The translations under genes were made by a program, and so were the position numbers. A stretch of DNA of 64,000 nucleotides from Egicoccus sp. AB-alg6-2. Lineage in GTDB: Bacteria; Actinomycetota; Nitriliruptoria; Nitriliruptorales; Nitriliruptoraceae. Location of the stretch: NCBI RefSeq assembly GCF_041821025.1, contig NZ_JBGUAY010000004.1, positions 124,001-188,000 of the forward strand. The letters run 5' to 3'. This document shows positions 1 through 64,000 of this stretch, one piece after another (position 1 is the stretch's first letter; each line of letters opens with the position of its first letter). The notes below the pieces were generated by a model. It did no database searches and was not told the DNA's origin. It saw only the letters and a list, made by a program, of their open reading frames with translations.

Positions 1-368
1 AGCTCGACCTCGTAGGGCTTGGCCTCGCCGCCCATGAAGATGGCGCCGAGCGCCTGCGAATACGCGTTGGCGAGCGCCTTGGCCGTGACGTCCTCCCGGG
101 CGTACTGGTAGCCCTTGACGTCGGCGAGACGGATCCCGGCGACGCGCATGGACTCGAACTCGTTGTAGCGCCCGACGGCGGCGAAACCGATCCGGTCGTA
201 GATCTCCGAGGTCTTGTGCAGCGAACGCGAGGCGTTCTCGCTGACGAACACCACCCCGTCGGCGTACTCCACGGCGACCAGGGCACGGCCACGGGCGATG
301 CCCTTGCGGGCGTATTCGGCCCGGTCCTTCATGAACTGTTCGGGGGCGACGTAGTACGGACTGGCCAC
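1..368 (-). CDS. prcA: 20S proteasome alpha subunit (N-terminal part)
   Basis: Alpha subunit of the actinobacterial 20S proteasome. Alpha rings cap the PrcB rings, gate substrate entry and dock the Arc/Mpa ATPase. Only about 122 codons are present; the rest lies left of the window. I start it at the GTG read from 368 because an AGGAAGG-like ribosome site lies just upstream and the protein then begins [11 protein letters not shown], the gate/N-terminal helix region of Prc[17 protein letters not shown] followed by [18 protein letters not shown] is the typical alpha-subunit core. It follows prcB by 44 bp on the same strand, the usual prcB-prcA order, so the two are probably co-transcribed. Family assignment is firm; completeness cannot be judged. 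Confidence 0.93.
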
Positions 369-412
369 GGATCAGACCTTCCTGCGGTGCTCGGAGGTAG
401 CGGGTCGGCGGA

Positions 413-1252
413 TCAGCCGCGCGCTCGACGGCGCTCGACGGTCGCCTCGACGTGCGCGGCGACCTGCTCCTCGGTCAGCTCGCGGTAGCCGGCGCGGTCG
501 ATGTGGGCCACGATCGGGTAGATGCGGCGGATCAGGTCCGGTCCCCCGGTCGCACTGTCCTCCTCGGCCGCGTCGAAGAGCGCCTCGACGGCGACGGCGG
601 CGGCCGATTCGAGGTCGCCGTCCGCATCGACGAGCCGCTTGAGGGTCGCCCTGGCCGCCAGGGAGCCGGACCCGGTCGCCGCGTGGGTGGTGGCGCGGTA
701 GCGGCCCCCCGCGGGGTCGTACTCGAAGATGCGACCCTCGCCGGTGCGAGGGTCGACCCCCGCGAACAGCGGGACGACGACCAGGCCCTGCATCGCCAGC
801 GGCAGGTTGGCGCGCACCAGGCCGGCGAGCTTGTTGGACTTGCCCTCGAGGGAGAGCGGCTCGCCCTCGACCTTCTCGTAGTGCTCGAGCTCGGTCGCGA
901 AGATGCGGGCCAGCTCCATCGCCGGGCCGGCCGTGCCGCTGATCCCGACCGCCGACCAGTCGTCCGCGGGGAAGATCTTGCGCATGTCGGTGCGCGAGAT
1001 CAGGTTGCCGGCGGTCGCCCGACGGTCACCCGCGATCACCACGCCCTGCGCCGAGCGCACCGCGAGCACCGTCGTACCGTCCACGAGCCGCTCCCGCAGG
1101 TGCTCGTGCATCGTCCCGTTGAGGGCCGGTGGCACGGCGTCGGGTGCCTGGCGACGCAACGCCTCGAAGAAGGAGCTGCCGCGGGCGTCGAACGGTGATG
1201 GCAGGCCGGCAAGCAACTCGTCGGCTCGGAACGTCAACGCGCACTCCTCCAT
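413..1252 (-). CDS. prcB: 20S proteasome beta subunit precursor
   Basis: Catalytic beta subunit of the Pup-dependent proteasome, an N-terminal nucleophile threonine hydrolase. With the ATG at 1252 the product is 279 residues. A propeptide of 59 residues ends in VDG and is followed by TTVLAVRS, so Thr60 becomes Thr1 after autocleavage. Counting from that Thr, Asp17 (in AGDRR) and Lys33 (in DMRK) sit exactly where the family needs them. The gene lies upstream of prcA. Unlike the usual pup-prcB-prcA arrangement, pup is not immediately upstream: a divergently oriented histidine kinase gene (1439-3091) separates them, so prcBA must have its own promoter in the 1253-1438 gap. Confidence 0.96.
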   Translation of the reverse strand: MEECALTFRADELLAGLPSPFDARGSSFFEALRRQAPDAVPPALNGTMHEHLRERLVDGTTVLAVRSAQGVVIAGDRRATAGNLISRTDMRKIFPADDWSAVGISGTAGPAMELARIFATELEHYEKVEGEPLSLEGKSNKLAGLVRANLPLAMQGLVVVPLFAGVDPRTGEGRIFEYDPAGGRYRATTHAATGSGSLAARATLKRLVDADGDLESAAAVAVEALFDAAEEDSATGGPDLIRRIYPIVAHIDRAGYRELTEEQVAAHVEATVERRRARG

Positions 1253-1438
1253 ACCGGGGACCCGGCAGCGTAGGCCCGGGCGGCTGGCGGCGTGCGGATC
1301 CTGCGTCGGGACGTCGGCGAGGGGCGGCCCACACCGGCGAGTGCGCTTTGCGCAGCGGGCACGGCCGATGCGAGGAGCGCACATAGGCTGCAGCGCCCTC
1401 CGCCGTCGGTCGTTGGTTTCGAACGGCTGCGGGGAGGC

Positions 1439-3091
1439 ATGCCGAGTCCGGAGCAGTGCGTGAACGATCATCCCGAGCCCGCGGAGGATCGCCTCGACGT
1501 CCTGGGGCTGACACGTCCCACCTCGACGTTGCGTCGCGGGATGCTCTTCGCCACGGCCGCTGCCGCCGCACTCGCGTTCATGGTCTTCCTGGCCGTCGGA
1601 CCGGCACTGCCGAGCATCGTCACCGCCGTCCCGGCCGTGGTCACCTTCGCGATCGTCGCCGGGATCGCCTCGGCGTGGTTGCTGCAGGTCTACGACGAGA
1701 TCGACCACGACCCGGCCCTGTGCTGGATGGTGGCGGGCATCCTCGTCGCGGCGGTGGGGCTCGGGCTGGTCGTGCTGGGGTTCCCGACCCTGCTCCCCGA
1801 CGGTGGGCCGCTGGGTACCGGTCCGTCCGAGGTGGCAGCGCTGTACCTGACCTGGAAGACGGTGCTGGCGACGATGGCGATCCTCGCGCTCTCGCCGGTC
1901 GCCGCGGACCAGCGCTGGCGCCGGGGTGTGATCGCGGTCGCGCTCACGGTCACCTTCGTGGCGGCCTGGGGTGATGCCGGACCCGGCGTCCTGGTCGAGC
2001 CCGACGGCCAGTACTCGCTGCGCTTCCGCGGCCTGCTCACCGTGGTCACCGTGCTCACCGCCATCGCGACCTGGCGCTGGGTCGCCGCCGCCGGCCGCCA
2101 CCCGTCGTGGCCGCGAGCGTGGGTCACGGTCAGCCTCGGCCTGCAGACCTGGGACCTCGTGCTGTACAGCTTCGCCGAGCGGCGCTTCTCGATCGCATGG
2201 TGGGCGAGCCTCGGTATCCGGCTGGCCGCCTTCGCGACCCTGGCGCTGGGACTGCTCGCCGGCCTCCGCCGCGTCTTCCGCACCCTCGACCACTTCGCGG
2301 ACGAGATCGCCGACGTCGCGCAGGAGCGGGCGCGAGCCGCGGACCATCTCGCCGCAGCGAACGACGAACTGCAGGCGTTCGCCCACGTCGTCGCCCACGA
2401 CCTGCGCTCGCCGCTGACCAGCGCGTCGGGCTTCGTCGACCTCGCCCGCTCCCTTCCCGACGACCTGCCACCCGACGTCGCGGACTTCCTCGACCGCGCG
2501 AGCATCCAGCACCGCAGGATGGCGAGCCTGATCACCGACCTGCTCGAGTACGCCGAGGTCGCCAACGCCGACCTGCAGCGCGAGTGGGTCGACCTCACCG
2601 AACTCGGCCGCGAGGTCGTCCGCGAGCGGGGGGCGGAGGAGGTGGCCACCATCGAACCGTTGCCGGCCATCCTCGGCGACCGGATCCGGCTCCGTCAGCT
2701 GCTGGACAACCTCGTCGGCAACGCGATCAAGTACGTCCCGCCCGGGGTGGAACCGCACCTGCGCTTGTGGTCCGAAGAGCTCGGGTCGGGCACCTACGCC
2801 GTCCACGTCGACGACAACGGCATCGGGATCGATCCCGAGCGGGCGGAGGAGATCTTCCGACCGTTCGTGCGCACCAGTGACGCCCGCGCCGGCTACCCCG
2901 GCACCGGCATCGGGTTGGCCATCTGCCAGCGCGTCGTCGAACAGCACGCCGGCGAGATCTCCGCCGCGCCACGTCCGGGTGGCGGAACCCGTTTCACGTT
3001 CACGCTGCCGCGCACCGCACCACCGGCCCCGCCCGTGGTCGACGGGCCCTCGACCGCCGCCGTCAAGCAGGCTGACGTCCAGCCGGGATGA
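1439..3091 (+). CDS. Membrane sensor histidine kinase, orphan
   Basis: Sensor kinase of a two-component system. The N-terminal half (about residues 30-285) holds roughly seven to eight hydrophobic segments and no extracellular PAS-like domain, resembling MASE-type integral membrane sensors. A short coiled linker leads to a HisKA domain with the H-box VAHDLRSPL (phospho-acceptor His about residue 320), an N-box LLDNLVGNAIKYV, a G1 box DDNGIGIDP and a G2 box GTGIGLAICQRVV. The ATG at 1439 has GGGGAGG too close; the GTG at 1460 has GGAG six bases upstream and may be the true start. No response regulator is adjacent. It is transcribed away from prcB and converges on pup, splitting the proteasome locus. 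The signal it senses cannot be told from sequence. Confidence 0.9.
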   Translation: MPSPEQCVNDHPEPAEDRLDVLGLTRPTSTLRRGMLFATAAAAALAFMVFLAVGPALPSIVTAVPAVVTFAIVAGIASAWLLQVYDEIDHDPALCWMVAGILVAAVGLGLVVLGFPTLLPDGGPLGTGPSEVAALYLTWKTVLATMAILALSPVAADQRWRRGVIAVALTVTFVAAWGDAGPGVLVEPDGQYSLRFRGLLTVVTVLTAIATWRWVAAAGRHPSWPRAWVTVSLGLQTWDLVLYSFAERRFSIAWWASLGIRLAAFATLALGLLAGLRRVFRTLDHFADEIADVAQERARAADHLAAANDELQAFAHVVAHDLRSPLTSASGFVDLARSLPDDLPPDVADFLDRASIQHRRMASLITDLLEYAEVANADLQREWVDLTELGREVVRERGAEEVATIEPLPAILGDRIRLRQLLDNLVGNAIKYVPPGVEPHLRLWSEELGSGTYAVHVDDNGIGIDPERAEEIFRPFVRTSDARAGYPGTGIGLAICQRVVEQHAGEISAAPRPGGGTRFTFTLPRTAPPAPPVVDGPSTAAVKQADVQPG

Positions 3092-3105
3092 GGCCGCCTG
3101 CCGCA

Positions 3106-3124
3106 CGGGCGCGTGTCCCGCCCG
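3106..3124 (+). terminator. Small GC hairpin after the histidine kinase stop
   Basis: CGGGCG at 3106-3111 pairs with CGCCCG at 3119-3124 around a 7-base loop, 15 bases after the kinase stop. There is no T-tract, as is common in very GC-rich actinobacteria. The stem is short, so termination is only a possibility. Confidence 0.3.
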
Positions 3125-3135
3125 AGGGGCGCGGA

Positions 3136-3160
3136 GCTACTGGCCACCCTTCTGACGGTA
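3136..3160 (-). repeat. Degenerate direct copy of the pup 3' end
   Basis: On the minus strand this segment reads Y-R-Q-K-G-G-Q-stop. The real Pup tail at 3498-3521 reads Y-V-Q-K-G-G-Q-stop. At the DNA level AGCTACTGGCC at 3136-3146 and the following CCCTTCTG match the pup end (from 3498) with a single substitution before the match breaks down. The upstream coding sequence of pup is not repeated. It is either a pup duplication that has decayed to its tail or a target-site-like direct repeat left by an insertion of about 340 bp at the 3' end of pup. Confidence 0.55.
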
Positions 3161-3260
3161 CGGCGGCGGGGACACCCCCCGATGTGATCGCGTTGGGAAG
3201 AAGTCGCGTTGCGGCATCCGCAGCAACACGGCCGTTCCGCGCATGTCGGTCACACGACCA

Positions 3261-3313
3261 GACGCCAGATCGAGGACGTGATGCCAGATCGGGGCCAACC
3301 TCGGTCTGGCGTC
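3261..3313. repeat. 15-bp inverted repeat enclosing a 12-bp direct repeat
   Basis: GACGCCAGA (3261-3269) plus CGAGG (3271-3275) pair with CCTCG (3299-3303) plus TCTGGCGTC (3305-3313); position 3270 with 3304 is a T-G wobble, giving a 15-bp stem and a 23-base loop. Inside, GCCAGATCG followed by AGG or GGG occurs twice, at 3264 and 3283. The stem is far longer than expected by chance. It could be a strong terminator for the kinase, a structured RNA, or the relic of a mobile element. Confidence 0.5.
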
Positions 3314-3497
3314 GCAGCCGCGTCCTCACGTCACATCGCCGGCTCGACGGCCGAGACCATGCCGGTCACCTGCTCTGGCGGTAGTCCTGCGCGGATGCCT
3401 TCCGGTGCGCCACCGGCGTTCCAATGAGCTCCGATGAGGACGGAGCGTCACCGGAGCCCCACGAACGACCGCGCAGCGTGACTGAATCGGGTGCCAG

Positions 3498-3698
3498 CTA
3501 CTGGCCGCCCTTCTGGACGTAGCCGCGGACGAATTCTTCGGCGTTCTCCTCGAGGACGTCGTCGATCTCGTCGAGCAGTTCGTCGACGTCGTCGAGGAGG
3601 TCCTTGGCGGTCTCGTCGGTCTCGGTCGTGGTCTGCTCGACCTCGTCGACCTCGTCCTGAGAGCTGCCGCCCTTGCGGACCTGGCCACCCTCGCTCAT
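3498..3698 (-). CDS. pup: Prokaryotic ubiquitin-like protein Pup
   Basis: 66-residue disordered protein tag that is ligated to lysines of substrates and threaded into the Arc ATPase for proteasomal degradation. The ATG at 3698 (preceded by a GGGAGG-type site) gives a start MSEGGQVRKGG; an in-frame start further upstream exists but extends into non-family sequence. The acidic helix-forming middle (residues about 32-55, rich in D, E, L) is the part that binds the Arc coiled coil. The C-terminus is GYVQKGGQ, so it is made in the Gln form and needs deamidation by Dop before ligation. It follows dop by 58 bp on the same strand. The ligase pafA is not in this window and may lie left of prcA. Confidence 0.96.
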   Translation of the reverse strand: MSEGGQVRKGGSSQDEVDEVEQTTTETDETAKDLLDDVDELLDEIDDVLEENAEEFVRGYVQKGGQ

Positions 3699-3756
3699 GC
3701 GGTACCTCCCCGGGAGCGCGAAGCCGCAGCGTACCCCCCGGGTGCCCGCCGACATC

Positions 3757-5244
3757 TCAGCCCTTGAGCGCCTGCAGCAACTCGGCGGCGTCGTCGACGC
3801 GGTCCAGCAACTCGCCGACGTGCTCGCGCGTCCCGCGGCCGGGTTCCATCATCGGCACCCGCTGCAGGGCGTCCTTGCCGGTGTCGAAGATCAACGAGTC
3901 CCAGCCCGCGGCCACCACCTCGGACGGGAACCGGCGCAGGCACTCGCCCCGGAACCAGGCCCGAGTGTCGGCCGGTGGGGTCGTCATCGCCGCGCGCACC
4001 TCGGCCTCGGACACGAGGCGCTCGACCCGTCCCCGTGCGGCGAGGCGTTGGTACAGCCCCTTGTCCTGGCGCACGTCGTGGTACTGCAGGTCGACCATCT
4101 TCAGCCGGTCGTGGTCGAAGCCGAGCCCGTGGCGGGCCGCGTACTGCTCCAGCAACTGCAGCTTGGTTGCCCAGTCGACCTGGCCCGCCAGCCGACGGGG
4201 GTCGTGCTCGGCGGTGGTGAGCAGCGCCTCCCAGCGGTCGAGCACGTCCTGCGCGGACGGGTCGGCGCGACCCTGTTCCTTGACGTAGCGGGCGGCCGCC
4301 TCGAAGTAGTGCCACTGCAGCTCGAGCGGCGTGACCCGCCGGCCGTCGTCGGTCGGCAGGGGCACGCGCCCGGTCAGATCGTGGCTGACGGCGTGGAAGG
4401 CCTGCACCGGCCGGTGGATCGCCGGCGGCTCCGGCAGCGCACCGTCCTCGATGAGGTCGAGCACGAGCAGCATCGTGCCGACCTTGAGGAACGTCGCCAC
4501 CTCGCACAGGTTCGCGTCGCCGTTGATGACGTGCAGCCGCCGGTAGCGCTCGGGGTCGGCATGGGGTTCGTCGCGGGTGTTCATGAGCGGCCGCTTGAGG
4601 GTGGTCTCGAGACCGACCTCGACCTCGAAGAAGTCGGCGCGCTGCGACAGCTGGAACGGCACGTCCTCGCCCCGGAACTCGGTGCCGAGACGGCCGGCGC
4701 CCACATAGAGCAGGCGACTGAGGAAGAACGGCTGCAACTGGCGCGTAAGGCGCCCGAACGGCACCTCGCGTGGCACGAGATAGTTCTCGTGGGTGCCGTA
4801 GGCGGCCCCCTTGCCGTCGGTGTTGTTCTTGTGGACCAGGACCCGATGACCGTCGGGCAGGGTGAGGGCGGCGCGACGGGCGGCGTCCTCGAGGATCCGC
4901 TCCCCCGCCTTGTCCCACACCACCAGGTCGCGCGCGTTCGAGCACTCCGGCGAGGCGTATTCGGGATGGGCGTGGTCGACGTAGAACCGCGCGCCGTTGG
5001 TCAGCACCGTGTTGGCGAGCCCGAGTTCGTCGTCCGTGACCGGCTCGTGCGGGTCCGGGGTGTCGTAGCCACGCGCGTCACGCATCGGGTGTTCGTCGGT
5101 GTGGTCCCAGCGGACGTCGCGGTCACCGGCGCCGCGGTAGGCGCCGACGACCAGCGAGGACGCCAACACGGGGTTGACCTCGCGCGGACCGTCGACGGTG
5201 ATCCCGTACTCGGTCTCGACGCCGACGAACTTCTTCGATGCCAC
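3757..5244 (-). CDS. dop: Pup deamidase/depupylase Dop
   Basis: Converts the C-terminal Gln of Pup to Glu and also removes Pup from substrates; a carboxylate-amine ligase (glutamine-synthetase-like) fold enzyme acting in the cytosol. The protein is 495 residues. The N-terminus has VGVETEYG, the metal/ATP-binding glutamates, and the segment FYVDHAHPEY contains the Asp (D90) equivalent to the catalytic Asp of Dop. The Dop form NGARFYVDHAHPEY and the length distinguish it from the shorter ligase PafA. It lies between arc and pup, with 58 bp from the arc stop, matching the actinobacterial arc-dop-pup order. The ATG at 5244 is the first start of the conserved N-terminus and is preceded by a GAAAGGGG-like site. 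Confidence 0.95.
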   Translation of the reverse strand: MASKKFVGVETEYGITVDGPREVNPVLASSLVVGAYRGAGDRDVRWDHTDEHPMRDARGYDTPDPHEPVTDDELGLANTVLTNGARFYVDHAHPEYASPECSNARDLVVWDKAGERILEDAARRAALTLPDGHRVLVHKNNTDGKGAAYGTHENYLVPREVPFGRLTRQLQPFFLSRLLYVGAGRLGTEFRGEDVPFQLSQRADFFEVEVGLETTLKRPLMNTRDEPHADPERYRRLHVINGDANLCEVATFLKVGTMLLVLDLIEDGALPEPPAIHRPVQAFHAVSHDLTGRVPLPTDDGRRVTPLELQWHYFEAAARYVKEQGRADPSAQDVLDRWEALLTTAEHDPRRLAGQVDWATKLQLLEQYAARHGLGFDHDRLKMVDLQYHDVRQDKGLYQRLAARGRVERLVSEAEVRAAMTTPPADTRAWFRGECLRRFPSEVVAAGWDSLIFDTGKDALQRVPMMEPGRGTREHVGELLDRVDDAAELLQALKG

Positions 5245-5302
5245 CCAGCAGCCCCTTTCGGATTTCCTCGCTCCCCGCCCGACGCGGCGCCGTGGAGCGG
5301 GC

Positions 5303-7099
5303 CTACAGGTACTGGCCCGGGTTGAGGTTCTCGATCGCCCGGCCCGGTGTGGCGCTGTCGCCGCTGATGAGGGTGCGCACGTAGACGATCCGCTCGCCCT
5401 TCTTGCCCGAGATACGGGCCCAGTCGTCGGGGTTGGTCGTGTTCGGCAGGTCCTCGTTCTCGCGGAACTCGTCGCGGATCGCCCGCAGGAGGTCGTCGGT
5501 GGACAACCCCTTCGGACCGTCGGCGAGCACCCGCTTGATGGCGTACTTCTTGGCGCGCGCCACGACGTTCTCGATCATGGCGCCGGAGTTGAAGTCCTTG
5601 AAGTACAGGACCTCCTTCTCGCCGTTGGCGTAGGTCACCTCGAGGAACTCGTTGTCGCGGTCGGCCGCATACATCTTGTCGACGGTGCGGTCGATCATGG
5701 CCCGCACGGCCGTCGCCGCGTCCCCGTGGGTCGAGATCTCGTCCGGGTGCAGCGGCAGACGCTCGTGCAGGTAGATCCCGAAGATCTCGCGGGCGGCCTC
5801 GGTGCCGGGCCGGTCGACCTTGATCTTCACGTCGAGCCGGCCGGGCCGCAGAATCGCGGGGTCGATCATGTCCTCGCGGTTGGAGGCGCCGATGACCACC
5901 ACGTCCTTGAGGCTCTCGACTCCGTCGATCTCGGCGAGCAGCTGCGGCACGATGGTGGTCTCGACGTCGGAGGAGACGCCGGAGCCGCGGGTACGGAACA
6001 GCGACTCCATCTCGTCGAAGAAGACGATCACGGGGAAGCCCTCGGCCGACTTCTCGCGCGCCCGCTGGAAGATCAGGCGGATCTGGCGTTCGGTCTCGCC
6101 CACGTACTTGTTGAGCAGCTCGGGTCCCTTGACGTTGAGGAAGTAGCTGCGCACGTCCTGGCGTCCGGTCTTGTCGCGCACGCGTTGCGCCAGGGAATTG
6201 GCCACGGCCTTGGCGATCATGGTCTTGCCGCACCCGGGCGGGCCGTAGAGCAGGATCCCCTTCGGTGCCCGCAGTTCGTGCTCGACGAACAGATCGGCAT
6301 GGAGGTACGGCAGCTCGACCGCGTCGCGGATGGCCTCGACCTGTTCCTTCAGGCCGCCGATCTGCTCGTAGGAGATGTCGGGGACCTGCTCGAGGACGAG
6401 CTGTTCGACCTCGGCCTTCGGGATGCGCTCGACGGCGGTGTTGGAGCGCGTGTCGACCAGCAGGGAGTCCCCCGCCTTCAACGGCAGGTCGCGCAACGGG
6501 TCGGCGAGGTGGATGACGCGTTCGTCATCGGTGTGCCCGAGCACGACCGCGCGGCCGTCGCCGAGGAGTTCGGCGATGACCATCAGCTCACCGCGGCTCT
6601 CGAACGCGCCTGCGGCGACCACGTTCATGGACTCGTTGAGCAGTACCTCCTGGCCGGTGCGCAGCGCGTCCAGGTCGATCTCGGGGCTGATGCCCACCTC
6701 GAGCTTGCGGCCCGACACCATCACCGTCACGGTGTCGGCCTCGTCGGCCTTGCCGAGATAGGTCGCGTAGGACTGCGGGGGCGCGGCGAGCCGCTCGACC
6801 TCCTCGCGCATCTGCGCGAGCTGGTCGCGGGCGGCGCGCAGGGTCTCGCTGAGCTTGTCGTTCTGCGCCAACGCGCCCTGCAGCTTGCCCTTGGTCTCGA
6901 GCAGCCGTTCCTCGAGCAGGCGGATGCGGGTCGGCGCGGATTCGAGCCGGCGCCGCAGCAGGTCGACCTCCTCGCGCAGGAACTTCAGCTCCGCGGCGAG
7001 CTCGTCGGGATCCTGGTCACCGCCCGCCTGCCGCCCGAGCGCATGCGGGTCGCTCGCCGGGCGCGGATCGTGCGAGGGGCGGTCCGGACGCTGGTTCAC
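5303..7099 (-). CDS. arc: Proteasome-associated AAA ATPase Arc/Mpa
   Basis: Hexameric unfoldase that recognises Pup and feeds pupylated proteins into PrcBA. With the GTG at 7099 (AGGAGG four bases upstream) it is 598 residues. In order: a disordered Gln/Pro/Asp-rich N-tail, a coiled coil at about 32-104 that binds Pup, two OB-fold domains at about 110-235, and one AAA module with Walker A GPPGCGKT (286-293) and Walker [11 protein letters not shown]. The protein ends NPGQYL, the penultimate-Tyr tail that docks into the 20S alpha ring. Longer in-frame starts exist but have no ribosome site. A TACACT hexamer at 7192-7197 (minus strand) could be a -10 element for an arc-dop-pup transcript. Confidence 0.95.
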
Positions 7100-7283
7100 G
7101 GGGCCTCCTACCGCAGGGTGACGAACCCTCTCGTCGAGGCCTCCGGGCGGGCGAACCGAGGCGCGTCCGTCCAGGTGCCTCATGACGGGCGAGTGTATGG
7201 CACACCCCCGCCGCGGCTGGCGGACCCCGCGTCCACGCCGGGCAAAGCGTGCGAGCAACGAGCGCAGCCGGGGCGCGGACGGG

Positions 7284-8225
7284 TCAGGAGCGGCCGTCGA
7301 CGTGGTCGGACTCCACCGCGGGGGCCTCGCTCCAGACCACGCCCGGGCCGAGGTCGGCCTTGCGCCGCGGGGGCGGCGGACCGCCCTCGTCGCGCGACGG
7401 CACCCGGCGTGCGGTCGTCAGGAACGCCGTGTGCGCCACCATGCGGTGGGCGGGCCGCACCGCCAGCCCGTCCACGTCCCAGGGGCGCACCAGCGTCTCG
7501 GTGGTGCGGACGTCGGTGAAGCGACCGTCCGCCCACAGCGACTCGCTGAACCGCATGACCTGCGGAACGCTTGGCATGTAGGCCAGCACGATGGCGCCGG
7601 GCGGCAGCGCCTGCGCGGCACCGGGGACGAGCAGCCACGGTTCGAGCAGGTCGAGCACGAGGCGGTGGGGCCGCACCCCGAGCTCGGTCAGGCCCTCCTG
7701 GAGGTCGCCGTCGACGAGGTCCCAGTTGTCGGGCATCCCGCCGAGGAAGCGGCTGACGTTGCGTCGGGCATGGGCGGCGTGGTCCTCGCGTCGCTCGAAC
7801 GAGACCACGCGGCCGCTCGGACCAACGGCCGCCAACAACGCCAGGGTCAGCGCGCCGGACCCGGCGCCGGCCTCGACGACCGTGCAACCGGGACGGATGT
7901 CGGCGGCGGCGACGATCGCCGCCTGGTCCTTGGGGTAGACCACCTGCGCACCGCGTTTCATCTTCAGCACGTAGTCCTCACGCGTCGGGCGCAGCACCAC
8001 GATCTCCATGTTGCGGTTGGTGCGCACGGCCGTTCCCTCGGCGACCCCGATCAGGTCGTCGTGCGGCACCAGGCCGGCGTGGCTGTGCCACTCCGACCCA
8101 GGTACCAGCTCGAGCAGGTAGCGGCGACGGCGTCGGTCGATGAGGACCACCAGTTCGCCGGCAGCGATCGGCGCGTCCGTTCCGGGCAGGAGCGGGGCGA
8201 TCGTCTGCGGTTCGGCGTCGGTCAT
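7284..8225 (-). CDS. trmI: tRNA (adenine(58)-N1)-methyltransferase TrmI
   Basis: SAM-dependent enzyme that makes m1A58 in the T-loop of tRNAs. The 313-residue product has an N-terminal beta-barrel region containing [18 protein letters not shown] and a Rossmann domain with the SAM motif [12 protein letters not shown] (about 117-127), preceded by YPKDQAAI, a TrmI hallmark. It starts 3 bp after the stop of the upstream ttuB-ttuA fusion, so the two tRNA-modification genes are very probably co-transcribed. In actinobacteria trmI is a common neighbour of arc. The 184-bp gap to arc may hold a separate promoter. Confidence 0.93.
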
Positions 8226-8228
8226 ACG

Positions 8229-9416
8229 TCAGGATCCAGTGGTCGGGTGGGTCGGGGCGGCGGTGGCGCCGCTCAGAACGGGCAGGGCGGCGAGGATGCG
8301 CTCGCGCTGGCGGCAGAACGCGCAGACCTCGCCGACCGTTGGCATGGCGCAGCGGGTGCAGGCCCCCACGACGGGGGCGTCCCCGTCGCGGTCGGCCTCG
8401 CCGAAGCGGTCGTGGCGGTCGAGGAACCCGAACAGGAACTGCGCCTTGGCGCCCGGCGCCGCCCGCTCGAGCGCGTTGAGGATGTTCTTGTGCTCGTGGC
8501 CGGTGTTGCCGTCGACCAGCGGACACTCCTCGACCACGTAGTCGATGCCCCGGATGACGCAGTAGGCGGCCATCTCACGTTCGGAGAGCCGGTACAGCGG
8601 CTTGCACTTGCGAACCTGGTTGGTGCCCATGGCGGGCAGCACCGGACGCTGACGGGCCAGGAAGTCGTCGTGCCAGCGCAACACGTTGCCCAGCAGGGTC
8701 GCCGCCTCGTCGTCGAGGTTGTGCCCGGTCGCGACCGCGTCGTAGCCGTGCTCGACCGCGACCCGGTTGAACACGTACCGCTTGCTCAGACCGCACACCC
8801 CGCACGTGGAGCGGGTCGTGGCCTGCGAGCCGGTGACGGTGGAGTAGCCATAGGTCTCGGCGAGGTCGACGACGTGCAGTCGGGCGCCGCGTGCGGCGGC
8901 GAAGTCCTCGCAGATCTGCTGGCTGCGGCGCGAGTACCCCCCGATGCCCAGACCGATGTAGAGCCCGTCGGCCCGGTAACCGAGGTCGAGCAGGACGTCC
9001 CACAGGGCCAGGGAGTCCTTGCCGCCGGAAACGGCCACGAGGATGCGGTCGGCGTAGGAGAACATCCGCTCGCGCGACGGCGAGGCCTGCGGATGGTCGA
9101 TCGCCTTCCGGATCTGGTTGTGCACGTGGTCGACGAAGTGCGTCGGACACCACGCCGCGCGATGGCGGGGCTCTTCGATGACCGCCGCGCGCCGGCAGAC
9201 GACGCACGTCGGTCCGCCCGCGCCACCGGAGATGACCGGGCGGATCTCGACCTCGTCGGCGTCGCCGAGCTGGTGGTCGGCGGTGACCAGCGAGCCGGCA
9301 CAGATGACCAGCACCGTGGCCGGGTTGATGTCGAGCCGATCGAGCAGCTCTCCGACGGTGAGCGCCCCTTCGAGCTGCTCGACGCGGTCGGGATTGCGCA
9401 GGCGTACGCGCACCAC
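8229..9416 (-). CDS. ttuA: tRNA 2-thiolation enzyme TtuA fused to an N-terminal TtuB-like sulfur carrier
   Basis: Two proteins that are separate in Thermus are joined here. Residues 1-65 (VRVRLRNPDRVEQ ... PVISGG) match a ubiquitin-fold sulfur carrier of the TtuB/ThiS/MoaD type, ending in the diglycine whose C-terminus is normally thiocarboxylated. A three-residue AGG linker follows, then a complete TtuA/TtcA-family enzyme: zinc ligands C71xxC74 and C90xxH93, PP-loop ATP site SGGKDS (130-135), iron-sulfur cysteines C205, C208 and C271, and a C-terminal zinc motif CTRC...CAFC. The start at GTG 9416 is chosen because AGGAGG lies nine bases upstream; an in-frame GTG at 9470 has none. The likely role is 2-thiouridine formation in tRNA. 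How the internal GG is used without cleavage is unknown. Confidence 0.88.
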   Translation of the reverse strand: MVRVRLRNPDRVEQLEGALTVGELLDRLDINPATVLVICAGSLVTADHQLGDADEVEIRPVISGGAGGPTCVVCRRAAVIEEPRHRAAWCPTHFVDHVHNQIRKAIDHPQASPSRERMFSYADRILVAVSGGKDSLALWDVLLDLGYRADGLYIGLGIGGYSRRSQQICEDFAAARGARLHVVDLAETYGYSTVTGSQATTRSTCGVCGLSKRYVFNRVAVEHGYDAVATGHNLDDEAATLLGNVLRWHDDFLARQRPVLPAMGTNQVRKCKPLYRLSEREMAAYCVIRGIDYVVEECPLVDGNTGHEHKNILNALERAAPGAKAQFLFGFLDRHDRFGEADRDGDAPVVGACTRCAMPTVGEVCAFCRQRERILAALPVLSGATAAPTHPTTGS

Positions 9417-9525
9417 GGGACGCGACCTCCTGGGTGGGTTGGGCGATGCCGGAGAGCTCGGCTCGGGCACCTGGTGCCGACGCGGTCGGCGGCCCGACAG
9501 CCTAGCGAGCGGGCGCCCGGGCCCG

Positions 9526-12039
9526 TCAGGCCTCGTCGCGGACGGGCCGGTCGGTGATCTCGTCGGGCAGTGGGGATCCGCGGCGCCCGCTCCTGAGATC
9601 GCCCTCCCTGGCCTCGGTGACCTTGACGACCGGGCCGTCGGGCTCCTGGCCCAGGCCCGGCGCGTCGGCGTCGTCGGCCTCGGCGTCGCCGGGCGAGTCG
9701 AGCGTCAGGGTCTCTCCCGGCTGCAGTTCGTGGTCGACGCCGCGCACCTCGATGGTCAGCGACTCGCCCTCGGTGATGGTGAAGCACATCGCCTCGTGGG
9801 TGAGCTCGACCTCGATGCGCCGGTCGTGGAACCGCAGCGGGAACGCGAGCCGTTGCCACGGCAGTGGCAGTCGCGGGTCGAACCGCAACCGGCCGTCGTG
9901 GTCGCGCAGACCGCCGAAGCCGTACACCAACGCCATCCACACGCCACCGGTCGAGGCGATGTGGACCCCGTCGACGACGTTGCCGGCGATGTCGGCGAGG
10001 TCCATCAACAGCGCGTACTGGAAGTACTCGAGCGCCTTCTCCTCGTAGCCGATCTCGGCCGCGAGGATCGACTGCACGCACGCCGACAGCGACGAGTCGC
10101 CGGTCGTGAGCGGATCGTAGTAGTCGAAGTTGCGCCGCTTCTGCTCCTGCGAGAACTGGTCGCCCAGCAGCACCATGGCCAGCACGACGTCCGCCTGCTT
10201 GATCACCTGGTGGCGGTAGATCACCAGCGGGTGGTAGTGCAGCAGCAGGGGGTAGCGGTCGATCGGGGTGCCCGCGAAGTCCCACCGTTCCTTCTCGAGG
10301 AAGTTCGCGTCCTGCGGGTGGATGCCCCGCTCCTCGTCGTACGGGACGAACATGGCGTCGGCGGCCCGCTGCCATGCGGCCACCTCGGACTCCCGCAGGT
10401 CGGTCTCGTGCACGAGGTGGCGATAGGCCGCCGGCTGCTCGTCGCGCATCCACTGCGCCACCTCGGCCGCGTACCGCAGGTTCTGCCGCGCCATCAGGTT
10501 GGTGAAGGCGTTGTCGTTGACGACCGTGGTGTACTCGTCGGGCCCGGTCACCCCGTGCAGGTGGAAGGCTTCGTCGTCGGGGCTGTAGAAGCCCAGGCCG
10601 ATCCAGAGCCTGGCCGTCTCGACCAGGATCTCCGCGCCGACCTCGGCGAGCAGTTCGTCGTCGCCGCGCACGTCCACGTAGCGCTTGATCGCGTACGCGA
10701 TGTCGGCGTCGATGTGGTACTGCGCCGTGCCCGCCTGGTAGTAGGCCGAGGCCTCCTCGCCGTTGATGGTCCGCCACGGAAACAGTGCGCCCGGCTCGGA
10801 CAGCTCCCGGGCGCGCTCGCGCGCCAGTGGCAGCATCGTGTGCCGGAACCGCAGCAGGTTGCGGGTGATCCGCGGCTGGGTGTAGGTCAGGAACGGCGCC
10901 ACGTAGATCTCGGTGTCCCAGAAGTAGTGGCCTTCGTAGGCCTGTCCGGTCAGGCCCTTCGCGGGGATGCCGGCCGTCTCGGCCCGTGCCGAGGCCTGTC
11001 CCAGCTGGAAGATGTTCCACCGGATGGCCTGCTGGACGCGACGGGGGCCCTCGACCTGCACGTCGGCGCGGTGCCAGAAGTCGTCGAGATAGCGGCGCTG
11101 TGCCTCCAAGAGCGAGGCGTAGCCGTCGCGGACGGCACGGTCCAGCGTCCGGCGCGAGCGGTCGACCAGTTCGCGGGGCGGCACCGAACGCGACATGTGG
11201 TAGGTGAAGTACTTCACGATCCGGAAGGGCACACCGGCCTTTGCCTCGATCGTGAAGACGATCTTGGCCAGGTCCTCGGACCAGGTCGCCGAGGACTTCC
11301 AGCTGTTGTCCGTCTCGACGACGTGGTCGACCCCGACGCCCAGCGTCATGCGCGAGTTGGTGGTGCGGTAGCCCGTGACGAGCCGCAGGTTCTCGGTGTG
11401 ATGGTCCTCGGCGTTGAGCACCCGGCTACGGAACGCCTTCGCCCGACGCGGATCGTTGCCGTTGCCGCGCGGCTCGTCGACCGCCTGCGCGTCCTGGCGG
11501 TTGAGCAACTGCGAGGAGATGACCACCGGCGCGTCGGTGTCGAGGGTCACCTCGTAGCTGATCGCCCCGAGATGCCGTTGCTCGAGCGAGACCAACCGCG
11601 TGGACGAGATCTGCACCTGCTTGCCCGCCGGCGTCGACCAGTGCAGGTCGCGGCGCAGGACGCCGTCGCGGAAGTCCAGCTCGCGCTTGTAGCCCGGCAG
11701 CCGTGCGGTCGGCAGGAACAGCGGCTCGTCGTCGACGTAGAGCTTGAGCAGCGACGCATCGGGTGCGTTGATGATGGTCTGCCCGGTCCGCGCGAAGCCG
11801 TAGGCCTCCTCGGCGTGCTCGATGTTCCAGGTCTCGTGGAAGCCGTTGAGGAAGGTGCCGGTCTCGATCCCGGGCCGACCTTCCTCGAACGTTCCGCGCA
11901 TGCCGATGAACCCGTTGGAGAGCGCGAAGACGGTCTCGGCGTTGCCCATCCAGCGCTTCGAGAATCCGATCTCGGACAAGCGCCATTCGTCGGCCGGGAA
12001 CAGGTGCTCGGGGGGCAGGCGTAGTTCACGGGGGATCAA
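9526..12039 (-). CDS. GH65 family glycoside hydrolase/phosphorylase
   Basis: 837-residue member of glycoside hydrolase family 65, whose members cleave trehalose, maltose, kojibiose or related disaccharides, mostly by phosphorolysis to beta-glucose-1-phosphate. The N-terminal beta-sandwich region contains LSNGFIGMRGTFEEG, a family hallmark. The alpha/alpha barrel has FWDTEIYVAPF and VTGPDEYT with the general-acid Glu at about 502. The TTGDSSLSA stretch is in the phosphate-binding position of the phosphorylases, which argues against a hydrolase. The last 60 residues are acidic and unstructured. Substrate cannot be assigned from sequence. A beta-phosphoglucomutase-like gene, the usual partner, sits at 45625-46284 rather than next door. 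Confidence 0.85.
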   Translation of the reverse strand: MIPRELRLPPEHLFPADEWRLSEIGFSKRWMGNAETVFALSNGFIGMRGTFEEGRPGIETGTFLNGFHETWNIEHAEEAYGFARTGQTIINAPDASLLKLYVDDEPLFLPTARLPGYKRELDFRDGVLRRDLHWSTPAGKQVQISSTRLVSLEQRHLGAISYEVTLDTDAPVVISSQLLNRQDAQAVDEPRGNGNDPRRAKAFRSRVLNAEDHHTENLRLVTGYRTTNSRMTLGVGVDHVVETDNSWKSSATWSEDLAKIVFTIEAKAGVPFRIVKYFTYHMSRSVPPRELVDRSRRTLDRAVRDGYASLLEAQRRYLDDFWHRADVQVEGPRRVQQAIRWNIFQLGQASARAETAGIPAKGLTGQAYEGHYFWDTEIYVAPFLTYTQPRITRNLLRFRHTMLPLARERARELSEPGALFPWRTINGEEASAYYQAGTAQYHIDADIAYAIKRYVDVRGDDELLAEVGAEILVETARLWIGLGFYSPDDEAFHLHGVTGPDEYTTVVNDNAFTNLMARQNLRYAAEVAQWMRDEQPAAYRHLVHETDLRESEVAAWQRAADAMFVPYDEERGIHPQDANFLEKERWDFAGTPIDRYPLLLHYHPLVIYRHQVIKQADVVLAMVLLGDQFSQEQKRRNFDYYDPLTTGDSSLSACVQSILAAEIGYEEKALEYFQYALLMDLADIAGNVVDGVHIASTGGVWMALVYGFGGLRDHDGRLRFDPRLPLPWQRLAFPLRFHDRRIEVELTHEAMCFTITEGESLTIEVRGVDHELQPGETLTLDSPGDAEADDADAPGLGQEPDGPVVKVTEAREGDLRSGRRGSPLPDEITDRPVRDEA

Positions 12040-12093
12040 CGGGGATCGGGCTCCACAAGACGGGGACGTGGCGAATGCCGGGAGGGCGGGACG

Positions 12094-12693
12094 CTACTCC
12101 GCCGCGCGCGGCGGTGGGGCCAGCGTGTCGCGCACGAGTGCGCGCAGGCGGTCGATGCCGACCCCCTTCTCGGCGCTGACCCACAGCACCTCCCCCGGGA
12201 GCACCTGGCATCCCGCGGCGAGGTCGCGCTTGCGACGGTCGCGCTTCGACGACTTCACCTTGTCGTGCTTGGTCGCCACGACCCGGAAGGTGACGTCGTG
12301 CTGGCGCAACCAGTCGAGCATCTCCTTGTCCAGCGCGGTCGGGCCCACCTCGCCGTCGACGAGCAGCAGCGTGAGTGCCAGCGGCTGCCGCTCCCGCAGA
12401 TAGCGGTGCATCCGCCGCTCCCACGCCTGTCGGTCCGACTGCGACACCTTGGCGTAGCCGTAGCCGGGCAGGTCGACCAGCGTGCCGCCCTCGGTCTCGA
12501 ACAGGTTCAGCAACCGGGTCTTGCCCGGCTTTCCCGACACCTTGGCGAGGTCCTTGCGCCGCGCCAACGCGTTGAGCAGTGACGACTTGCCCACGTTCGA
12601 ACGCCCGACGACGGCGACCTCCGCGGGGCTGGCGGGAAGGTCGGCGACGTCGGGAGCGGACAGCACGAAGCGCATCGGCAGGGGCAGGCTCAT
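12094..12693 (-). CDS. engB: Ribosome biogenesis GTPase EngB/YsxC
   Basis: Essential TRAFAC-class GTPase that helps assemble the large ribosomal subunit. The ATG at 12693 gives 199 residues, the usual length. G1 is GRSNVGKSS (30-38), G3 is DLPGYGYAKV with the YihA-specific PGYGYA, and G4 is TKHDK. The reading frame continues upstream for hundreds of codons, but that part is antisense to the real plus-strand genes and is not coding. It lies 54 bp downstream of the GH65 start on the same strand and is divergent from the GrpB-fold gene. Confidence 0.95.
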   Translation of the reverse strand: MSLPLPMRFVLSAPDVADLPASPAEVAVVGRSNVGKSSLLNALARRKDLAKVSGKPGKTRLLNLFETEGGTLVDLPGYGYAKVSQSDRQAWERRMHRYLRERQPLALTLLLVDGEVGPTALDKEMLDWLRQHDVTFRVVATKHDKVKSSKRDRRKRDLAAGCQVLPGEVLWVSAEKGVGIDRLRALVRDTLAPPPRAAE

Positions 12694-12764
12694 GGCGCAC
12701 AGTGTTGCAGGGTCGGGCGCCCTCGCCCTCCACCTACGATCGGGAGGGCCGACGGAGGTACGAC

Positions 12765-13340
12765 GTGGAGCAGGACTGGCCCGCTTGGGCAACCGAGGCC
12801 GTCGAGGTGGTGCCGCCGGACCCGGCTTGGCCCGCACTGGCTGCCGCCCTCCGGCGCCGCTTGACGCCGGTCCTGGGCCCGTGGCTCGTCGGCGGGATCG
12901 AGCACGTCGGCAGCACCGCCGTCGCCGGACTGGCGGCCAAGCCGATCGTCGACCTGCTCGCCCCGGTCGAGCGCCTGGCCGCCGCCGACGACGTGGCTCC
13001 CGCCCTCCCACGACCGCAGCCGTGGCACTCGACGCCCCGGGCCGACGAAGGTTGGGCGCTGGTGCCGCCCGACCTCGACGGGCGTCCGTGGCGCCGGCTC
13101 TTCGTGCTGCCGTCCGGAGCCCGGCGCCTGGCACACCTGCACCTGGTGGCGGGCGACGATCCGCACGTCGCCGAACTCCTCGCCTTCCGCGATGCCTTGC
13201 GTGGCGACGCAGAGCTGGCCGCGGCGTACGCCACGCACAAGCGTTCGGCCGCCACGGACCACCGCGGGGACCGTGAGGCCTACACCGCCGCGAAGACGGC
13301 GTTCGTCCTCGGCGTGCTCGCCCAGCACCGGACGCGGTGA
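12765..13340 (+). CDS. GrpB/DUF1706-like nucleotidyltransferase-fold protein
   Basis: 191-residue protein of the GrpB family (PF04229), which has a nucleotidyltransferase-like fold and no settled function. Conserved features are the VEVVPPDPAWP start, IEHVGSTAVAGLAAKPIVDLL (the GS...D signature, about residues 45-64), HLHLV and FRDALR. The GTG at 12765 has GGAGG six bases upstream. A TACGAT hexamer at 12735-12740 could be a -10 element. It is divergent from engB and followed directly by a hairpin. Confidence 0.85.
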   Translation: MEQDWPAWATEAVEVVPPDPAWPALAAALRRRLTPVLGPWLVGGIEHVGSTAVAGLAAKPIVDLLAPVERLAAADDVAPALPRPQPWHSTPRADEGWALVPPDLDGRPWRRLFVLPSGARRLAHLHLVAGDDPHVAELLAFRDALRGDAELAAAYATHKRSAATDHRGDREAYTAAKTAFVLGVLAQHRTR

Positions 13341-13345
13341 CACCT

Positions 13346-13366
13346 CCGGCCGCACTCCGTGGCCGG
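13346..13366 (+). terminator. Hairpin after the GrpB-family gene
   Basis: CCGGCC (13346-13351) pairs with GGCCGG (13361-13366) around a nine-base loop, starting six bases after the stop codon. No T-tract is present, so this is a probable but weak terminator. Confidence 0.4.
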
Positions 13367-13476
13367 TACGACCGTCGAGCGGCGGGGTCGGAGCTCCCCG
13401 CAGGCCGCGTGGGGCGGCTTCGCTCGCGCGCCGGAGCCGGCCGAGACCGGTGTTCCAAGACGCGGCGGAGGCACCC

Positions 13477-14403
13477 ATGCGCACCATCGAGTTGACCGTT
13501 CCCAGCGAGCGGACCGATGCCGTCCTGGCCGAGCTCGGTCGTATCGAGGCCGCAAGCCTGCAGCTGCAGCGCGGAGGATCGCTGCAACCACCGGGCGACG
13601 TGGTCACGATGCAGGTCACCAACGGCAAACTCGGCGTCATCATGCGGATCGCCGACGAGTTCGGCCTCGGACGCGACGAGGGCTTCACCATGGCGACCTC
13701 GGTCCCCTTGAGCGTGGTGACCCCCGCCTTCCAGCGCCTCACGCGCGAGACGGGTGCCACGACCTGGGAGGAACTCGAGCTGTCCATGAGCGAGGACAGC
13801 ACGATGACCCGCGACCGCACGCTGGTCATGCTGCTGGCCGGCCTCATCGCCGGCGTCGGCATCATCAGCGACCAGCTCCACGTCGTGGTCGGTGCGATGA
13901 TCATCGCGCCCGGCTTCCAGCCCTTCGCCCGGGTCGTGCTCGGGGTGGTGACGCGCTCGGAGGCGTGGCGCGGTGGCGTCCGGGACGTGGGGCTCGCCTA
14001 CGGGGCCCTGATGGCGGGGGCGTCGCTGGCGGCGGTGCTCGGCCTGGTCTTCGGCGCGGACGCGCTGGACGCCGGTGGCGGCCGCTATCTCGGCGCCGGT
14101 GAGCTGGTGACGTTCTGGACGACCGTGAGCTGGACCGGGGTGGCGGTGGGCGCGGCGGGCGCCGTGTGCGGCGGGATCCTCGTGTCGCTCAACCGCACGG
14201 TGCTGACCGCCGGCGTGATGGTCGCGCTCGCGCTCGTGCCGACCGCCTCGTTGGTCCCCATGGCCCTGATCGCCGGCGACGTCGGGTTGGCCGGCGACGC
14301 CGCCGTGCGCTTCGCCATCGAGGTCGCCCTCGTGCTCGCCGGTACGTCGCTGATGTTCCTGGTGAAGCGCCGCCTCGACAAGCGCCACGGCACCAGCGAC
14401 TGA
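13477..14403 (+). CDS. DUF389 family membrane protein
   Basis: 308-residue protein. Residues 1-100 form a soluble domain (MRTIELTVPSERTD, a ferredoxin-like alpha/beta pattern), and the rest has about six membrane segments. The segments around SDQLHVVVGAMIIAPGFQPF match the DUF389 core, where the motif VGAMIIAP is nearly invariant. No biochemical role is established for the family. The ATG at 13477 has GGCGGAGG upstream; in-frame starts further left give no family match. It stands alone, convergent with msrA across a long inverted repeat. Confidence 0.85.
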   Translation: MRTIELTVPSERTDAVLAELGRIEAASLQLQRGGSLQPPGDVVTMQVTNGKLGVIMRIADEFGLGRDEGFTMATSVPLSVVTPAFQRLTRETGATTWEELELSMSEDSTMTRDRTLVMLLAGLIAGVGIISDQLHVVVGAMIIAPGFQPFARVVLGVVTRSEAWRGGVRDVGLAYGALMAGASLAAVLGLVFGADALDAGGGRYLGAGELVTFWTTVSWTGVAVGAAGAVCGGILVSLNRTVLTAGVMVALALVPTASLVPMALIAGDVGLAGDAAVRFAIEVALVLAGTSLMFLVKRRLDKRHGTSD

Positions 14404-14421
14404 CGCCATGTCGCATGAAAG

Positions 14422-14473
14422 CGTCGATGTCGCGTCAGCTCGTCAGTTCTGCCGCAGCGGCGCGACATCGACG
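14422..14473. terminator. Bidirectional hairpin between DUF389 gene and msrA
   Basis: CGTCGATGTCGCG (14422-14434) and CGCGACATCGACG (14461-14473) are perfect 13-bp inverted copies separated by 26 bases, located in the 110-bp gap between two convergent genes. This position and stem strength suit a two-way terminator. Confidence 0.6.
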
Positions 14474-14513
14474 GGGAGCGGTGACATGCCCGCCGCCGTC
14501 CCTCGCACCGCCG

Positions 14514-15152
14514 TCAGCGGTAGGCGACCTGGCAGAAGCCGTGGTTGCAGTAGCCACCCGGGTTCTTGGCCAGGTACTGCTGGTGCTCCGGCTCGGCGTG
14601 GTACCACGGTCCGAGCGGGGCGATCTCCGTCGTGATCGCCCCGAAGCCGTTCTCCTGCAGCTTCGCCTGGTAGCGCGCGCGGGAGGCCTCGGCGGCGTCG
14701 GACTGCGCGTCGCTGGTGGTGTAGATGGCCGAGCGGTACTGGGTCCCGACGTCGTTGCCCTGACGCATCCCCTGGGTCGGGTCGTGGTTCTCCCAGAACG
14801 GACCGAGCAGACCGTCGAGGTCGATCACCGCCGGGTCGTACACGACGACGACCACCTCGGCGTGGCCGGTCTGGCCCGTGCACACCTCACGGTAGGTCGG
14901 ATGTGGTGTGTGGCCGCCGGCGTACGCCGCCACGGTCGTGAACACGCCCGGCAGCTTCCAGAAGATCCGCTCCGCACCCCAGAAGCAGCCCATGCCGAAC
15001 GCCACGACCTCGTGGCCATCGGGCCAGGGCGGCGTCAGGCTCCGACCGTTGACGACGTGGGTGTCGGGGATGGGGAACGGGGACGTCTCCCGCCCGGGGA
15101 GCGCGTCCTCGGCGCCGACCAACTCGACCTTGCTGCGGTCACCGAACCACAT
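14514..15152 (-). CDS. msrA: Peptide methionine sulfoxide reductase A
   Basis: Repairs oxidised methionine (S-sulfoxide) in proteins. The 212-residue product has the catalytic GCFWG motif with Cys56 and the C-terminal CNHGFC motif, which supplies resolving cysteines, so the enzyme is probably recycled by thioredoxin. The N-terminal extension of about 48 residues before the core ([15 protein letters not shown]) is the form common in actinobacteria. The ATG at 15152 is followed directly by [11 protein letters not shown]. It ends near the large inverted repeat that separates it from the DUF389 gene. Confidence 0.95.
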
Positions 15153-15253
15153 GGGGCAATCCTTCGTCGACGGGCGCCGGGAGGCTGGGAACGGTGCAAC
15201 GCCGGGCGCTGCCGTGACCTTCCCACCGTGCGGGCGGCCTTGTCCGCCGGGTT

Positions 15254-16957
15254 TCAGCTGTTGGGATCACGGGCGTCGCGACGCACGTTGGCACGCCGAC
15301 CCTTGATGGTCGTGTTGCGCAGGGCGCTGATGACGGCGTCGACCCGGTCGGCGGGCACGTCGACCAGCGAGAAGTTCTGCGTGATCTGGATCGCGCCGAT
15401 GTCACGACCGCTGACGGGCGACTCGTTGGCGATCGCGCCGACCAGATCCTTCGGGCGGATCCCCGCACCGCGCCCGAGTCCGACGAAGATCCGGGCGGAG
15501 TCGCCCGCGGCCTGACCTCGCGGCGGCCGCCGTCCCCCGGTCCGGCCCTGACCCTTCCCGCCGCCGCCGGCGCCGCCACCACTGCCCGGGGCGAGGCTCA
15601 TGTCGGGCAGTTCGGGCTCGTCGTCGACGTCGCCACCCGTGGTGTCGTGGGCGAGCTTGATCGCCGCGAGCGCGATCTCGACCAGGTCGAACTCGTCGGA
15701 GAGCGTGTCGACCACGACGCGGAACTGGTCGAGTTCGCCGTCGAGCAGTTCCTCGCGCAGCGCGGCCCGGATCAGTTCCAGCCGCCGGGCGCGCAGGTCC
15801 GCGACGGTCGGGATCTTGGCCACCGACATCTTCTGGCCCGTGTGCCGCTCGATCGCCTTGAGGAGACGGTGCTGTCGCGGCTCGACGAGCGTGACGGCGA
15901 CCCCCTCGCGACCGGCCCGGCCGACGCGTCCGATGCGGTGGGTGTAGGACTCCGGGGCGGAGGGCACGTCGTAGTTGACCACGTGGGTGAGGTGGTCGAT
16001 GTCGAGCCCGCGCGCCGCGACGTCGGTGGCCACGAGCAGGTCCGCGGTCTCGTTCCGCAGCCGGTCCATGACGCGGTCACGCTGTTCCTGGCTCATCCCG
16101 CCGTGCAGCGCCTCGGCGCGGTAGCCACGGCCGTTCATGGTCTCGGTGAGTTCGTCGACCTCGTTGCGTGTCCCGCAGAACACGATCGTGGCGCCCGGTG
16201 CCTCGACGTCGAGGATGCGACCGAGAGCGGCGGGCTTGTTCTGGCGGGTGACGACGTAGGCGGTCTGTTCGATGCGCGGGCCGTCGGCGCCGCCCGGAGC
16301 CGCCACGTCGCGGCCGATCGTGATCCTGACCGGGTCCTGCAGGTGCTTGCGGGCGAGACGGTCGATGTGGGGCGGCATCGTGGCGCTGAACAGCACCGTC
16401 TGCCGCTCGACGGGGGCCTCGTCGAGGATGGCCTCGAGGTCGTCCTGGAACCCCATGTCCAGCATCTCGTCGGCCTCGTCGAGCACGACCACCTCGACGT
16501 CGGTGAGATCGAGGGTGCCGCGGCTGAGATGGTCGATGGCCCGGCCCGGGGTGGCCACGACCACGTCCACGCCGCGCGACAGCTCCTTGAGCTGGCGTCC
16601 GATCGGCTGACCGCCGTAGATCGGCAGGACCCGCGCCCCGAGGACGCGGCCGTAGCGGTGGACGGCCTGCGACACCTGCATCGCCAGTTCACGGGTCGGC
16701 ACCAGGATCAGTGCCGTCGGCCGCTTGCCACGGTCACCGTCGGCGAGCCGCTGCAAGAGCGGCAACGCGAAGGCGGCCGTCTTGCCGGTCCCCGTCGCCG
16801 CCTGCCCGAGCAGGTCGTTGCCCGCGACCATCGGCGGGATCGCCTGGCACTGGATCGGCGTGGGCTCCTCGTAGCCCAGGGCCCCGAGCACCTCGAGGAG
16901 TTCCGCGCGCAGCGGCAGTTCGTCGAAGCTCGGCGTGGCGTTCGGGTCGGACGACAT
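15254..16957 (-). CDS. deaD: DEAD-box ATP-dependent RNA helicase with DbpA-type RNA-binding domain
   Basis: 567-residue RNA helicase likely acting in ribosome assembly, mRNA decay or cold adaptation. Motifs in order: Q-motif region PTPIQCQAI, motif I ATGTGKT (54-60), [12 protein letters not shown] box [18 protein letters not shown], and motif [12 protein letters not shown]. After residue about 470 comes a glycine-rich basic linker and then a DbpA/CsdA RNA-binding domain ([20 protein letters not shown] ... GRDIGAIQI). The ATG at 16957 is chosen because upstream codons are non-family sequence. The symbol is by best family fit; CsdA and DeaD are not separable here. Confidence 0.9.
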
Positions 16958-16999
16958 GGCATTCCTCGGTGGGACGTGCGGCGGTGGGCCGCGCATGCG

Positions 17000-17029
17000 C
17001 GCGGACCCCGGTGCTCACCGGGGCCCGCG
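17000..17029 (-). terminator. Terminator hairpin after aconitase
   Basis: CGCGG (17000-17004) pairs with CCGCG (17025-17029) and CCCCGGT (17006-17012) with ACCGGGG (17017-17023), with an A-C mismatch between the two stems and a GCTC tetraloop. It starts 20 bases after the aconitase stop on the minus strand. Confidence 0.6.
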
Positions 17030-17048
17030 GACGGATGGTGCCGTGCTG

Positions 17049-19859
<2,811 letters not shown>

Positions 19860-20114
19860 GGGGGCTCCTCATCCGAGCGCCCCGAGCGGCGGGGCGACGT
19901 CCTGGTGGCGGGGCGCGGACACGCCGACTGCCGGCGCTCGCGCGTTGCCGGCCTCCCGCCCGGTACCGACGTACGGGGGAGGCGGGCCTGGTCGTCGAAC
20001 ATACCCGAGCGCGCCCCGCGCCCGGTCGTCCGGACGGGAGACCGCGCCCTCGTCACCGCAGGCCCCGTCGTGCGTTGGTACCGCGAATCGCCCGCTCCCC
20101 CGTCGAGGCCGTTC

Positions 20115-21446
20115 GTGACCGAGTCGCTGCGCATCATGCTGCGCCACCGCCTGGTGGTCATCGCCGCGAGCGCTGCCCTGGCGCTGACGACCTGTAGTGG
20201 CACGACGTCGCGCACGGCCCAGCAGGCAGGCGTGTCCCGGACAGCCACCGACGTCGTCACCGCGGCACCGGTTCCGGTCACGACGCCGCCGCCGATCCCC
20301 TCGCTCGCCGCAGCACCCGAGGTCGACGCTCCCGCCGCCCCGGAGGTGCCGCTCGCGTCCGACGAGCCCGTCGAGGACGCCGCGCCTCAGGCCGTGGAGC
20401 CATCGGCGGAGCCGCCCGCGCCGCTGCCCGAGGAGGTACCGCTGGTCACGCCGAGCGTGATCGTCCACGGCGGGGACGCACCGCTGTCCGACGCGGCGTT
20501 GGAGGAGGTCGCCGGCGACGAGGCACTCACGACCGCCGCCGTCACCGCGTTCGACCTCGAGGCCGTCGGGCCGTCCGGCGAAACCGCTGAACTGCGCGCC
20601 ATGACGGCGGGACCGGCCGACGTGCGCCCCTTCACGCCGGACGTCACGGCCCAGAACGTGGGCGTCTGGGAGCGGATCACCGACGGCGACGTCGTCGTGC
20701 GCCATGACGTCGCACAGGAGCTCGGTCTCGAACTCGGCGGCACCATCACGCTTCGGACCGTGCATGCCGCGGTCCCGGCCCGTGTCGGCGCCTTCGCCGC
20801 CAACGGCGCACCTCCGCTGGCCGATCTGCTCGTCCCCCACGACCTGGGTGAACTGTTGGGGGCCGACGCCGTGAACACGCTCATCGTGGGAGCGGACGGC
20901 GACGCCCAGACGCTCGCGGACCACCTCGGCGAGCAGTTCGGGGCCCGCGCCGAGGTGGTGCGACCCCCCGCACCACGGCAGGCCGGCCCGAAGCGCTCGG
21001 GCAGCGTCACGCTCGAGCCGTTCTCGTACACCTCACGGGGCGACGGCACGATCGCGATCGACCCCGCCTGGGTCGCGAAGAACATCGTGACGGTCGAGAT
21101 CCCGGGCATGGGCACCACGCGCTGTCACCGGGTGATGGTGCCGCAGTTGCAAGCCGCACTCCGCGAGATCGCCGAGGCCGGCCTGTACGACCACTTCGAC
21201 CGGAGCCAGTTCGCCGGGTGCTTCGTGCCGCGCCACATCCTGTGGAACCCGCAACGGGGCCTGTCGATGCACGCCTGGGGCCTGGCCATCGACTTCAACG
21301 CCCGCGACAACGCCTACGGCGCCACACCCAGGATGGACCTGCGGATCGTGGAGATCTTCGAGAAGTGGGGTTTCGCCTGGGGCGGATGGTGGAGCACCCC
21401 CGACGGGATGCACTTCGAACTGGCCCGCGTGGTGGAGGTCGGCTGA
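20115..21446 (+). CDS. Secreted M15-type D-Ala-D-Ala carboxypeptidase-like protein with extra N-terminal domain
   Basis: 443-residue exported protein. A short basic start and a hydrophobic segment (LVVIAASAALALTTC) form a signal peptide; the Cys after LTT is a poor lipobox. Residues about 40-115 are Pro/Ala/Glu-rich and low in complexity. A middle domain (about 120-270) with VVRHDVAQELGLELGGTITLRT resembles the periplasmic core domain of FtsX/MacB-type ABC permeases. The C-terminal domain is a peptidase M15 (VanY/DacY-like) fold: the zinc ligands and base appear as H386 and D393 in SMHAWGLAIDFN and H433 in MHFEL. The role is probably peptidoglycan stem-peptide trimming. GTG 20115 has GAGG six bases upstream; ATG 20136 is an alternative start. 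Confidence 0.8.
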   Translation: MTESLRIMLRHRLVVIAASAALALTTCSGTTSRTAQQAGVSRTATDVVTAAPVPVTTPPPIPSLAAAPEVDAPAAPEVPLASDEPVEDAAPQAVEPSAEPPAPLPEEVPLVTPSVIVHGGDAPLSDAALEEVAGDEALTTAAVTAFDLEAVGPSGETAELRAMTAGPADVRPFTPDVTAQNVGVWERITDGDVVVRHDVAQELGLELGGTITLRTVHAAVPARVGAFAANGAPPLADLLVPHDLGELLGADAVNTLIVGADGDAQTLADHLGEQFGARAEVVRPPAPRQAGPKRSGSVTLEPFSYTSRGDGTIAIDPAWVAKNIVTVEIPGMGTTRCHRVMVPQLQAALREIAEAGLYDHFDRSQFAGCFVPRHILWNPQRGLSMHAWGLAIDFNARDNAYGATPRMDLRIVEIFEKWGFAWGGWWSTPDGMHFELARVVEVG

Positions 21447-21528
21447 CGGGCGAGGGGCGCCGGTCTCGCCGGGCCGCACGGTCACTAGGCTCGTCCCATC
21501 CGCGACGTCCCGCCCCACGGAGTGCGAC

Positions 21529-22134
21529 ATGCCCACCCTCGCCCTGGTCCGCCACGGTCAGTCCCTGTGGAACCTGCAGAACCGCTTCACCGGCTGGGTC
21601 GACGTGCCACTGACCGAACTCGGACGCGAGGAGGCCCGCAAGGGCGGAGAACGGCTGCGCGGCACGACCTTCGACGTCGCCTACACGTCGCGCCTGACGC
21701 GGGCGCAGGAGACGCTCGACCTGCTGCAGGCGACCGCCGGCCTGCAGCTGCCGGTCATCCGTGACGAGGCGCTCAACGAGCGGCACTACGGCGACCTGCA
21801 GGGCCTGAACAAGGCCGACACCGCCGCGAAGTACGGCGACGAGCAGGTGCACATCTGGCGGCGCTCCTTCGCGACGCCACCCCCCAACGGCGAGTCGCTC
21901 AAGGACACCGCGGCCCGGACGCTGCCGTTCTTCGAGCGTGCCATCCTGGGCGACATCCGGCAGGGCAAGAACGTCCTGGTCGTGGCCCACGGAAACTCCA
22001 ACCGCGCCATCGTGATGCGGCTCGAGGACGTGCCCGAGGACGAGATCCCGGGCGTGGAGCTGGCGACCGGGGTCCCGCTCGTCTACGACCTCGACGAGGA
22101 CGGCACCCTGCTGGGCAAGTCCATCCTCGCGTGA
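21529..22134 (+). CDS. gpmA: 2,3-bisphosphoglycerate-dependent phosphoglycerate mutase
   Basis: Glycolytic interconversion of 3- and 2-phosphoglycerate. 201 residues, shorter than the 250 of E. coli GpmA but within the family. The catalytic motif LVRHGQS (His9) and ERHYGDLQGLNK (acid/base Glu84) are intact, as is VVAHGNSNRAI, the second active-site His. These features distinguish it from the broad phosphatases of the superfamily. A TAGGCT hexamer at 21486-21491, 37 bases before the ATG, may be a -10 element. hemQ follows 47 bp downstream and has its own similar element. Confidence 0.93.
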   Translation: MPTLALVRHGQSLWNLQNRFTGWVDVPLTELGREEARKGGERLRGTTFDVAYTSRLTRAQETLDLLQATAGLQLPVIRDEALNERHYGDLQGLNKADTAAKYGDEQVHIWRRSFATPPPNGESLKDTAARTLPFFERAILGDIRQGKNVLVVAHGNSNRAIVMRLEDVPEDEIPGVELATGVPLVYDLDEDGTLLGKSILA

Positions 22135-22181
22135 GGCGTCGGTAGCCTCGTCGGAACCGATCGTCGGCCAGGAGGCTGCCC

Positions 22182-22979
22182 GTGTTGGATCCCGTTCGCC
22201 CCGGTGAAGGCTGGGGCGTGCTGCACCTGTTCCTGCAGGTCGACCACGCTGCGGTCCCCTCCCTGCCTCCCGGGGCCGCCAAGGAGTTCGCCGCCGTCCT
22301 CGAGCGGTGGTCCGAGCGCACGCAGTTGCACACCTTCAGCGTGCTCGGCCACAAGGCCGACGTGATGCTGATGGCCGTCGACTCGGACCTGAGCCTGCTG
22401 CGGACACTGCAGACCGAGGTACTGGCGAACCAGGCGGCACCGGCGCTGCGGCTGACCTGGTCGTACCTGTCGCTCACCGAGGGCAGCGAGTACACGCAGA
22501 GCCCCGAGGAGTACCGCGAGTACCTCGTCGCCGAAGGGGTCGATGGCGAGGACCTCGAACGCCGCGTGACGCAGTTCGCCGAGCGGATGGCCAAGTACAC
22601 CGACGACAAGCTGCATCCACGGATGCCGGCCTGGGAACTCGGCTGCTTCTACCCGATGTCGCACCGGCGCTCGGGAGACGACAACTGGTACTCGCTCGAC
22701 TTCGCCGAACGTCGCCGGCTGATGCACGACCACGGCAGGTCCGGCCGTGCCTACACCGGGCGGGTCCTGCAGCTGGTCTCGGGCAGCACGGGGCTCGACG
22801 AGTGGGAGTGGGGCGTGACCCTGTTCGCCCACGACCTCGCCGACATCAAGGACATCGTCTACACGATGCGCTACGACGAGGCGTCGGCGCGCTACGCCGA
22901 GTTCGGGGACTTCGTCATCGGGATCCGTCGCTCCCCGACCGACCTGGTCGTCGAGGTGGGGCTCACACGCGGCACGTGA
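22182..22979 (+). CDS. hemQ: Coproheme decarboxylase HemQ/ChdC
   Basis: Last enzyme of the coproporphyrin-dependent haem pathway of Gram-positive bacteria: oxidative decarboxylation of coproheme III to haem b. 265 residues, chlorite-dismutase superfamily. The conserved FYPMSHRRSGDDNWY carries the catalytic Tyr, and LMHDHGRSGRAYTGRVLQ carries the proximal His. AGGAGG lies six to seven bases before the GTG at 22182, and a TAGCCT hexamer at 22143-22148 may be its -10 element. The gene is not clustered with other hem genes. Confidence 0.93.
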   Translation: MLDPVRPGEGWGVLHLFLQVDHAAVPSLPPGAAKEFAAVLERWSERTQLHTFSVLGHKADVMLMAVDSDLSLLRTLQTEVLANQAAPALRLTWSYLSLTEGSEYTQSPEEYREYLVAEGVDGEDLERRVTQFAERMAKYTDDKLHPRMPAWELGCFYPMSHRRSGDDNWYSLDFAERRRLMHDHGRSGRAYTGRVLQLVSGSTGLDEWEWGVTLFAHDLADIKDIVYTMRYDEASARYAEFGDFVIGIRRSPTDLVVEVGLTRGT

Positions 22980-23049
22980 CCGCGGAACCGGACGACACGC
23001 GCCGCCTCCTCTGCTGGAGGCCGAGCCCCTGTTCGCGCGGGGAGTCACC

Positions 23050-24408
23050 GTGCTGCGACAGCTGGGCCTCGGCGCGGGCGACCGCCTGGCGGTGTCACTC
23101 GGCAACGACCCGACCACCTTCGGCGTCCTCGCCGCCGCCTGCCTCGAGGGCGTGGTGGCCGTGCCGCTCCCGCCCGATCTCGGCCACGGCGAGGCCCGCG
23201 AGATCCTCGACGACGCGACGCCGGCGGCCGTGCTGGCCACCCCCAGCCGTGCCGCGGCGCTGTCGCGATGGCACCCGCGCGTGCACGCCTTGACGCCCGC
23301 CGACATCGCGGCGCTGCCGGGCACCGACCCCTCCGCCGACTGGCCCCGAACCCGTCCCATGGCCTACACGTCGGGGACGACCGGCCGCCGCAAGGGCGTC
23401 CACGTCGGCGTCCACGGTTCCGACTGGGGCCGGTCGGTCATCGAGGACGAGCGCGCGGCGTTCGAGGGGCGGCACGGCGACACCCACCTGGTGGTGTCCC
23501 CGCTGTACCACTCGGGCCCCTTCCGCTTCGCGCTGGTGACCGCCCTGCTCGGCGGTCGGATCGCGGTGCTGTCACGGTTCGACGCACGGGCCTGGTCCGC
23601 GGCACTGCGCGAACTGCGACCTGACTCGCTGTTCTGCGTGCCGACCCAGTTGCACCGATTGTTGGCCACCAGTTCCGCCCCCGACGACGACCTCGCGTCG
23701 CTGCGGTTGCTCGCACACGCCGGCGCGCCCTGCCCTGCGCCGCTCAAGCGCCGCGTGCTGGCGGCGGCCCCGCCGGACGCGGTGTGGGAGTTCTACGGCT
23801 CGACCGAGGGGCAGTTCACGGTCTGCCCGCCGCAGGTGTGGTGCGAGGCGCCGGGGACGGTCGGGCACGCGAGGCCCGGACGTCGTCTCGAGGTCCGAGG
23901 CGACGACGGCGCGACGCTGCCCCCCGGCGAGGTGGGCACCGTGTGGGTGCGGGCGCCGGGGCACGCGCGCTTCACCTACTGGGGCGACGTCGAGCGGTCC
24001 GCTGCCGCATGGGACGGCGACGCCTTCACGGTCGGCGACCTCGGCCACCTGGACCAGGACGGGCGGCTGTTCCTCTCGGGCCGCCCCGGCGACCTGGTCA
24101 TCACCGGCGGCGTCAACGTCTATCCCGCCGAGGTGGAACGTCACCTGCTCGAGCAGCCCGGTGTCGCCGAGACGGCCGTGTTCGGCGTCCCTGACGAGGA
24201 GTGGGGCGAGCGGCTCGTGGCGTTCGCGGTCCCCTGGCCCGGCGCCTCCCTCGACGGCGAGTCGCTGCGACGCTCGCTGACCGGCCACCTCGCCGCGGCA
24301 AAGGTGCCAAAGCGCATCGCGGTGGTCGACGCCCTGCCGCGGACGCCGACCGGGAAGGTCCGTCGGGCCGATCGAGCCCTCGAATCGCTCTGGGAGCAGC
24401 AGCCGTGA
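23050..24408 (+). CDS. AMP-forming acyl-CoA synthetase/ligase
   Basis: 452-residue ANL-superfamily enzyme that activates a carboxylic acid to an acyl-CoA through an acyl-adenylate. Motifs: P-loop YTSGTTGRRKG, EFYGSTEG (A5), FTVGDLGHLDQDGRLFLSGRPGD (A7-A8) and the C-terminal PRTPTGKVRR with the catalytic Lys. The substrate is unknown. It is 40-60 residues shorter than most relatives at the N-terminus. The codons before the GTG at 23050 (from about 23005) read PLLLEAEPLFARGVT in frame, which looks coding, so the real start may be a CTG near 23011-23014. The stop overlaps the Nudix start (GTGA), so the two are translationally coupled. Confidence 0.85.
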   Translation: MLRQLGLGAGDRLAVSLGNDPTTFGVLAAACLEGVVAVPLPPDLGHGEAREILDDATPAAVLATPSRAAALSRWHPRVHALTPADIAALPGTDPSADWPRTRPMAYTSGTTGRRKGVHVGVHGSDWGRSVIEDERAAFEGRHGDTHLVVSPLYHSGPFRFALVTALLGGRIAVLSRFDARAWSAALRELRPDSLFCVPTQLHRLLATSSAPDDDLASLRLLAHAGAPCPAPLKRRVLAAAPPDAVWEFYGSTEGQFTVCPPQVWCEAPGTVGHARPGRRLEVRGDDGATLPPGEVGTVWVRAPGHARFTYWGDVERSAAAWDGDAFTVGDLGHLDQDGRLFLSGRPGDLVITGGVNVYPAEVERHLLEQPGVAETAVFGVPDEEWGERLVAFAVPWPGASLDGESLRRSLTGHLAAAKVPKRIAVVDALPRTPTGKVRRADRALESLWEQQP

Positions 24409-24956
24409 GCGGCGACCCGGTCGCCGAGCTGCGCCGTCACCTGGACGCGCACGTCCCCCGTGACGCCCGCGAGCGTTCCTCCCTGCGCCGGACCCTCGCG
24501 CTGCTCGACTGGCTGACCGATCCCCTGTCGGAGACGGCGGACCCGACGCACGTCACCGGATCGGCCATCGTCGTCGACGCGGGCGCGCGTTTCCTGCTGC
24601 ACCGGCACAAGCGGCTCGGCATCTGGCTCCAGCCCGGCGGTCACGTCGACCCCGGGGAGTCCACGGCCGGCGCCGCCGTCCGCGAGACACGGGAGGAGAC
24701 CGGGTTGTCGGCCGAACACCCAGCGAAGGGACCGGTGGTGGCGCACGTCGACGTCCACCAGGGACCGCGGGGCCACGTCCACCTCGATGTCCGTTACCTG
24801 CTCCTTGCCGACGGCGACGCCGAGCTCGCCCCGCTCGCGGGCGAGTCGCCCCACGTGGGCTGGTTCGACCTCGACGGCGTCCGCGCGGTCGGCGACGCCT
24901 CCCTGGTCTCCGCAGCCGAGGCCGCCCTCGGACGACTCGGGCGTGGCCGGCACTAG
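24405..24956 (+). CDS. Nudix hydrolase
   Basis: 183-residue Mg-dependent pyrophosphohydrolase. A complete Nudix box spans residues 79-101 (GHVDPGES ... RETREETGL, fitting GX5EX7REUXEEXGU). About 40 helical residues precede it. The substrate cannot be told. It is coupled to the upstream ligase by a GTGA overlap, so it may clear an adenylate or CoA-type intermediate; that is inference. It overlaps the stop of the convergent SLH gene by four bases. Confidence 0.88.
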   Translation: MSGDPVAELRRHLDAHVPRDARERSSLRRTLALLDWLTDPLSETADPTHVTGSAIVVDAGARFLLHRHKRLGIWLQPGGHVDPGESTAGAAVRETREETGLSAEHPAKGPVVAHVDVHQGPRGHVHLDVRYLLLADGDAELAPLAGESPHVGWFDLDGVRAVGDASLVSAAEAALGRLGRGRH

Positions 24957-26116
24957 CGTCCGGCGACGTCGAGGTGGATCCGTCCCGGGTCCGCCCGGCT
25001 CACCGTCACCGCGTGTCGTCCCGTCGTGCCGACGAACAGCAGCCGGCGGCCCTCGTAGACACCGGCATCCACGACCTCGACGATGCCGGCACCGTCGACC
25101 GCCAGCCGGCCGGCGTCCCAGTCGGCGAACGCCAGCTCGGGTGGCAGCGCCATCCCGGTCAGGTGCACCTGCAGGATCGCCTCGCCACGGACCGCGAGCT
25201 CGTGTCCGCGACCGTGCTCGATCGCGGCGTCCACGTACCGGACCCGCCAGCCCGGGGTTCCGGCACCGCCATCGATCACGAACGAGAGGCGATCGAAGCC
25301 GGGATGCTCGGTCGCCGTGACCTCACGCAGCCCCAGCCATGCGTCCGGGCTGTGCGGGGCGTACGAGATCGCCTGCAGGTGGCCACGCTCGGCGAGGAGA
25401 TCGAGGGCGCGCGCCATGTACTGCGCCATCTCGCCCCGGGTGGCGGAACGGTGGGGCGCGAAGGTGGCGGAGGACGTATCGGCGATCCCGGCCGCGGCGA
25501 GCTTCTCGATGTTGGCGGCATGCGTGCCGGCGACGTCGTCGAAGGCCGCGTCGCGGGCGAGGGGCTCCGCGAGCACCGCCTCGACGGCAGCGGCCACGAA
25601 GCTCGCCATCTGGGCCCGGTCGAGGGTTCGCCCGGGGCGGAAGGTCCGGTCCCCGTAGCCGGCGACGATGCCGTCGGCCTGCAGCCGGGCGACGGCGACC
25701 CGATGCGCGCCGCTGATCGTCGCGGCATCGACGAAGTCGGGCGTGGTCACGGCCGGCGCGGCATAGCTCGCTGCCGGCAGAACGTGCAGGGCGTTGCCCA
25801 GGAACGAGGCCATCTGCTGCCGGGTCAGCGGAGCATCGGCATCGAAGCGCAGTTCGTCGCCGACGAAGCGCCCGGCGACGACGTCGTGGACCCACAGACA
25901 CCCGACGGCGGCGCCGACGTCAGAGGCGGGGTCGACGTCGACGAACGGCGCAGCCTGCTGCGCACCGCGGTCGCAGGCGCGGTCGAGGTTCCGTGGGAAC
26001 CCGTCCGGCTGGGCGAGGGCCGCTGGCGCCGCTGCGACCAGGAGTCCCATCGCTGTCAGCGCCGTGAGCCCGCTTCGGCGCGTACGCCCCCACGTCGTTT
26101 CCGCCCCGCGCCCCAT
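24953..26116 (-). CDS. Secreted SLH-domain protein with C-terminal AMIN-like domain
   Basis: 387-residue exported protein. The start at ATG 26116 gives a signal peptide ending near PAALAQ (about residue 36) and has GGAG six bases upstream; longer starts add only basic non-family sequence. Three S-layer-homology-type repeats follow at about 55-260, with recognisable cores such as LTRQQMASFLGNAL, GYGDRTFRPGRTLDRAQMASF and FAPHRSATRGEMAQYM. The C-terminal 120 residues (FDRLSFVIDGG ... GWRVRYVD) match the AMIN-like beta domain found in actinobacterial exported proteins. SLH repeats normally bind secondary cell-wall polymer, so this is probably surface-attached. A second SLH protein is encoded at 29961-31124. 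Confidence 0.82.
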   Translation of the reverse strand: MGRGAETTWGRTRRSGLTALTAMGLLVAAAPAALAQPDGFPRNLDRACDRGAQQAAPFVDVDPASDVGAAVGCLWVHDVVAGRFVGDELRFDADAPLTRQQMASFLGNALHVLPAASYAAPAVTTPDFVDAATISGAHRVAVARLQADGIVAGYGDRTFRPGRTLDRAQMASFVAAAVEAVLAEPLARDAAFDDVAGTHAANIEKLAAAGIADTSSATFAPHRSATRGEMAQYMARALDLLAERGHLQAISYAPHSPDAWLGLREVTATEHPGFDRLSFVIDGGAGTPGWRVRYVDAAIEHGRGHELAVRGEAILQVHLTGMALPPELAFADWDAGRLAVDGAGIVEVVDAGVYEGRRLLFVGTTGRHAVTVSRADPGRIHLDVAGR

Positions 26117-26275
26117 CGCCCGCTCCACCGCCGCTCCCCCGCGTCGGACGGTCGTCATCGACGCGGCACTGCGGCAGGGACCATGCCGCCCCGGCGCCAT
26201 CCGGCGGGACGACCATCCCCGGCAATTCGGACACTCCGGTCGGGTGAACGCGGGCTTCCCCTGGCCGCCCGGCCG

Positions 26276-26935
26276 TCAGAACAGGCGCAGGTTGGTTTCC
26301 TCTTCGCCGCGCAACCGTCCGAGGTCGACCTCGACGCATGCGATACCGCGCGACTCGGCCAGCACCCGCGCCTGGGGCTTGATGATCGTGGCGGCGAAGA
26401 CGCCGCGCACCGGCGCGAGCAGGGGGTCGCGCTGCATGCGTTCGAGATAGCGCGTCAACTGCTCCACGCCGTCGATCTCGCCGATGCGCTTGATCTCGAC
26501 CGCCACCGCGCCTCCGCTCGGATCGCGACAGAGCAGGTCGACGGGCCCGAGATCGGTGCGGAACTCGCGCTGGATGCACACGAGGTCCTGCTCGAGGTGC
26601 GAGGGATGGGCGGCGAGCAGCTCCTGCAGCTCACGCTCGACACCGTCGAGGGTGAGACCGCGCTCGGTGTCGAGCTGGTAGCTGACGTCCTCGAACACCT
26701 CCTCGAGCTCGATGATGAGCTTCTCGCCCTTCGGATTGGTGACGACCCAACGCCCCTCCTCCTCGAACAGGGTGTTGGGCGCATTCATCCAGTTGAGCGG
26801 CTTGTAGGCCCCGACGTCGGCGTGCAGGGCGACACAACCGTCCGCCTTCACCATCACGAGGCGCACAGCACTGGTCAGGGTCGACGACAGTCGGCCCTCG
26901 TAGGTCGCGGAGCACCGCGCGACGAGCAGACGCAT
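26276..26935 (-). CDS. nucS: Endonuclease NucS (non-canonical mismatch repair)
   Basis: 219-residue mismatch-directed endonuclease that replaces MutS/MutL in most actinobacteria and many archaea. The N-terminal DNA-binding half has [20 protein letters not shown] and [14 protein letters not shown]. The RecB-like nuclease core has GPVDLLCRD and AVEIKR with the catalytic Asp, Glu and Lys. The C-terminus is ETNLRLF, consistent with the short peptide that docks on the beta clamp. The ATG at 26935 fits the family start MRLLVARC. It is divergent from ychF across a 160-bp gap. Confidence 0.95.
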
Positions 26936-27095
26936 GGCGGCGGACGGTAGCGGCGGCCGCCCGCGCCACCAACCCCCGCCGCGGGAGGGCGGCGGGCCGT
27001 CGGCTACGCTCGAGGGCCGGGCCCGGGCCACGCGTCGATCGTGCGACCGTCGTGGCCGGACAGCTCTTCGTCCACTCTTTCGAAAAGGTCCCACC

Positions 27096-28193
27096 GTGGC
27101 GCTCCAGGTCGGTCTCGTCGGCCTGCCCAACGTCGGCAAGTCGACCCTGTTCAACGCCGTGTCCCAGGCCGGGGCCGAGGCCGCGAACTTCCCCTTCTGC
27201 ACCATCGACCCCAACGTCGGGGTCGTCGCGGTCCCCGACGCGCGCCTCGACCGACTGGCCGAGCTGGCGAAGTCGCAGAAGGTCGTCCCGACGGCGATCG
27301 AGTTCGTCGACATCGCGGGGCTGGTCGCGGGTGCCTCGCAGGGCGAGGGGCTGGGCAACCAGTTCCTGGCCCACATCCGCGAGGTCGACGCGATCTGCAA
27401 CGTGGTGCGCTGCTTCGAGAGCGACGACATCATCCACGTCAGCGGCTCGGTCGACCCCGCGCGTGACGTCGAGATCATCACCACCGAGCTGGTGCTGGCG
27501 GACCTCGCGACCACCGAGAAGCGGCTCGAACGCGCCACGCGCTCGGCACGGACCGGCGACAAGGACCTGGTGCGCGAACGCGACCAGGTGCTCGCCCTGC
27601 GCGACCACCTCGCCGAAGGTCACGTCGCCCGGACCTTCCCCGGCGAACTCGAACCGTCGGTCGCCCGCGAGTTGTCGCTGCTCACGGCCAAGCCGGTGCT
27701 GTACGCGGCCAACGTCGCCGAGGACGAACTCCCCGACGCCGCGGGCAACGAGCACGTCGAGGTCGTGCGCAAGCTCGCCGAGATCGAGGGTGCCGAGCTC
27801 GTCGTCATCTCGGCGCAGGTCGAGGCGGAACTGGCCGAGCTCGGCGGCGAGGAACGGGCCGAGTACCTCGAGTCGCTCGGCCTGGAGCGCTCGGGGCTGG
27901 AGCGGCTCATCGAACGGGCGTACCGGCTGCTCGGCCTGCTGACCTACTTCACGGCCGGTCCGAAGGAGACCCGCGCGTGGACGGTGCCGGCCGGCTCGAC
28001 GGCGCCCCGCGCAGCGCGCGAGATCCACACCGACTTCGAGCGCGGCTTCATCAAGGCCGAGGTCATCGCCTTCGACGACTACGACCGTCTCGGTACCGAG
28101 GCCGCGGCCCGCGAGGCCGGCCGGTTGCGTATCGAGGGCAAGGAGTACATCGTCAAGGACGGCGACGTCGTCCACTTCCGCTTCAACGTCTGA
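27096..28193 (+). CDS. ychF: Ribosome-binding ATPase YchF
   Basis: Obg-family P-loop protein that prefers ATP, binds ribosomes and is linked to oxidative stress control. 365 residues, the usual length. G1 is GLPNVGKST (9-17), the region [20 protein letters not shown] is nearly invariant, and the C-terminal TGS domain begins near [15 protein letters not shown] and ends VHFRFNV. The GTG at 27096 starts the standard ALQVGLVG. It heads a plus-strand run with the 62-residue protein and the UbiB-type kinase gene. Confidence 0.96.
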
Positions 28194-28261
28194 CGGCCGC
28201 AGACGTCCGACACCCACCGCAACGAGCCGCCCCGAGCGGGCGACACCTGGAGGCGATTCGC

Positions 28262-28450
28262 ATGGCCCGGACAGAGCCCATCACCCGACTCGAGGTGGCC
28301 GCCTGTCCCACCCACCGCGTCGACGTCAGGCACTACGGCCCCTTCGAGGTCGGCTGTGCCTGCCTCAACGACGAGCGCCGCGCCGCACTTGCCGAGCGAC
28401 TGGCCCAGGCCCGCGCCGAGGGCAACCCGCTGGCCGAGATGGCCGAGTAG
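28262..28450 (+). CDS. Small cysteine-containing protein of unknown function
   Basis: 62 residues with ATG at 28262 and GGAGG eight bases upstream. It starts MARTEPITRLEVAACPTHR; it has three cysteines (C15, C32, C34, the last two as GCACLNDERR) and a helical C-terminal third (LAERLAQARAEG). The C-x(16)-C-x-C spacing plus nearby His could bind a metal, but no known motif fits well. It sits 68 bp after ychF and ahead of a UbiB-type kinase. A good ribosome site and balanced composition suggest a real gene. I do not recognise the family. Confidence 0.6.
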   Translation: MARTEPITRLEVAACPTHRVDVRHYGPFEVGCACLNDERRAALAERLAQARAEGNPLAEMAE

Positions 28451-28517
28451 CCAACCGCGCGTCCGCCGCGGTACGAACCGTGCGGCACCTTCGCAGCCCC
28501 GACGAACGGCACCAGGT

Positions 28518-29927
28518 GTGGCAGGCAGAGGACTCGGCGGACGGTTCCAGCGCGGTGCGCGGCTCGCCCGCACCGGCGTGCGCGGCGCTTCGGGGTTCGC
28601 CGGCGCGAAGGCGCGCGAGCTGGCCGGGCGTCCGGGCGGGGAGGACGCGGCCCACCGTGAGCTCGCCGCCAACCTCGCCGAGGTCCTCGGTGACATGAAG
28701 GGGGCCGCGATGAAGCTCGGCCAACTGCTGAGCTTCGTCGATCTCGACCTGCCGCCCGACGTCAAGAACGTCTACCACGAGGCCCTGGCCCAGTTGCGGG
28801 ACGCCGCCCCGGAGTTCGATCCCGGCGCGATCGACCAGGTCTTGCGCGAGGAGTACGGCGCCGCCCCCGAGACGGTGTTCGCCGCCTTCGACCGCAAGCC
28901 GCTCGCTGCGGCCTCGATCGGGCAGGTGCATGCGGCCACGCTCGAGGACGGGCGTGACGTCGTCGTCAAGGTGCAGTACCCGGGCGTCGCCGAAGCGGTG
29001 CGATCGGACCTTCGCAACGCCGAGACGTTCCGGCCCATCGCCCGGATGATGGCGCCGAACCAGGAGATCGAGCCGCTCCTCGACGAGCTGCGCGAGCGGA
29101 TCGACGACGAGCTCGACTACCAGCGCGAGGCCCGCTACCAGCGGGCGTTCGCCACCCGGTACGCCGACCATCCGTTCATCCGGGTTCCCGACATCGTCGG
29201 CGACCTGTGCCGCCGGCGCGTGCTCGTGAGTGAGCGCATCCACGGCGCCAAGTTCGACCACGTCGCCGAGACGGCGGACGAGGCCACGCGTCAACGGGTG
29301 GGCGAGATCGTCTTCCGTTACGCCTTCGGCTCCATCGGCCGCTTCCGGCTGTTCAACGGCGACCCGCATCCGGGCAACTATCTCATCGAGCCCGAGGGTT
29401 CGGCCGCCGACGGCGGGGTCCGCGTCGCGTTCATCGACTACGGCTCGGTGAAGATGTTCACCCGTGAGCGCTACGACTCGATGCGCGCCGTGGAGGAATC
29501 GGTTGCCCGCGCGGACCGCGGCGAGGCCCTCGAGGCGCTGCGCCAGGCCGGCTTCCTGCCCAAGACGGCCCGCGTCGACGAGGACCTGGTCCACGCGTGG
29601 TTCCGGCTCTACACCCGTCCGGTCGTGGCGGACCAGCCGTTCACCTTCACCCCCGAGTACGCGGCCGAGGTGATCCGCTCGACGACGGATCCACGCAGCC
29701 CGTACAGCGACGTCCTGCGCAAGCTCAACCTGCCGCCGGACTACCTGTTGCTCAACCGGATCCAGTGGGGGCTCAACTCGGTGCTCGGGCGCCTCGGCGC
29801 CACCAACGACTGGCGCGCCATCCGCGACGAGTACGTCGATCCCGACGCGCCGCCCGCGACCCCACTCGGCGAGCTGGACGCGGCGTGGTGGCACACGCGC
29901 GAACCCACGGTCGATCCCCCGGCCTGA
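28518..29927 (+). CDS. ABC1/UbiB-family atypical kinase-like protein
   Basis: About 469 residues. The UbiB-family motifs are present: KLGQ in MKLGQLLSF (the KxGQ motif of the N-terminal helix), the Ala-rich nucleotide loop AAASIGQVHAA, KVQYPG, the catalytic-loop-like GDPHPGNYL, and DYGSVK in place of DFG. Family members act in ubiquinone or other prenyl-lipid metabolism with ATPase rather than protein-kinase activity; this organism's quinone is unknown. The start is uncertain: GTG 28518 begins VAGRGLGGRF but has only a weak AGG upstream. It converges with the CAP-SLH gene across an inverted repeat. Confidence 0.85.
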   Translation: MAGRGLGGRFQRGARLARTGVRGASGFAGAKARELAGRPGGEDAAHRELAANLAEVLGDMKGAAMKLGQLLSFVDLDLPPDVKNVYHEALAQLRDAAPEFDPGAIDQVLREEYGAAPETVFAAFDRKPLAAASIGQVHAATLEDGRDVVVKVQYPGVAEAVRSDLRNAETFRPIARMMAPNQEIEPLLDELRERIDDELDYQREARYQRAFATRYADHPFIRVPDIVGDLCRRRVLVSERIHGAKFDHVAETADEATRQRVGEIVFRYAFGSIGRFRLFNGDPHPGNYLIEPEGSAADGGVRVAFIDYGSVKMFTRERYDSMRAVEESVARADRGEALEALRQAGFLPKTARVDEDLVHAWFRLYTRPVVADQPFTFTPEYAAEVIRSTTDPRSPYSDVLRKLNLPPDYLLLNRIQWGLNSVLGRLGATNDWRAIRDEYVDPDAPPATPLGELDAAWWHTREPTVDPPA

Positions 29928-29933
29928 ACCGGC

Positions 29934-29961
29934 ACCGCCGCCCGCGGGCTCACCCGGCGGT
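29934..29961. terminator. Shared hairpin between convergent UbiB-type and CAP-SLH genes
   Basis: ACCGCCG (29934-29940) pairs with CGGCGGT (29955-29961); the 14-base loop itself contains CCCGCGGG. It begins seven bases after the plus-strand stop and its other arm reaches the minus-strand stop. Confidence 0.45.
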
Positions 29962-31124
29962 CAGCTCGGGAGCCGTGCCCCGTGTTCGGCGACCATGGTG
30001 TCCAGCCACCGGGTCAGGAACAGCGCCAGGTGGCCGCGCTGCAGTCCCTGCGACGGGCCGAAGTGGCCGTTGCCGTCCCCGGCGGTCCACCCCGCGTCCG
30101 CCGCCTGGTTGATGGCGCGCTCGTGCGTACCGGCGTCGTCGAGGAACCAGTCGCGTGAGGGCGAACGCAACCGCTGGCCGGTGCGGTACTCCGCCGCGGC
30201 GACCAGCACCGAGGCCATCTGGTCGCGCTCGACGGTGGCGCTCGGCCGGAAGGTGCCGTCGCCGAAGCCGCCGACCACGCCGGCGCCCGCCAGCCGGGCG
30301 ATCGCGTCGGCATGGGAGGAGTTGGCGTCAACGTCCGCGAAGCGGAGCGGGGCAGCGGGCAGACGACCGCCGCTGCGCTCGATCGCCCGGGTCACGAAGG
30401 TCGCCAACTGCGCCCGGGTGACGTCACCGCCGGGCGAGAACGCGTGCGCCGTCGTGCCCTCGGCGACCGACCACCAGGCCAGGCAGTCGACCGCCCGCGT
30501 CTGCGACCGCCCGACGTCGGTGAACCCGGAGGTCGGGACGGAGCCGGCGGGGCACGCCGCGTCCCCGCTGCGCACCGTCGGCGTCGGCAGACTCGAGGTC
30601 TTCGCGGAACCGTCCGCGCGGCGGAAGACCGCGGTGGCGTACATGCGACCGTTGGCGGCGACGCTGATACCGATCCCGACCTCGTCGAACGTCGACGACA
30701 GGATGTTGTCGCGGTGACCGGTGGAGTCCATCCACCCGCGCATGATCCGGTCCGCCGTCGGCTTCCAGCCGCCGATGGCGTCGACCGGACCGGCCCAGGC
30801 GATGTTCTCGCCCCACGCGGTCCAGCAGCAGATCTGCCGCCCGACCGAGGGGTTGTGCACGAACGTGCCCGTCCGCGCCATCTCGTCGGACCAGGCCCGG
30901 GCCGCCTCGGTCAGGTCGGAGGCGGCGGTGAGCGACGCGCGCGACGCCCCCGAGCGGATCCGGTTGTGCTCGGCGACCAGGTGCCGTTCGGCCGCGGACT
31001 CGTCGGCGCTGCGTGCCCGCGCGGCCTCGGCGGGAGCGGGGCTCGCGATCAGCAGCGTGGCGATCAGACCGAGCAGGCCCGACAGCAGGGCGAACAGCGA
31101 CAACGGACGGCGCGAGTGCAGCAT
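29961..31124 (-). CDS. Secreted CAP-domain protein with SLH repeats
   Basis: 387-residue exported protein. ATG 31124 (AGGA five bases upstream) gives a signal peptide with the hydrophobic core LSLFALLSGLLGLIATLLIA and a cleavage site near AEA. Residues about 40-175 form a CAP/SCP-PR1 domain: HLVAEHNRIRSGA, WSDEMARTGTFVHNPSV, GENIAWAG, GWMDSTGHRDNIL and VGIGISVAANGRMYAT. The C-terminal 190 residues contain three SLH-like repeats, such as FADVDANSSHADAIARLA and GGFGDGTFRPSATVERDQMAS. CAP proteins are thought to bind lipids or act in cell-wall processes; the SLH part would tether it to the wall. Confidence 0.87.
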   Translation of the reverse strand: MLHSRRPLSLFALLSGLLGLIATLLIASPAPAEAARARSADESAAERHLVAEHNRIRSGASRASLTAASDLTEAARAWSDEMARTGTFVHNPSVGRQICCWTAWGENIAWAGPVDAIGGWKPTADRIMRGWMDSTGHRDNILSSTFDEVGIGISVAANGRMYATAVFRRADGSAKTSSLPTPTVRSGDAACPAGSVPTSGFTDVGRSQTRAVDCLAWWSVAEGTTAHAFSPGGDVTRAQLATFVTRAIERSGGRLPAAPLRFADVDANSSHADAIARLAGAGVVGGFGDGTFRPSATVERDQMASVLVAAAEYRTGQRLRSPSRDWFLDDAGTHERAINQAADAGWTAGDGNGHFGPSQGLQRGHLALFLTRWLDTMVAEHGARLPS

Positions 31125-31227
31125 GCATTCCTGCGATCGTCGGGAACGGGAGCGAGAACCGGGACGTATGTCCCAGATCGACCTCCTGTACCAACGACCC
31201 CGGCCGGCGGAGAGTTCCCGCACGCAG

Positions 31228-31271
31228 CGGGGTCCCGAGCGGCGCAGGTCGTGCGCCGCATCGGGACCCCG
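31228..31271 (-). terminator. Strong 18-bp-stem terminator after fadD
   Basis: The four bases at 31228-31231 (CGGG) plus GTCCCGA (31232-31238) and GCGGCGC (31239-31245) pair with GCGCCGC (31253-31259), TCGGGAC (31261-31267) and CCCG (31268-31271). One A at 31260 is bulged and the loop is seven bases. It lies 14 bases after the fadD stop, in the gap before the next minus-strand gene. Confidence 0.65.
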
Positions 31272-31284
31272 GGGTCACGCGCCC

Positions 31285-33081
31285 CTACGACTTCGCGGTG
31301 GCGTAGATGTCGTCGATGACGTGGCCGTACTTCTCGCTGACCACGTGGCGCTTCACCGACATCTTCTGGCTCAGTTCGACCCCGACCTCGAAGTCCTCGG
31401 GCAGGATCCGGAAGGTGCGGATCGATTCGGCCTTGGAGACGGCCTGGTTGGCCTCGTCCACGGCCTTCTGCACCTCGGCGCGCAGGTCGGCGTCGTCGAC
31501 GAGGTCAGCCACCGTCTTGCCCGACTTGCCGTTGGCCTCGGCCCAGCCGCCGAACGCCTCGGGGTCGATGGTGATCAGCGCGGCGATGAACGGCTTGTTG
31601 TCGCCGACCACCATCGACTGGCTCACCAGGGCGTGGGCCCGCATCCGGTCCTCGAGGATGGCCGGCGCGACGTTCTTGCCGCCGGCGGTCACCAGGATCT
31701 CCTTCTTGCGGCCGGTGATGCGCAGGAAGCCCTCACCGTCGAGTTGACCGATGTCGCCGGAGTGGAACCAGCCGTCCGACTCCAGTACCTCGTTGGTGGC
31801 GTCCTCGTTGTGGTAGTAGCCGCGGAAGATGTTGCCGCCCCGGAGCAGGATCTCGCCGTCGTCGGCGATCTTGACCGACGCGCCGGGAAGGGGCTTGCCG
31901 ACGGTGCCGATCTTGTAGGCGTCGGGACGGTTCACCGTGGCCGGCGCGGTGGTCTCGGTGAGGCCGTACCCCTCGAGGATCAGGATGCCGATCCCGTTGA
32001 AGAAGTGGCCCAGCCGCTCGCCGAGCGCCGCGCCACCCGAGACGGCGTACCGCACGTTGCCGCCCATGGCATTGCGGAGCTTGCCGTAGACGAGCTTGTC
32101 GAACAGGCCATGTTGGACCTTCGTGGCGAGTCCGACCTTGCCCGCCGCCTGCTCCCGCGAGAACTGCTCGGCGACCGCCGCCGCCTTGTCGAAGATCTTG
32201 CCCTTGCCGTCCGCGTGCGCCTTCTGCTGTGCCCCGTTGAAGACCTTTTCGAAGACGCGGGGCACCGCCAGCAGGAAGGTCGGCTTGAACAGCCCCAGTT
32301 CCTCGAGCAACTGCGGGATGCCCGTCGAGTAGCCGAGCTTGACCCCGGCGTTGATGACCGCGACCTGGATGTAGCGCGCGAAGATGTGGGCCAGCGGCAG
32401 GAACAGCAGCGTCGTCTCGCCCGGCCGCATCAGCTCGCTGATCGACGCCTCGCTCTGCGCGACGTTCCAGACGAAGTTGCGGTGCGTGAGCTCGCAACCC
32501 TTGGGCCGGCCCGTCGTCCCGGAGGTGTAGACCAGTGTCGCCAGGTCGTCCGCCGTCACCGCGGTCGCGCGGGCATCGACGTCCTCGTCGCTGACGTCCG
32601 CGCCCGCCGCCTTGATGGCGTCCATCCCGCCCTCGTCGATCACGAACACGTGACCGCAGTTGGGCAGCTTGCCGGCGACCTCGTCGTAGATGCCTCGCAG
32701 CTCGGGCGTCTCGATCACGATCGCGACGGCGTCGGAGTCGGAGACGATCCACTCGACCTGCTCCGCCGAGGAGGTCTCGTAGATCGGCACGGTGACCGCG
32801 CCCGCGCTCCAGATGGCGTAGTCCAGGACCGTCCACTCGAGCCGGGTCGCCGACATGATGCACACCCGTTGTCCCGGCTCGATGCCGAGCCCGATCAGGC
32901 CCTTGGTCACGGCCTTGATCTCGTCGACGAACTGGCGCGTCGTCCAGTCCACGAAGCGGTCGCCCACCCGGTGGGAGACGGCGATGCGGTCCGGTGACGT
33001 GCGCGCCGCCTCGAACAGCGGACGCGTCAGATTGGCATCGTCCGCGATCGTGACCTCACCCGGACTCGTGTACTCCTGCAT
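31285..33081 (-). CDS. Long-chain fatty acid-CoA ligase (FadD15-like)
   Basis: 598-residue AMP-forming acyl-CoA synthetase that activates long-chain fatty acids, probably at the membrane face. Motifs: VYTSGTTGRPKGCELTHRN, LPLAHIFARY, EGYGLTETTAP, FHSGDIGQLDGEGFLRITGRKKE and the C-terminal LSQKMSVKRHVV with the catalytic Lys. The long insert before EGYGLTE (about residues 255-320) is typical of the FadD15/eukaryotic ACSL group. ATG 33081 is chosen over the GTG at 33087 on spacing from the GGGGA site. A TAGGCT hexamer on the minus strand at 33136-33141 could be its -10 element. Confidence 0.92.
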   Translation of the reverse strand: MQEYTSPGEVTIADDANLTRPLFEAARTSPDRIAVSHRVGDRFVDWTTRQFVDEIKAVTKGLIGLGIEPGQRVCIMSATRLEWTVLDYAIWSAGAVTVPIYETSSAEQVEWIVSDSDAVAIVIETPELRGIYDEVAGKLPNCGHVFVIDEGGMDAIKAAGADVSDEDVDARATAVTADDLATLVYTSGTTGRPKGCELTHRNFVWNVAQSEASISELMRPGETTLLFLPLAHIFARYIQVAVINAGVKLGYSTGIPQLLEELGLFKPTFLLAVPRVFEKVFNGAQQKAHADGKGKIFDKAAAVAEQFSREQAAGKVGLATKVQHGLFDKLVYGKLRNAMGGNVRYAVSGGAALGERLGHFFNGIGILILEGYGLTETTAPATVNRPDAYKIGTVGKPLPGASVKIADDGEILLRGGNIFRGYYHNEDATNEVLESDGWFHSGDIGQLDGEGFLRITGRKKEILVTAGGKNVAPAILEDRMRAHALVSQSMVVGDNKPFIAALITIDPEAFGGWAEANGKSGKTVADLVDDADLRAEVQKAVDEANQAVSKAESIRTFRILPEDFEVGVELSQKMSVKRHVVSEKYGHVIDDIYATAKS

Positions 33082-33252
33082 GACCACTCCCCTCGCCTCG
33101 TCGGCGTCGTCCCACTCGCCTGGACATCGCGTTCGAGCCTAGCAAGCAGCATCCACCGAACCGCAGGCTGCGGGGCGGTGCGGCGGGTCCGGCCGCTACG
33201 GTCGCGCACCTGCCGAACTCCGGTATTCGCCGCCTGCAGGAACGACTCCTCC

Positions 33253-34023
33253 ATGAACGTGCTGCAACGGACCGTCGGAGCCGTGCGCGTCGTCACCATC
33301 GACCGGCCGCAGGTCCGCAACGCCGTCGACCGGCCGACGGCCGACGCCCTGCTCGCCGCGGTCGAGGCGGCGGACGCCGACGCCGAGGTACGCGTGATCG
33401 TCCTCACCGGCGCGGGCGGCACCTTCTGTGCGGGGGCGGACCTGCACGCACTCGAGGACCCGGATCGCCGCAACCGGCTCGAACGCTCAGATCTCGGCCC
33501 GATGGGGCCGACCCGCCGCCGCCCGGGCAAGCCGGTCGTGGCCGCCATCGAGGGCCATGCGGTCGCCGGCGGCCTCGAACTGGCGCTGTGGTGCGACCTG
33601 CGCATCGCGGCCGAGGACGCCGTCCTCGGGGTCTTCTGCCGCCGCTTCGGCGTCCCGCTGATCGACGGCGGCACCGCCCGCCTGCCCCGCGTCGTCGGGA
33701 TGGGGCGCGCCCTGGACCTGGTGCTGACCGGCCGGGCCGTAGCCGCGGACGAGGCCCTCGCCATGGGCCTGGTGACCCGTGTCGTCGCCCCGGGCAGCGC
33801 ACTCGAAGCGGCCGTCGCCCTGGCCTCCGAACTGGCCGCCCTGCCGCAACGCACGCTGTCGGCGGACCTCGCCAGCACGCGCGCGGCCTTCGACCGGGCC
33901 CTGCCCGAGGCGTTGCTCGCCGAGCACGACGGCGGGATGGCGGCCATCGAGGACGGTGGCATGGCCGCCGTCGCCCGCTTCCGGGCCGGAGCCGGACGAC
34001 ACGGCGACCCGGCAGGGACGTGA
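33253..34023 (+). CDS. Crotonase-family enoyl-CoA hydratase/isomerase-like protein
   Basis: 256 residues. The CoA-binding fold is clear: DRPQVRNAVDRPTADAL, the oxyanion-hole stretch GTFCAGADLHAL and EGHAVAGGLELALWCDLRIA. In hydratases the next loop carries the catalytic glutamates; here it reads CRRFGVPLIDGGTARLPRVVG and lacks the usual Pro-Glu. The reaction may therefore not be a classical hydration. The sequence type is widespread in actinobacteria as EchA-like. ATG 33253 has only a weak upstream site (GGAACGA-like). It is divergent from fadD with 171 bp between, so a shared role in acyl-CoA turnover is plausible. Confidence 0.85.
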   Translation: MNVLQRTVGAVRVVTIDRPQVRNAVDRPTADALLAAVEAADADAEVRVIVLTGAGGTFCAGADLHALEDPDRRNRLERSDLGPMGPTRRRPGKPVVAAIEGHAVAGGLELALWCDLRIAAEDAVLGVFCRRFGVPLIDGGTARLPRVVGMGRALDLVLTGRAVAADEALAMGLVTRVVAPGSALEAAVALASELAALPQRTLSADLASTRAAFDRALPEALLAEHDGGMAAIEDGGMAAVARFRAGAGRHGDPAGT

Positions 34024-34050
34024 GCCACGGGCGAGGGACGCTCGCCGACG

Positions 34051-34081
34051 TTGCCGTCGGGTGGTGTCGCTCCCCTAGCCT
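34051..34081 (+). promoter_or_regulatory. Candidate sigma70-type promoter of pepN
   Basis: TTGCCG (34051-34056) and TAGCCT (34076-34081) are spaced by 19 bases, and the pepN start follows 34 bases further on. The -10 matches the TANNNT pattern; the -35 matches TTGNCN. The spacer is a little long. Confidence 0.35.
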
Positions 34082-34115
34082 GCCGCCTTCCGCCAGCTCT
34101 CCGAGGACGTCGACC

Positions 34116-36712
<2,597 letters not shown>

Positions 36713-36716
<4 letters not shown>

Positions 36717-37249
36717 GCGGCCACGACGCCGACCTGGCGATCTTCGACGAGTTGGCCGCGGCCAACGACGCCTACGCGCGCGAAGGCGGCCACCACATGG
36801 TGCCCGTGGCGCCGTCGCGACACCTCGCGGTCGTCACCTGCATGGACGCGCGCATCGACGTGTTCGCGGTGCTCGGGCTGGAGCTGGGCGACGCCCACGT
36901 GATCCGCAATGCCGGCGCCCGCGTCACCGACGACGTCCTGCGGTCGCTGGCGCTGTCGACGCATCTGCTGCACACCCGGTCGGTGGCCCTCATCGCGCAC
37001 ACCAACTGCGGCGTGCTGGACCCCGCGGGCACCATCGACGAACGACTCGCCGCCACGATGGGGCGGGCCCCGGCGGGTCGCGAGTGGGGCACCTTCCGGG
37101 ACCCACGCGAGGCGCTGCGCGAGGATGCACGGACCCTGCTCGAGTGGCCGGACCGCCCCGACGGGTTCGGACTGGCCGCCTATCTGTTCGACGTCGAGAC
37201 GGGTGCGCTCGAGCAGGTCGTGGCGCCGGAGGCGGCGCCTCCGGTGTGA
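36713..37249 (+). CDS. Beta-class carbonic anhydrase
   Basis: 178-residue zinc enzyme interconverting CO2 and bicarbonate. Zinc ligands are Cys43 in VTCMDAR, His96 and Cys99 in HTNCGV; the Asp-Arg dyad is D45/R47. The short form with an acidic-to-basic helix after the HTNC motif matches the type II/mycobacterial Rv1284-like group. The start ATG overlaps the pepN stop by four bases, so the two are translationally coupled, though their functional link is not evident. Confidence 0.93.
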
Positions 37250-37291
37250 CCGGCATCAGCTCGACGGCGACCACCGACCGCGATCACCGCG

Positions 37292-38110
37292 ATGCGTGAC
37301 CCCTACGGCGACGACGTCCTGGCCGATCCGCGTGCCCATCGCCGGGTCGTGCCGACCGTGACGGTGACGCGTGGTCTGGTGGTCGAGGCCGACGGCGGGT
37401 TCGTCGGCAGCGTCGTCGGCTGCACCGCGCGCGAGGTGGTGCTGCGCGATCGTCGTGGCCGTGAACGCCGCTTCGCGCTCGAGCCCGGCCTGTTCCGCGT
37501 CGACGACACCCAGGTCAAGCTCGTCGCCCCGTCCCGCCCGGCCGCGCCTCCGACCGCCGCGCCGGTGTCCAACAGCGGGTCGGTGGCCGTTCCCGACGCC
37601 CCCGCCCGGGTGGCACGCAGCAGCCGGATCCTCGTCGAGGGGGTGCACGACGCCGAACTCGTCGAGCAGGTGTGGGGCCACGACCTGCGCGTCGAAGGGG
37701 TGGTCGTCGAGGTGCTGCACGGTGCCGACGACCTCGACGCCGTCGTGCGCGCCTTCGCACCCGGGCCGCAGCGCCGACTGGGCGTGCTGCTCGACCACCT
37801 CGTCGGTGGCACCAAGGAGTCGCGCATCGCCACGACGGTCCGTCACCCCCACGTGCTGGTCACGGGCCACCCGTTCGTCGACGTCTGGCAGGCCGTGCGG
37901 CCGGAGGTCATCGGGATCGACGCCTGGCCCGAGGTCCCCCACGGCGAGCCGTGGAAGGAGGGGGTGGCTCGGCGACTCGGCTTCCCCGATCACCACGAGG
38001 TGTGGCGCCGCATCCGCACGTCGGTGACGACCTGGCGCGATCTCGACCGCTCGCTGATCCGTGCCGTCGAGGAGCTCATCGACTTCGTGACCGAGCCGCC
38101 GACGTCATGA
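37292..38110 (+). CDS. DUF3097 family protein
   Basis: 272-residue protein of an actinobacterial family with no known function. It starts MRDPYGDDVLADPRAHRRVVPTV, and a central VEGVHDAELVEQVWGHDLR is followed by LLDHLVGGTKESRIA and GIDAWPEVPHGEPWKEG, all diagnostic of the family. The ILVEGVHDAELVEQVW segment resembles a Toprim-like start with an acidic residue pair, so nucleic-acid metabolism is possible. It follows the carbonic anhydrase gene by 42 bp. Confidence 0.85.
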   Translation: MRDPYGDDVLADPRAHRRVVPTVTVTRGLVVEADGGFVGSVVGCTAREVVLRDRRGRERRFALEPGLFRVDDTQVKLVAPSRPAAPPTAAPVSNSGSVAVPDAPARVARSSRILVEGVHDAELVEQVWGHDLRVEGVVVEVLHGADDLDAVVRAFAPGPQRRLGVLLDHLVGGTKESRIATTVRHPHVLVTGHPFVDVWQAVRPEVIGIDAWPEVPHGEPWKEGVARRLGFPDHHEVWRRIRTSVTTWRDLDRSLIRAVEELIDFVTEPPTS

Positions 38111-38136
38111 CCGGCACCGGCGGGCCCCCGCGCCCG

Positions 38137-38547
38137 TCAGCCGAGCAGGGTCGAGATCGCGTCGGTGGCGAGCACGGCGACGACGAGGGTGACCACGAGC
38201 AGCACGACGACCGCAGGCCGCCAGTTCGACCGCGGAGCGGTCCCTGCGTCGGCGGTGTCCCGCGAACGGACGTCGTCGCGCACCTCGCCGCCGGAGGCGA
38301 GCGCCTCCGTCTCGAGCGCCGCGGCGTCGGCCGGGTCCGCGCCGTACTCGTGGTCGAGCAGGGCGATGGCGTCCGCGTAGTGGTCGTCGGAGACCACCAC
38401 GGCGGTCCCACCGATGCCGTAGGGCAGTTCGGGGTGCAACCCGCCGGCGTCGTCGCCGGACACGTAGGCGTGGATGCCGTTCGCCTCGAGCACGGCCCGC
38501 GCGAGCTCGGCCTCGGTGCGGCTCGTGAACCGGTCGATCCTGGCCAT
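38137..38547 (-). CDS. DUF2007-domain protein with C-terminal membrane anchor
   Basis: 136 residues. The N-terminal half (FTSRTEAELARAVLEANGIHAYVSGDDAGG) fits the DUF2007 putative signal-transducing domain, a small alpha/beta fold. The C-terminus is one hydrophobic helix (PAVVVLLVVTLVVAVLATDA), so it is tail-anchored. ATG 38547 is chosen over longer starts because it begins at the domain. Function is unknown. Confidence 0.75.
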   Translation of the reverse strand: MARIDRFTSRTEAELARAVLEANGIHAYVSGDDAGGLHPELPYGIGGTAVVVSDDHYADAIALLDHEYGADPADAAALETEALASGGEVRDDVRSRDTADAGTAPRSNWRPAVVVLLVVTLVVAVLATDAISTLLG

Positions 38548-38615
38548 GCCGCCTCCGCGTCGTCGTCCCCGAGCAGGGTACGACGCCAGCCACGGGCAGG
38601 AGCCCAGCCTGGTCC

Positions 38616-38652
38616 GTGGAGTCGTTCGACCAGTATGGCCGAACGACTCCAC
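38616..38652 (-). terminator. Long perfect hairpin after the 5'-nucleotidase gene
   Basis: GTGGAGTCGTTCG (38616-38628) pairs perfectly with CGAACGACTCCAC (38640-38652), and inside it CCA (38630-38632) pairs with TGG (38636-38638) around GTA. It begins 14 bases after the nucleotidase stop on the minus strand. It is unusually long for a terminator, so an operator or structured RNA is possible. Confidence 0.6.
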
Positions 38653-38665
38653 AGAGCCCGGAGCC

Positions 38666-40405
38666 TCAGTTCAGCCGTGTGATCCGTGGGTCCGTCGGCG
38701 CGAGAACGCCCTCAGGGCGGGCGGTGAAGTACGACTCGAGGGCGTCGAGATCGAGTGCCCCACCGAGCCGGCTGGTGCCCTGGGCCAGCACCGGGAAGTT
38801 GTCCCCGCCCGTTGCAAGGAAGCTGTTGACCGTCACGCGGTAGATCTGCGTGGCGACCAGCGGCTGGCCGTGGAGCTGGATGGACTCGAAGGCGACGGCG
38901 TTCGCGTCGTCGCAGTTCGCAGTACCGCGAGCGAGCCCGTCGTAGGTGTAGGTGAATCCAGCGGAGACCTGCAGCACCTTGTGCCCGGCCCGTACGCCGT
39001 CGTTGCCGCCGCAGAACTGCTCCTCCAACATGCGGTCGATCTGCATTCCGCTGAGGTTCATGGTGACCAGGCTGTTGCCGAACGGCTGGACGGTGAACGC
39101 CGCCTCGTAGGTCACTTCGCCGTTCGCATTGCCCACCAGGTCGGCGCGCACACCGCCCGGGTTCATGAAGGCGACCTGGGCGCCGCCGAGATGGGCGGGC
39201 GTCGTCGCCTCGAGTTGCGAGTCGGCGATGACCCGCCCCATCGGTGACTCGCCGGCCGCATCGGTACTGCGGCTGATGACCGTGCCGCCCTGGATGAGGC
39301 CGATGATCCGGTTCGCCAGCGGCGCGTAGAACGGCCGGTAGCGCTCGATGATGTCGGTGATCGCGGTCGTTGGCGGGACGTCGCGGGTCACGATGCCGTT
39401 GTTCGCTTTGATCTTGGTGATCCGACGGGTGTCGGGGTCGATGGTGACGTCCATGTCCGTCAGCACCCGCCCGAAGGACGACGCGCTCGTGACCGGGATG
39501 TCGTTGATGATGCAGTTGTACGCGGCGTGCGTGTGGCCCGTGATGACCGCGTCGATCTGGGCATGCATGCGGTTGACGATGTCGACGATGGGGCCGGAGA
39601 TGTTGGTACAACCGTTGATGCCGCCACCAGCGAACCCACCCTCGTGCAGAAGCACCACGATGTTCTCGACACGACGTCGCTCGAGCTCGCCCACCAGCGC
39701 GTTGACCGTGTCGGCCTCGTCCGCGAACGTCAGCCCCGCCACACCTTCGGGCGTGACGATGGTCGGCGTGCCCTCGAGGGTCATGCCGACGAAGGCGATC
39801 TTGGCGCCGCGCTCGAAGTCCTTGACGACGTAGGGCGGGAACACCGTCTTCCCGGTGTCCTCCCAGCGGACGTTGGCGGCGAGGAAGTCGAAGTCGGCCC
39901 CGGTGAAGGTCCGGAGCTCGCGACAGACATCGCCTGCCTCGCCCTCGCGACAGCCACCGTTGGCCATCCGCAGCAGTTCCTCGGCTCCCTCGTCGAACTC
40001 GTGGTTGCCCACCGCATTGATGTCGAGGCCGATGGCGTTCATCGCCTCGATCGTCGGCTCGTCGTGGAACAGTGCGGACAGCAGCGGACTGGCGCCGATG
40101 AGGTCACCGGCGGACACGACCACGGTGTTCGGGTTCGTGGCCCGCTTCTGCGCCACATGGGTGGCGAGGTACTCGGCACCACCCGAGGGAGTGCCGCCGG
40201 TGTTCAGCGTGCCACCCTCGAGATTGCCGTGGAAATCGTTGAGCGCGAGGATCTGCACCTCGATCGGCGGCTTCGGCTTGGCTGCCGGCCGGCCGGGGAT
40301 GCCGCCGGGCGCAGCGGCAGCGACGCTGGGTACGGCGATGGAGAGCGCGGCGAAGGCGGCCAGAGCAGGCGCCGCCCGCCGCCACACACGTGAAGGTCCG
40401 GACAC
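38666..40405 (-). CDS. Secreted 5'-nucleotidase/UshA-like phosphoesterase
   Basis: 579-residue exported metallophosphoesterase that hydrolyses extracellular nucleotides or UDP-sugars to release phosphate and nucleosides. The signal peptide is MSGPSRVWRRAAPALAAFAA and onward, cleaved near AAAAP. Metal-binding motifs in order: ALNDFHGNLEGG, SAGDLIGASPLL, VGNHEFDEG, LLHEGG and GHTHAAYNC. The C-terminal nucleotide-binding domain has MNPGGVRADLV and TVQPFGNSLVTMNLSG. No sortase tail or membrane anchor is visible. The base composition appears slightly lower in GC than its neighbours. A possible PHO box lies upstream. Confidence 0.92.
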   Translation of the reverse strand: MSGPSRVWRRAAPALAAFAALSIAVPSVAAAAPGGIPGRPAAKPKPPIEVQILALNDFHGNLEGGTLNTGGTPSGGAEYLATHVAQKRATNPNTVVVSAGDLIGASPLLSALFHDEPTIEAMNAIGLDINAVGNHEFDEGAEELLRMANGGCREGEAGDVCRELRTFTGADFDFLAANVRWEDTGKTVFPPYVVKDFERGAKIAFVGMTLEGTPTIVTPEGVAGLTFADEADTVNALVGELERRRVENIVVLLHEGGFAGGGINGCTNISGPIVDIVNRMHAQIDAVITGHTHAAYNCIINDIPVTSASSFGRVLTDMDVTIDPDTRRITKIKANNGIVTRDVPPTTAITDIIERYRPFYAPLANRIIGLIQGGTVISRSTDAAGESPMGRVIADSQLEATTPAHLGGAQVAFMNPGGVRADLVGNANGEVTYEAAFTVQPFGNSLVTMNLSGMQIDRMLEEQFCGGNDGVRAGHKVLQVSAGFTYTYDGLARGTANCDDANAVAFESIQLHGQPLVATQIYRVTVNSFLATGGDNFPVLAQGTSRLGGALDLDALESYFTARPEGVLAPTDPRITRLN

Positions 40406-40459
40406 GTTGGTACCTCGGTGATCGGCGGAGCGGCCGGATGCTCCGGCCCACCGCCATCA

Positions 40460-40480
40460 AACCTGAATTCCCCCTGAAGG
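40460..40480 (-). promoter_or_regulatory. Candidate PHO box upstream of the 5'-nucleotidase gene
   Basis: On the minus strand two TTCAGG units start at 40478 and 40467, exactly 11 bases apart. PhoP boxes in actinobacteria are 11-base direct repeats with a TTCA core (GTTCACC consensus). The site is 57-75 bases before the start codon of a secreted phosphate-releasing enzyme, in an unusually AT-rich patch. Only two units are visible and the CC after TTCA is GG here. Confidence 0.35.
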
Positions 40481-40606
40481 CCCAGACTTGCTGATCGCCG
40501 GGGGCGATCCGGCGCGCCGACCGCGCCCGGCATGGCCATCCCGGTCGTTGTCGTCTAGGCGCGACCGACGGATCCTGTGCCGCAATTCGACTCCACACAC
40601 GTCGGG

Positions 40607-40623
40607 GCGGCCGGGGCGGCCGC
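40607..40623 (-). terminator. Hairpin after the FtsH-like gene
   Basis: GCGGCC (40607-40612) pairs with GGCCGC (40618-40623) around five bases, immediately after the stop codon at 40624 on the minus strand. Short stem, no T-tract. Confidence 0.35.
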
Positions 40624-42588
40624 TCAGCGGCGGACGCGCCCGTCCGTCGCATCGGCGTCGGGGGGAACCTCCAGCCAGGGGGCGTCGAGGTCGCCGTCGG
40701 CGAGGTGGTCGTTGCGGCGGCGGTCCTGGCCGCGCCGTTCGACCTGCAGTCCGTCGGTGACCGGCGCACCGGCGGCGCGTGCCACCTCCAGGATCTCGTC
40801 GCCGACGAGCTCGTCGCGGTCGAGCAACGCGTCCCGGAGCGCCTCGAGGATGTGACGGTTGGCGTCGAGCAGTGCGCGCACCCGGGCCTTCGAAACGGCC
40901 AGCAGCCGGTCGACCTCGGGACGGGTGTTGGGGTCCGCGAGCGTGCGCCCGACCAGGTTGGTGTCGCCCAGCGGGCCGTTCTCGACGGCGGCGAGCGACA
41001 CCAGGCTGCCACCCATACCGGCGGCGCCGATGGCCTCGCAGGCCACCCGCGTTGCCGCCTGCAGGTCGCCGCTGGGTCCGGTCGAGGACTCGCCGAAGTA
41101 CAGCTCCTCGGCCGCCATGCCGCCCATGGCGATGTCGACCAGGGCATGCAGTTCGCTGCGCGAGCGGGTGTAGACCTCGTCCAGATCTCCGTGGGCCAGC
41201 AGGCCGAGCGAGCCGGAGCGCTTCACGATCGAGAGGATCTCGAGCTTGCGCCGCCGGGTCAGGAAGGCGATCGTGGCGTGCCCCGCCTCGTGGGTGGCGA
41301 CGACCCGGCGCTCGTGCTCGGTATAGGCGACCGGGTGCTTCATGCCGACCTCCTCGTTGAGGCGGGCCGACTGCACGTCACGCCAGTTGAGGGCGTCGCG
41401 GCCGTCGCGGAGCGCGTTGAGCAGTGCCTCGTCGAGGAGATGCTCGATCATCACCGGCGTGTAGCCGAAGGTCTGCGCCGCCAGGGCGTCGCGCAACTCG
41501 TCCCCACCGAGCTCGTCGGCGTGCGCCTTCCGGCCGAGGAAGTGGTCGACGAGGTCGCGCCGGGCCGCCCGGGCCGGCGGCTCGAACGTGAGTCGGCGGT
41601 CGAAGCGGCCCGGGCGGAGCATGGCGGGGTCGAGCCGGTCGGCGCGGTTCGTCGCGGCGATCAGCAACAGGTTGTTGTAGACCGACGGGCGCCGTCGCAG
41701 CTGACGGTGGGCCGGCAGGAGGCTGTTGAGACCGTCGGTGACGGTGTTGCGCGCCCGCTCGTACCACGGAGGCTGGTCGAACGACTGCATCTGGATCAGC
41801 AGCTCGTTGACGACCCCGCCGGTGCCTTCGCTCATCATCCCCTCGACGCGCAGGGTCCCGATCGGGGTCGCGTTCATGCCGCCGCGGACGGTCGCGATCG
41901 CGTCGATCTCCTCGATGAAGCCGATCGCGCCGCCCTCCTTGCGTGCGGCCTTGCGCAGTGCCCGGAAGTAGGCCCGGATCTTGCGGGCCGTCGCGCCGTA
42001 CCACATGGACTGGAAGCTGGTCGCCGAAACGAACAGGAACGGAACCCCCGCCTCGCGGGCCAACGCCTTCGCGAGGTGGGTCTTGCCCGTCCCCGGCGGT
42101 CCCTCGAAGAGCAGGCCCCGGCGTGGGGTACCGCCGAGCTGGTCGCGGAACCGTGCGTAGCCCATGAACGTGTTGAGGGTGCGCACGACCTCCTCGACGA
42201 TCGGATCGATGCCCTTGACGTCGGCGAGACCGACCTCGATCTGCTCGGGGCGGAACGTCAGGTGCGGCGAGCGTCCGCTGGCCAGCGGCATCGCGACGAT
42301 GACGAGGATCGCGACGACGAACACGGCCGGGATGACGTAGAGGATCGGGTCTTCCGGCATCCCGGGCAACGCGAACACCTGGAACGGGCGCCCGTCGAGG
42401 ATCCGGTACCACAGGAACAGCAGCGGCAACGACAGCAGCAGCGCGAGCCGGCGCAACCGGGCCTGACGGCGCTGCTCACGGGCCGTGCCGACGTCGGCCG
42501 ACGAGGAGCCGAGGAAGGCACCCCCGAGTGCCGAGGCCACGCTCGCGCTCGCCCCGGTTCCGGTCGATGCCACCGACTCGCTCCCCAT
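40624..42588 (-). CDS. Divergent FtsH-like membrane AAA+ metalloprotease
   Basis: 654 residues. Two membrane segments at about 48-63 and 82-103 are joined by only some 18 residues, so the periplasmic domain of FtsH is missing. The AAA module has Walker A GPPGTGKT (163-170). Walker B reads GFIEEIDAI, with Glu where FtsH has Asp. The second-region AATNRADRLDPAMLRPGRFDRR is normal, but an insert of about 35 residues (QSFDQPPWYERARNT to RRRPSVYNN) precedes it. The peptidase has HEAGH (433-437) and a later acidic ligand region (MGGMAAEELYFG). It is probably a membrane quality-control protease, distinct from a standard FtsH. ATG 42588 has AGAGGTG six bases upstream. Confidence 0.85.
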   Translation of the reverse strand: MGSESVASTGTGASASVASALGGAFLGSSSADVGTAREQRRQARLRRLALLLSLPLLFLWYRILDGRPFQVFALPGMPEDPILYVIPAVFVVAILVIVAMPLASGRSPHLTFRPEQIEVGLADVKGIDPIVEEVVRTLNTFMGYARFRDQLGGTPRRGLLFEGPPGTGKTHLAKALAREAGVPFLFVSATSFQSMWYGATARKIRAYFRALRKAARKEGGAIGFIEEIDAIATVRGGMNATPIGTLRVEGMMSEGTGGVVNELLIQMQSFDQPPWYERARNTVTDGLNSLLPAHRQLRRRPSVYNNLLLIAATNRADRLDPAMLRPGRFDRRLTFEPPARAARRDLVDHFLGRKAHADELGGDELRDALAAQTFGYTPVMIEHLLDEALLNALRDGRDALNWRDVQSARLNEEVGMKHPVAYTEHERRVVATHEAGHATIAFLTRRRKLEILSIVKRSGSLGLLAHGDLDEVYTRSRSELHALVDIAMGGMAAEELYFGESSTGPSGDLQAATRVACEAIGAAGMGGSLVSLAAVENGPLGDTNLVGRTLADPNTRPEVDRLLAVSKARVRALLDANRHILEALRDALLDRDELVGDEILEVARAAGAPVTDGLQVERRGQDRRRNDHLADGDLDAPWLEVPPDADATDGRVRR

Positions 42589-42728
42589 GCGCCCACCTCT
42601 TACGCTCCGCGGCTGCTCTTCCACGCACAGTGAACGGCGGTGGCGGACCCTCGGCTTCGGCCAACGGCCAACAGCTGTCCAGGCGCGCGCTCGTGCGCGC
42701 GCTGTCGCCCGGAACGGCCGCTTGGCCG

Positions 42729-42857
42729 TCAGGTGTCGCGTCCGCCCAGTGCTCGACGACCGCGCGAGCGCATGACGGCGAACGTGATGCTGGCGGCGAA
42801 CCCACCCCAGACGAGCAGCAGGGCGAGCACCATCAGTACGACGGCACCGGTACTCAT
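42729..42857 (-). CDS. metS: MetS-type small subunit of an NSS-family transporter
   Basis: 42-residue single-helix membrane protein (STGAVVLMVLALLLVWGGFAASITFAV follows the start, then a basic RSRGRR tail). Its ATG overlaps the stop of the transporter gene upstream (ATGA), so it is co-translated. In Corynebacterium the small protein MetS is needed with the NSS carrier MetP for methionine and alanine uptake; size, topology and coupling all fit. The symbol is by analogy. Confidence 0.75.
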   Translation of the reverse strand: MSTGAVVLMVLALLLVWGGFAASITFAVMRSRGRRALGGRDT

Positions 42858-44365
42858 CGCGACACCTCGGGTTCGTCGTCGGTGACGGCGGGATCGTGCC
42901 AGGGCCGGGCGGTGAAGATCACGCCGATGACCACGGCGAGTGCGGCGGCCCCCCAGCCGAAGACGACGAGGAATTCCGTGGGCAACCCCTCGTAGGGTTC
43001 GGCCAGCTCGCGGCGCAGGTTGTCGAGGGTCACCGCCCCCAGGAGCACAGGCGTGACAGCGACCAGCGCGATGGTCCACCAGCGGCCGAGCGGCAGTTCG
43101 GACACGGCGTCGGCGTGTCGCCGCAGTTCCCCGAGCCGGCGGAGCAACCACGCGATGACGACGACCTGGGCGAGCCCCACGGCCGCGACGCCGAAGCTGT
43201 TGACGAAGTTGTCGACCACGTCGAGCAGCGTCGGGCCGAGGCCGGTCGCGTACACCAGCGACATCGCGGCGGTCGCGCCGCCGAAGACGCCGACCGCGCG
43301 CGGCCGCGACCACCCGAACTTGTCCATGACGGCCGAGGTGCTGGCCTCGGTGATCGAGATGAGCGAGGAGAGCCCCGCCGCCACCAGCGAGGCGAAGAAC
43401 AGCACCCCGAACAACCGGTTCAACGCCGGCAACTCCGACACGATCGCCGGGAAGATCACGAAGGCGAGCCCGACGCCACCCGCCGCGACGTCGCCGACCC
43501 CGACGCCCTGGACGCCGGCGAGGAACCCGATCGCTGCGAAGACCCCGAGTCCGGCCAGCAGCTCGAACGACGAGTTCGCGAAGCCCGCGATGAACGCGTT
43601 GGTGGTCAGATCGGCGCCTCGTCGCGGCAGGTAGCTGGCGTACGTGATCATGATCGCGAAGCCGACGGAGAGCGAGAAGAAGATCTGCCCGTAGGCCGCG
43701 ACCCAGATGCTGCTGTCGCCGAGGGCGCCCCACTCCGGGGCGAAGAGCGCCTCGAGGCCGTCCGTGGCGCCCGGCAGGGTGAGCGCCCGCACCACCAGGA
43801 CCCCGAAGGTGACCAGCAGCAGCGGGATCAGGACCCGGTTCGCCCGCTCGACCCCGCGGCGCACGCCACCGACGAGGACGGCGAGGGTCACGGCCCAGAT
43901 CCCGATCAGGGGCAGCAGAACGCCCAACCGGACGCCGCCCAGCTGCCACGGTTCGGTCGCAGCCCAGTAGCTCTCGAACAGAAACGTCTCGGGATCGTCG
44001 CCCCAGGACAGGTCGAAGGCGAACCCGGTGTAGGCCACGGCCCAGGCGATCACGACGGCGTAGTAGCTCGAGATCAGGAAGCAGACCCCGACCTGCCACC
44101 AGCCGAGGAACTCCGCACGGCGGTGCAGACGCCGCAGCGCCAGCGGCGCGCTGCCACGGAACCGGTGCCCGAGCGCGTACTCGAGCACCAGGATCGGGAT
44201 GCCCGCGGTCAGCAACGCGATCAGGTAGGGCACGAGGAAGGTGCCGCCCCCGTTGTCGTAGGCGACATAGGGAAAGCGCCAGATGTTGCCGAGGCCGACC
44301 GCGGAGCCGATCGCCGCCAGCAGGAAGCCGGCGCGGGTCCCCCACTGCTCACGTTCTCGTTCCAT
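42854..44365 (-). CDS. Sodium-dependent NSS-family amino acid transporter (MetP-like)
   Basis: 503-residue carrier with the LeuT fold and about twelve membrane helices. The first helix reads GFLLAAIGSAVGLGNIWRFPYVAYDNGGGTF, the NSS signature containing the sodium and substrate sites. Because a MetS-like subunit follows, methionine/alanine is the best guess for substrate, but this cannot be read from the sequence. It starts with ATG at 44365. No regulatory RNA is recognisable in the 106-bp gap upstream. Confidence 0.88.
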   Translation of the reverse strand: MEREREQWGTRAGFLLAAIGSAVGLGNIWRFPYVAYDNGGGTFLVPYLIALLTAGIPILVLEYALGHRFRGSAPLALRRLHRRAEFLGWWQVGVCFLISSYYAVVIAWAVAYTGFAFDLSWGDDPETFLFESYWAATEPWQLGGVRLGVLLPLIGIWAVTLAVLVGGVRRGVERANRVLIPLLLVTFGVLVVRALTLPGATDGLEALFAPEWGALGDSSIWVAAYGQIFFSLSVGFAIMITYASYLPRRGADLTTNAFIAGFANSSFELLAGLGVFAAIGFLAGVQGVGVGDVAAGGVGLAFVIFPAIVSELPALNRLFGVLFFASLVAAGLSSLISITEASTSAVMDKFGWSRPRAVGVFGGATAAMSLVYATGLGPTLLDVVDNFVNSFGVAAVGLAQVVVIAWLLRRLGELRRHADAVSELPLGRWWTIALVAVTPVLLGAVTLDNLRRELAEPYEGLPTEFLVVFGWGAAALAVVIGVIFTARPWHDPAVTDDEPEVSR

Positions 44366-44471
44366 GCCAACCTCGTCGGTGCCGAAGGACGTGCGCGAAG
44401 CTAGGTCAGTTCGGACGCCGCTGCGTATGGCCGCCCCGGGCGGGTGCCCCGACGCGGTGCGTGCGTCGACC

Positions 44472-45236
44472 TCAGAGGTGGCACGTGGCGATCACGCGGC
44501 CCGGTTCCGCCCGCAGCGTCCAGCCCTCCCCCGGCTTGGCGCGACGTGCGAGACCGGGGGCGTCGAGGTCGGGGGCGTGCAGGAGCACCGCGGTGAGCCG
44601 ACCCTTGCAGACCTTCGTCCTCGCCGCGTTTGCGGGCCGCCCGTCCGGGCGTACGAAGCTGACGGCGACGAGGTCCGCCAGTGCGTCGCGCACCCCGGGC
44701 TCCCAGATGCGTGCGTGCTCGCCGGGCAGCAGGTCCCACACCCGCCGTCCGGCACCGAGCTCCGCGAGCAGCCCGGAGACCCGGGCCCGCCAGAACGGTG
44801 CCACGCCGCCGAGCGACGGCAGGCGTGCCGTGAACTCCAGGCGGTAGTCCGGGGTCGGGTCGTCGAGGGCCGCCAGGCCGAGCAGCGGCGACACCACCCG
44901 CACGTCGGCACCCGCAGCCCGGGGGTCGAGCGAAGCCAGGCCAGCGTTGCCGTGGACCACGCCGGTGTAGCGGGCGTGCGCCGCCAGGGTCGGCGCGTCG
45001 GCCAGCGCCAGCAGCTGGCCCCGTGCCTGCTCGGCCCGCTCGGCTGCGACCCCGGCGAGCCGTGCCACCTCGGCGCCACCGAGGTCGCGCACGTCGGCGA
45101 GCACCGCGTCCAGCATCACGCGCCGCGCGGCTGCGAGGGGGCCGCGGTCGCACGCGACGACGTCCTCGTAGCGCGGCCCGTCGCCGCCGACCGCCTTGCC
45201 CTTGGACGGCGGCAGCAGGACGAGCGGCCGACTCAC
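44472..45236 (-). CDS. yaaA: YaaA-family peroxide stress/DNA-binding protein
   Basis: 254-residue member of the YaaA/DUF328 family. In E. coli YaaA limits intracellular iron during peroxide stress. The family start LVLLPPSKGKAVGG is clear, followed by YTGVVHGNAGL and VWDLLPGEHARIW, the conserved core. GTG 45236 overlaps the stop of the preceding four-helix gene (GTGA), so the three genes from pgmB are coupled. Confidence 0.85.
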   Translation of the reverse strand: MSRPLVLLPPSKGKAVGGDGPRYEDVVACDRGPLAAARRVMLDAVLADVRDLGGAEVARLAGVAAERAEQARGQLLALADAPTLAAHARYTGVVHGNAGLASLDPRAAGADVRVVSPLLGLAALDDPTPDYRLEFTARLPSLGGVAPFWRARVSGLLAELGAGRRVWDLLPGEHARIWEPGVRDALADLVAVSFVRPDGRPANAARTKVCKGRLTAVLLHAPDLDAPGLARRAKPGEGWTLRAEPGRVIATCHL

Positions 45237-45628
45237 GCCCGTGGCCGCGGGCCGACGAGGACGGCGATGGCGACGGACACCCCCAGCAGCGTCACGCCCA
45301 GCGGAACGTGCAGGGAGGAGGCGAAGGCGATCCCCGATCGGCGCCCCGCGTAGCCGAGCCCCGTCTGCCCGATCAGGCCCAGCACCAGCAGGACGGCGAG
45401 CACCAGCGTCGTCCGCGTCGTCCCGGTCAGCAGCACGAGCGCGACCAGGACGACCGACAGCAGCAGGACGCCGTGACCGATTCCGCCGTGCAGGCCGAAC
45501 AGCGCGCCGTCGACGAACAGTCCCTGGCCGGCCAGCACCGCCTGCGCCAGGATGCCGGCGGCCACCAGCCACGCGACGACCCGCATCAGCGTGGTGCGAA
45601 CGTCGGATCGCTCGGTCGTCGCGGTCAT
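45233..45628 (-). CDS. Small four-helix membrane protein of unknown function
   Basis: 131 residues with four hydrophobic segments (VVAWLVAAGILAQAVLAGQG, GHGVLLLSVVLVALVLLTG, LVLAVLLVLGLIGQTGLGYAG, VPLGVTLLGVSVAIAVLVG) and short charged loops. It has a His before the second and the fourth segment (HGGIGHG, SSLHVPLG), a layout seen in small cytochrome-b-like or DUF6220-type proteins, but a heme role is only a guess. It overlaps both neighbours by four bases, so it is part of a pgmB - this gene - yaaA operon. Confidence 0.7.
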   Translation of the reverse strand: MTATTERSDVRTTLMRVVAWLVAAGILAQAVLAGQGLFVDGALFGLHGGIGHGVLLLSVVLVALVLLTGTTRTTLVLAVLLVLGLIGQTGLGYAGRRSGIAFASSLHVPLGVTLLGVSVAIAVLVGPRPRA

Positions 45629-46284
45629 GACGGGTTCCCCTGCAGGACGACGCCCAGATCGACGTCCGCGGTGCGGTCGAAGCGGTAATCGGCGTGGCCG
45701 ACCCGATCGGCGGGTCCGACACCGACCGCCGTCATCCCGGCAGCCAGCGCCGCGTCCACGCCCGAGGCGGCGTCCTCCACCACGACGCAGTCCCCGGCGG
45801 CGACGCCCAGCAGCCGCGCCGCCTCCAGGAACAGGTCCGGCGCGGGCTTGGCGCGCTCGACGCTGTTGCCGTCCGCGACGGCGTCGAACAGGTCGGCGAT
45901 GCCGAGCTTGTCCAGCACGATCGGCGCGTTCTTGCTGGAGGAGCCGATCGCGACCCGGCAACCACGGCGCCTGGCGTCCTCGACCAGCTCGACCGCGCCC
46001 GGCAGAGCGTCGGCCGGCCCCATGTCGGCCAGCGACTCGACGTAGTAGCGGTTCTTGCGCTCCATCCAGGCCTCGAGGGTGGGCTCGTCGACCTCGCGAC
46101 CGCCGAGCAGCGCGAGGAGCGACTCACGTCGCGACAGCCCGCGCAGGGCCTCGTTGGCTGCACGGTCGAAGGGCAGCGATTCCTCGTCGGCGAGCCGCTG
46201 CCAGCCGAGGTAGTGCTGTTCCGCGGTGTCGGTGAGGACACCGTCGAGATCGAAGATGACGGCGCGCGGACGCACGTCGGGCAC
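45625..46284 (-). CDS. pgmB: HAD-family beta-phosphoglucomutase-like hydrolase
   Basis: 219 residues. HAD motif I FDLDGVLTDTAEQHYLGWQ has the double Asp and the TxxxHxxxW pattern of beta-phosphoglucomutase; motif II GSSSKN, motif III KPAPDLF and motif IV VVEDAASGVDAAL are intact. The enzyme would convert beta-glucose-1-phosphate to glucose-6-phosphate, the product route of GH65 phosphorylases such as the one at 9526-12039, which is unusually distant. GTG 46284 starts two codons before the first motif region. General sugar-phosphate phosphatase activity is the alternative. Confidence 0.8.
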   Translation of the reverse strand: MPDVRPRAVIFDLDGVLTDTAEQHYLGWQRLADEESLPFDRAANEALRGLSRRESLLALLGGREVDEPTLEAWMERKNRYYVESLADMGPADALPGAVELVEDARRRGCRVAIGSSSKNAPIVLDKLGIADLFDAVADGNSVERAKPAPDLFLEAARLLGVAAGDCVVVEDAASGVDAALAAGMTAVGVGPADRVGHADYRFDRTADVDLGVVLQGNPS

Positions 46285-46469
46285 GGTCGGATCCAGTCGC
46301 TCGCGAAGTGGGCGGCACGGTACTTGCCCGTGTGGCGGCGCGGCCAACCGGCACAGGCGACGAGTCCCCGACGTCGGGCGGCGACCTCGCAACCCGACGC
46401 ACACCTCGGACGTCACACCGGTAGAGCGCGGTGCCGAAGGACGGTCCGCGGACCGGAAAGGCGTCGACG

Positions 46470-46886
46470 ATGACCTGCAAGGCCCACCTGACAGCCGCCG
46501 TCGCCGCCCTGGCACTCGTCGTGGCCGGGTGCGGCGGCGATGCCGCGCAGACAGCCGCCTCGGACGTCGGCACCGACCCGGCCGCGGGGATGTGCGCGCC
46601 CGACATGCCCGACTGCGTCGACGCCGATCTCGGCGGGAACGACACCGGCGACGTGTTCGACGCGGAGGCCGAACGCGAGGTCGCCGAGGCGATGCTCGGG
46701 CTGGCCGAGGACGAACTGGCTCCCGACGTGCGCATCGGACGTCGCGGTGACGAGCAGATGGCGCTCACGGAGGACTACCGGCTCGGGCGCAAGACCGTCG
46801 ACCTCGAAGCCGACGCGGACGGCACGTTCCGCGTCGTCGGCGTCGTGGTGGAGCTGCCGGACGGGCCGGAGACCTTCACGCGTTGA
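46470..46886 (+). CDS. Small lipoprotein of unknown function
   Basis: 138 residues. The signal peptide ends with the lipobox LVVAGC, so Cys21 should be lipidated and the protein anchored outside the membrane. The mature part is acidic, with extra cysteines in MCAPDMPDCVD, and ends with a small beta-rich segment (TFRVVGVVVELPDG). GGAAAGG lies upstream of ATG 46470. No family recognised. It abuts a convergent aldo/keto reductase gene without a gap. Confidence 0.75.
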   Translation: MTCKAHLTAAVAALALVVAGCGGDAAQTAASDVGTDPAAGMCAPDMPDCVDADLGGNDTGDVFDAEAEREVAEAMLGLAEDELAPDVRIGRRGDEQMALTEDYRLGRKTVDLEADADGTFRVVGVVVELPDGPETFTR

Positions 46887-47885
46887 TCACCAGCGGTCGT
46901 GGACGTGTTCGCGCACGTGCCGGTCGTACAGGTCGCTGATGGCCGCGGTGGTCGTCGCGTCCAGCGGGGCCAGGTCCATGACCGCCGCGTTGCTGCGCGC
47001 CTGCTCGGGATTGCGCGCACCCGGGATGGCCACCGTCACCGCGTCGCGATCGAGCAGCCAGCGCAGGGCGAGCTGTGCCGGCGACACGCCATCCGGGGCC
47101 AGGGCGGCAAACTCGCGCGCCGCACGGACGCCGACCTCGAACGGCACGCCGGCGAACGTCTCGCCGACGTCGAAGGCCTCGCCGTGGCGGTTGAAGTTGC
47201 GGTGGTCGTCGGGCGCGAACTCGGTGTCGACGGTGTACCGGCCCGACAGCAGCCCGCTGGCGAGGGGCACCCGGGCGAGGATGCCGACCTTCCGCTCGGC
47301 CGCCGTGGGAAGGACCTCGTCGACCGGTTTCTGCCGGAAGGCGTTGACGATGACCTGCAGGCTCGCGACGTCGGGGCGTTGCATCGCTCGCGTCGCCTCG
47401 GCGACCGTCTCGACGCTGACGCCGTAGGCACGGATGACGCCCTGCGCCTGCAGGTCGTCGAGCGCGGCGAAGACCGCGTCGTCGTCGAGCACCTCGGGGG
47501 GCGGACAGTGCAACTGCACCAGGTCGAGGGCGTCCATGCCGAGGTTCTCGCGGCTGCGCTCGACCCATGCACGCAGGGCCGACGGCGTGTATGCCTCGGG
47601 GACGTGCGGGTCGGCACGGCGCCCCACCTTGGTGGCGACGAACAACGCATCGGCGTCACTGCCCAGATCGCGACGCAGTCGTGCGACGAGCCGCTCGCTG
47701 CGGCCGTCGCCGTAGACGTCGGCCGTGTCCAGCAGCCTCACCCCGGCCTCGACCGCCGCGTGCAGGGCGGCCAGGGCGTCGTCGTCGCCGACCCGGCCCC
47801 AGTCGCCACCGAACTGCCAGCAACCGAGGCCGATCGGGGGGACGCTGCGACCGATGCGGCCCAGAGGTCGTGGGGCGTCGGTCAT
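46887..47885 (-). CDS. Aldo/keto reductase
   Basis: 332-residue NADPH-dependent TIM-barrel oxidoreductase. GLGCWQFGG, the catalytic DTADVYGDGRSE (Asp-Tyr), ATKVGRR with Lys, and VQLHCPP with His are the tetrad regions; PGARNPEQARSN at the C-terminus binds the cofactor. It resembles the YhdN/perakine-reductase group. Substrate unknown. The stop directly abuts the lipoprotein stop. Confidence 0.88.
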   Translation of the reverse strand: MTDAPRPLGRIGRSVPPIGLGCWQFGGDWGRVGDDDALAALHAAVEAGVRLLDTADVYGDGRSERLVARLRRDLGSDADALFVATKVGRRADPHVPEAYTPSALRAWVERSRENLGMDALDLVQLHCPPPEVLDDDAVFAALDDLQAQGVIRAYGVSVETVAEATRAMQRPDVASLQVIVNAFRQKPVDEVLPTAAERKVGILARVPLASGLLSGRYTVDTEFAPDDHRNFNRHGEAFDVGETFAGVPFEVGVRAAREFAALAPDGVSPAQLALRWLLDRDAVTVAIPGARNPEQARSNAAVMDLAPLDATTTAAISDLYDRHVREHVHDRW

Positions 47886-47939
47886 GCGGGCTCCTCGTGG
47901 TCGCGGACGGCGACAGGTACCAGTCGAGCGGCGAGGCGG

Positions 47940-49745
47940 CTAGCCGACACCGCGGCCGGACAGCACCATCCATGCCACGGTCACCGCCGCTCCGGCGCTC
48001 AGCCACGCCGTGTAGTCCCCCATGTGCGCGGTGTGCAGGCCACGTAGCGCACGCACCGGCGCGCCGAGGCGACCGGGCGGACGGGCGCCGCGCCACCGCG
48101 CCACGGCCACGCCGCCGGCCGCCGCCGCCAGCGTCGCCAGGACCCCGTTGCCGACCGCCCTGCGCTTCCACACGTCGATGCCCTCGACGTGTGGGCGGCC
48201 CGGGGCCACGGCGTCGTCGAGCACCGCCGCCACGTAGGCGCCCTGGTCGTGGAACCACGTCGCCGCGACGGCCGCACCGTCGGGCAGCCCCGGCAGCACG
48301 CCGGTGAGCAGCCCGGCTGCGACCAGCGACAGGGGGAGCAGCGCGAGGGTCGGCGAGCGGTCCGCATGCGGCTCGTGGTCGGCCTCCGCCACCCTGCCCG
48401 CCGGGTCCGCGGGGACGGGCCAACCCGTCACGAGGTGGACGACGTGTCGCATGAGCGCCGCGCCGGTGAGCACCGCCGACAGCGACAACACCACGATCAG
48501 GGGGTACTGACCGGAGGCCTGCGCCGCTTCGCTCAGGGCCGCCTTGCCGGCGAAGAGCCCCGACGGTGGTGCACCCGCCAGGGCGAGTGCACCGACCGCC
48601 AGCAGCCCGGTCGCCAGCGGGATCTCGCGCGCGCGTCCCGACAGCTCGCCCACCTGCAGCGCACCCGTCCGGTGGAGCACCAGGGCGGCGGTGAGCAGCA
48701 GCCCCAGTTTCATCGGGGCGTGGCCGAGCACGTAGAGCCCGACCGCGGCGGTGGCTTCCGAGGTGGTCACGCCGAGTCCCGCGGCGGTCACCCCGAGGTG
48801 CGAGACACTCGAGAACGCCAGCAGCCGTTTGAGGTGGTTCTGGCACAGCGACAGCACCCCGCCGACGACGGCGGTCACCGCGCCGCCGACCACGAGCAGC
48901 TGTGCGACCGGGCCGCTGGCGTCGCCGCTGCCCAGCGCCACGACGTTGACGCGGGCCACACCATAGATCCCCAACGGCAGCAGGATGGCGCCGAAGAGGC
49001 CCGCGTGCTGCACGGTGGTGGCGGTGTGCAGGTCGGCGTGGGCGAAGTGGAACGGCGTCAGCCCCGCCTTCACGGCCAGGCCGGTGACCAGCAGCCCCAC
49101 CGCCAGGCCAGCGCCCGTCCCCAGGGCGCGTCCGTCGATCACCTCGGCGATCGCCGCGAGGTTGGGGGTGCCCAGGTGCGCGTGCAGCAGCGCCACGCCG
49201 ATGAGCAGGAGCACGGCGCCGATCGTGCTGGTGACCGCCATGTTCATGGCGGCGGGCAGCGCCGCGGGGTCGTCGGTCTTCCCGGCGGTGATGGCGTAGA
49301 CGGTGATGCCAAGCAACTCGAGGAACACGAACATCGTGAACAGGTCCCCGGCGAGCAGGAACCCGTTGGCCGCGGCCAGCAGCAACCCGGTCAGGACGTG
49401 CGTGAGGCCACCGCCCCGCGCGCCGGCCGCGGCGAGGTGCACGAACACCACGCCGATGAGCAGGCTGGTGAGGGTCACGAAACCCGCGGCGATGGGGTCG
49501 GCGACCAGCGGGATCCCGACGGGCAGGCGGTCGAGTGGGGCCCAGCCGCCGAGGTGGTGCACGATCGGTCCCTGCATCGACCGCCACGTCACGATCGCGC
49601 CCACGCCTGCGGTCGCGGCGGCCGCCACGACCGCGATCGCATCGGGGACGCCGCGGGTGCCGTGCACGCGGGGCAGGCGGGTCAGCGCGGCCCCCAACAG
49701 CGGGATCGCCAGCAGCAACGGCAGCAGCCCGGTCCCGTCAGCCAC
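47940..49745 (-). CDS. mnhD: Mrp/Mbh-type antiporter subunit D (ND2/ND4/ND5-like)
   Basis: 601-residue polytopic membrane protein of the NADH:quinone oxidoreductase/Mrp antiporter family. It has about 14-16 helices, with the ion-path motifs FLELLGITVYAI (Glu), GLAVKAGLTPFHFAHADLH (Lys, His) and LLAFSSVSHLGVTAAG (the broken-helix segment). A C-terminal extension of roughly 100 residues follows the core. It is last in the seven-gene operon. There is no separate ND5/MnhA, so this is the only large antiporter subunit. Its start overlaps the mnhC stop by eight bases. Confidence 0.88.
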   Translation of the reverse strand: MADGTGLLPLLLAIPLLGAALTRLPRVHGTRGVPDAIAVVAAAATAGVGAIVTWRSMQGPIVHHLGGWAPLDRLPVGIPLVADPIAAGFVTLTSLLIGVVFVHLAAAGARGGGLTHVLTGLLLAAANGFLLAGDLFTMFVFLELLGITVYAITAGKTDDPAALPAAMNMAVTSTIGAVLLLIGVALLHAHLGTPNLAAIAEVIDGRALGTGAGLAVGLLVTGLAVKAGLTPFHFAHADLHTATTVQHAGLFGAILLPLGIYGVARVNVVALGSGDASGPVAQLLVVGGAVTAVVGGVLSLCQNHLKRLLAFSSVSHLGVTAAGLGVTTSEATAAVGLYVLGHAPMKLGLLLTAALVLHRTGALQVGELSGRAREIPLATGLLAVGALALAGAPPSGLFAGKAALSEAAQASGQYPLIVVLSLSAVLTGAALMRHVVHLVTGWPVPADPAGRVAEADHEPHADRSPTLALLPLSLVAAGLLTGVLPGLPDGAAVAATWFHDQGAYVAAVLDDAVAPGRPHVEGIDVWKRRAVGNGVLATLAAAAGGVAVARWRGARPPGRLGAPVRALRGLHTAHMGDYTAWLSAGAAVTVAWMVLSGRGVG

Positions 49746-50097
49746 GCAGCACGTCGAGTTCCGAGGGGTCCAGCGAACCGAAGCGGCGTTGCACCCGGAC
49801 CACGCACGCGAGCAGCAGCGCGCTGACGGCCACCCCGACGACGATGTCGGTGACGGTGAGCGCCTGGACGAGCGGGTCGGCGAGGACGGCGCCCTCGGCG
49901 AGGTCGTCGTCGACCACGGGCGCCGTCGTCCCGGCGCCGTACCCGACGCCCACCAGCAGCAACCAGGCGCCCGAGTGGACCAGGGACGTGCACAGCACCG
50001 CGTGCAGCAGGTCGCGCGTCGTGACGATGCCGTACAGCCCGACCAGGACCAGCCAGGCGGCGACGACCACGGGCAGCATCTCGACGAACGCGCTCAC
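49738..50097 (-). CDS. mnhC: Mrp antiporter subunit C (NuoK-like)
   Basis: 119 residues, three membrane helices, the MnhC/NuoK fold. The motifs GLYGIVTTRDLLHAVLCTSL and ADPLVQALTVTDIVVGVAVSALLLA match the subunit, including the PLVQALTLTDIVI-like signature. It starts four bases inside mnhB's end and overlaps mnhD, as expected in a tightly coupled operon. Confidence 0.9.
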   Translation of the reverse strand: MSAFVEMLPVVVAAWLVLVGLYGIVTTRDLLHAVLCTSLVHSGAWLLLVGVGYGAGTTAPVVDDDLAEGAVLADPLVQALTVTDIVVGVAVSALLLACVVRVQRRFGSLDPSELDVLRG

Positions 50098-50864
50098 CCG
50101 CCTTCCTCCCGCTCGAGCGGCTCCTCCTGGACCTCGGCCACGATCAGCAACACGGCGGCGCCCGCCTCGATGCCGACCAGCAGGCTGAGGGCGAGGATGG
50201 TTCCCGACGACACGAGGACGCCGAGACTGCCCACCGGCAGGACGTTGGCGAGGAAGGCGCCCGCGACGACCAGCCCCGCCAGGCCGACGACGACGTAGCC
50301 ACCGAGGCTGACGGCCTCGAGCAGGTCCAGTTGCCGGTCGGGGGCGAAGTGGCGCTGGGCGCGGTAGCGGCCGGCGAGGAACACCAGCGCCAGCGCGGTG
50401 ACGGCCAGGGCGCCGGCCTGCAGCCCCCCGCCCAGGCTGAGGTGGCCTCGGAAGGTGGCGTAGACCGCGAAGACGGCGGTCGGGACCACCAGGGCGAGGG
50501 CCGCGGCACGGACCGCGTCGGAGGTCGGCGGGGCGTCACGGCCGGGTGCACCGCGACGCGGTGTGCGGCGGCGGCGCTCGTCGGGAAGCTCCCGCAGCAC
50601 CAGCTGCAGCCCGGCCGAGGCCGCGAAGAGCGCCAGTGCTTCGCCGAGCGTGTCCGTGGCACGGAGGTCGAACAGTACGCCCGAGACGGTGTTCGGCGAG
50701 CGTCGCTCGACGGCGCGGTCCACCAGCGCCGCCGCCAGGTCGCCTTCGGCCGAGCTCGCCGGTGCGAGGTCGGCCAGGCCCACCAGGAACGCGATCACGA
50801 GGACACCCGACGCCGCGGCGAAGACCAGCAGGCGGCGGCGGGCAGCGCCGGCATCGAGGCTCAC
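50094..50864 (-). CDS. mnhB: Fused MbhE-like/MnhB subunit of Mrp-type antiporter
   Basis: 256 residues. The first 100 contain a membrane helix and SPNTVSGVLFDLRATDTLGEA, the signature of MbhE (a piece of MnhA/MbhE), and the rest is MnhB: FAVYATFRGHLSLGGGLQAGAL and the helices to the acidic C-terminus EVQEEPLEREEGG. In archaeal Mbh complexes E and F are separate genes; here they are one. GTG 50864 overlaps the upstream subunit by four bases. Confidence 0.82.
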   Translation of the reverse strand: MSLDAGAARRRLLVFAAASGVLVIAFLVGLADLAPASSAEGDLAAALVDRAVERRSPNTVSGVLFDLRATDTLGEALALFAASAGLQLVLRELPDERRRRTPRRGAPGRDAPPTSDAVRAAALALVVPTAVFAVYATFRGHLSLGGGLQAGALAVTALALVFLAGRYRAQRHFAPDRQLDLLEAVSLGGYVVVGLAGLVVAGAFLANVLPVGSLGVLVSSGTILALSLLVGIEAGAAVLLIVAEVQEEPLEREEGG

Positions 50865-51100
50865 TCGGCCCGTCCCTTGAGCTCGGCGAGCGTGACGAAG
50901 ATCAGCAGCGGCACGACCAGGCCACTGACGACGACCTGCGCGAGGGCGGCGTCCGGCGCTTGGTAGAGCAGGAACACCAGGGCGAGCACGAGCCCGAACA
51001 GTCCGTACACCAGGGCCTGGTGCACGACGTCGCGGGTGAGGACGACGGCGGTGCCGATGACGCCGGCGAGCAGGACCGCCAGGATCCGGGCGATGGTCAT
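50861..51100 (-). CDS. DUF4040/MbhD-like antiporter subunit
   Basis: 79 residues, two to three hydrophobic helices, with YQAPDAALAQVVVSGLVVPLLI as the family core. This corresponds to the domain found near the C-terminus of MnhA in canonical operons and to separate MbhD in archaeal-type ones. Its presence as a stand-alone gene supports the Mbh-like organisation. It overlaps mnhG and mnhB by four bases each. Confidence 0.82.
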   Translation of the reverse strand: MTIARILAVLLAGVIGTAVVLTRDVVHQALVYGLFGLVLALVFLLYQAPDAALAQVVVSGLVVPLLIFVTLAELKGRAE

Positions 51101-51417
51101 TCCACGAGGTCCGGGGCATGACCGCGCAGACGGTCGACGTCGCCACGGACGAGGCCGGCCCGGGCGGTCGCGTGCGTCGCGACGGGAGCGGCCACCTGCA
51201 GGACACCGACGACGACGGCGACGCGCCCGGTGGTGGCGCCGGGGCCGAAGGTCGCCAGGCTGGCCACGACCAGCGCGGCGGAACCGACGTGTGCGAGGGG
51301 CCCGAGGAAGTGCAGTTGGTCGAGGGCGTCGTCGGCGAGGAGCACACCACCGACGGCGACGAACGCCGTGGCGACCACCACCGCGAGCGCGAGCGCGGCC
51401 ACCACCGTCACAGCCAC
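51097..51417 (-). CDS. mnhG: Mrp antiporter subunit G
   Basis: 106 residues, three helices. GGVLLADDALDQLHFLGPLAHVGSAALV matches MnhG/MbhC, with the conserved LHF and acidic loop. The GTG at 51417 overlaps mnhF by ten bases. Needed for assembly of the antiporter complex. Confidence 0.85.
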   Translation of the reverse strand: MAVTVVAALALAVVVATAFVAVGGVLLADDALDQLHFLGPLAHVGSAALVVASLATFGPGATTGRVAVVVGVLQVAAPVATHATARAGLVRGDVDRLRGHAPDLVE

Positions 51418-51662
51418 CGCTCCAGGGAGCGCGCGTACACCAGGGAGCCTGCAAGCGACAGCACCGCAAGGGCGAGTGCCACCTCGAGGAAGACGTGACG
51501 GCCCGTCGCGATCGCGACCACCACGGCGATGATCGGCGACAGCACGCTGGCCAGCTGCAGCCCGACCACCCGCGCGAGGGTGTCTCCGCGCAGCACGGTG
51601 ATCGAGCCCACCGCCAGCAGGGACAACAGGACACCGGCCGCCACGACCCAGGGGGTCGTCAT
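51408..51662 (-). CDS. mnhF: Mrp antiporter subunit F
   Basis: 84 residues, three helices, with ITVLRGDTLARVVGLQLASVL matching the VLRGPTLADRVVALD signature of MnhF/MbhB in weaker form. Overlaps mnhE by four bases. Confidence 0.85.
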   Translation of the reverse strand: MTTPWVVAAGVLLSLLAVGSITVLRGDTLARVVGLQLASVLSPIIAVVVAIATGRHVFLEVALALAVLSLAGSLVYARSLERWL

Positions 51663-52189
51663 CGTGGCTCCGTGAGACGCCGGTCGATGCTCGGGGCGTC
51701 GGTGGGCCGCAGCAGGTGGAGGATCGCCGTGCCGGCCTCGCGGTCGAAACCGACCAGGATCGAGTTCGGCTGCAGCGTGGTGGCGATGGTCGCCACGACC
51801 CGGCGCGTGGTCGCCTGGGCGGCCGAATCCCCGTCTCCGTCCGGCGTACCGGGATGGAAGGCCACCTGCTCGATGCGCCCGCCGACCGGACGGCCGCGCA
51901 CGAGGTCGACGAGCGCGAGGCACACGGTCCAGCTGTCGCGCAGCACGCCGACGGCGACGGACGGAAGCAACGGCAGCCAGATCGCGACCGTGGCGGGGCG
52001 GTGCCCGACGCGACGCCGCAACGCCGCGCCGCCGACGGTCGCGGCCACGCCCAGGGCGGCCGCCGCCAGCAGGTCGTGCCAGTGCAGGCTGCCGGCGAAC
52101 AGGAGCCAGATGCCGGCGACGAGGACGCCCTCGAGGAGGAGCCGGCCCCCGGTGCCACGGCGCCCCGTGCCCTCGCTGCCATCGTCCAT
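51659..52189 (-). CDS. mnhE: Mrp antiporter subunit E
   Basis: 176-residue MnhE/MbhA subunit heading the antiporter operon. An N-terminal hydrophilic stretch is followed by membrane helices (GVLVAGIWLLFAGSLHWHDLLAAAAL), then a soluble domain with ATIATTLQPNSILVGFD and a small C-terminal beta region; the TLQPNS element is the family TLTPGT equivalent. ATG 52189. It begins 7 bp after the stop of the epimerase gene, so the operon may extend upstream to the kinase gene. Confidence 0.87.
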   Translation of the reverse strand: MDDGSEGTGRRGTGGRLLLEGVLVAGIWLLFAGSLHWHDLLAAAALGVAATVGGAALRRRVGHRPATVAIWLPLLPSVAVGVLRDSWTVCLALVDLVRGRPVGGRIEQVAFHPGTPDGDGDSAAQATTRRVVATIATTLQPNSILVGFDREAGTAILHLLRPTDAPSIDRRLTEPR

Positions 52190-52196
52190 GGGTGCC

Positions 52197-53282
52197 TCAG
52201 CCGATCGGGGTGTCAGGGTGCGGGTCGATCTCCCGGGCGCCCTGACCGGTTGCGAGCTCGGTGACGCGTCCACGCCAGTCGTCGGGTTGCAGCGCCGGGG
52301 TGGCCCCGCCGGCGCCGTGACGCAGGCCGGCGAGCAGTTCCCGGAGGGCGTCGCGGGCGCTCAGTCGCGGCACCCAGCCGAGCTCGGTCCTCGCCCGGGT
52401 CGTGTCCATCACGGGCGAACGCAACGCCAGGTCGAACCAGCCGACGTCGACCGGGTGGAGCCGGGCGGTCCAGGTGGCGCGCGTCGCCGCCCGCGCCAGG
52501 CGCACCGGCACCCGCACCGTGCGGGCCTCGAGCACCTCGGCGACGGTGGCGAGGTCGAGGACGGGTTCGGCGGCGAGGTTGAACGCCCCGCGCACCTCGC
52601 GGACGACCCCCAGCCGGAAGGCCTCGGCGACGTCGCCGGTGTGCAGCGCCTGGAAGCGCAGTCCCGGGATGTCGGGCACGATCGGGGCCGCTGCCGGTCG
52701 GACCAGTGCCTTGGGAAACAGCGAACCGAGGAAGAGCCGCCGCATGCGTGCGGCCGCCTCGGCCTTGAACAGCAGCGCCGGGCGCAGGCGCACGACCCGC
52801 CGCGAGGGCTCCCTGGCCTCGAACGCGTCGAGGAGACGCTCGACGTAGGCCTTCTCGCGGGAATACGACGACGTTGCGATGCCGTGGGTGGGCCAGGACT
52901 CGTCGACCGGGCGACCGTCGGCGGGGCCCGGGGAGTAGGCGCCGATCGAGGACGCGTGGACGAGTGCGGAGACGCCCTCGTCCTCGACGGCCGCCACCAC
53001 GTTCGCGCTTCCTTCGACGTTGACGCGCCACAACCGGGTCTCGTCGCGGCTGGGCTGGATCAACCACGTGAGGTGGACGACCGCGTCGGCACCTCGGACC
53101 AGCGCACGCACGCCACCGGGGTCGGTCACGTCGCCCACCCGCCACGCCACCTGCGGAAGCGGCTCGACCGCCGGGAGGTGGCGGGCCACCCCGACCACCT
53201 GGGTGACCGTCTGGTCCGCGGCGAGCACCCGGACCACGCTGGTGCCCACGTTGCCCGTCGCGCCGAACACCACGACCCGCAT
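52197..53282 (-). CDS. NAD-dependent epimerase/dehydratase-like SDR
   Basis: 361-residue extended SDR. GATGNVGTSVVR is the NAD(P)-binding motif, DAVVHLTWLI follows, and the active-site Ser/Tyr/Lys appear as ASSIGAYS and SYSREKAYVE. The C-terminal half (FKAEAAARMRRLFLG ... PVMDTTRARTELGWVPRLS) is typical of atypical epimerases that act on nucleotide sugars or steroids. The ATG overlaps the upstream kinase stop (TGATG), coupling the two. The C-terminal 40 residues are unusual. Confidence 0.83.
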   Translation of the reverse strand: MRVVVFGATGNVGTSVVRVLAADQTVTQVVGVARHLPAVEPLPQVAWRVGDVTDPGGVRALVRGADAVVHLTWLIQPSRDETRLWRVNVEGSANVVAAVEDEGVSALVHASSIGAYSPGPADGRPVDESWPTHGIATSSYSREKAYVERLLDAFEAREPSRRVVRLRPALLFKAEAAARMRRLFLGSLFPKALVRPAAAPIVPDIPGLRFQALHTGDVAEAFRLGVVREVRGAFNLAAEPVLDLATVAEVLEARTVRVPVRLARAATRATWTARLHPVDVGWFDLALRSPVMDTTRARTELGWVPRLSARDALRELLAGLRHGAGGATPALQPDDWRGRVTELATGQGAREIDPHPDTPIG

Positions 53283-55081
53283 CAGCCGCCCACCGTCGGT
53301 TCGAAGCTGCCGGCGATCGCCGGGAACTGGTCGGCGATGCGGTCCCACTCGCCGGCCGGCGCCTGCAGGTTGAGCGCGTACGCGTGACCGAGGTCGTCGG
53401 CGAGGACGTTGAGGTTGATGGCGTGCAGCGCCGCGCCGCCGGAGGTGTAGGTGTACTCCCACATGGCGGCCTCCCAGTTGCGGTAGGTCGCCGGCTCGAG
53501 CCGGACACGCTGGTAGTCGCTCTGGCGCTGCGCGAAGCCGGCCTCGGCCTGTTCCCAGTCGGCCAACGGGTCGGAGGCGGGCGCGTCGGTCCAGTCCATG
53601 CGCAGGTAGGCGCCCGTACCCGGCTCCACCCAGTCCGTGCGGTTGCCGCTGGCGGCGCGTTCCTGCCAGCCCGCCGGTACCGCGACCCGGTAGGTCGGCC
53701 CTTCGACGACCTGCCAGTCGCCCGGTGGCGACGACTCGGGAATGACGTAACCGCCGGTCGGGGCCGCGGCGCCGTCACCGCCGTCGGGCGCTTCGTCGGG
53801 CTCCGTCGGTTCCGCCGTCACGTCGACCGACTCCCCGGGGTCGTCGGACACCGGCGCATCGTCCGTTCCCGTCGCGTCCTCGTCGGCTTCCGGTTGCTCG
53901 TCCTGCTCCGGTGCCGCGGGACCATCGGTCGGAGCGCTGTCCTGCTCGGTCGGATCCGACGTGCCGTCGGGGCGGTCGGCGAGCGGCGGCTCGTCCTCGG
54001 CCCCATCCGTCCCGCCGCCGAGCGTGGCGAACGCGACGACGGCGAACACGAGCAGCAGCGCGGCCGGCACGAGCCATTGCCAGGCCCGTCGGCCGACGCC
54101 GTGCCCGGGTTCGGAGGCGCGCACCACCTCGTCCTCGTCATCCGACGGCGCCCCTGGCGCCGACGCCGGTTCGGCGGCGGGTAGCGGTGACGGCAGGGGC
54201 GCGGTCACCGGCGCCGACGTTGCGGTCGGCTCGGCCGCTGGGGGCAGGGCGCTGGCCGGGATGCCGGCGACGGCGGCGAGGAGGGCGAGCACCCGCGCGG
54301 GATCGGGGCGGGCCGATGGATCCTTGTCGAGCAGCGCCGTCAACGGCTCGCGCAGGGCGTCGGCGTGCTGGAACGGTCGCATCGGTTCGTTGACGACCGC
54401 GTGCACCGTGGCGAGTGCCGTCCGGCGATCGAACGGCGGCGCACCCTCGACCGCGTAGTACAGCGTCGCCCCGAGCCCCCACAGGTCGGCCGGCGGCGCC
54501 GCGGATTCTCCACGTGCCTGCTCGGGGGCGAGATAGCTGGGTGATCCGAGCGCGACGCCGGTGCGGGTCAGACTGACCTCCCCCGCCAGGGCGGCGATGC
54601 CGAAGTCGCCGAGCTTGACGCTGCCGTCGTCGAGCACGAAGACGTTGCTCGGCTTCACGTCCCGGTGGACCACGCCGCGCCGGTGCGCTTCGGTGAGCAC
54701 GTCGAGCAGGCCGTAGCCGATGGCTGCGGCCGCGGTCTCGGGGAGTGGGCCGCGCTGCTGGACCACCTCCCGCAGCGTCGGCGCCCCGACGTGCTCCATG
54801 ACCAGGTTGACGACGTCGTCGCCGTCGAGCACGTCGTGGACCACGACCACGGCGGGATGTTCCAGCCGCGCCGCCGCACGGGCCTCGGCCATCACCCGTC
54901 GGCGCAGGCGATCCCGTTCGTCGTCGGAGAGCTCGTCGGGAATCTCCACCTGTTTGACCGCGACCACGCGGTCGAGCACCTCGTCGTTGGCTTCCCACAC
55001 CGTCCCTCCGCCGCCACGGGCGATGCGGCGGACGAGTTCATAGCGTCCGCCGACACGCAGTGGAGGGCTCGTGGGGGTCAT
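53282..55081 (-). CDS. PknB-type membrane Ser/Thr protein kinase
   Basis: 599 residues. The N-terminal catalytic domain (about 10-270) has the glycine loop ARGGGGTVW, Lys43 in VAVKQ, HRDVKPSNVF, DFGIAA and APEQ. Then come a Pro/Ala-rich linker, one membrane helix (WLVPAALLLVFAVVAFATL), a very acidic Asp/Glu/Thr/Pro-rich segment of about 90 residues, and a C-terminal extracellular domain of about 150 residues (WQVVEGPTYRVAVPAGWQER, then VRLEPATYRNWEAAMWEYT). That domain is not a PASTA repeat and I do not recognise it by name; similar lipoprotein-like domains occur in actinobacterial kinases. ATG 55081 begins just before the domain. Confidence 0.9.
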   Translation of the reverse strand: MTPTSPPLRVGGRYELVRRIARGGGGTVWEANDEVLDRVVAVKQVEIPDELSDDERDRLRRRVMAEARAAARLEHPAVVVVHDVLDGDDVVNLVMEHVGAPTLREVVQQRGPLPETAAAAIGYGLLDVLTEAHRRGVVHRDVKPSNVFVLDDGSVKLGDFGIAALAGEVSLTRTGVALGSPSYLAPEQARGESAAPPADLWGLGATLYYAVEGAPPFDRRTALATVHAVVNEPMRPFQHADALREPLTALLDKDPSARPDPARVLALLAAVAGIPASALPPAAEPTATSAPVTAPLPSPLPAAEPASAPGAPSDDEDEVVRASEPGHGVGRRAWQWLVPAALLLVFAVVAFATLGGGTDGAEDEPPLADRPDGTSDPTEQDSAPTDGPAAPEQDEQPEADEDATGTDDAPVSDDPGESVDVTAEPTEPDEAPDGGDGAAAPTGGYVIPESSPPGDWQVVEGPTYRVAVPAGWQERAASGNRTDWVEPGTGAYLRMDWTDAPASDPLADWEQAEAGFAQRQSDYQRVRLEPATYRNWEAAMWEYTYTSGGAALHAINLNVLADDLGHAYALNLQAPAGEWDRIADQFPAIAGSFEPTVGG

Positions 55082-55323
55082 CGTCCCCGAGGAAAGCGTC
55101 CGTCGGATGCACGGGCGTGTGTCCGTCACCGCCGAACGGGCGACGACGCGCAGGGCGGTCTGGCGGGGCGTCTCCCGAGTGGCGGCACCACCTCGCCGGG
55201 CTGGGCGCGACCAGGTTGGTGGTCGAACACCGTCCTGGCCGCCGCGCCGCTGGTCACCGCCGACTTGGCTCCGGCACGGGTCGCGGTGCGGACCGCGACG
55301 AGCGACCACCGACAGGAGGCGGG

Positions 55324-56910
55324 ATGCCCGAGTTCGAGCTCCAGACCATCGACCTGGTCATCATCGGCCTGTACGTCGTCGGCATCCTGGCCATCGGCTT
55401 CTGGGTCGCTCGCGGCACCGAGGACTCCGAGGGGTACTTCCTCGCCGGTCGCGGCATGGCCTGGCCCCTGGTGGGGTTCTCGCTGATCGTCACCAACTTC
55501 TCGGGGACCCAGTTCCTGGGCCTGGCCGGCGCCGGGTACGACACCGGCATCGCGGTCTGGAACTTCGAGTGGATGGCCACGCTGGTCCTGCTCGCGTTCG
55601 CGGTGCTGATCCTGCCGATCTACCTGCAATCGAAGATCCAGACCGTTCCGGAGTTCCTGGAGAAGCGCTACGACCGACGCTCCCGCTACGCCTTCTCCGG
55701 CTTCACGGTGATCTCGGGCATGCTCATCGACTCCGCGGGTGCCATGTTCGCGGGTGCCCTGGTGCTGCAGTTGCTGTTCCCCGACGTCCCGCTGATGGTG
55801 CACATCATCGCGATCGCGTTGCTCGGCGGTGTGTATGTCATCCTGGGCGGGCTCAAGGCCGTCATGATCACCGACACGATCCAGGGCGTGCTGCTGTTCG
55901 TGGCCAGCGGCGTCATCTTCGTGCTGGTGTTCCGCGAGTTCGACTTCGACTGGGGCGCGATCCCCGAGCTCGCCCCCGAGGGCGGCTTCACCGTCGCCCC
56001 GCCGCCCGACGACGACTTCCTGCCGTGGCCCGGCATCTTCACCGGGGCCATCTGGCTCGGGTTCTACGTCTGGGTCACCAACCACGTGGTCGTCCAGCGC
56101 GTGTTGGCCGCCAAGAACCTCGACCACGGGCGTTGGGGCGCGCTGTTCGCCGGGCTGATGCAGCTGCCCCTGCTGGTCCTGCTGATCTTCCCGGGCATCC
56201 TGGCGCGGGCCGTCTTCGAAGACCTCGAGGACCCGGACCTCGCCTGGCCGGCCCTCATCTTCGAGTTCATCCCCGTCGGCCTGCGCGGGCTGATCGTCGC
56301 CGCACTGATCGCCGCCCTGATGTCCACGCTCGACTCGGTCCTCAACGGCGCCTCGAGCCTGGTCATCAACGACTTCGTCAAGACCCGGGACAAGGAGTAC
56401 TCCGAGCAGCAGCTGCTGCGCATGGGACGCATCATGGTCGGGGTCTTCATGGTCATCGCGGCCGCCTGGGCTCCGGTGATCCTCGGCTTCGACACCCTCG
56501 TGGAGTACTTCCAGTCGTTCTTGGGCTACGTGACCATGCCGGTCGTGATCGTCCTGCTGGGTGGGATCTTCTGGAAGCGGGCATCGGCCCAGGGCGCGTT
56601 CTGGACCCTGGTCGTCGTGACGCCGCTGGGCATCGCCGGGTTCTTCGCCGGCGAGATCTTCGACCTCCACGACATCCAGTTCCTCTACGCCACCGGCATC
56701 ATGGTCGTGCTCAGCGTGGCGAGCCTCGTCGGCATCTCCCTCGCCACGCCTGCTCCCGACCGCGAAGCGATCTCCGAGGTCGTCTTCGACCGCGGCACCT
56801 GGGCCAGGGAGAGCGAGGAACTGCAGGGCAAACCGGTCTACAAGAACTACCGCTGGCTGTCGCTCGCCCTGCTCGTCCTGACCGTCGCGGTCGTGGTCCC
56901 GTTCATCTGA
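55324..56910 (+). CDS. Sodium:solute symporter (SSS family)
   Basis: 528 residues with about thirteen membrane helices and the SSS signature region LVGFSLIVTNFSGTQFLGLAGAGY near helix 2. Conserved GGLKAVMITDTIQG and ALIAALMSTLDSVLNGASSL are also present; the latter supplies the Na2 site in the family. The substrate (sugar, myo-inositol, or carboxylate) cannot be decided. AGGAGG lies four to five bases before ATG 55324. A UspA-type gene follows 12 bp downstream, so the two are probably one transcript. Confidence 0.88.
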   Translation: MPEFELQTIDLVIIGLYVVGILAIGFWVARGTEDSEGYFLAGRGMAWPLVGFSLIVTNFSGTQFLGLAGAGYDTGIAVWNFEWMATLVLLAFAVLILPIYLQSKIQTVPEFLEKRYDRRSRYAFSGFTVISGMLIDSAGAMFAGALVLQLLFPDVPLMVHIIAIALLGGVYVILGGLKAVMITDTIQGVLLFVASGVIFVLVFREFDFDWGAIPELAPEGGFTVAPPPDDDFLPWPGIFTGAIWLGFYVWVTNHVVVQRVLAAKNLDHGRWGALFAGLMQLPLLVLLIFPGILARAVFEDLEDPDLAWPALIFEFIPVGLRGLIVAALIAALMSTLDSVLNGASSLVINDFVKTRDKEYSEQQLLRMGRIMVGVFMVIAAAWAPVILGFDTLVEYFQSFLGYVTMPVVIVLLGGIFWKRASAQGAFWTLVVVTPLGIAGFFAGEIFDLHDIQFLYATGIMVVLSVASLVGISLATPAPDREAISEVVFDRGTWARESEELQGKPVYKNYRWLSLALLVLTVAVVVPFI

Positions 56911-56922
56911 GGAGGCGCACGC

Positions 56923-57363
56923 ATGACGCTGTTCCCGACCCCCGTGCTCGTCGCCACGGACGGCACCGCCCGCAGCCGCGCCGCGCTGCTGGCGGCCGTG
57001 GAGATCTGTCGCGCCACGAACTCACCGCTGCACCTGGTCCACGCCAAGGTGACGGCGTCGCCCCTGCGAGGACGGCCGATGACGCCGACCCAGCGGCGCA
57101 CGACCGAGGACGAGGGCGCGGCACTGCTCGAACGCGAAGCCGGCGCCGCGGCCGAAGCGGGTTACGAGGTCGCGGGCACCCATCTGCGTCACGGTGAACG
57201 GACCGACCGCGTCCTGGCGGCGGTGCAGGACGAACTGCACGCCGGCCTGCTGGTGGTCGGCGCCGGCAGCCGCAGCGGCTCGCTCGTCGACCGCGTGCTC
57301 ACGCCGGCCGGTGGCAGCACCGTTCGGCAGGCTCCTGGCTCGGTGCTCGTCGTGCGCAGCTGA
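56923..57363 (+). CDS. Universal stress protein (UspA family)
   Basis: 146-residue single Usp domain. VLVATDGTARSRAAL at the start and VVGAGSRSGSLVDRVLTPAGGSTV at the end supply the ATP-binding G-2x-G-9x-G(S/T) motif in a form that has the glycines. It follows the SSS symporter by 12 bp, as Usp genes often follow transporters. Confidence 0.85.
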   Translation: MTLFPTPVLVATDGTARSRAALLAAVEICRATNSPLHLVHAKVTASPLRGRPMTPTQRRTTEDEGAALLEREAGAAAEAGYEVAGTHLRHGERTDRVLAAVQDELHAGLLVVGAGSRSGSLVDRVLTPAGGSTVRQAPGSVLVVRS

Positions 57364-57373
57364 GCGGATGGTC

Positions 57374-57396
57374 CGCCGCGCGCGAGCCGTGCGGCG
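57374..57396. terminator. Hairpin between UspA gene and SDR gene
   Basis: CGCCGC (57374-57379) pairs with GCGGCG (57391-57396) around eleven bases, in the 33-bp gap between convergent genes. Short, so moderate at best. Confidence 0.35.
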
Positions 57397-58170
57397 TCAG
57401 GAGGCGGCGAGGCGGCGGTTCGCCTCGGCCCCCATCAGCAGCAGGCCACCGTCGACGTTCAGCGACGCCCCCGTCGTGTAGGACGCTTCCGGGGAGGCGA
57501 GGTAGCGCACCGCGTGCGCGATCTCGAACGCGTCGCCCGGACGGGTGATCGCCAGCCCGGGGCGGCTGCCCGGCTCCGGCTGCTCGTCGTGCTGCCCGGT
57601 CATCTTCGTCGCGATCTCGCCCGGCGCAACGGCGTTGACCGTGATGCCGTGCTCGCCGAGCTCGAGCGCCATCACCTTCAGCAGCAGGCCCAGGCCGCCC
57701 TTCGCGGCGCAGTAGGCCGACGATTCCACCAGCGGCACGTGCTCGTGCACCGAGGTGACCGCCACGATACGACCACCCTGACCACGCTCGACCATGTGTC
57801 GTGCGGCCGCCTGCATCACGAGGAAGGCGCCGGTGAGGTCGACGTCGAGCACGCGTCGCCACTCGTCCAGCCCCTGTTCGAGGAACGGCGTCCCCGAACC
57901 CTCGCCGGCGTTGTTGACCAGGACGTCGAGGTGGCCGAGCTGCTCGACGAGCCCCGCCACGACGTCCGGTCCCCGTTGCGGATAGCTGAGGTCGAGCTGC
58001 GCCACGAACGCGCGTCGACCGAGCTCCTCGATCTCCTGCGCCGTTTCCCGCGCACCGTCCTCGTTGGCGCTGTAGGTGAGCCCGACGTCGTAGCCCGCCT
58101 CGGCCAGGACGACGGCGGTGGCCTTGCCGATCCCCGAACTCGCGCCGGTGACGATTGCGGTGCGGATCAT
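57397..58170 (-). CDS. Short-chain dehydrogenase/reductase
   Basis: 257-residue classical SDR. TGASSGIG (8-15) binds NAD(P), NNAG follows, and the catalytic Ser-Tyr-Lys lie in VTSVHEH and SAYCAAK. The C-terminal VNAVAPGEIATKM and YTTGASLNVDGG complete the fold. It resembles glucose/3-oxoacyl reductase-type enzymes; substrate unknown. ATG 58170. Confidence 0.88.
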   Translation of the reverse strand: MIRTAIVTGASSGIGKATAVVLAEAGYDVGLTYSANEDGARETAQEIEELGRRAFVAQLDLSYPQRGPDVVAGLVEQLGHLDVLVNNAGEGSGTPFLEQGLDEWRRVLDVDLTGAFLVMQAAARHMVERGQGGRIVAVTSVHEHVPLVESSAYCAAKGGLGLLLKVMALELGEHGITVNAVAPGEIATKMTGQHDEQPEPGSRPGLAITRPGDAFEIAHAVRYLASPEASYTTGASLNVDGGLLLMGAEANRRLAAS

Positions 58171-58319
58171 GGCGACGCTCCTGCTGACGGGGCGGGAAGG
58201 TCGAGCCTGCGCGACCCGCACCGCCGGCGTGCACCGGCGACCGCACCAATGGCCGGGTACCCGGCCGCGCCGACGCGTCGCGACTGCCAGCATCGCCGTC
58301 CCCGACCCGGGAGCCGCCC

Positions 58320-59852
58320 GTGACCGATCCGGACCGTCCCGACCGCGACCGCTTCTCCCAACGGCTCCGGCAGCTGGAGCCGCTGCTGCTGCCGGCGATG
58401 CGCGAGAGTGCCGGCCGCCACGACCTCGACGGGCGGGTCCCCGACCTCTCACCGGACGGCGTCATGGCCACCGTCGCGGGCCTTGGGGGCACCCCCCTGT
58501 CCGACGCGCACGAAGAGGCGCACCTCGCCGCCTTCGAGGACCTCGTCCGCGTCGAATACGGCGAGGCGGGTATGCATCGTCGCAGCGCACGACCGCTGCT
58601 GCAGGCACTGGACGTCTCCGGCTACGCCCGTCCCTACGCCCCGGAGGCCGAGCGGGCGGCCGCGCGACGGCAGCACCTCGCCGCCTGGCCTGCGACCATC
58701 GAAGCTGGTCTCGGCGCACTCGACCGCGTCCCGGCACCACTCGCCCAGGGCCTGCTGCGCTCGGTCCACGGCGTGGCCGTCGGCATCGATCCCGCCGAGC
58801 CGGAGGCGACCGAGGCCATCGCCGCGCACGGACGGCTGGTCGGCCACCTCGAGCGCTTCGCCCGCGACGGCGATCCCGACGCGGCCCTCGGGGGCGAGGT
58901 CCTGGCACGCTGGCTGGGCGCCGGCGAGGCGATGGACGTCGACCTCGGCGCGCTGGAGGAGACCGCCGACCGCGAGCGCGACCGGCTGCGCGCGCTGCTC
59001 GAGGAGGCGTGCCGTGCGATCGACCCCGACGCCCCGACTGCCGAGGTGGTCGGGCGCCTTCTCGACGACCATCCCGACGCCGACGGCGTGTTGACCACGG
59101 CGCGGGCGCTCACCGCCGAGGTGATCGCCTGGGTCGACGAACGTGACCTGCTGCCCGATTGGGGCGGCCGCTGCGAGGTGGCCCCCAGTCCTCCGTCTCG
59201 GCGCTGGGCAACGGCCATGATGTCGTGGGCCGCCCCCTACGAGCCGGACGGGCCGTCCTGGTACTACATCACGCCGCCGGACCCGGCCTGGGACGAGCAC
59301 CTGCAGCGCTCGTGGCTGTCGGCGTTCTCCTACACCACGTTGCCGTCGACGACCGTGCACGAGGTCGCCCCGGGCCACTTCTCGCACGGGCGCGCCCTGC
59401 GACACCTCGACAGCGACGTGCGTCGCAGCCTGCACTCCTCGGCGTTCGTCGAGGGCTGGGCCCACTACGCGGAGGAGCTGCTGGTCGAGGAGGGCTATCG
59501 CGACCACGATCCACGGTTCCGTGCCGGCGTGGCGCTGAAGGCCCTGCTGCGGGTGACCCGGCTCGCCGTCGCCATCGGGCTGCATCGGCGCACCATGACC
59601 GTGCCCGAGGCGGTGACGCGGTTTCGGACGGACGCGCTGCTGCGCGAGGCTCCCGCCGATGCGGAGGCGGCCCGGGCGACCTTCGATCCCACGTACGGCC
59701 GCTACACGTGGGGCAAGCTCGAACTGCTCCGGCTGCGTGACCAGGCGCGGCGGGAGTGGGGCCCCGGCTTCACGCTGCGGCGGTTCCACGAGGCCGTGCT
59801 CGCGCTCGGCGCACCGCCGCTCGGACTGCTGCCGGCGGCGCTCACGCCCTAG
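58320..59852 (+). CDS. DUF885 family zinc metallopeptidase-like protein
   Basis: 510 residues, all helical by composition. The family zinc motif HEVAPGH is at 347-353 with the third ligand Glu in FVEGWAHYAEELLVEEG. PPSRRWATAMMSWAAPYEP and YYITPPDPAWDEHLQRS precede it as in the family. No signal peptide, so cytosolic. Some DUF885 members are dipeptidases or carboxypeptidases. GTG 58320 opens after a GGGAGCC site. It overlaps the stop of the convergent AI-2E permease gene by four bases. Confidence 0.82.
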   Translation: MTDPDRPDRDRFSQRLRQLEPLLLPAMRESAGRHDLDGRVPDLSPDGVMATVAGLGGTPLSDAHEEAHLAAFEDLVRVEYGEAGMHRRSARPLLQALDVSGYARPYAPEAERAAARRQHLAAWPATIEAGLGALDRVPAPLAQGLLRSVHGVAVGIDPAEPEATEAIAAHGRLVGHLERFARDGDPDAALGGEVLARWLGAGEAMDVDLGALEETADRERDRLRALLEEACRAIDPDAPTAEVVGRLLDDHPDADGVLTTARALTAEVIAWVDERDLLPDWGGRCEVAPSPPSRRWATAMMSWAAPYEPDGPSWYYITPPDPAWDEHLQRSWLSAFSYTTLPSTTVHEVAPGHFSHGRALRHLDSDVRRSLHSSAFVEGWAHYAEELLVEEGYRDHDPRFRAGVALKALLRVTRLAVAIGLHRRTMTVPEAVTRFRTDALLREAPADAEAARATFDPTYGRYTWGKLELLRLRDQARREWGPGFTLRRFHEAVLALGAPPLGLLPAALTP

Positions 59853-60946
59853 TTGTCGCCGGGGGCGGGCACCGCGTCGGCGGGCAACGGCGGCGGCGGG
59901 CCGGCTCGGACGTCGTCGAGGATCCGCGCCACGATCGCGGCGACCGGGACGGCCAGGAATGCCCCGAGGATGCCCAGCAGCATGGCACCGGCGGTGATCG
60001 CGAGCAGCACGACCAGTGGGTGCATGTGGATGGCGCGACCGAGGATCAGCGGCTCCAGGACGTTGCTCTCCAGCTGCTGCACCAACAGCACCAGGCCCAG
60101 CACGATCAGGCCGGTGGTCAGGCCGCCGTCGGCGAGCGCGACCAGGACGGCCAGCGCACCGGTCGTCACCGCACCCACGATCGGGAAGAGCCCACCGAAG
60201 AAGATCAGGACCGCCAACGGCAGCGCCAGCGGCACACCGAGGATCACCAGGCCGATGCCGATGAAGACCGCGTCGACGAACGCGACCAGCAGCTGGCCGC
60301 GGAAGTAGGACCCCAGGGTGTCCCAGGCCTGGTCCAACACCTGGCGGGCGCGCGCCCGGCCGCGTTCGGGCACCGTGGCGACCAACCCGTCGCGCAGCCG
60401 CCGACCGTCCTTGAGGTAGAAGAACAGCACCACGAACAGCAGGACGAACGCGATCAACGCCTCGAAGGCGGCGTAGGCCGCCTCCGCGGCCTGGCCGGCG
60501 TACTCCCCCATGTCGCCGAGTTGCTCCTGGGCGGTCTCGATCAGGTCGGCGACGCCGCCGACCTGCAGGCCGAAGGGCTCGCGGTCGAGCCAGGCCTCGA
60601 TCTCGTCCACCCCTTCGCTCGCCGACTCGACGAGTTCGGGGATCTGGCCCGCGACCAGCGGCACCATCGCGCCGATGACGCCGGCGATGACCCCGATGGC
60701 GAGCAGGATGGCCAACAGCGAGGCCAGCGCGTCCGGCACGTTGACCTTGCGCAGGGCGTCCGCGACCGGGCGCAGCAGCGTGGCCGGGAACAGCGCCAGC
60801 ACGACGGGGATCACCAACAGCGACACGGTGGAGATCACGTACAGGACGACGGCGGCGATCCCGAGGATGCCCAGCCACGCCCAGGCGCTCCGACCCACTC
60901 GCCACAGGCGTTGTGCGCCGGGGGGCGGAACTTGCTGGTCGCTCAC
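59849..60946 (-). CDS. AI-2E family (PerM-like) membrane transporter
   Basis: 365 residues, about eight helices arranged as in the AI-2E/PerM family: VISTVSLLVIPVVLALFPATLLRPV, then YFRGQLLVAFVDAVFIGIGLVILGVPL and FPIVGAVTTGALAVLVAL, ending in HPLVVLLAITAGAMLLGILGAFLAVPVAA. Substrates are mostly unknown; a few members act as Na+/H+ antiporters or in signal export. GTG 60946 has AGGAGG four to five bases upstream. Confidence 0.88.
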   Translation of the reverse strand: MSDQQVPPPGAQRLWRVGRSAWAWLGILGIAAVVLYVISTVSLLVIPVVLALFPATLLRPVADALRKVNVPDALASLLAILLAIGVIAGVIGAMVPLVAGQIPELVESASEGVDEIEAWLDREPFGLQVGGVADLIETAQEQLGDMGEYAGQAAEAAYAAFEALIAFVLLFVVLFFYLKDGRRLRDGLVATVPERGRARARQVLDQAWDTLGSYFRGQLLVAFVDAVFIGIGLVILGVPLALPLAVLIFFGGLFPIVGAVTTGALAVLVALADGGLTTGLIVLGLVLLVQQLESNVLEPLILGRAIHMHPLVVLLAITAGAMLLGILGAFLAVPVAAIVARILDDVRAGPPPPLPADAVPAPGDN

Positions 60947-61218
60947 GCGGCCTCCTGGGTCCCCGCCGACCGTAGGACCTCGGCGCGGCGGTACCCGCAC
61001 CGGGACACCGACCTTGGTCGGGGACGGCGCAGTTCCGCGCTGCCGCGCGCCAGCGCAGGCGCGCGCCCGTACGCTGGGCCGACACGTCGCGACCGTCGCA
61101 CGTGCAGCAGCCGGACGTCCTCGGCATCCGTGACCATCGCCCCTGGAGTCGCGGTCCGGTCCGCCGACGTCCACCAGGAGTCGCCCGACCGTGGCGGCGC
61201 CCTCGTCAGGATCTCCCG

Positions 61219-63333
61219 ATGCATCGTGCCCGCCTCGCCGCCGACCTCGAACGGCTCGCCACCAACCTGCGCTCAGCGTGGTACGGACCGGCTCGCCGCG
61301 TCCTCGAGGAACTCGACCCCCCCGCCTGGGAACGCACCGGCCGCAACCCCGTCCGCCTGCTGAAGGAGGCCGCCGGACGGCTCGAGACCGCGGTCGAGCG
61401 ACCGGGCTACGGCGCGCGCGTGCACGACGCCGCCGACGAGTTGCAGCAGTACCTCGACAGCGACGACACCTGGTACCGGCGCGCCGGCGGCGACCCGTCG
61501 CGGGTGGTCGCGTACTACTCGGCGGAGTTCGCCCTGGCCGACAGCCTGCACACCTACTCCGGCGGCCTCGGCGTGCTGGCCGGGGACCACCTGCGGTCGG
61601 CGTCCGACCTCGGCATCCCGCTGGTCGCGGTCGGGCTCGCCTACCGCGACGGCTACTTCTGTCAGCGCCTCGACAGCTCGGGCTGGCAGCATGCCGACCC
61701 CGCCCGCAACGACTTCGAGGTGGCACCGGTCTCCCCCGTGCTCGACACCGACGGCCGCCGCGTGACCGTCCAGGTCGGGCTCGGTGACGGCGTCGTCACG
61801 GTGCAGGCCTGGCACGTCGCCGTGGGCCGCGTCTCGCTGTACCTGCTCGACACCGACGTGGCGGACAACCAGCCGCACCACCGCGAGGTCACGGGCCAGC
61901 TCTACGGCGGCGACGACGACATGCGTCTGCGCCAGGAGCTGGTGCTGGGCGTGGGCGGCGCCCGCTTGCTGGCGGCCCTCGGCATCGACGTCGACGTGCA
62001 CCACCTCAACGAGGGCCACGCCGCGTTCGCCGGCATCGAGCGGTTGCGGCACCACCTCGTGGGCGGGCACTCCCTGAGCACGGCGATCGAGCTGGTGCGG
62101 GGCGAACTCGTCTTCACGACCCACACGCCGGTCCCTGCCGGCCACGACGCCTTCGGTTGGGACCTCGCCGCCTATCACCTGACCCCGCTGGCCGAGCAGC
62201 TCGGCGTCGAGTTCCGCGCCCTGTGGGATCTCGCCACGGGGGCCGGCGACGATCGCTGGTCGCAGACGGTGCTCGCGCTCGCGCTCGCCGGCAAGGCGAA
62301 CGGCGTCGCGCGCCTGCACGGTGAGGTCTCGCGACGCATGTGGGCCGGCCTGTGGCCCGAGCGCTCGGTGACCGAGGTCCCGATCGGGCACGTCACCAAC
62401 GGCGTCCACCCCGGCCAGTGGGTCGGCGGGGAGCTCGCGGATCTCTTCGACGCCCGGCTCGGCCCCGGCTGGCGGACGAGTGCCGGGCCGGAGGCCTGGG
62501 AACGCATCCGCGAGGTCGAACCGGCCGTGCTGTGGCGGACGCACGTCGCGGCGCGTCGACGGCTCGTCGGTGAGGCCCGCGACCGGCTCAGCGCGCAGAG
62601 CCGTCGGCTGGGCATCGGCAACGACGGCCGCGGTCTGGACCCCGACGCGCTGACGATCGGGTTCGCGCGTCGCTTCGCGACGTACAAGCGCGCCACGCTG
62701 CTCGCACACGACCTGGACCGTCTCGCCGGCATCGTCGGCGACGACGCACGCCCGGTGCAGATCCTGGTGGCGGGCAAGGCACATCCTCGCGACGAAGCCG
62801 GCAAGCACCTGATCCAGCAGCTGGTCGGCCTCTCGCGCGATCCACGACTCAAGGGTCGCCTCGTCTTCCTCGAGGGCTACGACCTCGAGCTGGCCAGGTC
62901 GCTGGTCGCCGGGGTCGACGTCTGGCTCAACAACCCGCTCCGCCCGCTCGAGGCCTCGGGCACGTCCGGGATGAAGGCGGCCATGAACGGCGTGCTGAAC
63001 CTGTCCATCCTCGACGGCTGGTGGGACGAGGCCATCGCGGACCTCGCCCCCCGTGCCGCGGCCGGCTTCGGCTGGGCGATCGGTGATCGTCGCGAGGACG
63101 GCGAGGAGCACCAGCGCACGGCCGCGGACGCCGACGCGCTGTACCACCTGCTCGCCGATGAGCTGGTCCCGACCTTCTACCGCCGCGACGACGCCGGCGT
63201 CCCGACACGCTGGGTCGAGATGATGCGTGACGCGATCGCGCTGCTCTCGCCGCAGTTCTCCACCCACCGCATGGTGGCGGACTACGTCACGCAGGCCTAC
63301 GGCCTGCTCGAGCCCGAGTTCGAGGTCGCGTAG
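61219..63333 (+). CDS. glgP: Alpha-glucan (glycogen/maltodextrin) phosphorylase
   Basis: 704-residue GT35 enzyme that removes glucose-1-phosphate from glycogen using pyridoxal phosphate. It is the short bacterial/archaeal form. YYSAEFALADSLHTYSGGLGVLAGDHL, HLNEGHAAF and ARRFATYKRA are family blocks, and the cofactor Lys lies in EASGTSGMKAAMNGVLNLS. ATG 61219 is the start with AGGAT upstream; a longer start is non-family. A TACGCT hexamer at 61070-61075 could be a promoter element. A strong terminator follows. Confidence 0.93.
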   Translation: MHRARLAADLERLATNLRSAWYGPARRVLEELDPPAWERTGRNPVRLLKEAAGRLETAVERPGYGARVHDAADELQQYLDSDDTWYRRAGGDPSRVVAYYSAEFALADSLHTYSGGLGVLAGDHLRSASDLGIPLVAVGLAYRDGYFCQRLDSSGWQHADPARNDFEVAPVSPVLDTDGRRVTVQVGLGDGVVTVQAWHVAVGRVSLYLLDTDVADNQPHHREVTGQLYGGDDDMRLRQELVLGVGGARLLAALGIDVDVHHLNEGHAAFAGIERLRHHLVGGHSLSTAIELVRGELVFTTHTPVPAGHDAFGWDLAAYHLTPLAEQLGVEFRALWDLATGAGDDRWSQTVLALALAGKANGVARLHGEVSRRMWAGLWPERSVTEVPIGHVTNGVHPGQWVGGELADLFDARLGPGWRTSAGPEAWERIREVEPAVLWRTHVAARRRLVGEARDRLSAQSRRLGIGNDGRGLDPDALTIGFARRFATYKRATLLAHDLDRLAGIVGDDARPVQILVAGKAHPRDEAGKHLIQQLVGLSRDPRLKGRLVFLEGYDLELARSLVAGVDVWLNNPLRPLEASGTSGMKAAMNGVLNLSILDGWWDEAIADLAPRAAAGFGWAIGDRREDGEEHQRTAADADALYHLLADELVPTFYRRDDAGVPTRWVEMMRDAIALLSPQFSTHRMVADYVTQAYGLLEPEFEVA

Positions 63334-63355
63334 CGATCCGACACACACGCCCGGG

Positions 63356-63388
63356 GGCGCGCCGACCGGCTTCAGCCGGCGGCGCGCC
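63356..63388. terminator. Strong hairpin with tetraloop after glgP and in the sua5 stop
   Basis: GGCGCGCC (63356-63363) pairs with GGCGCGCC (63381-63388), then G-C and CCGGC (63366-63370) with GCCGG (63375-63379) across an A bulge, with a TTCA loop. The minus-strand stop codon of the next gene lies in the loop (63372-63374). It starts 23 bases after the glgP stop and can serve both genes. Confidence 0.55.
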
Positions 63389-64000
63389 GCAGCCGGTCCA
63401 TGACCGCACGGCCGACACCGGCCTCGCCGACCGCCTCGACCACGACCACGCCGACCCCGGCGGTCTCGGCCGTCCGGAGCGCCGCGTACAGCTGACGCGC
63501 GAGGTCCGCGGCATCGACGAATCGGGCGACACCGACCACGCCTGGCGGTGGCGGCTCGGTCGCGACGAGTCCGACCGTGACACCCTCGCCCATCAGCCGG
63601 TGGGCGGTCGCCGCGGCGGTTCCCGCAGCTGCCACCGCCACCCGACAGGTGGGCGCGTAGTGGCGATAACGCGTACCTGGTGAGGCGCGCAGTCGGTCAC
63701 CGTCGGTCACCGTCTCCGCTGCCCCGAGGTCCTCGCGGGTGATGCTGCCCTCGCGCAGCACCAGCGGCACCCGTCCACGTGCGTCGACCACCGTCGACTC
63801 GACGCCGACGGGGCACGGGCCACCGTCGAGCACGACCCGCACCGCGTCGCCGAGGTCCTGGGACACGTGCGCGGCCTCGGTCGGCGAGGGGCGTCCCGAG
63901 CGGTTCGCCGACGGCGCCGCGAGCGGGCGCCCCACGTCCCACAGGAGCGTCTGGGCGACGGGATGGTCGGGGACGCGCACCGCCACGGTCGCCAGCCCCC
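63372..64000 (-). CDS. Sua5/YrdC/TsaC-type threonylcarbamoyl-AMP synthase (partial)
   Basis: The 5' end lies beyond the right edge; about 209 codons remain. LLWDVGRPLAAPSANRSGRPSPTEAAHV and GPCPVGVESTVVDARG are the YrdC core (with KxR residues presumably upstream), and SPGTRYRHYAPTCRV marks the linker into the Sua5 C-terminal domain (about residue 115 onward in this part). The enzyme makes threonylcarbamoyl-AMP for the t6A tRNA modification. Only the stop and C-terminus can be judged. Confidence 0.88.
   Translation of the reverse strand, partial: GLATVAVRVPDHPVAQTLLWDVGRPLAAPSANRSGRPSPTEAAHVSQDLGDAVRVVLDGGPCPVGVESTVVDARGRVPLVLREGSITREDLGAAETVTDGDRLRASPGTRYRHYAPTCRVAVAAAGTAAATAHRLMGEGVTVGLVATEPPPPGVVGVARFVDAADLARQLYAALRTAETAGVGVVVVEAVGEAGVGRAVMDRLRRAAG

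Follow-up and report, generated by a model that had tools for sequence, protein, structure and literature searches.

A TtuB-like sulfur carrier fused in frame to its TtuA-type tRNA thiolase in Egicoccus: a putative pro-enzyme

The gene described here encodes a TtuB-like sulfur carrier and a TtuA enzyme in one chain, and the fusion is real, not an artefact. It lies in the window, the 64,000-nucleotide stretch of DNA that was analysed, and its parts and neighbours are listed in Table 1. We consider it likely (probability about 0.8) that the gene encodes a pro-enzyme that is cut after Gly65 to yield a free carrier and TtuA, for the 2-thiolation of a tRNA T-loop uridine.

Table 1. Coordinates of the fused gene, its parts and the neighbouring genes in the window.
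Feature	Position	Strand	Basis
395-aa fused gene with GTG start and TGA stop	8229..9416	-	Sequence and conservation in 45 distinct homologues
Shine-Dalgarno-like AGGAGG, nine bases 5' of the GTG start	9426..9431	-	Sequence
TtuB/ThiS-like carrier, residues 1-65, β-grasp fold	9222..9416	-	Pfam, phmmer, model
Gly64-Gly65, putative carrier C-terminus after processing	9222..9227	-	SGG invariant in 45 fusions
Linker A-G-G-P-T, residues 66-70, variable among homologues, no start codon	9207..9221	-	Sequence and alignment
Complete TtuA, residues 71-395	8232..9206	-	Pfam, alignment, fold match
TrmI-type tRNA (m1A58) methyltransferase, begins 3 bases past the fusion stop	7284..8225	-	Pfam GCD14, TrmI-like_N
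Mpa/ARC proteasomal ATPase (start uncertain)	5303..7258	-	TIGR03689, 778.6 bits
Dop depupylase	3757..5244	-	TIGR03688, 619.2 bits
Pup, 66 aa, ending GGQ	3498..3698	-	Sequence, by eye

The earlier note had placed a carrier-enzyme fusion at 8229-9416. The fusion was confirmed; the strand, absent from that claim, is minus, and the plus-strand reading of the same interval is not the gene. The open reading frame containing the gene runs from 9470 to 8229, with the TGA at 8231-8229 and the likely GTG start at 9416-9414. The ribosome site AGGAGG reported before the carrier is present at 9431-9426. As the note had also stated, a single uninterrupted frame passes through the junction I-S-G-G-A-G-G-P-T-C with zero stops, and the Pfam domains ThiS (33.3 bits for the isolated domain), TtuA_LIM_N (32.1 bits) and ATP_bind_3 (45.8 bits) all fall within it, each above its cut-off (22.5, 27 and 27 bits, respectively). 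Two objections raised beforehand can be dismissed. A sequencing frameshift, between residues 65 and 69 or elsewhere, was ruled out as the source of the fusion because the same fused frame recurs in 45 distinct homologues. An internal start right after the Gly-Gly was excluded because the stretch from the Gly-Gly to the first zinc-finger Cys (GGT GGC GCG GGC GGA CCG ACG TGC) contains no in-frame ATG, GTG or TTG; a Met in the junction is retained only in two distant fusions, L073 and L074.

Profile, sequence and predicted fold all bear out the proposal that the first 65 residues form a TtuB/ThiS-type carrier ending in SGG. In a phmmer search against the PDB, residues 3-65 matched Thermus TtuB (5ztb_E, E 1.6e-4), and the match stopped at the final residue of that chain. 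Modelled alone, the carrier was predicted to adopt the β-grasp (ubiquitin) fold with a mean pLDDT of 85. Its best structural match was TtuB 5gha_H (Z 11.7, rmsd 1.3 Å over 63 residues), followed by 5ztb_E (Z 11.4), and the subsequent rows were MoaD and SAMP2, near Z 9. A chance domain match was excluded by the profile, the phmmer match and the fold, and the suspicion that these residues might lack a ubiquitin fold does not hold. The domain thus belongs to the ThiS family by both profile and structure. Its Gly-Gly is not free in the encoded polypeptide, where the chain continues into AGGPT and TtuA, and we filed the domain as a pro-carrier, not as a TtuB, because a free end would need processing.

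The same three lines of evidence agree with the claim of a full TtuA-type enzyme after the carrier. Residues 70-373 matched Thermus TtuA 5gha_A in the PDB sequence search (E 6e-80). The AlphaFold2 model of the whole protein had a mean pLDDT of 92, and its TtuA part superposed on 5ztb_B with Z 39.6 and 1.6 Å over 298 residues. The two halves, in other words, find their best matches in the partner proteins of a single known complex, that of the Thermus TtuA-TtuB crystals. The best NCBIfam match was NF049949, the equivalog of TtuA (group II TtcA-type tRNA 2-thiolase), at 255 bits against a cut-off of 450 for this Pyrococcus-based model. NcsA, the U34 thiolase, was rejected as the identity of this half, being weaker than TtuA in both comparisons (117 vs 255 bits, Z 29.8 vs 39.6). 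Judged from the alignment of 37 fusions, the TtuA half retains every Zn-finger, Fe-S and PP-loop residue. The Zn-finger residues (C71, C74, H85, C90, C353, C356, C365 and C368) were invariant, as was the PP-loop SGGKDS (S130-S135). Cys205, Cys208, Cys298 and Lys212, which align with Thermus Cys130, Cys133, Cys222 and Lys137, were invariant as well.

The linker joins Gly65 to TtuA, in line with the earlier description of Gly-Gly followed by AGG and then the enzyme. In the whole-protein model, pLDDT fell below 50 solely at residues 64-66, Gly-Gly-Ala, and the junction is predicted to be flexible. To compare loci, we sorted them with separate profiles for each half into fused, split-adjacent and no-carrier classes, which after duplicate removal left 45 distinct fusions and 98 split neighbour pairs. 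SGG ends the carrier in all 143 (45/45 and 98/98). Across the fusions, Gly-Gly is encoded by 12 different codon pairs, from which it follows that the conservation acts at the protein level. The linkers, by comparison, took 34 forms of 4-14 residues; entropy was 0 bits at SGG and 1.8-2.7 bits from the second linker residue onward. The residue directly after Gly-Gly was Ala in 41 fusions and Ser in 4, so that every one of the 45 had the carrier N-terminal to its partner, Gly-Gly at the junction and a small residue next. Only 21 of the 98 split carriers end exactly at SGG; the other 77 extend 1-18 residues further, most commonly by two (44 cases), and frequently at loci with overlapping carrier and ttuA frames. 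Given these tails, this carrier family in general appears to need an exposed Gly-Gly. If a free Gly-Gly is indeed needed, the tailed split carriers must be trimmed too, and the fusion would be the extreme of a common tailed-carrier design.

Of the three possibilities set out for such a chain (cleavage, tethered chemistry or an accessory N-domain), the comparative data favour cleavage. SGG is invariant while the linker varies, the split relatives are mostly tailed, and known MoaD-MoaE fusions are cut. MoaX of Mycobacterium tuberculosis is cleaved between Gly82 and Ser83, its uncut form being inactive (PMC4326299), and the Deinococcus MoaD-MoaE fusion DR2607 is cut by the JAMM protease DR0402, which leaves a C-terminal Gly (PMC8832034). 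In Thermus, the TtuB C-terminus coordinates the unique iron of the TtuA [4Fe-4S] cluster (PMC7138817), for which a free carboxyl or thiocarboxyl end would be needed.

By analogy with these systems, we propose that the fused chain is a pro-enzyme for 2-thiolation of a tRNA T-loop uridine, most likely U54. A post-translational cut between Gly65 and Ala66 would separate the TtuA enzyme from a TtuB-like carrier with -SGG as its C-terminus. A MoeZ-type E1 (ThiF plus rhodanese) would then adenylate and thiocarboxylate Gly65, and the carrier thiocarboxylate would dock on the TtuA [4Fe-4S] cluster (Cys205, Cys208 and Cys298, with Lys212), from which sulfur would pass to the adenylated uridine of the tRNA, as happens in Thermus. 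The fusion would secure 1:1 co-production of the two proteins, as translational overlap does in the split relatives. Tail removal in the QbsE/QbsD system is a further precedent for carrier trimming.

The carrier might instead work uncut, for example through a persulfide or an Fe-S-held free sulfide, or TtuA might cleave or transacylate itself at Gly65. The gene has no in-frame internal start, no recognised protease gene lies directly beside it in the minus-strand run examined, and the fusion persists through most of a class, all of which would suit such a route. We nevertheless regard it as improbable: a Gly held in an internal amide is unable to bear a thiocarboxylate, Thermus TtuB binds the cluster through its free C-terminus, and MoaX is inactive when its cleavage is blocked. 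An uncut carrier would also leave unexplained both the invariant SGG beside a free-form linker and the tails on most split carriers. We know of no uncut or self-releasing chemistry for any ubiquitin-like sulfur carrier. It is quite improbable, in our estimate, that no separate protease takes part, whether because the intact chain thiolates with Gly65 amide-bound or because the TtuA half releases the carrier at its own Fe-S site.

The rest of the genome is consistent with cleavage, since the JAMM and TtuC-like E1 genes that the earlier note had proposed seeking are both present. The E1 is of MoeZ type, with ThiF and rhodanese domains. The most probable protease, proposed with less assurance than the cut itself, is a Mec/desampylase-like JAMM metalloprotease: a JAB protein with the HSHTHTQAYPSSTD motif, encoded at G000:C2:395801-396250, ~5 kb from a CysO-like gene, whose best match is the haloarchaeal desampylase, below that model's cut-off. 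Thermus loses half of its tRNA thiouridine when a JAMM homologue is deleted (PMC3980101). A second JAB gene of the genome was set aside as a candidate because it adjoins an E1-like ThiF of the Cap2/Cap3 kind; this pair, at G000:C2:258195-259320 (L053, L135), matches Cap2/Cap3-type anti-phage families weakly and is possibly a defence operon. JAMM genes occur in 59 of the 66 class genomes, with or without the fusion. Their absence is weakly commoner with exact-GG carriers (4/15 against 3/45, Fisher p 0.058). No clear Prok-JAB gene was found in G045 (98% complete, 5% contaminated), which carries the fusion, a point in favour of uncut or self-processing chemistry; if JAMM is truly absent there, another protease must act.

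Five ThiS-family domains are encoded in the genome, counting the TtuB-like fusion. The others are a MoaX-like MoaD-MoaE fusion (L001, G000:C1:77807-78037 and onward; junction VAGG/AATDD), a CysO-like protein with a tail past Gly-Gly (AVAGG/AEAK...), a MoaD-like protein with two residues past it (AVAGG/VA) and ThiS, the sole carrier of the genome that ends exactly at Gly-Gly. That the other carriers share the pattern, with ThiS as the one exception, further supports the cleavage reading. Four additional domains could also mean that one of them serves TtuA and that the fused N-domain has become an accessory one, for docking or tRNA binding; in ThiF fusions, one survey suggests, the ubiquitin-like domain serves another role (PMC1779556). 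We find this very unlikely, as SGG and the preceding E57, R59 and V61 never vary among the aligned fusions, the four are recognisably MoaD-MoaE, CysO-like, MoaD-like and ThiS, and the ThiS-family domains of the genome included no second TtuB-like copy.

The fusion is followed on the minus strand by TrmI, Mpa, Dop and Pup, in this order. A sensor histidine kinase frame on the plus strand (1292-3091, by eye) lies between Pup and the proteasome β subunit (stop near 413), interrupting the usual Pup-proteasome gene run. Of the loci examined, 75 of 90 with split genes and 9 of 11 with the fusion had TrmI near the carrier-TtuA genes; both counts are lower bounds, several loci being short. Thermus TrmI makes m1A58, which acts as a positive determinant of 2-thiolation at position 54 (PMC6313347). 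Together with the adjoining TrmI gene, this favours U54 as the most likely target, the neighbourhood being suggestive. TrmFO was not found in the genome, which has only one weak TrmA/RlmD-type gene; m5U54, the Thermus substrate, may therefore not exist here, and TtuA may act on unmodified U54, or on m5U54 from a methyltransferase that was not recognised.

The presence of Mpa, Dop and Pup nearby also invites the view that the processed carrier mainly modifies proteins, in connection with the Pup-proteasome genes, and that tRNA thiolation is minor. Thermus TtuB is conjugated to lysines including TtuA Lys137 (PMC3980101), whose equivalent here, Lys212, is the invariant residue noted above. The TtuA active-site residues are fully kept, though, the closest and most conserved neighbour is a tRNA enzyme, TrmI, and the carrier-TtuA pair also occurs beside TrmI without Mpa in the stretch examined. 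We give a chiefly protein-modifying role little credence and retain processing for tRNA thiolation as the preferred reading.

The search for this architecture among TtuA homologues, suggested in the earlier note, placed the 45 distinct fused genes mostly in the class Nitriliruptoria (Actinomycetota), where 48 of 66 genomes had a match. A TtuA of the fusion's family was present in 64 of the 296 genomes sampled from the phylum. Genomes G071, G074, G088, G099, G102 and G231 carry fusions outside Nitriliruptoria. On a tree of 154 TtuA sequences, the fused and split states must have interchanged at least seven times; this quick-search tree does not distinguish gain from loss of the fusion. Split pairs from G022, G023, G026 and G017 are nested in the fused clade, and G024 is fused although it belongs to the same genus as the split G022 and G023. 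At the G017 locus (L048:3600-3704, minus strand), a stop falls exactly after SGG and a new ATG for TtuA follows a few bases on; this is a natural undoing of the fusion, on a contig that starts only a few codons upstream. In the TtuA tree, the ttuB-ttuA pair of three contigs titled Bifidobacterium breve (L152, L165, L187) clusters with Acidimicrobiia, and the organism name looks wrong.

Among the closest known systems is TtuB and TtuA of Thermus thermophilus (tRNA-5-methyluridine(54) 2-sulfurtransferase; 5ZTB, 5GHA), which shares the domains, Zn fingers, Fe-S cysteines, Lys137 equivalent and carrier Gly-Gly; there the proteins are separate, with a free Gly-Gly end, whereas here they form one chain with an internal Gly-Gly, and TrmFO was not found. 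The split carrier-ttuA pairs of Acidimicrobiia, Nitrospirota, Bacillota and others have the same two proteins in the same order, often with TrmI as a neighbour, but in two reading frames and with carriers that stop at Gly-Gly or bear the 1-18-residue tail. MoaX and DR2607 likewise fuse an N-terminal ubiquitin-like carrier to the enzyme that it feeds; their partner is MoaE, of molybdopterin synthesis, and not a tRNA thiolase. Excerpts of two surveys (PMC1779556, PMC2948915) describe ThiS/MoaD-type domains fused to ThiG, MoaE, sulfite reductase, ThiF and Cgi121, that is, carrier-type domains with other partners, and ThiS genes adjoining PP-loop ATPase genes; a ThiS/TtuB-PP-loop ATPase fusion was not found in these excerpts. 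Literature searches of open-licence PMC papers returned no published TtuB-TtuA fusion. The fusion may have been mentioned earlier in other papers, and domain databases may include the architecture without comment.

Known parts, a sulfur carrier and a tRNA thiolase, are joined here in a new way. The fusion would extend to tRNA 2-thiolation the logic of ubiquitin and MoaX, in which a precursor is cut after Gly-Gly. Fusion and fission have been repeated around an unchanging SGG, and the comparison suggests that most actinobacterial TtuB-like carriers, unfused ones included, need C-terminal trimming. Reports of 2-thiouridine at tRNA position 54 come from thermophiles, with none from mesophiles (PMC6313347). 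The fusion predicts that actinobacterial lineages without a record of thermophily would also make this base.
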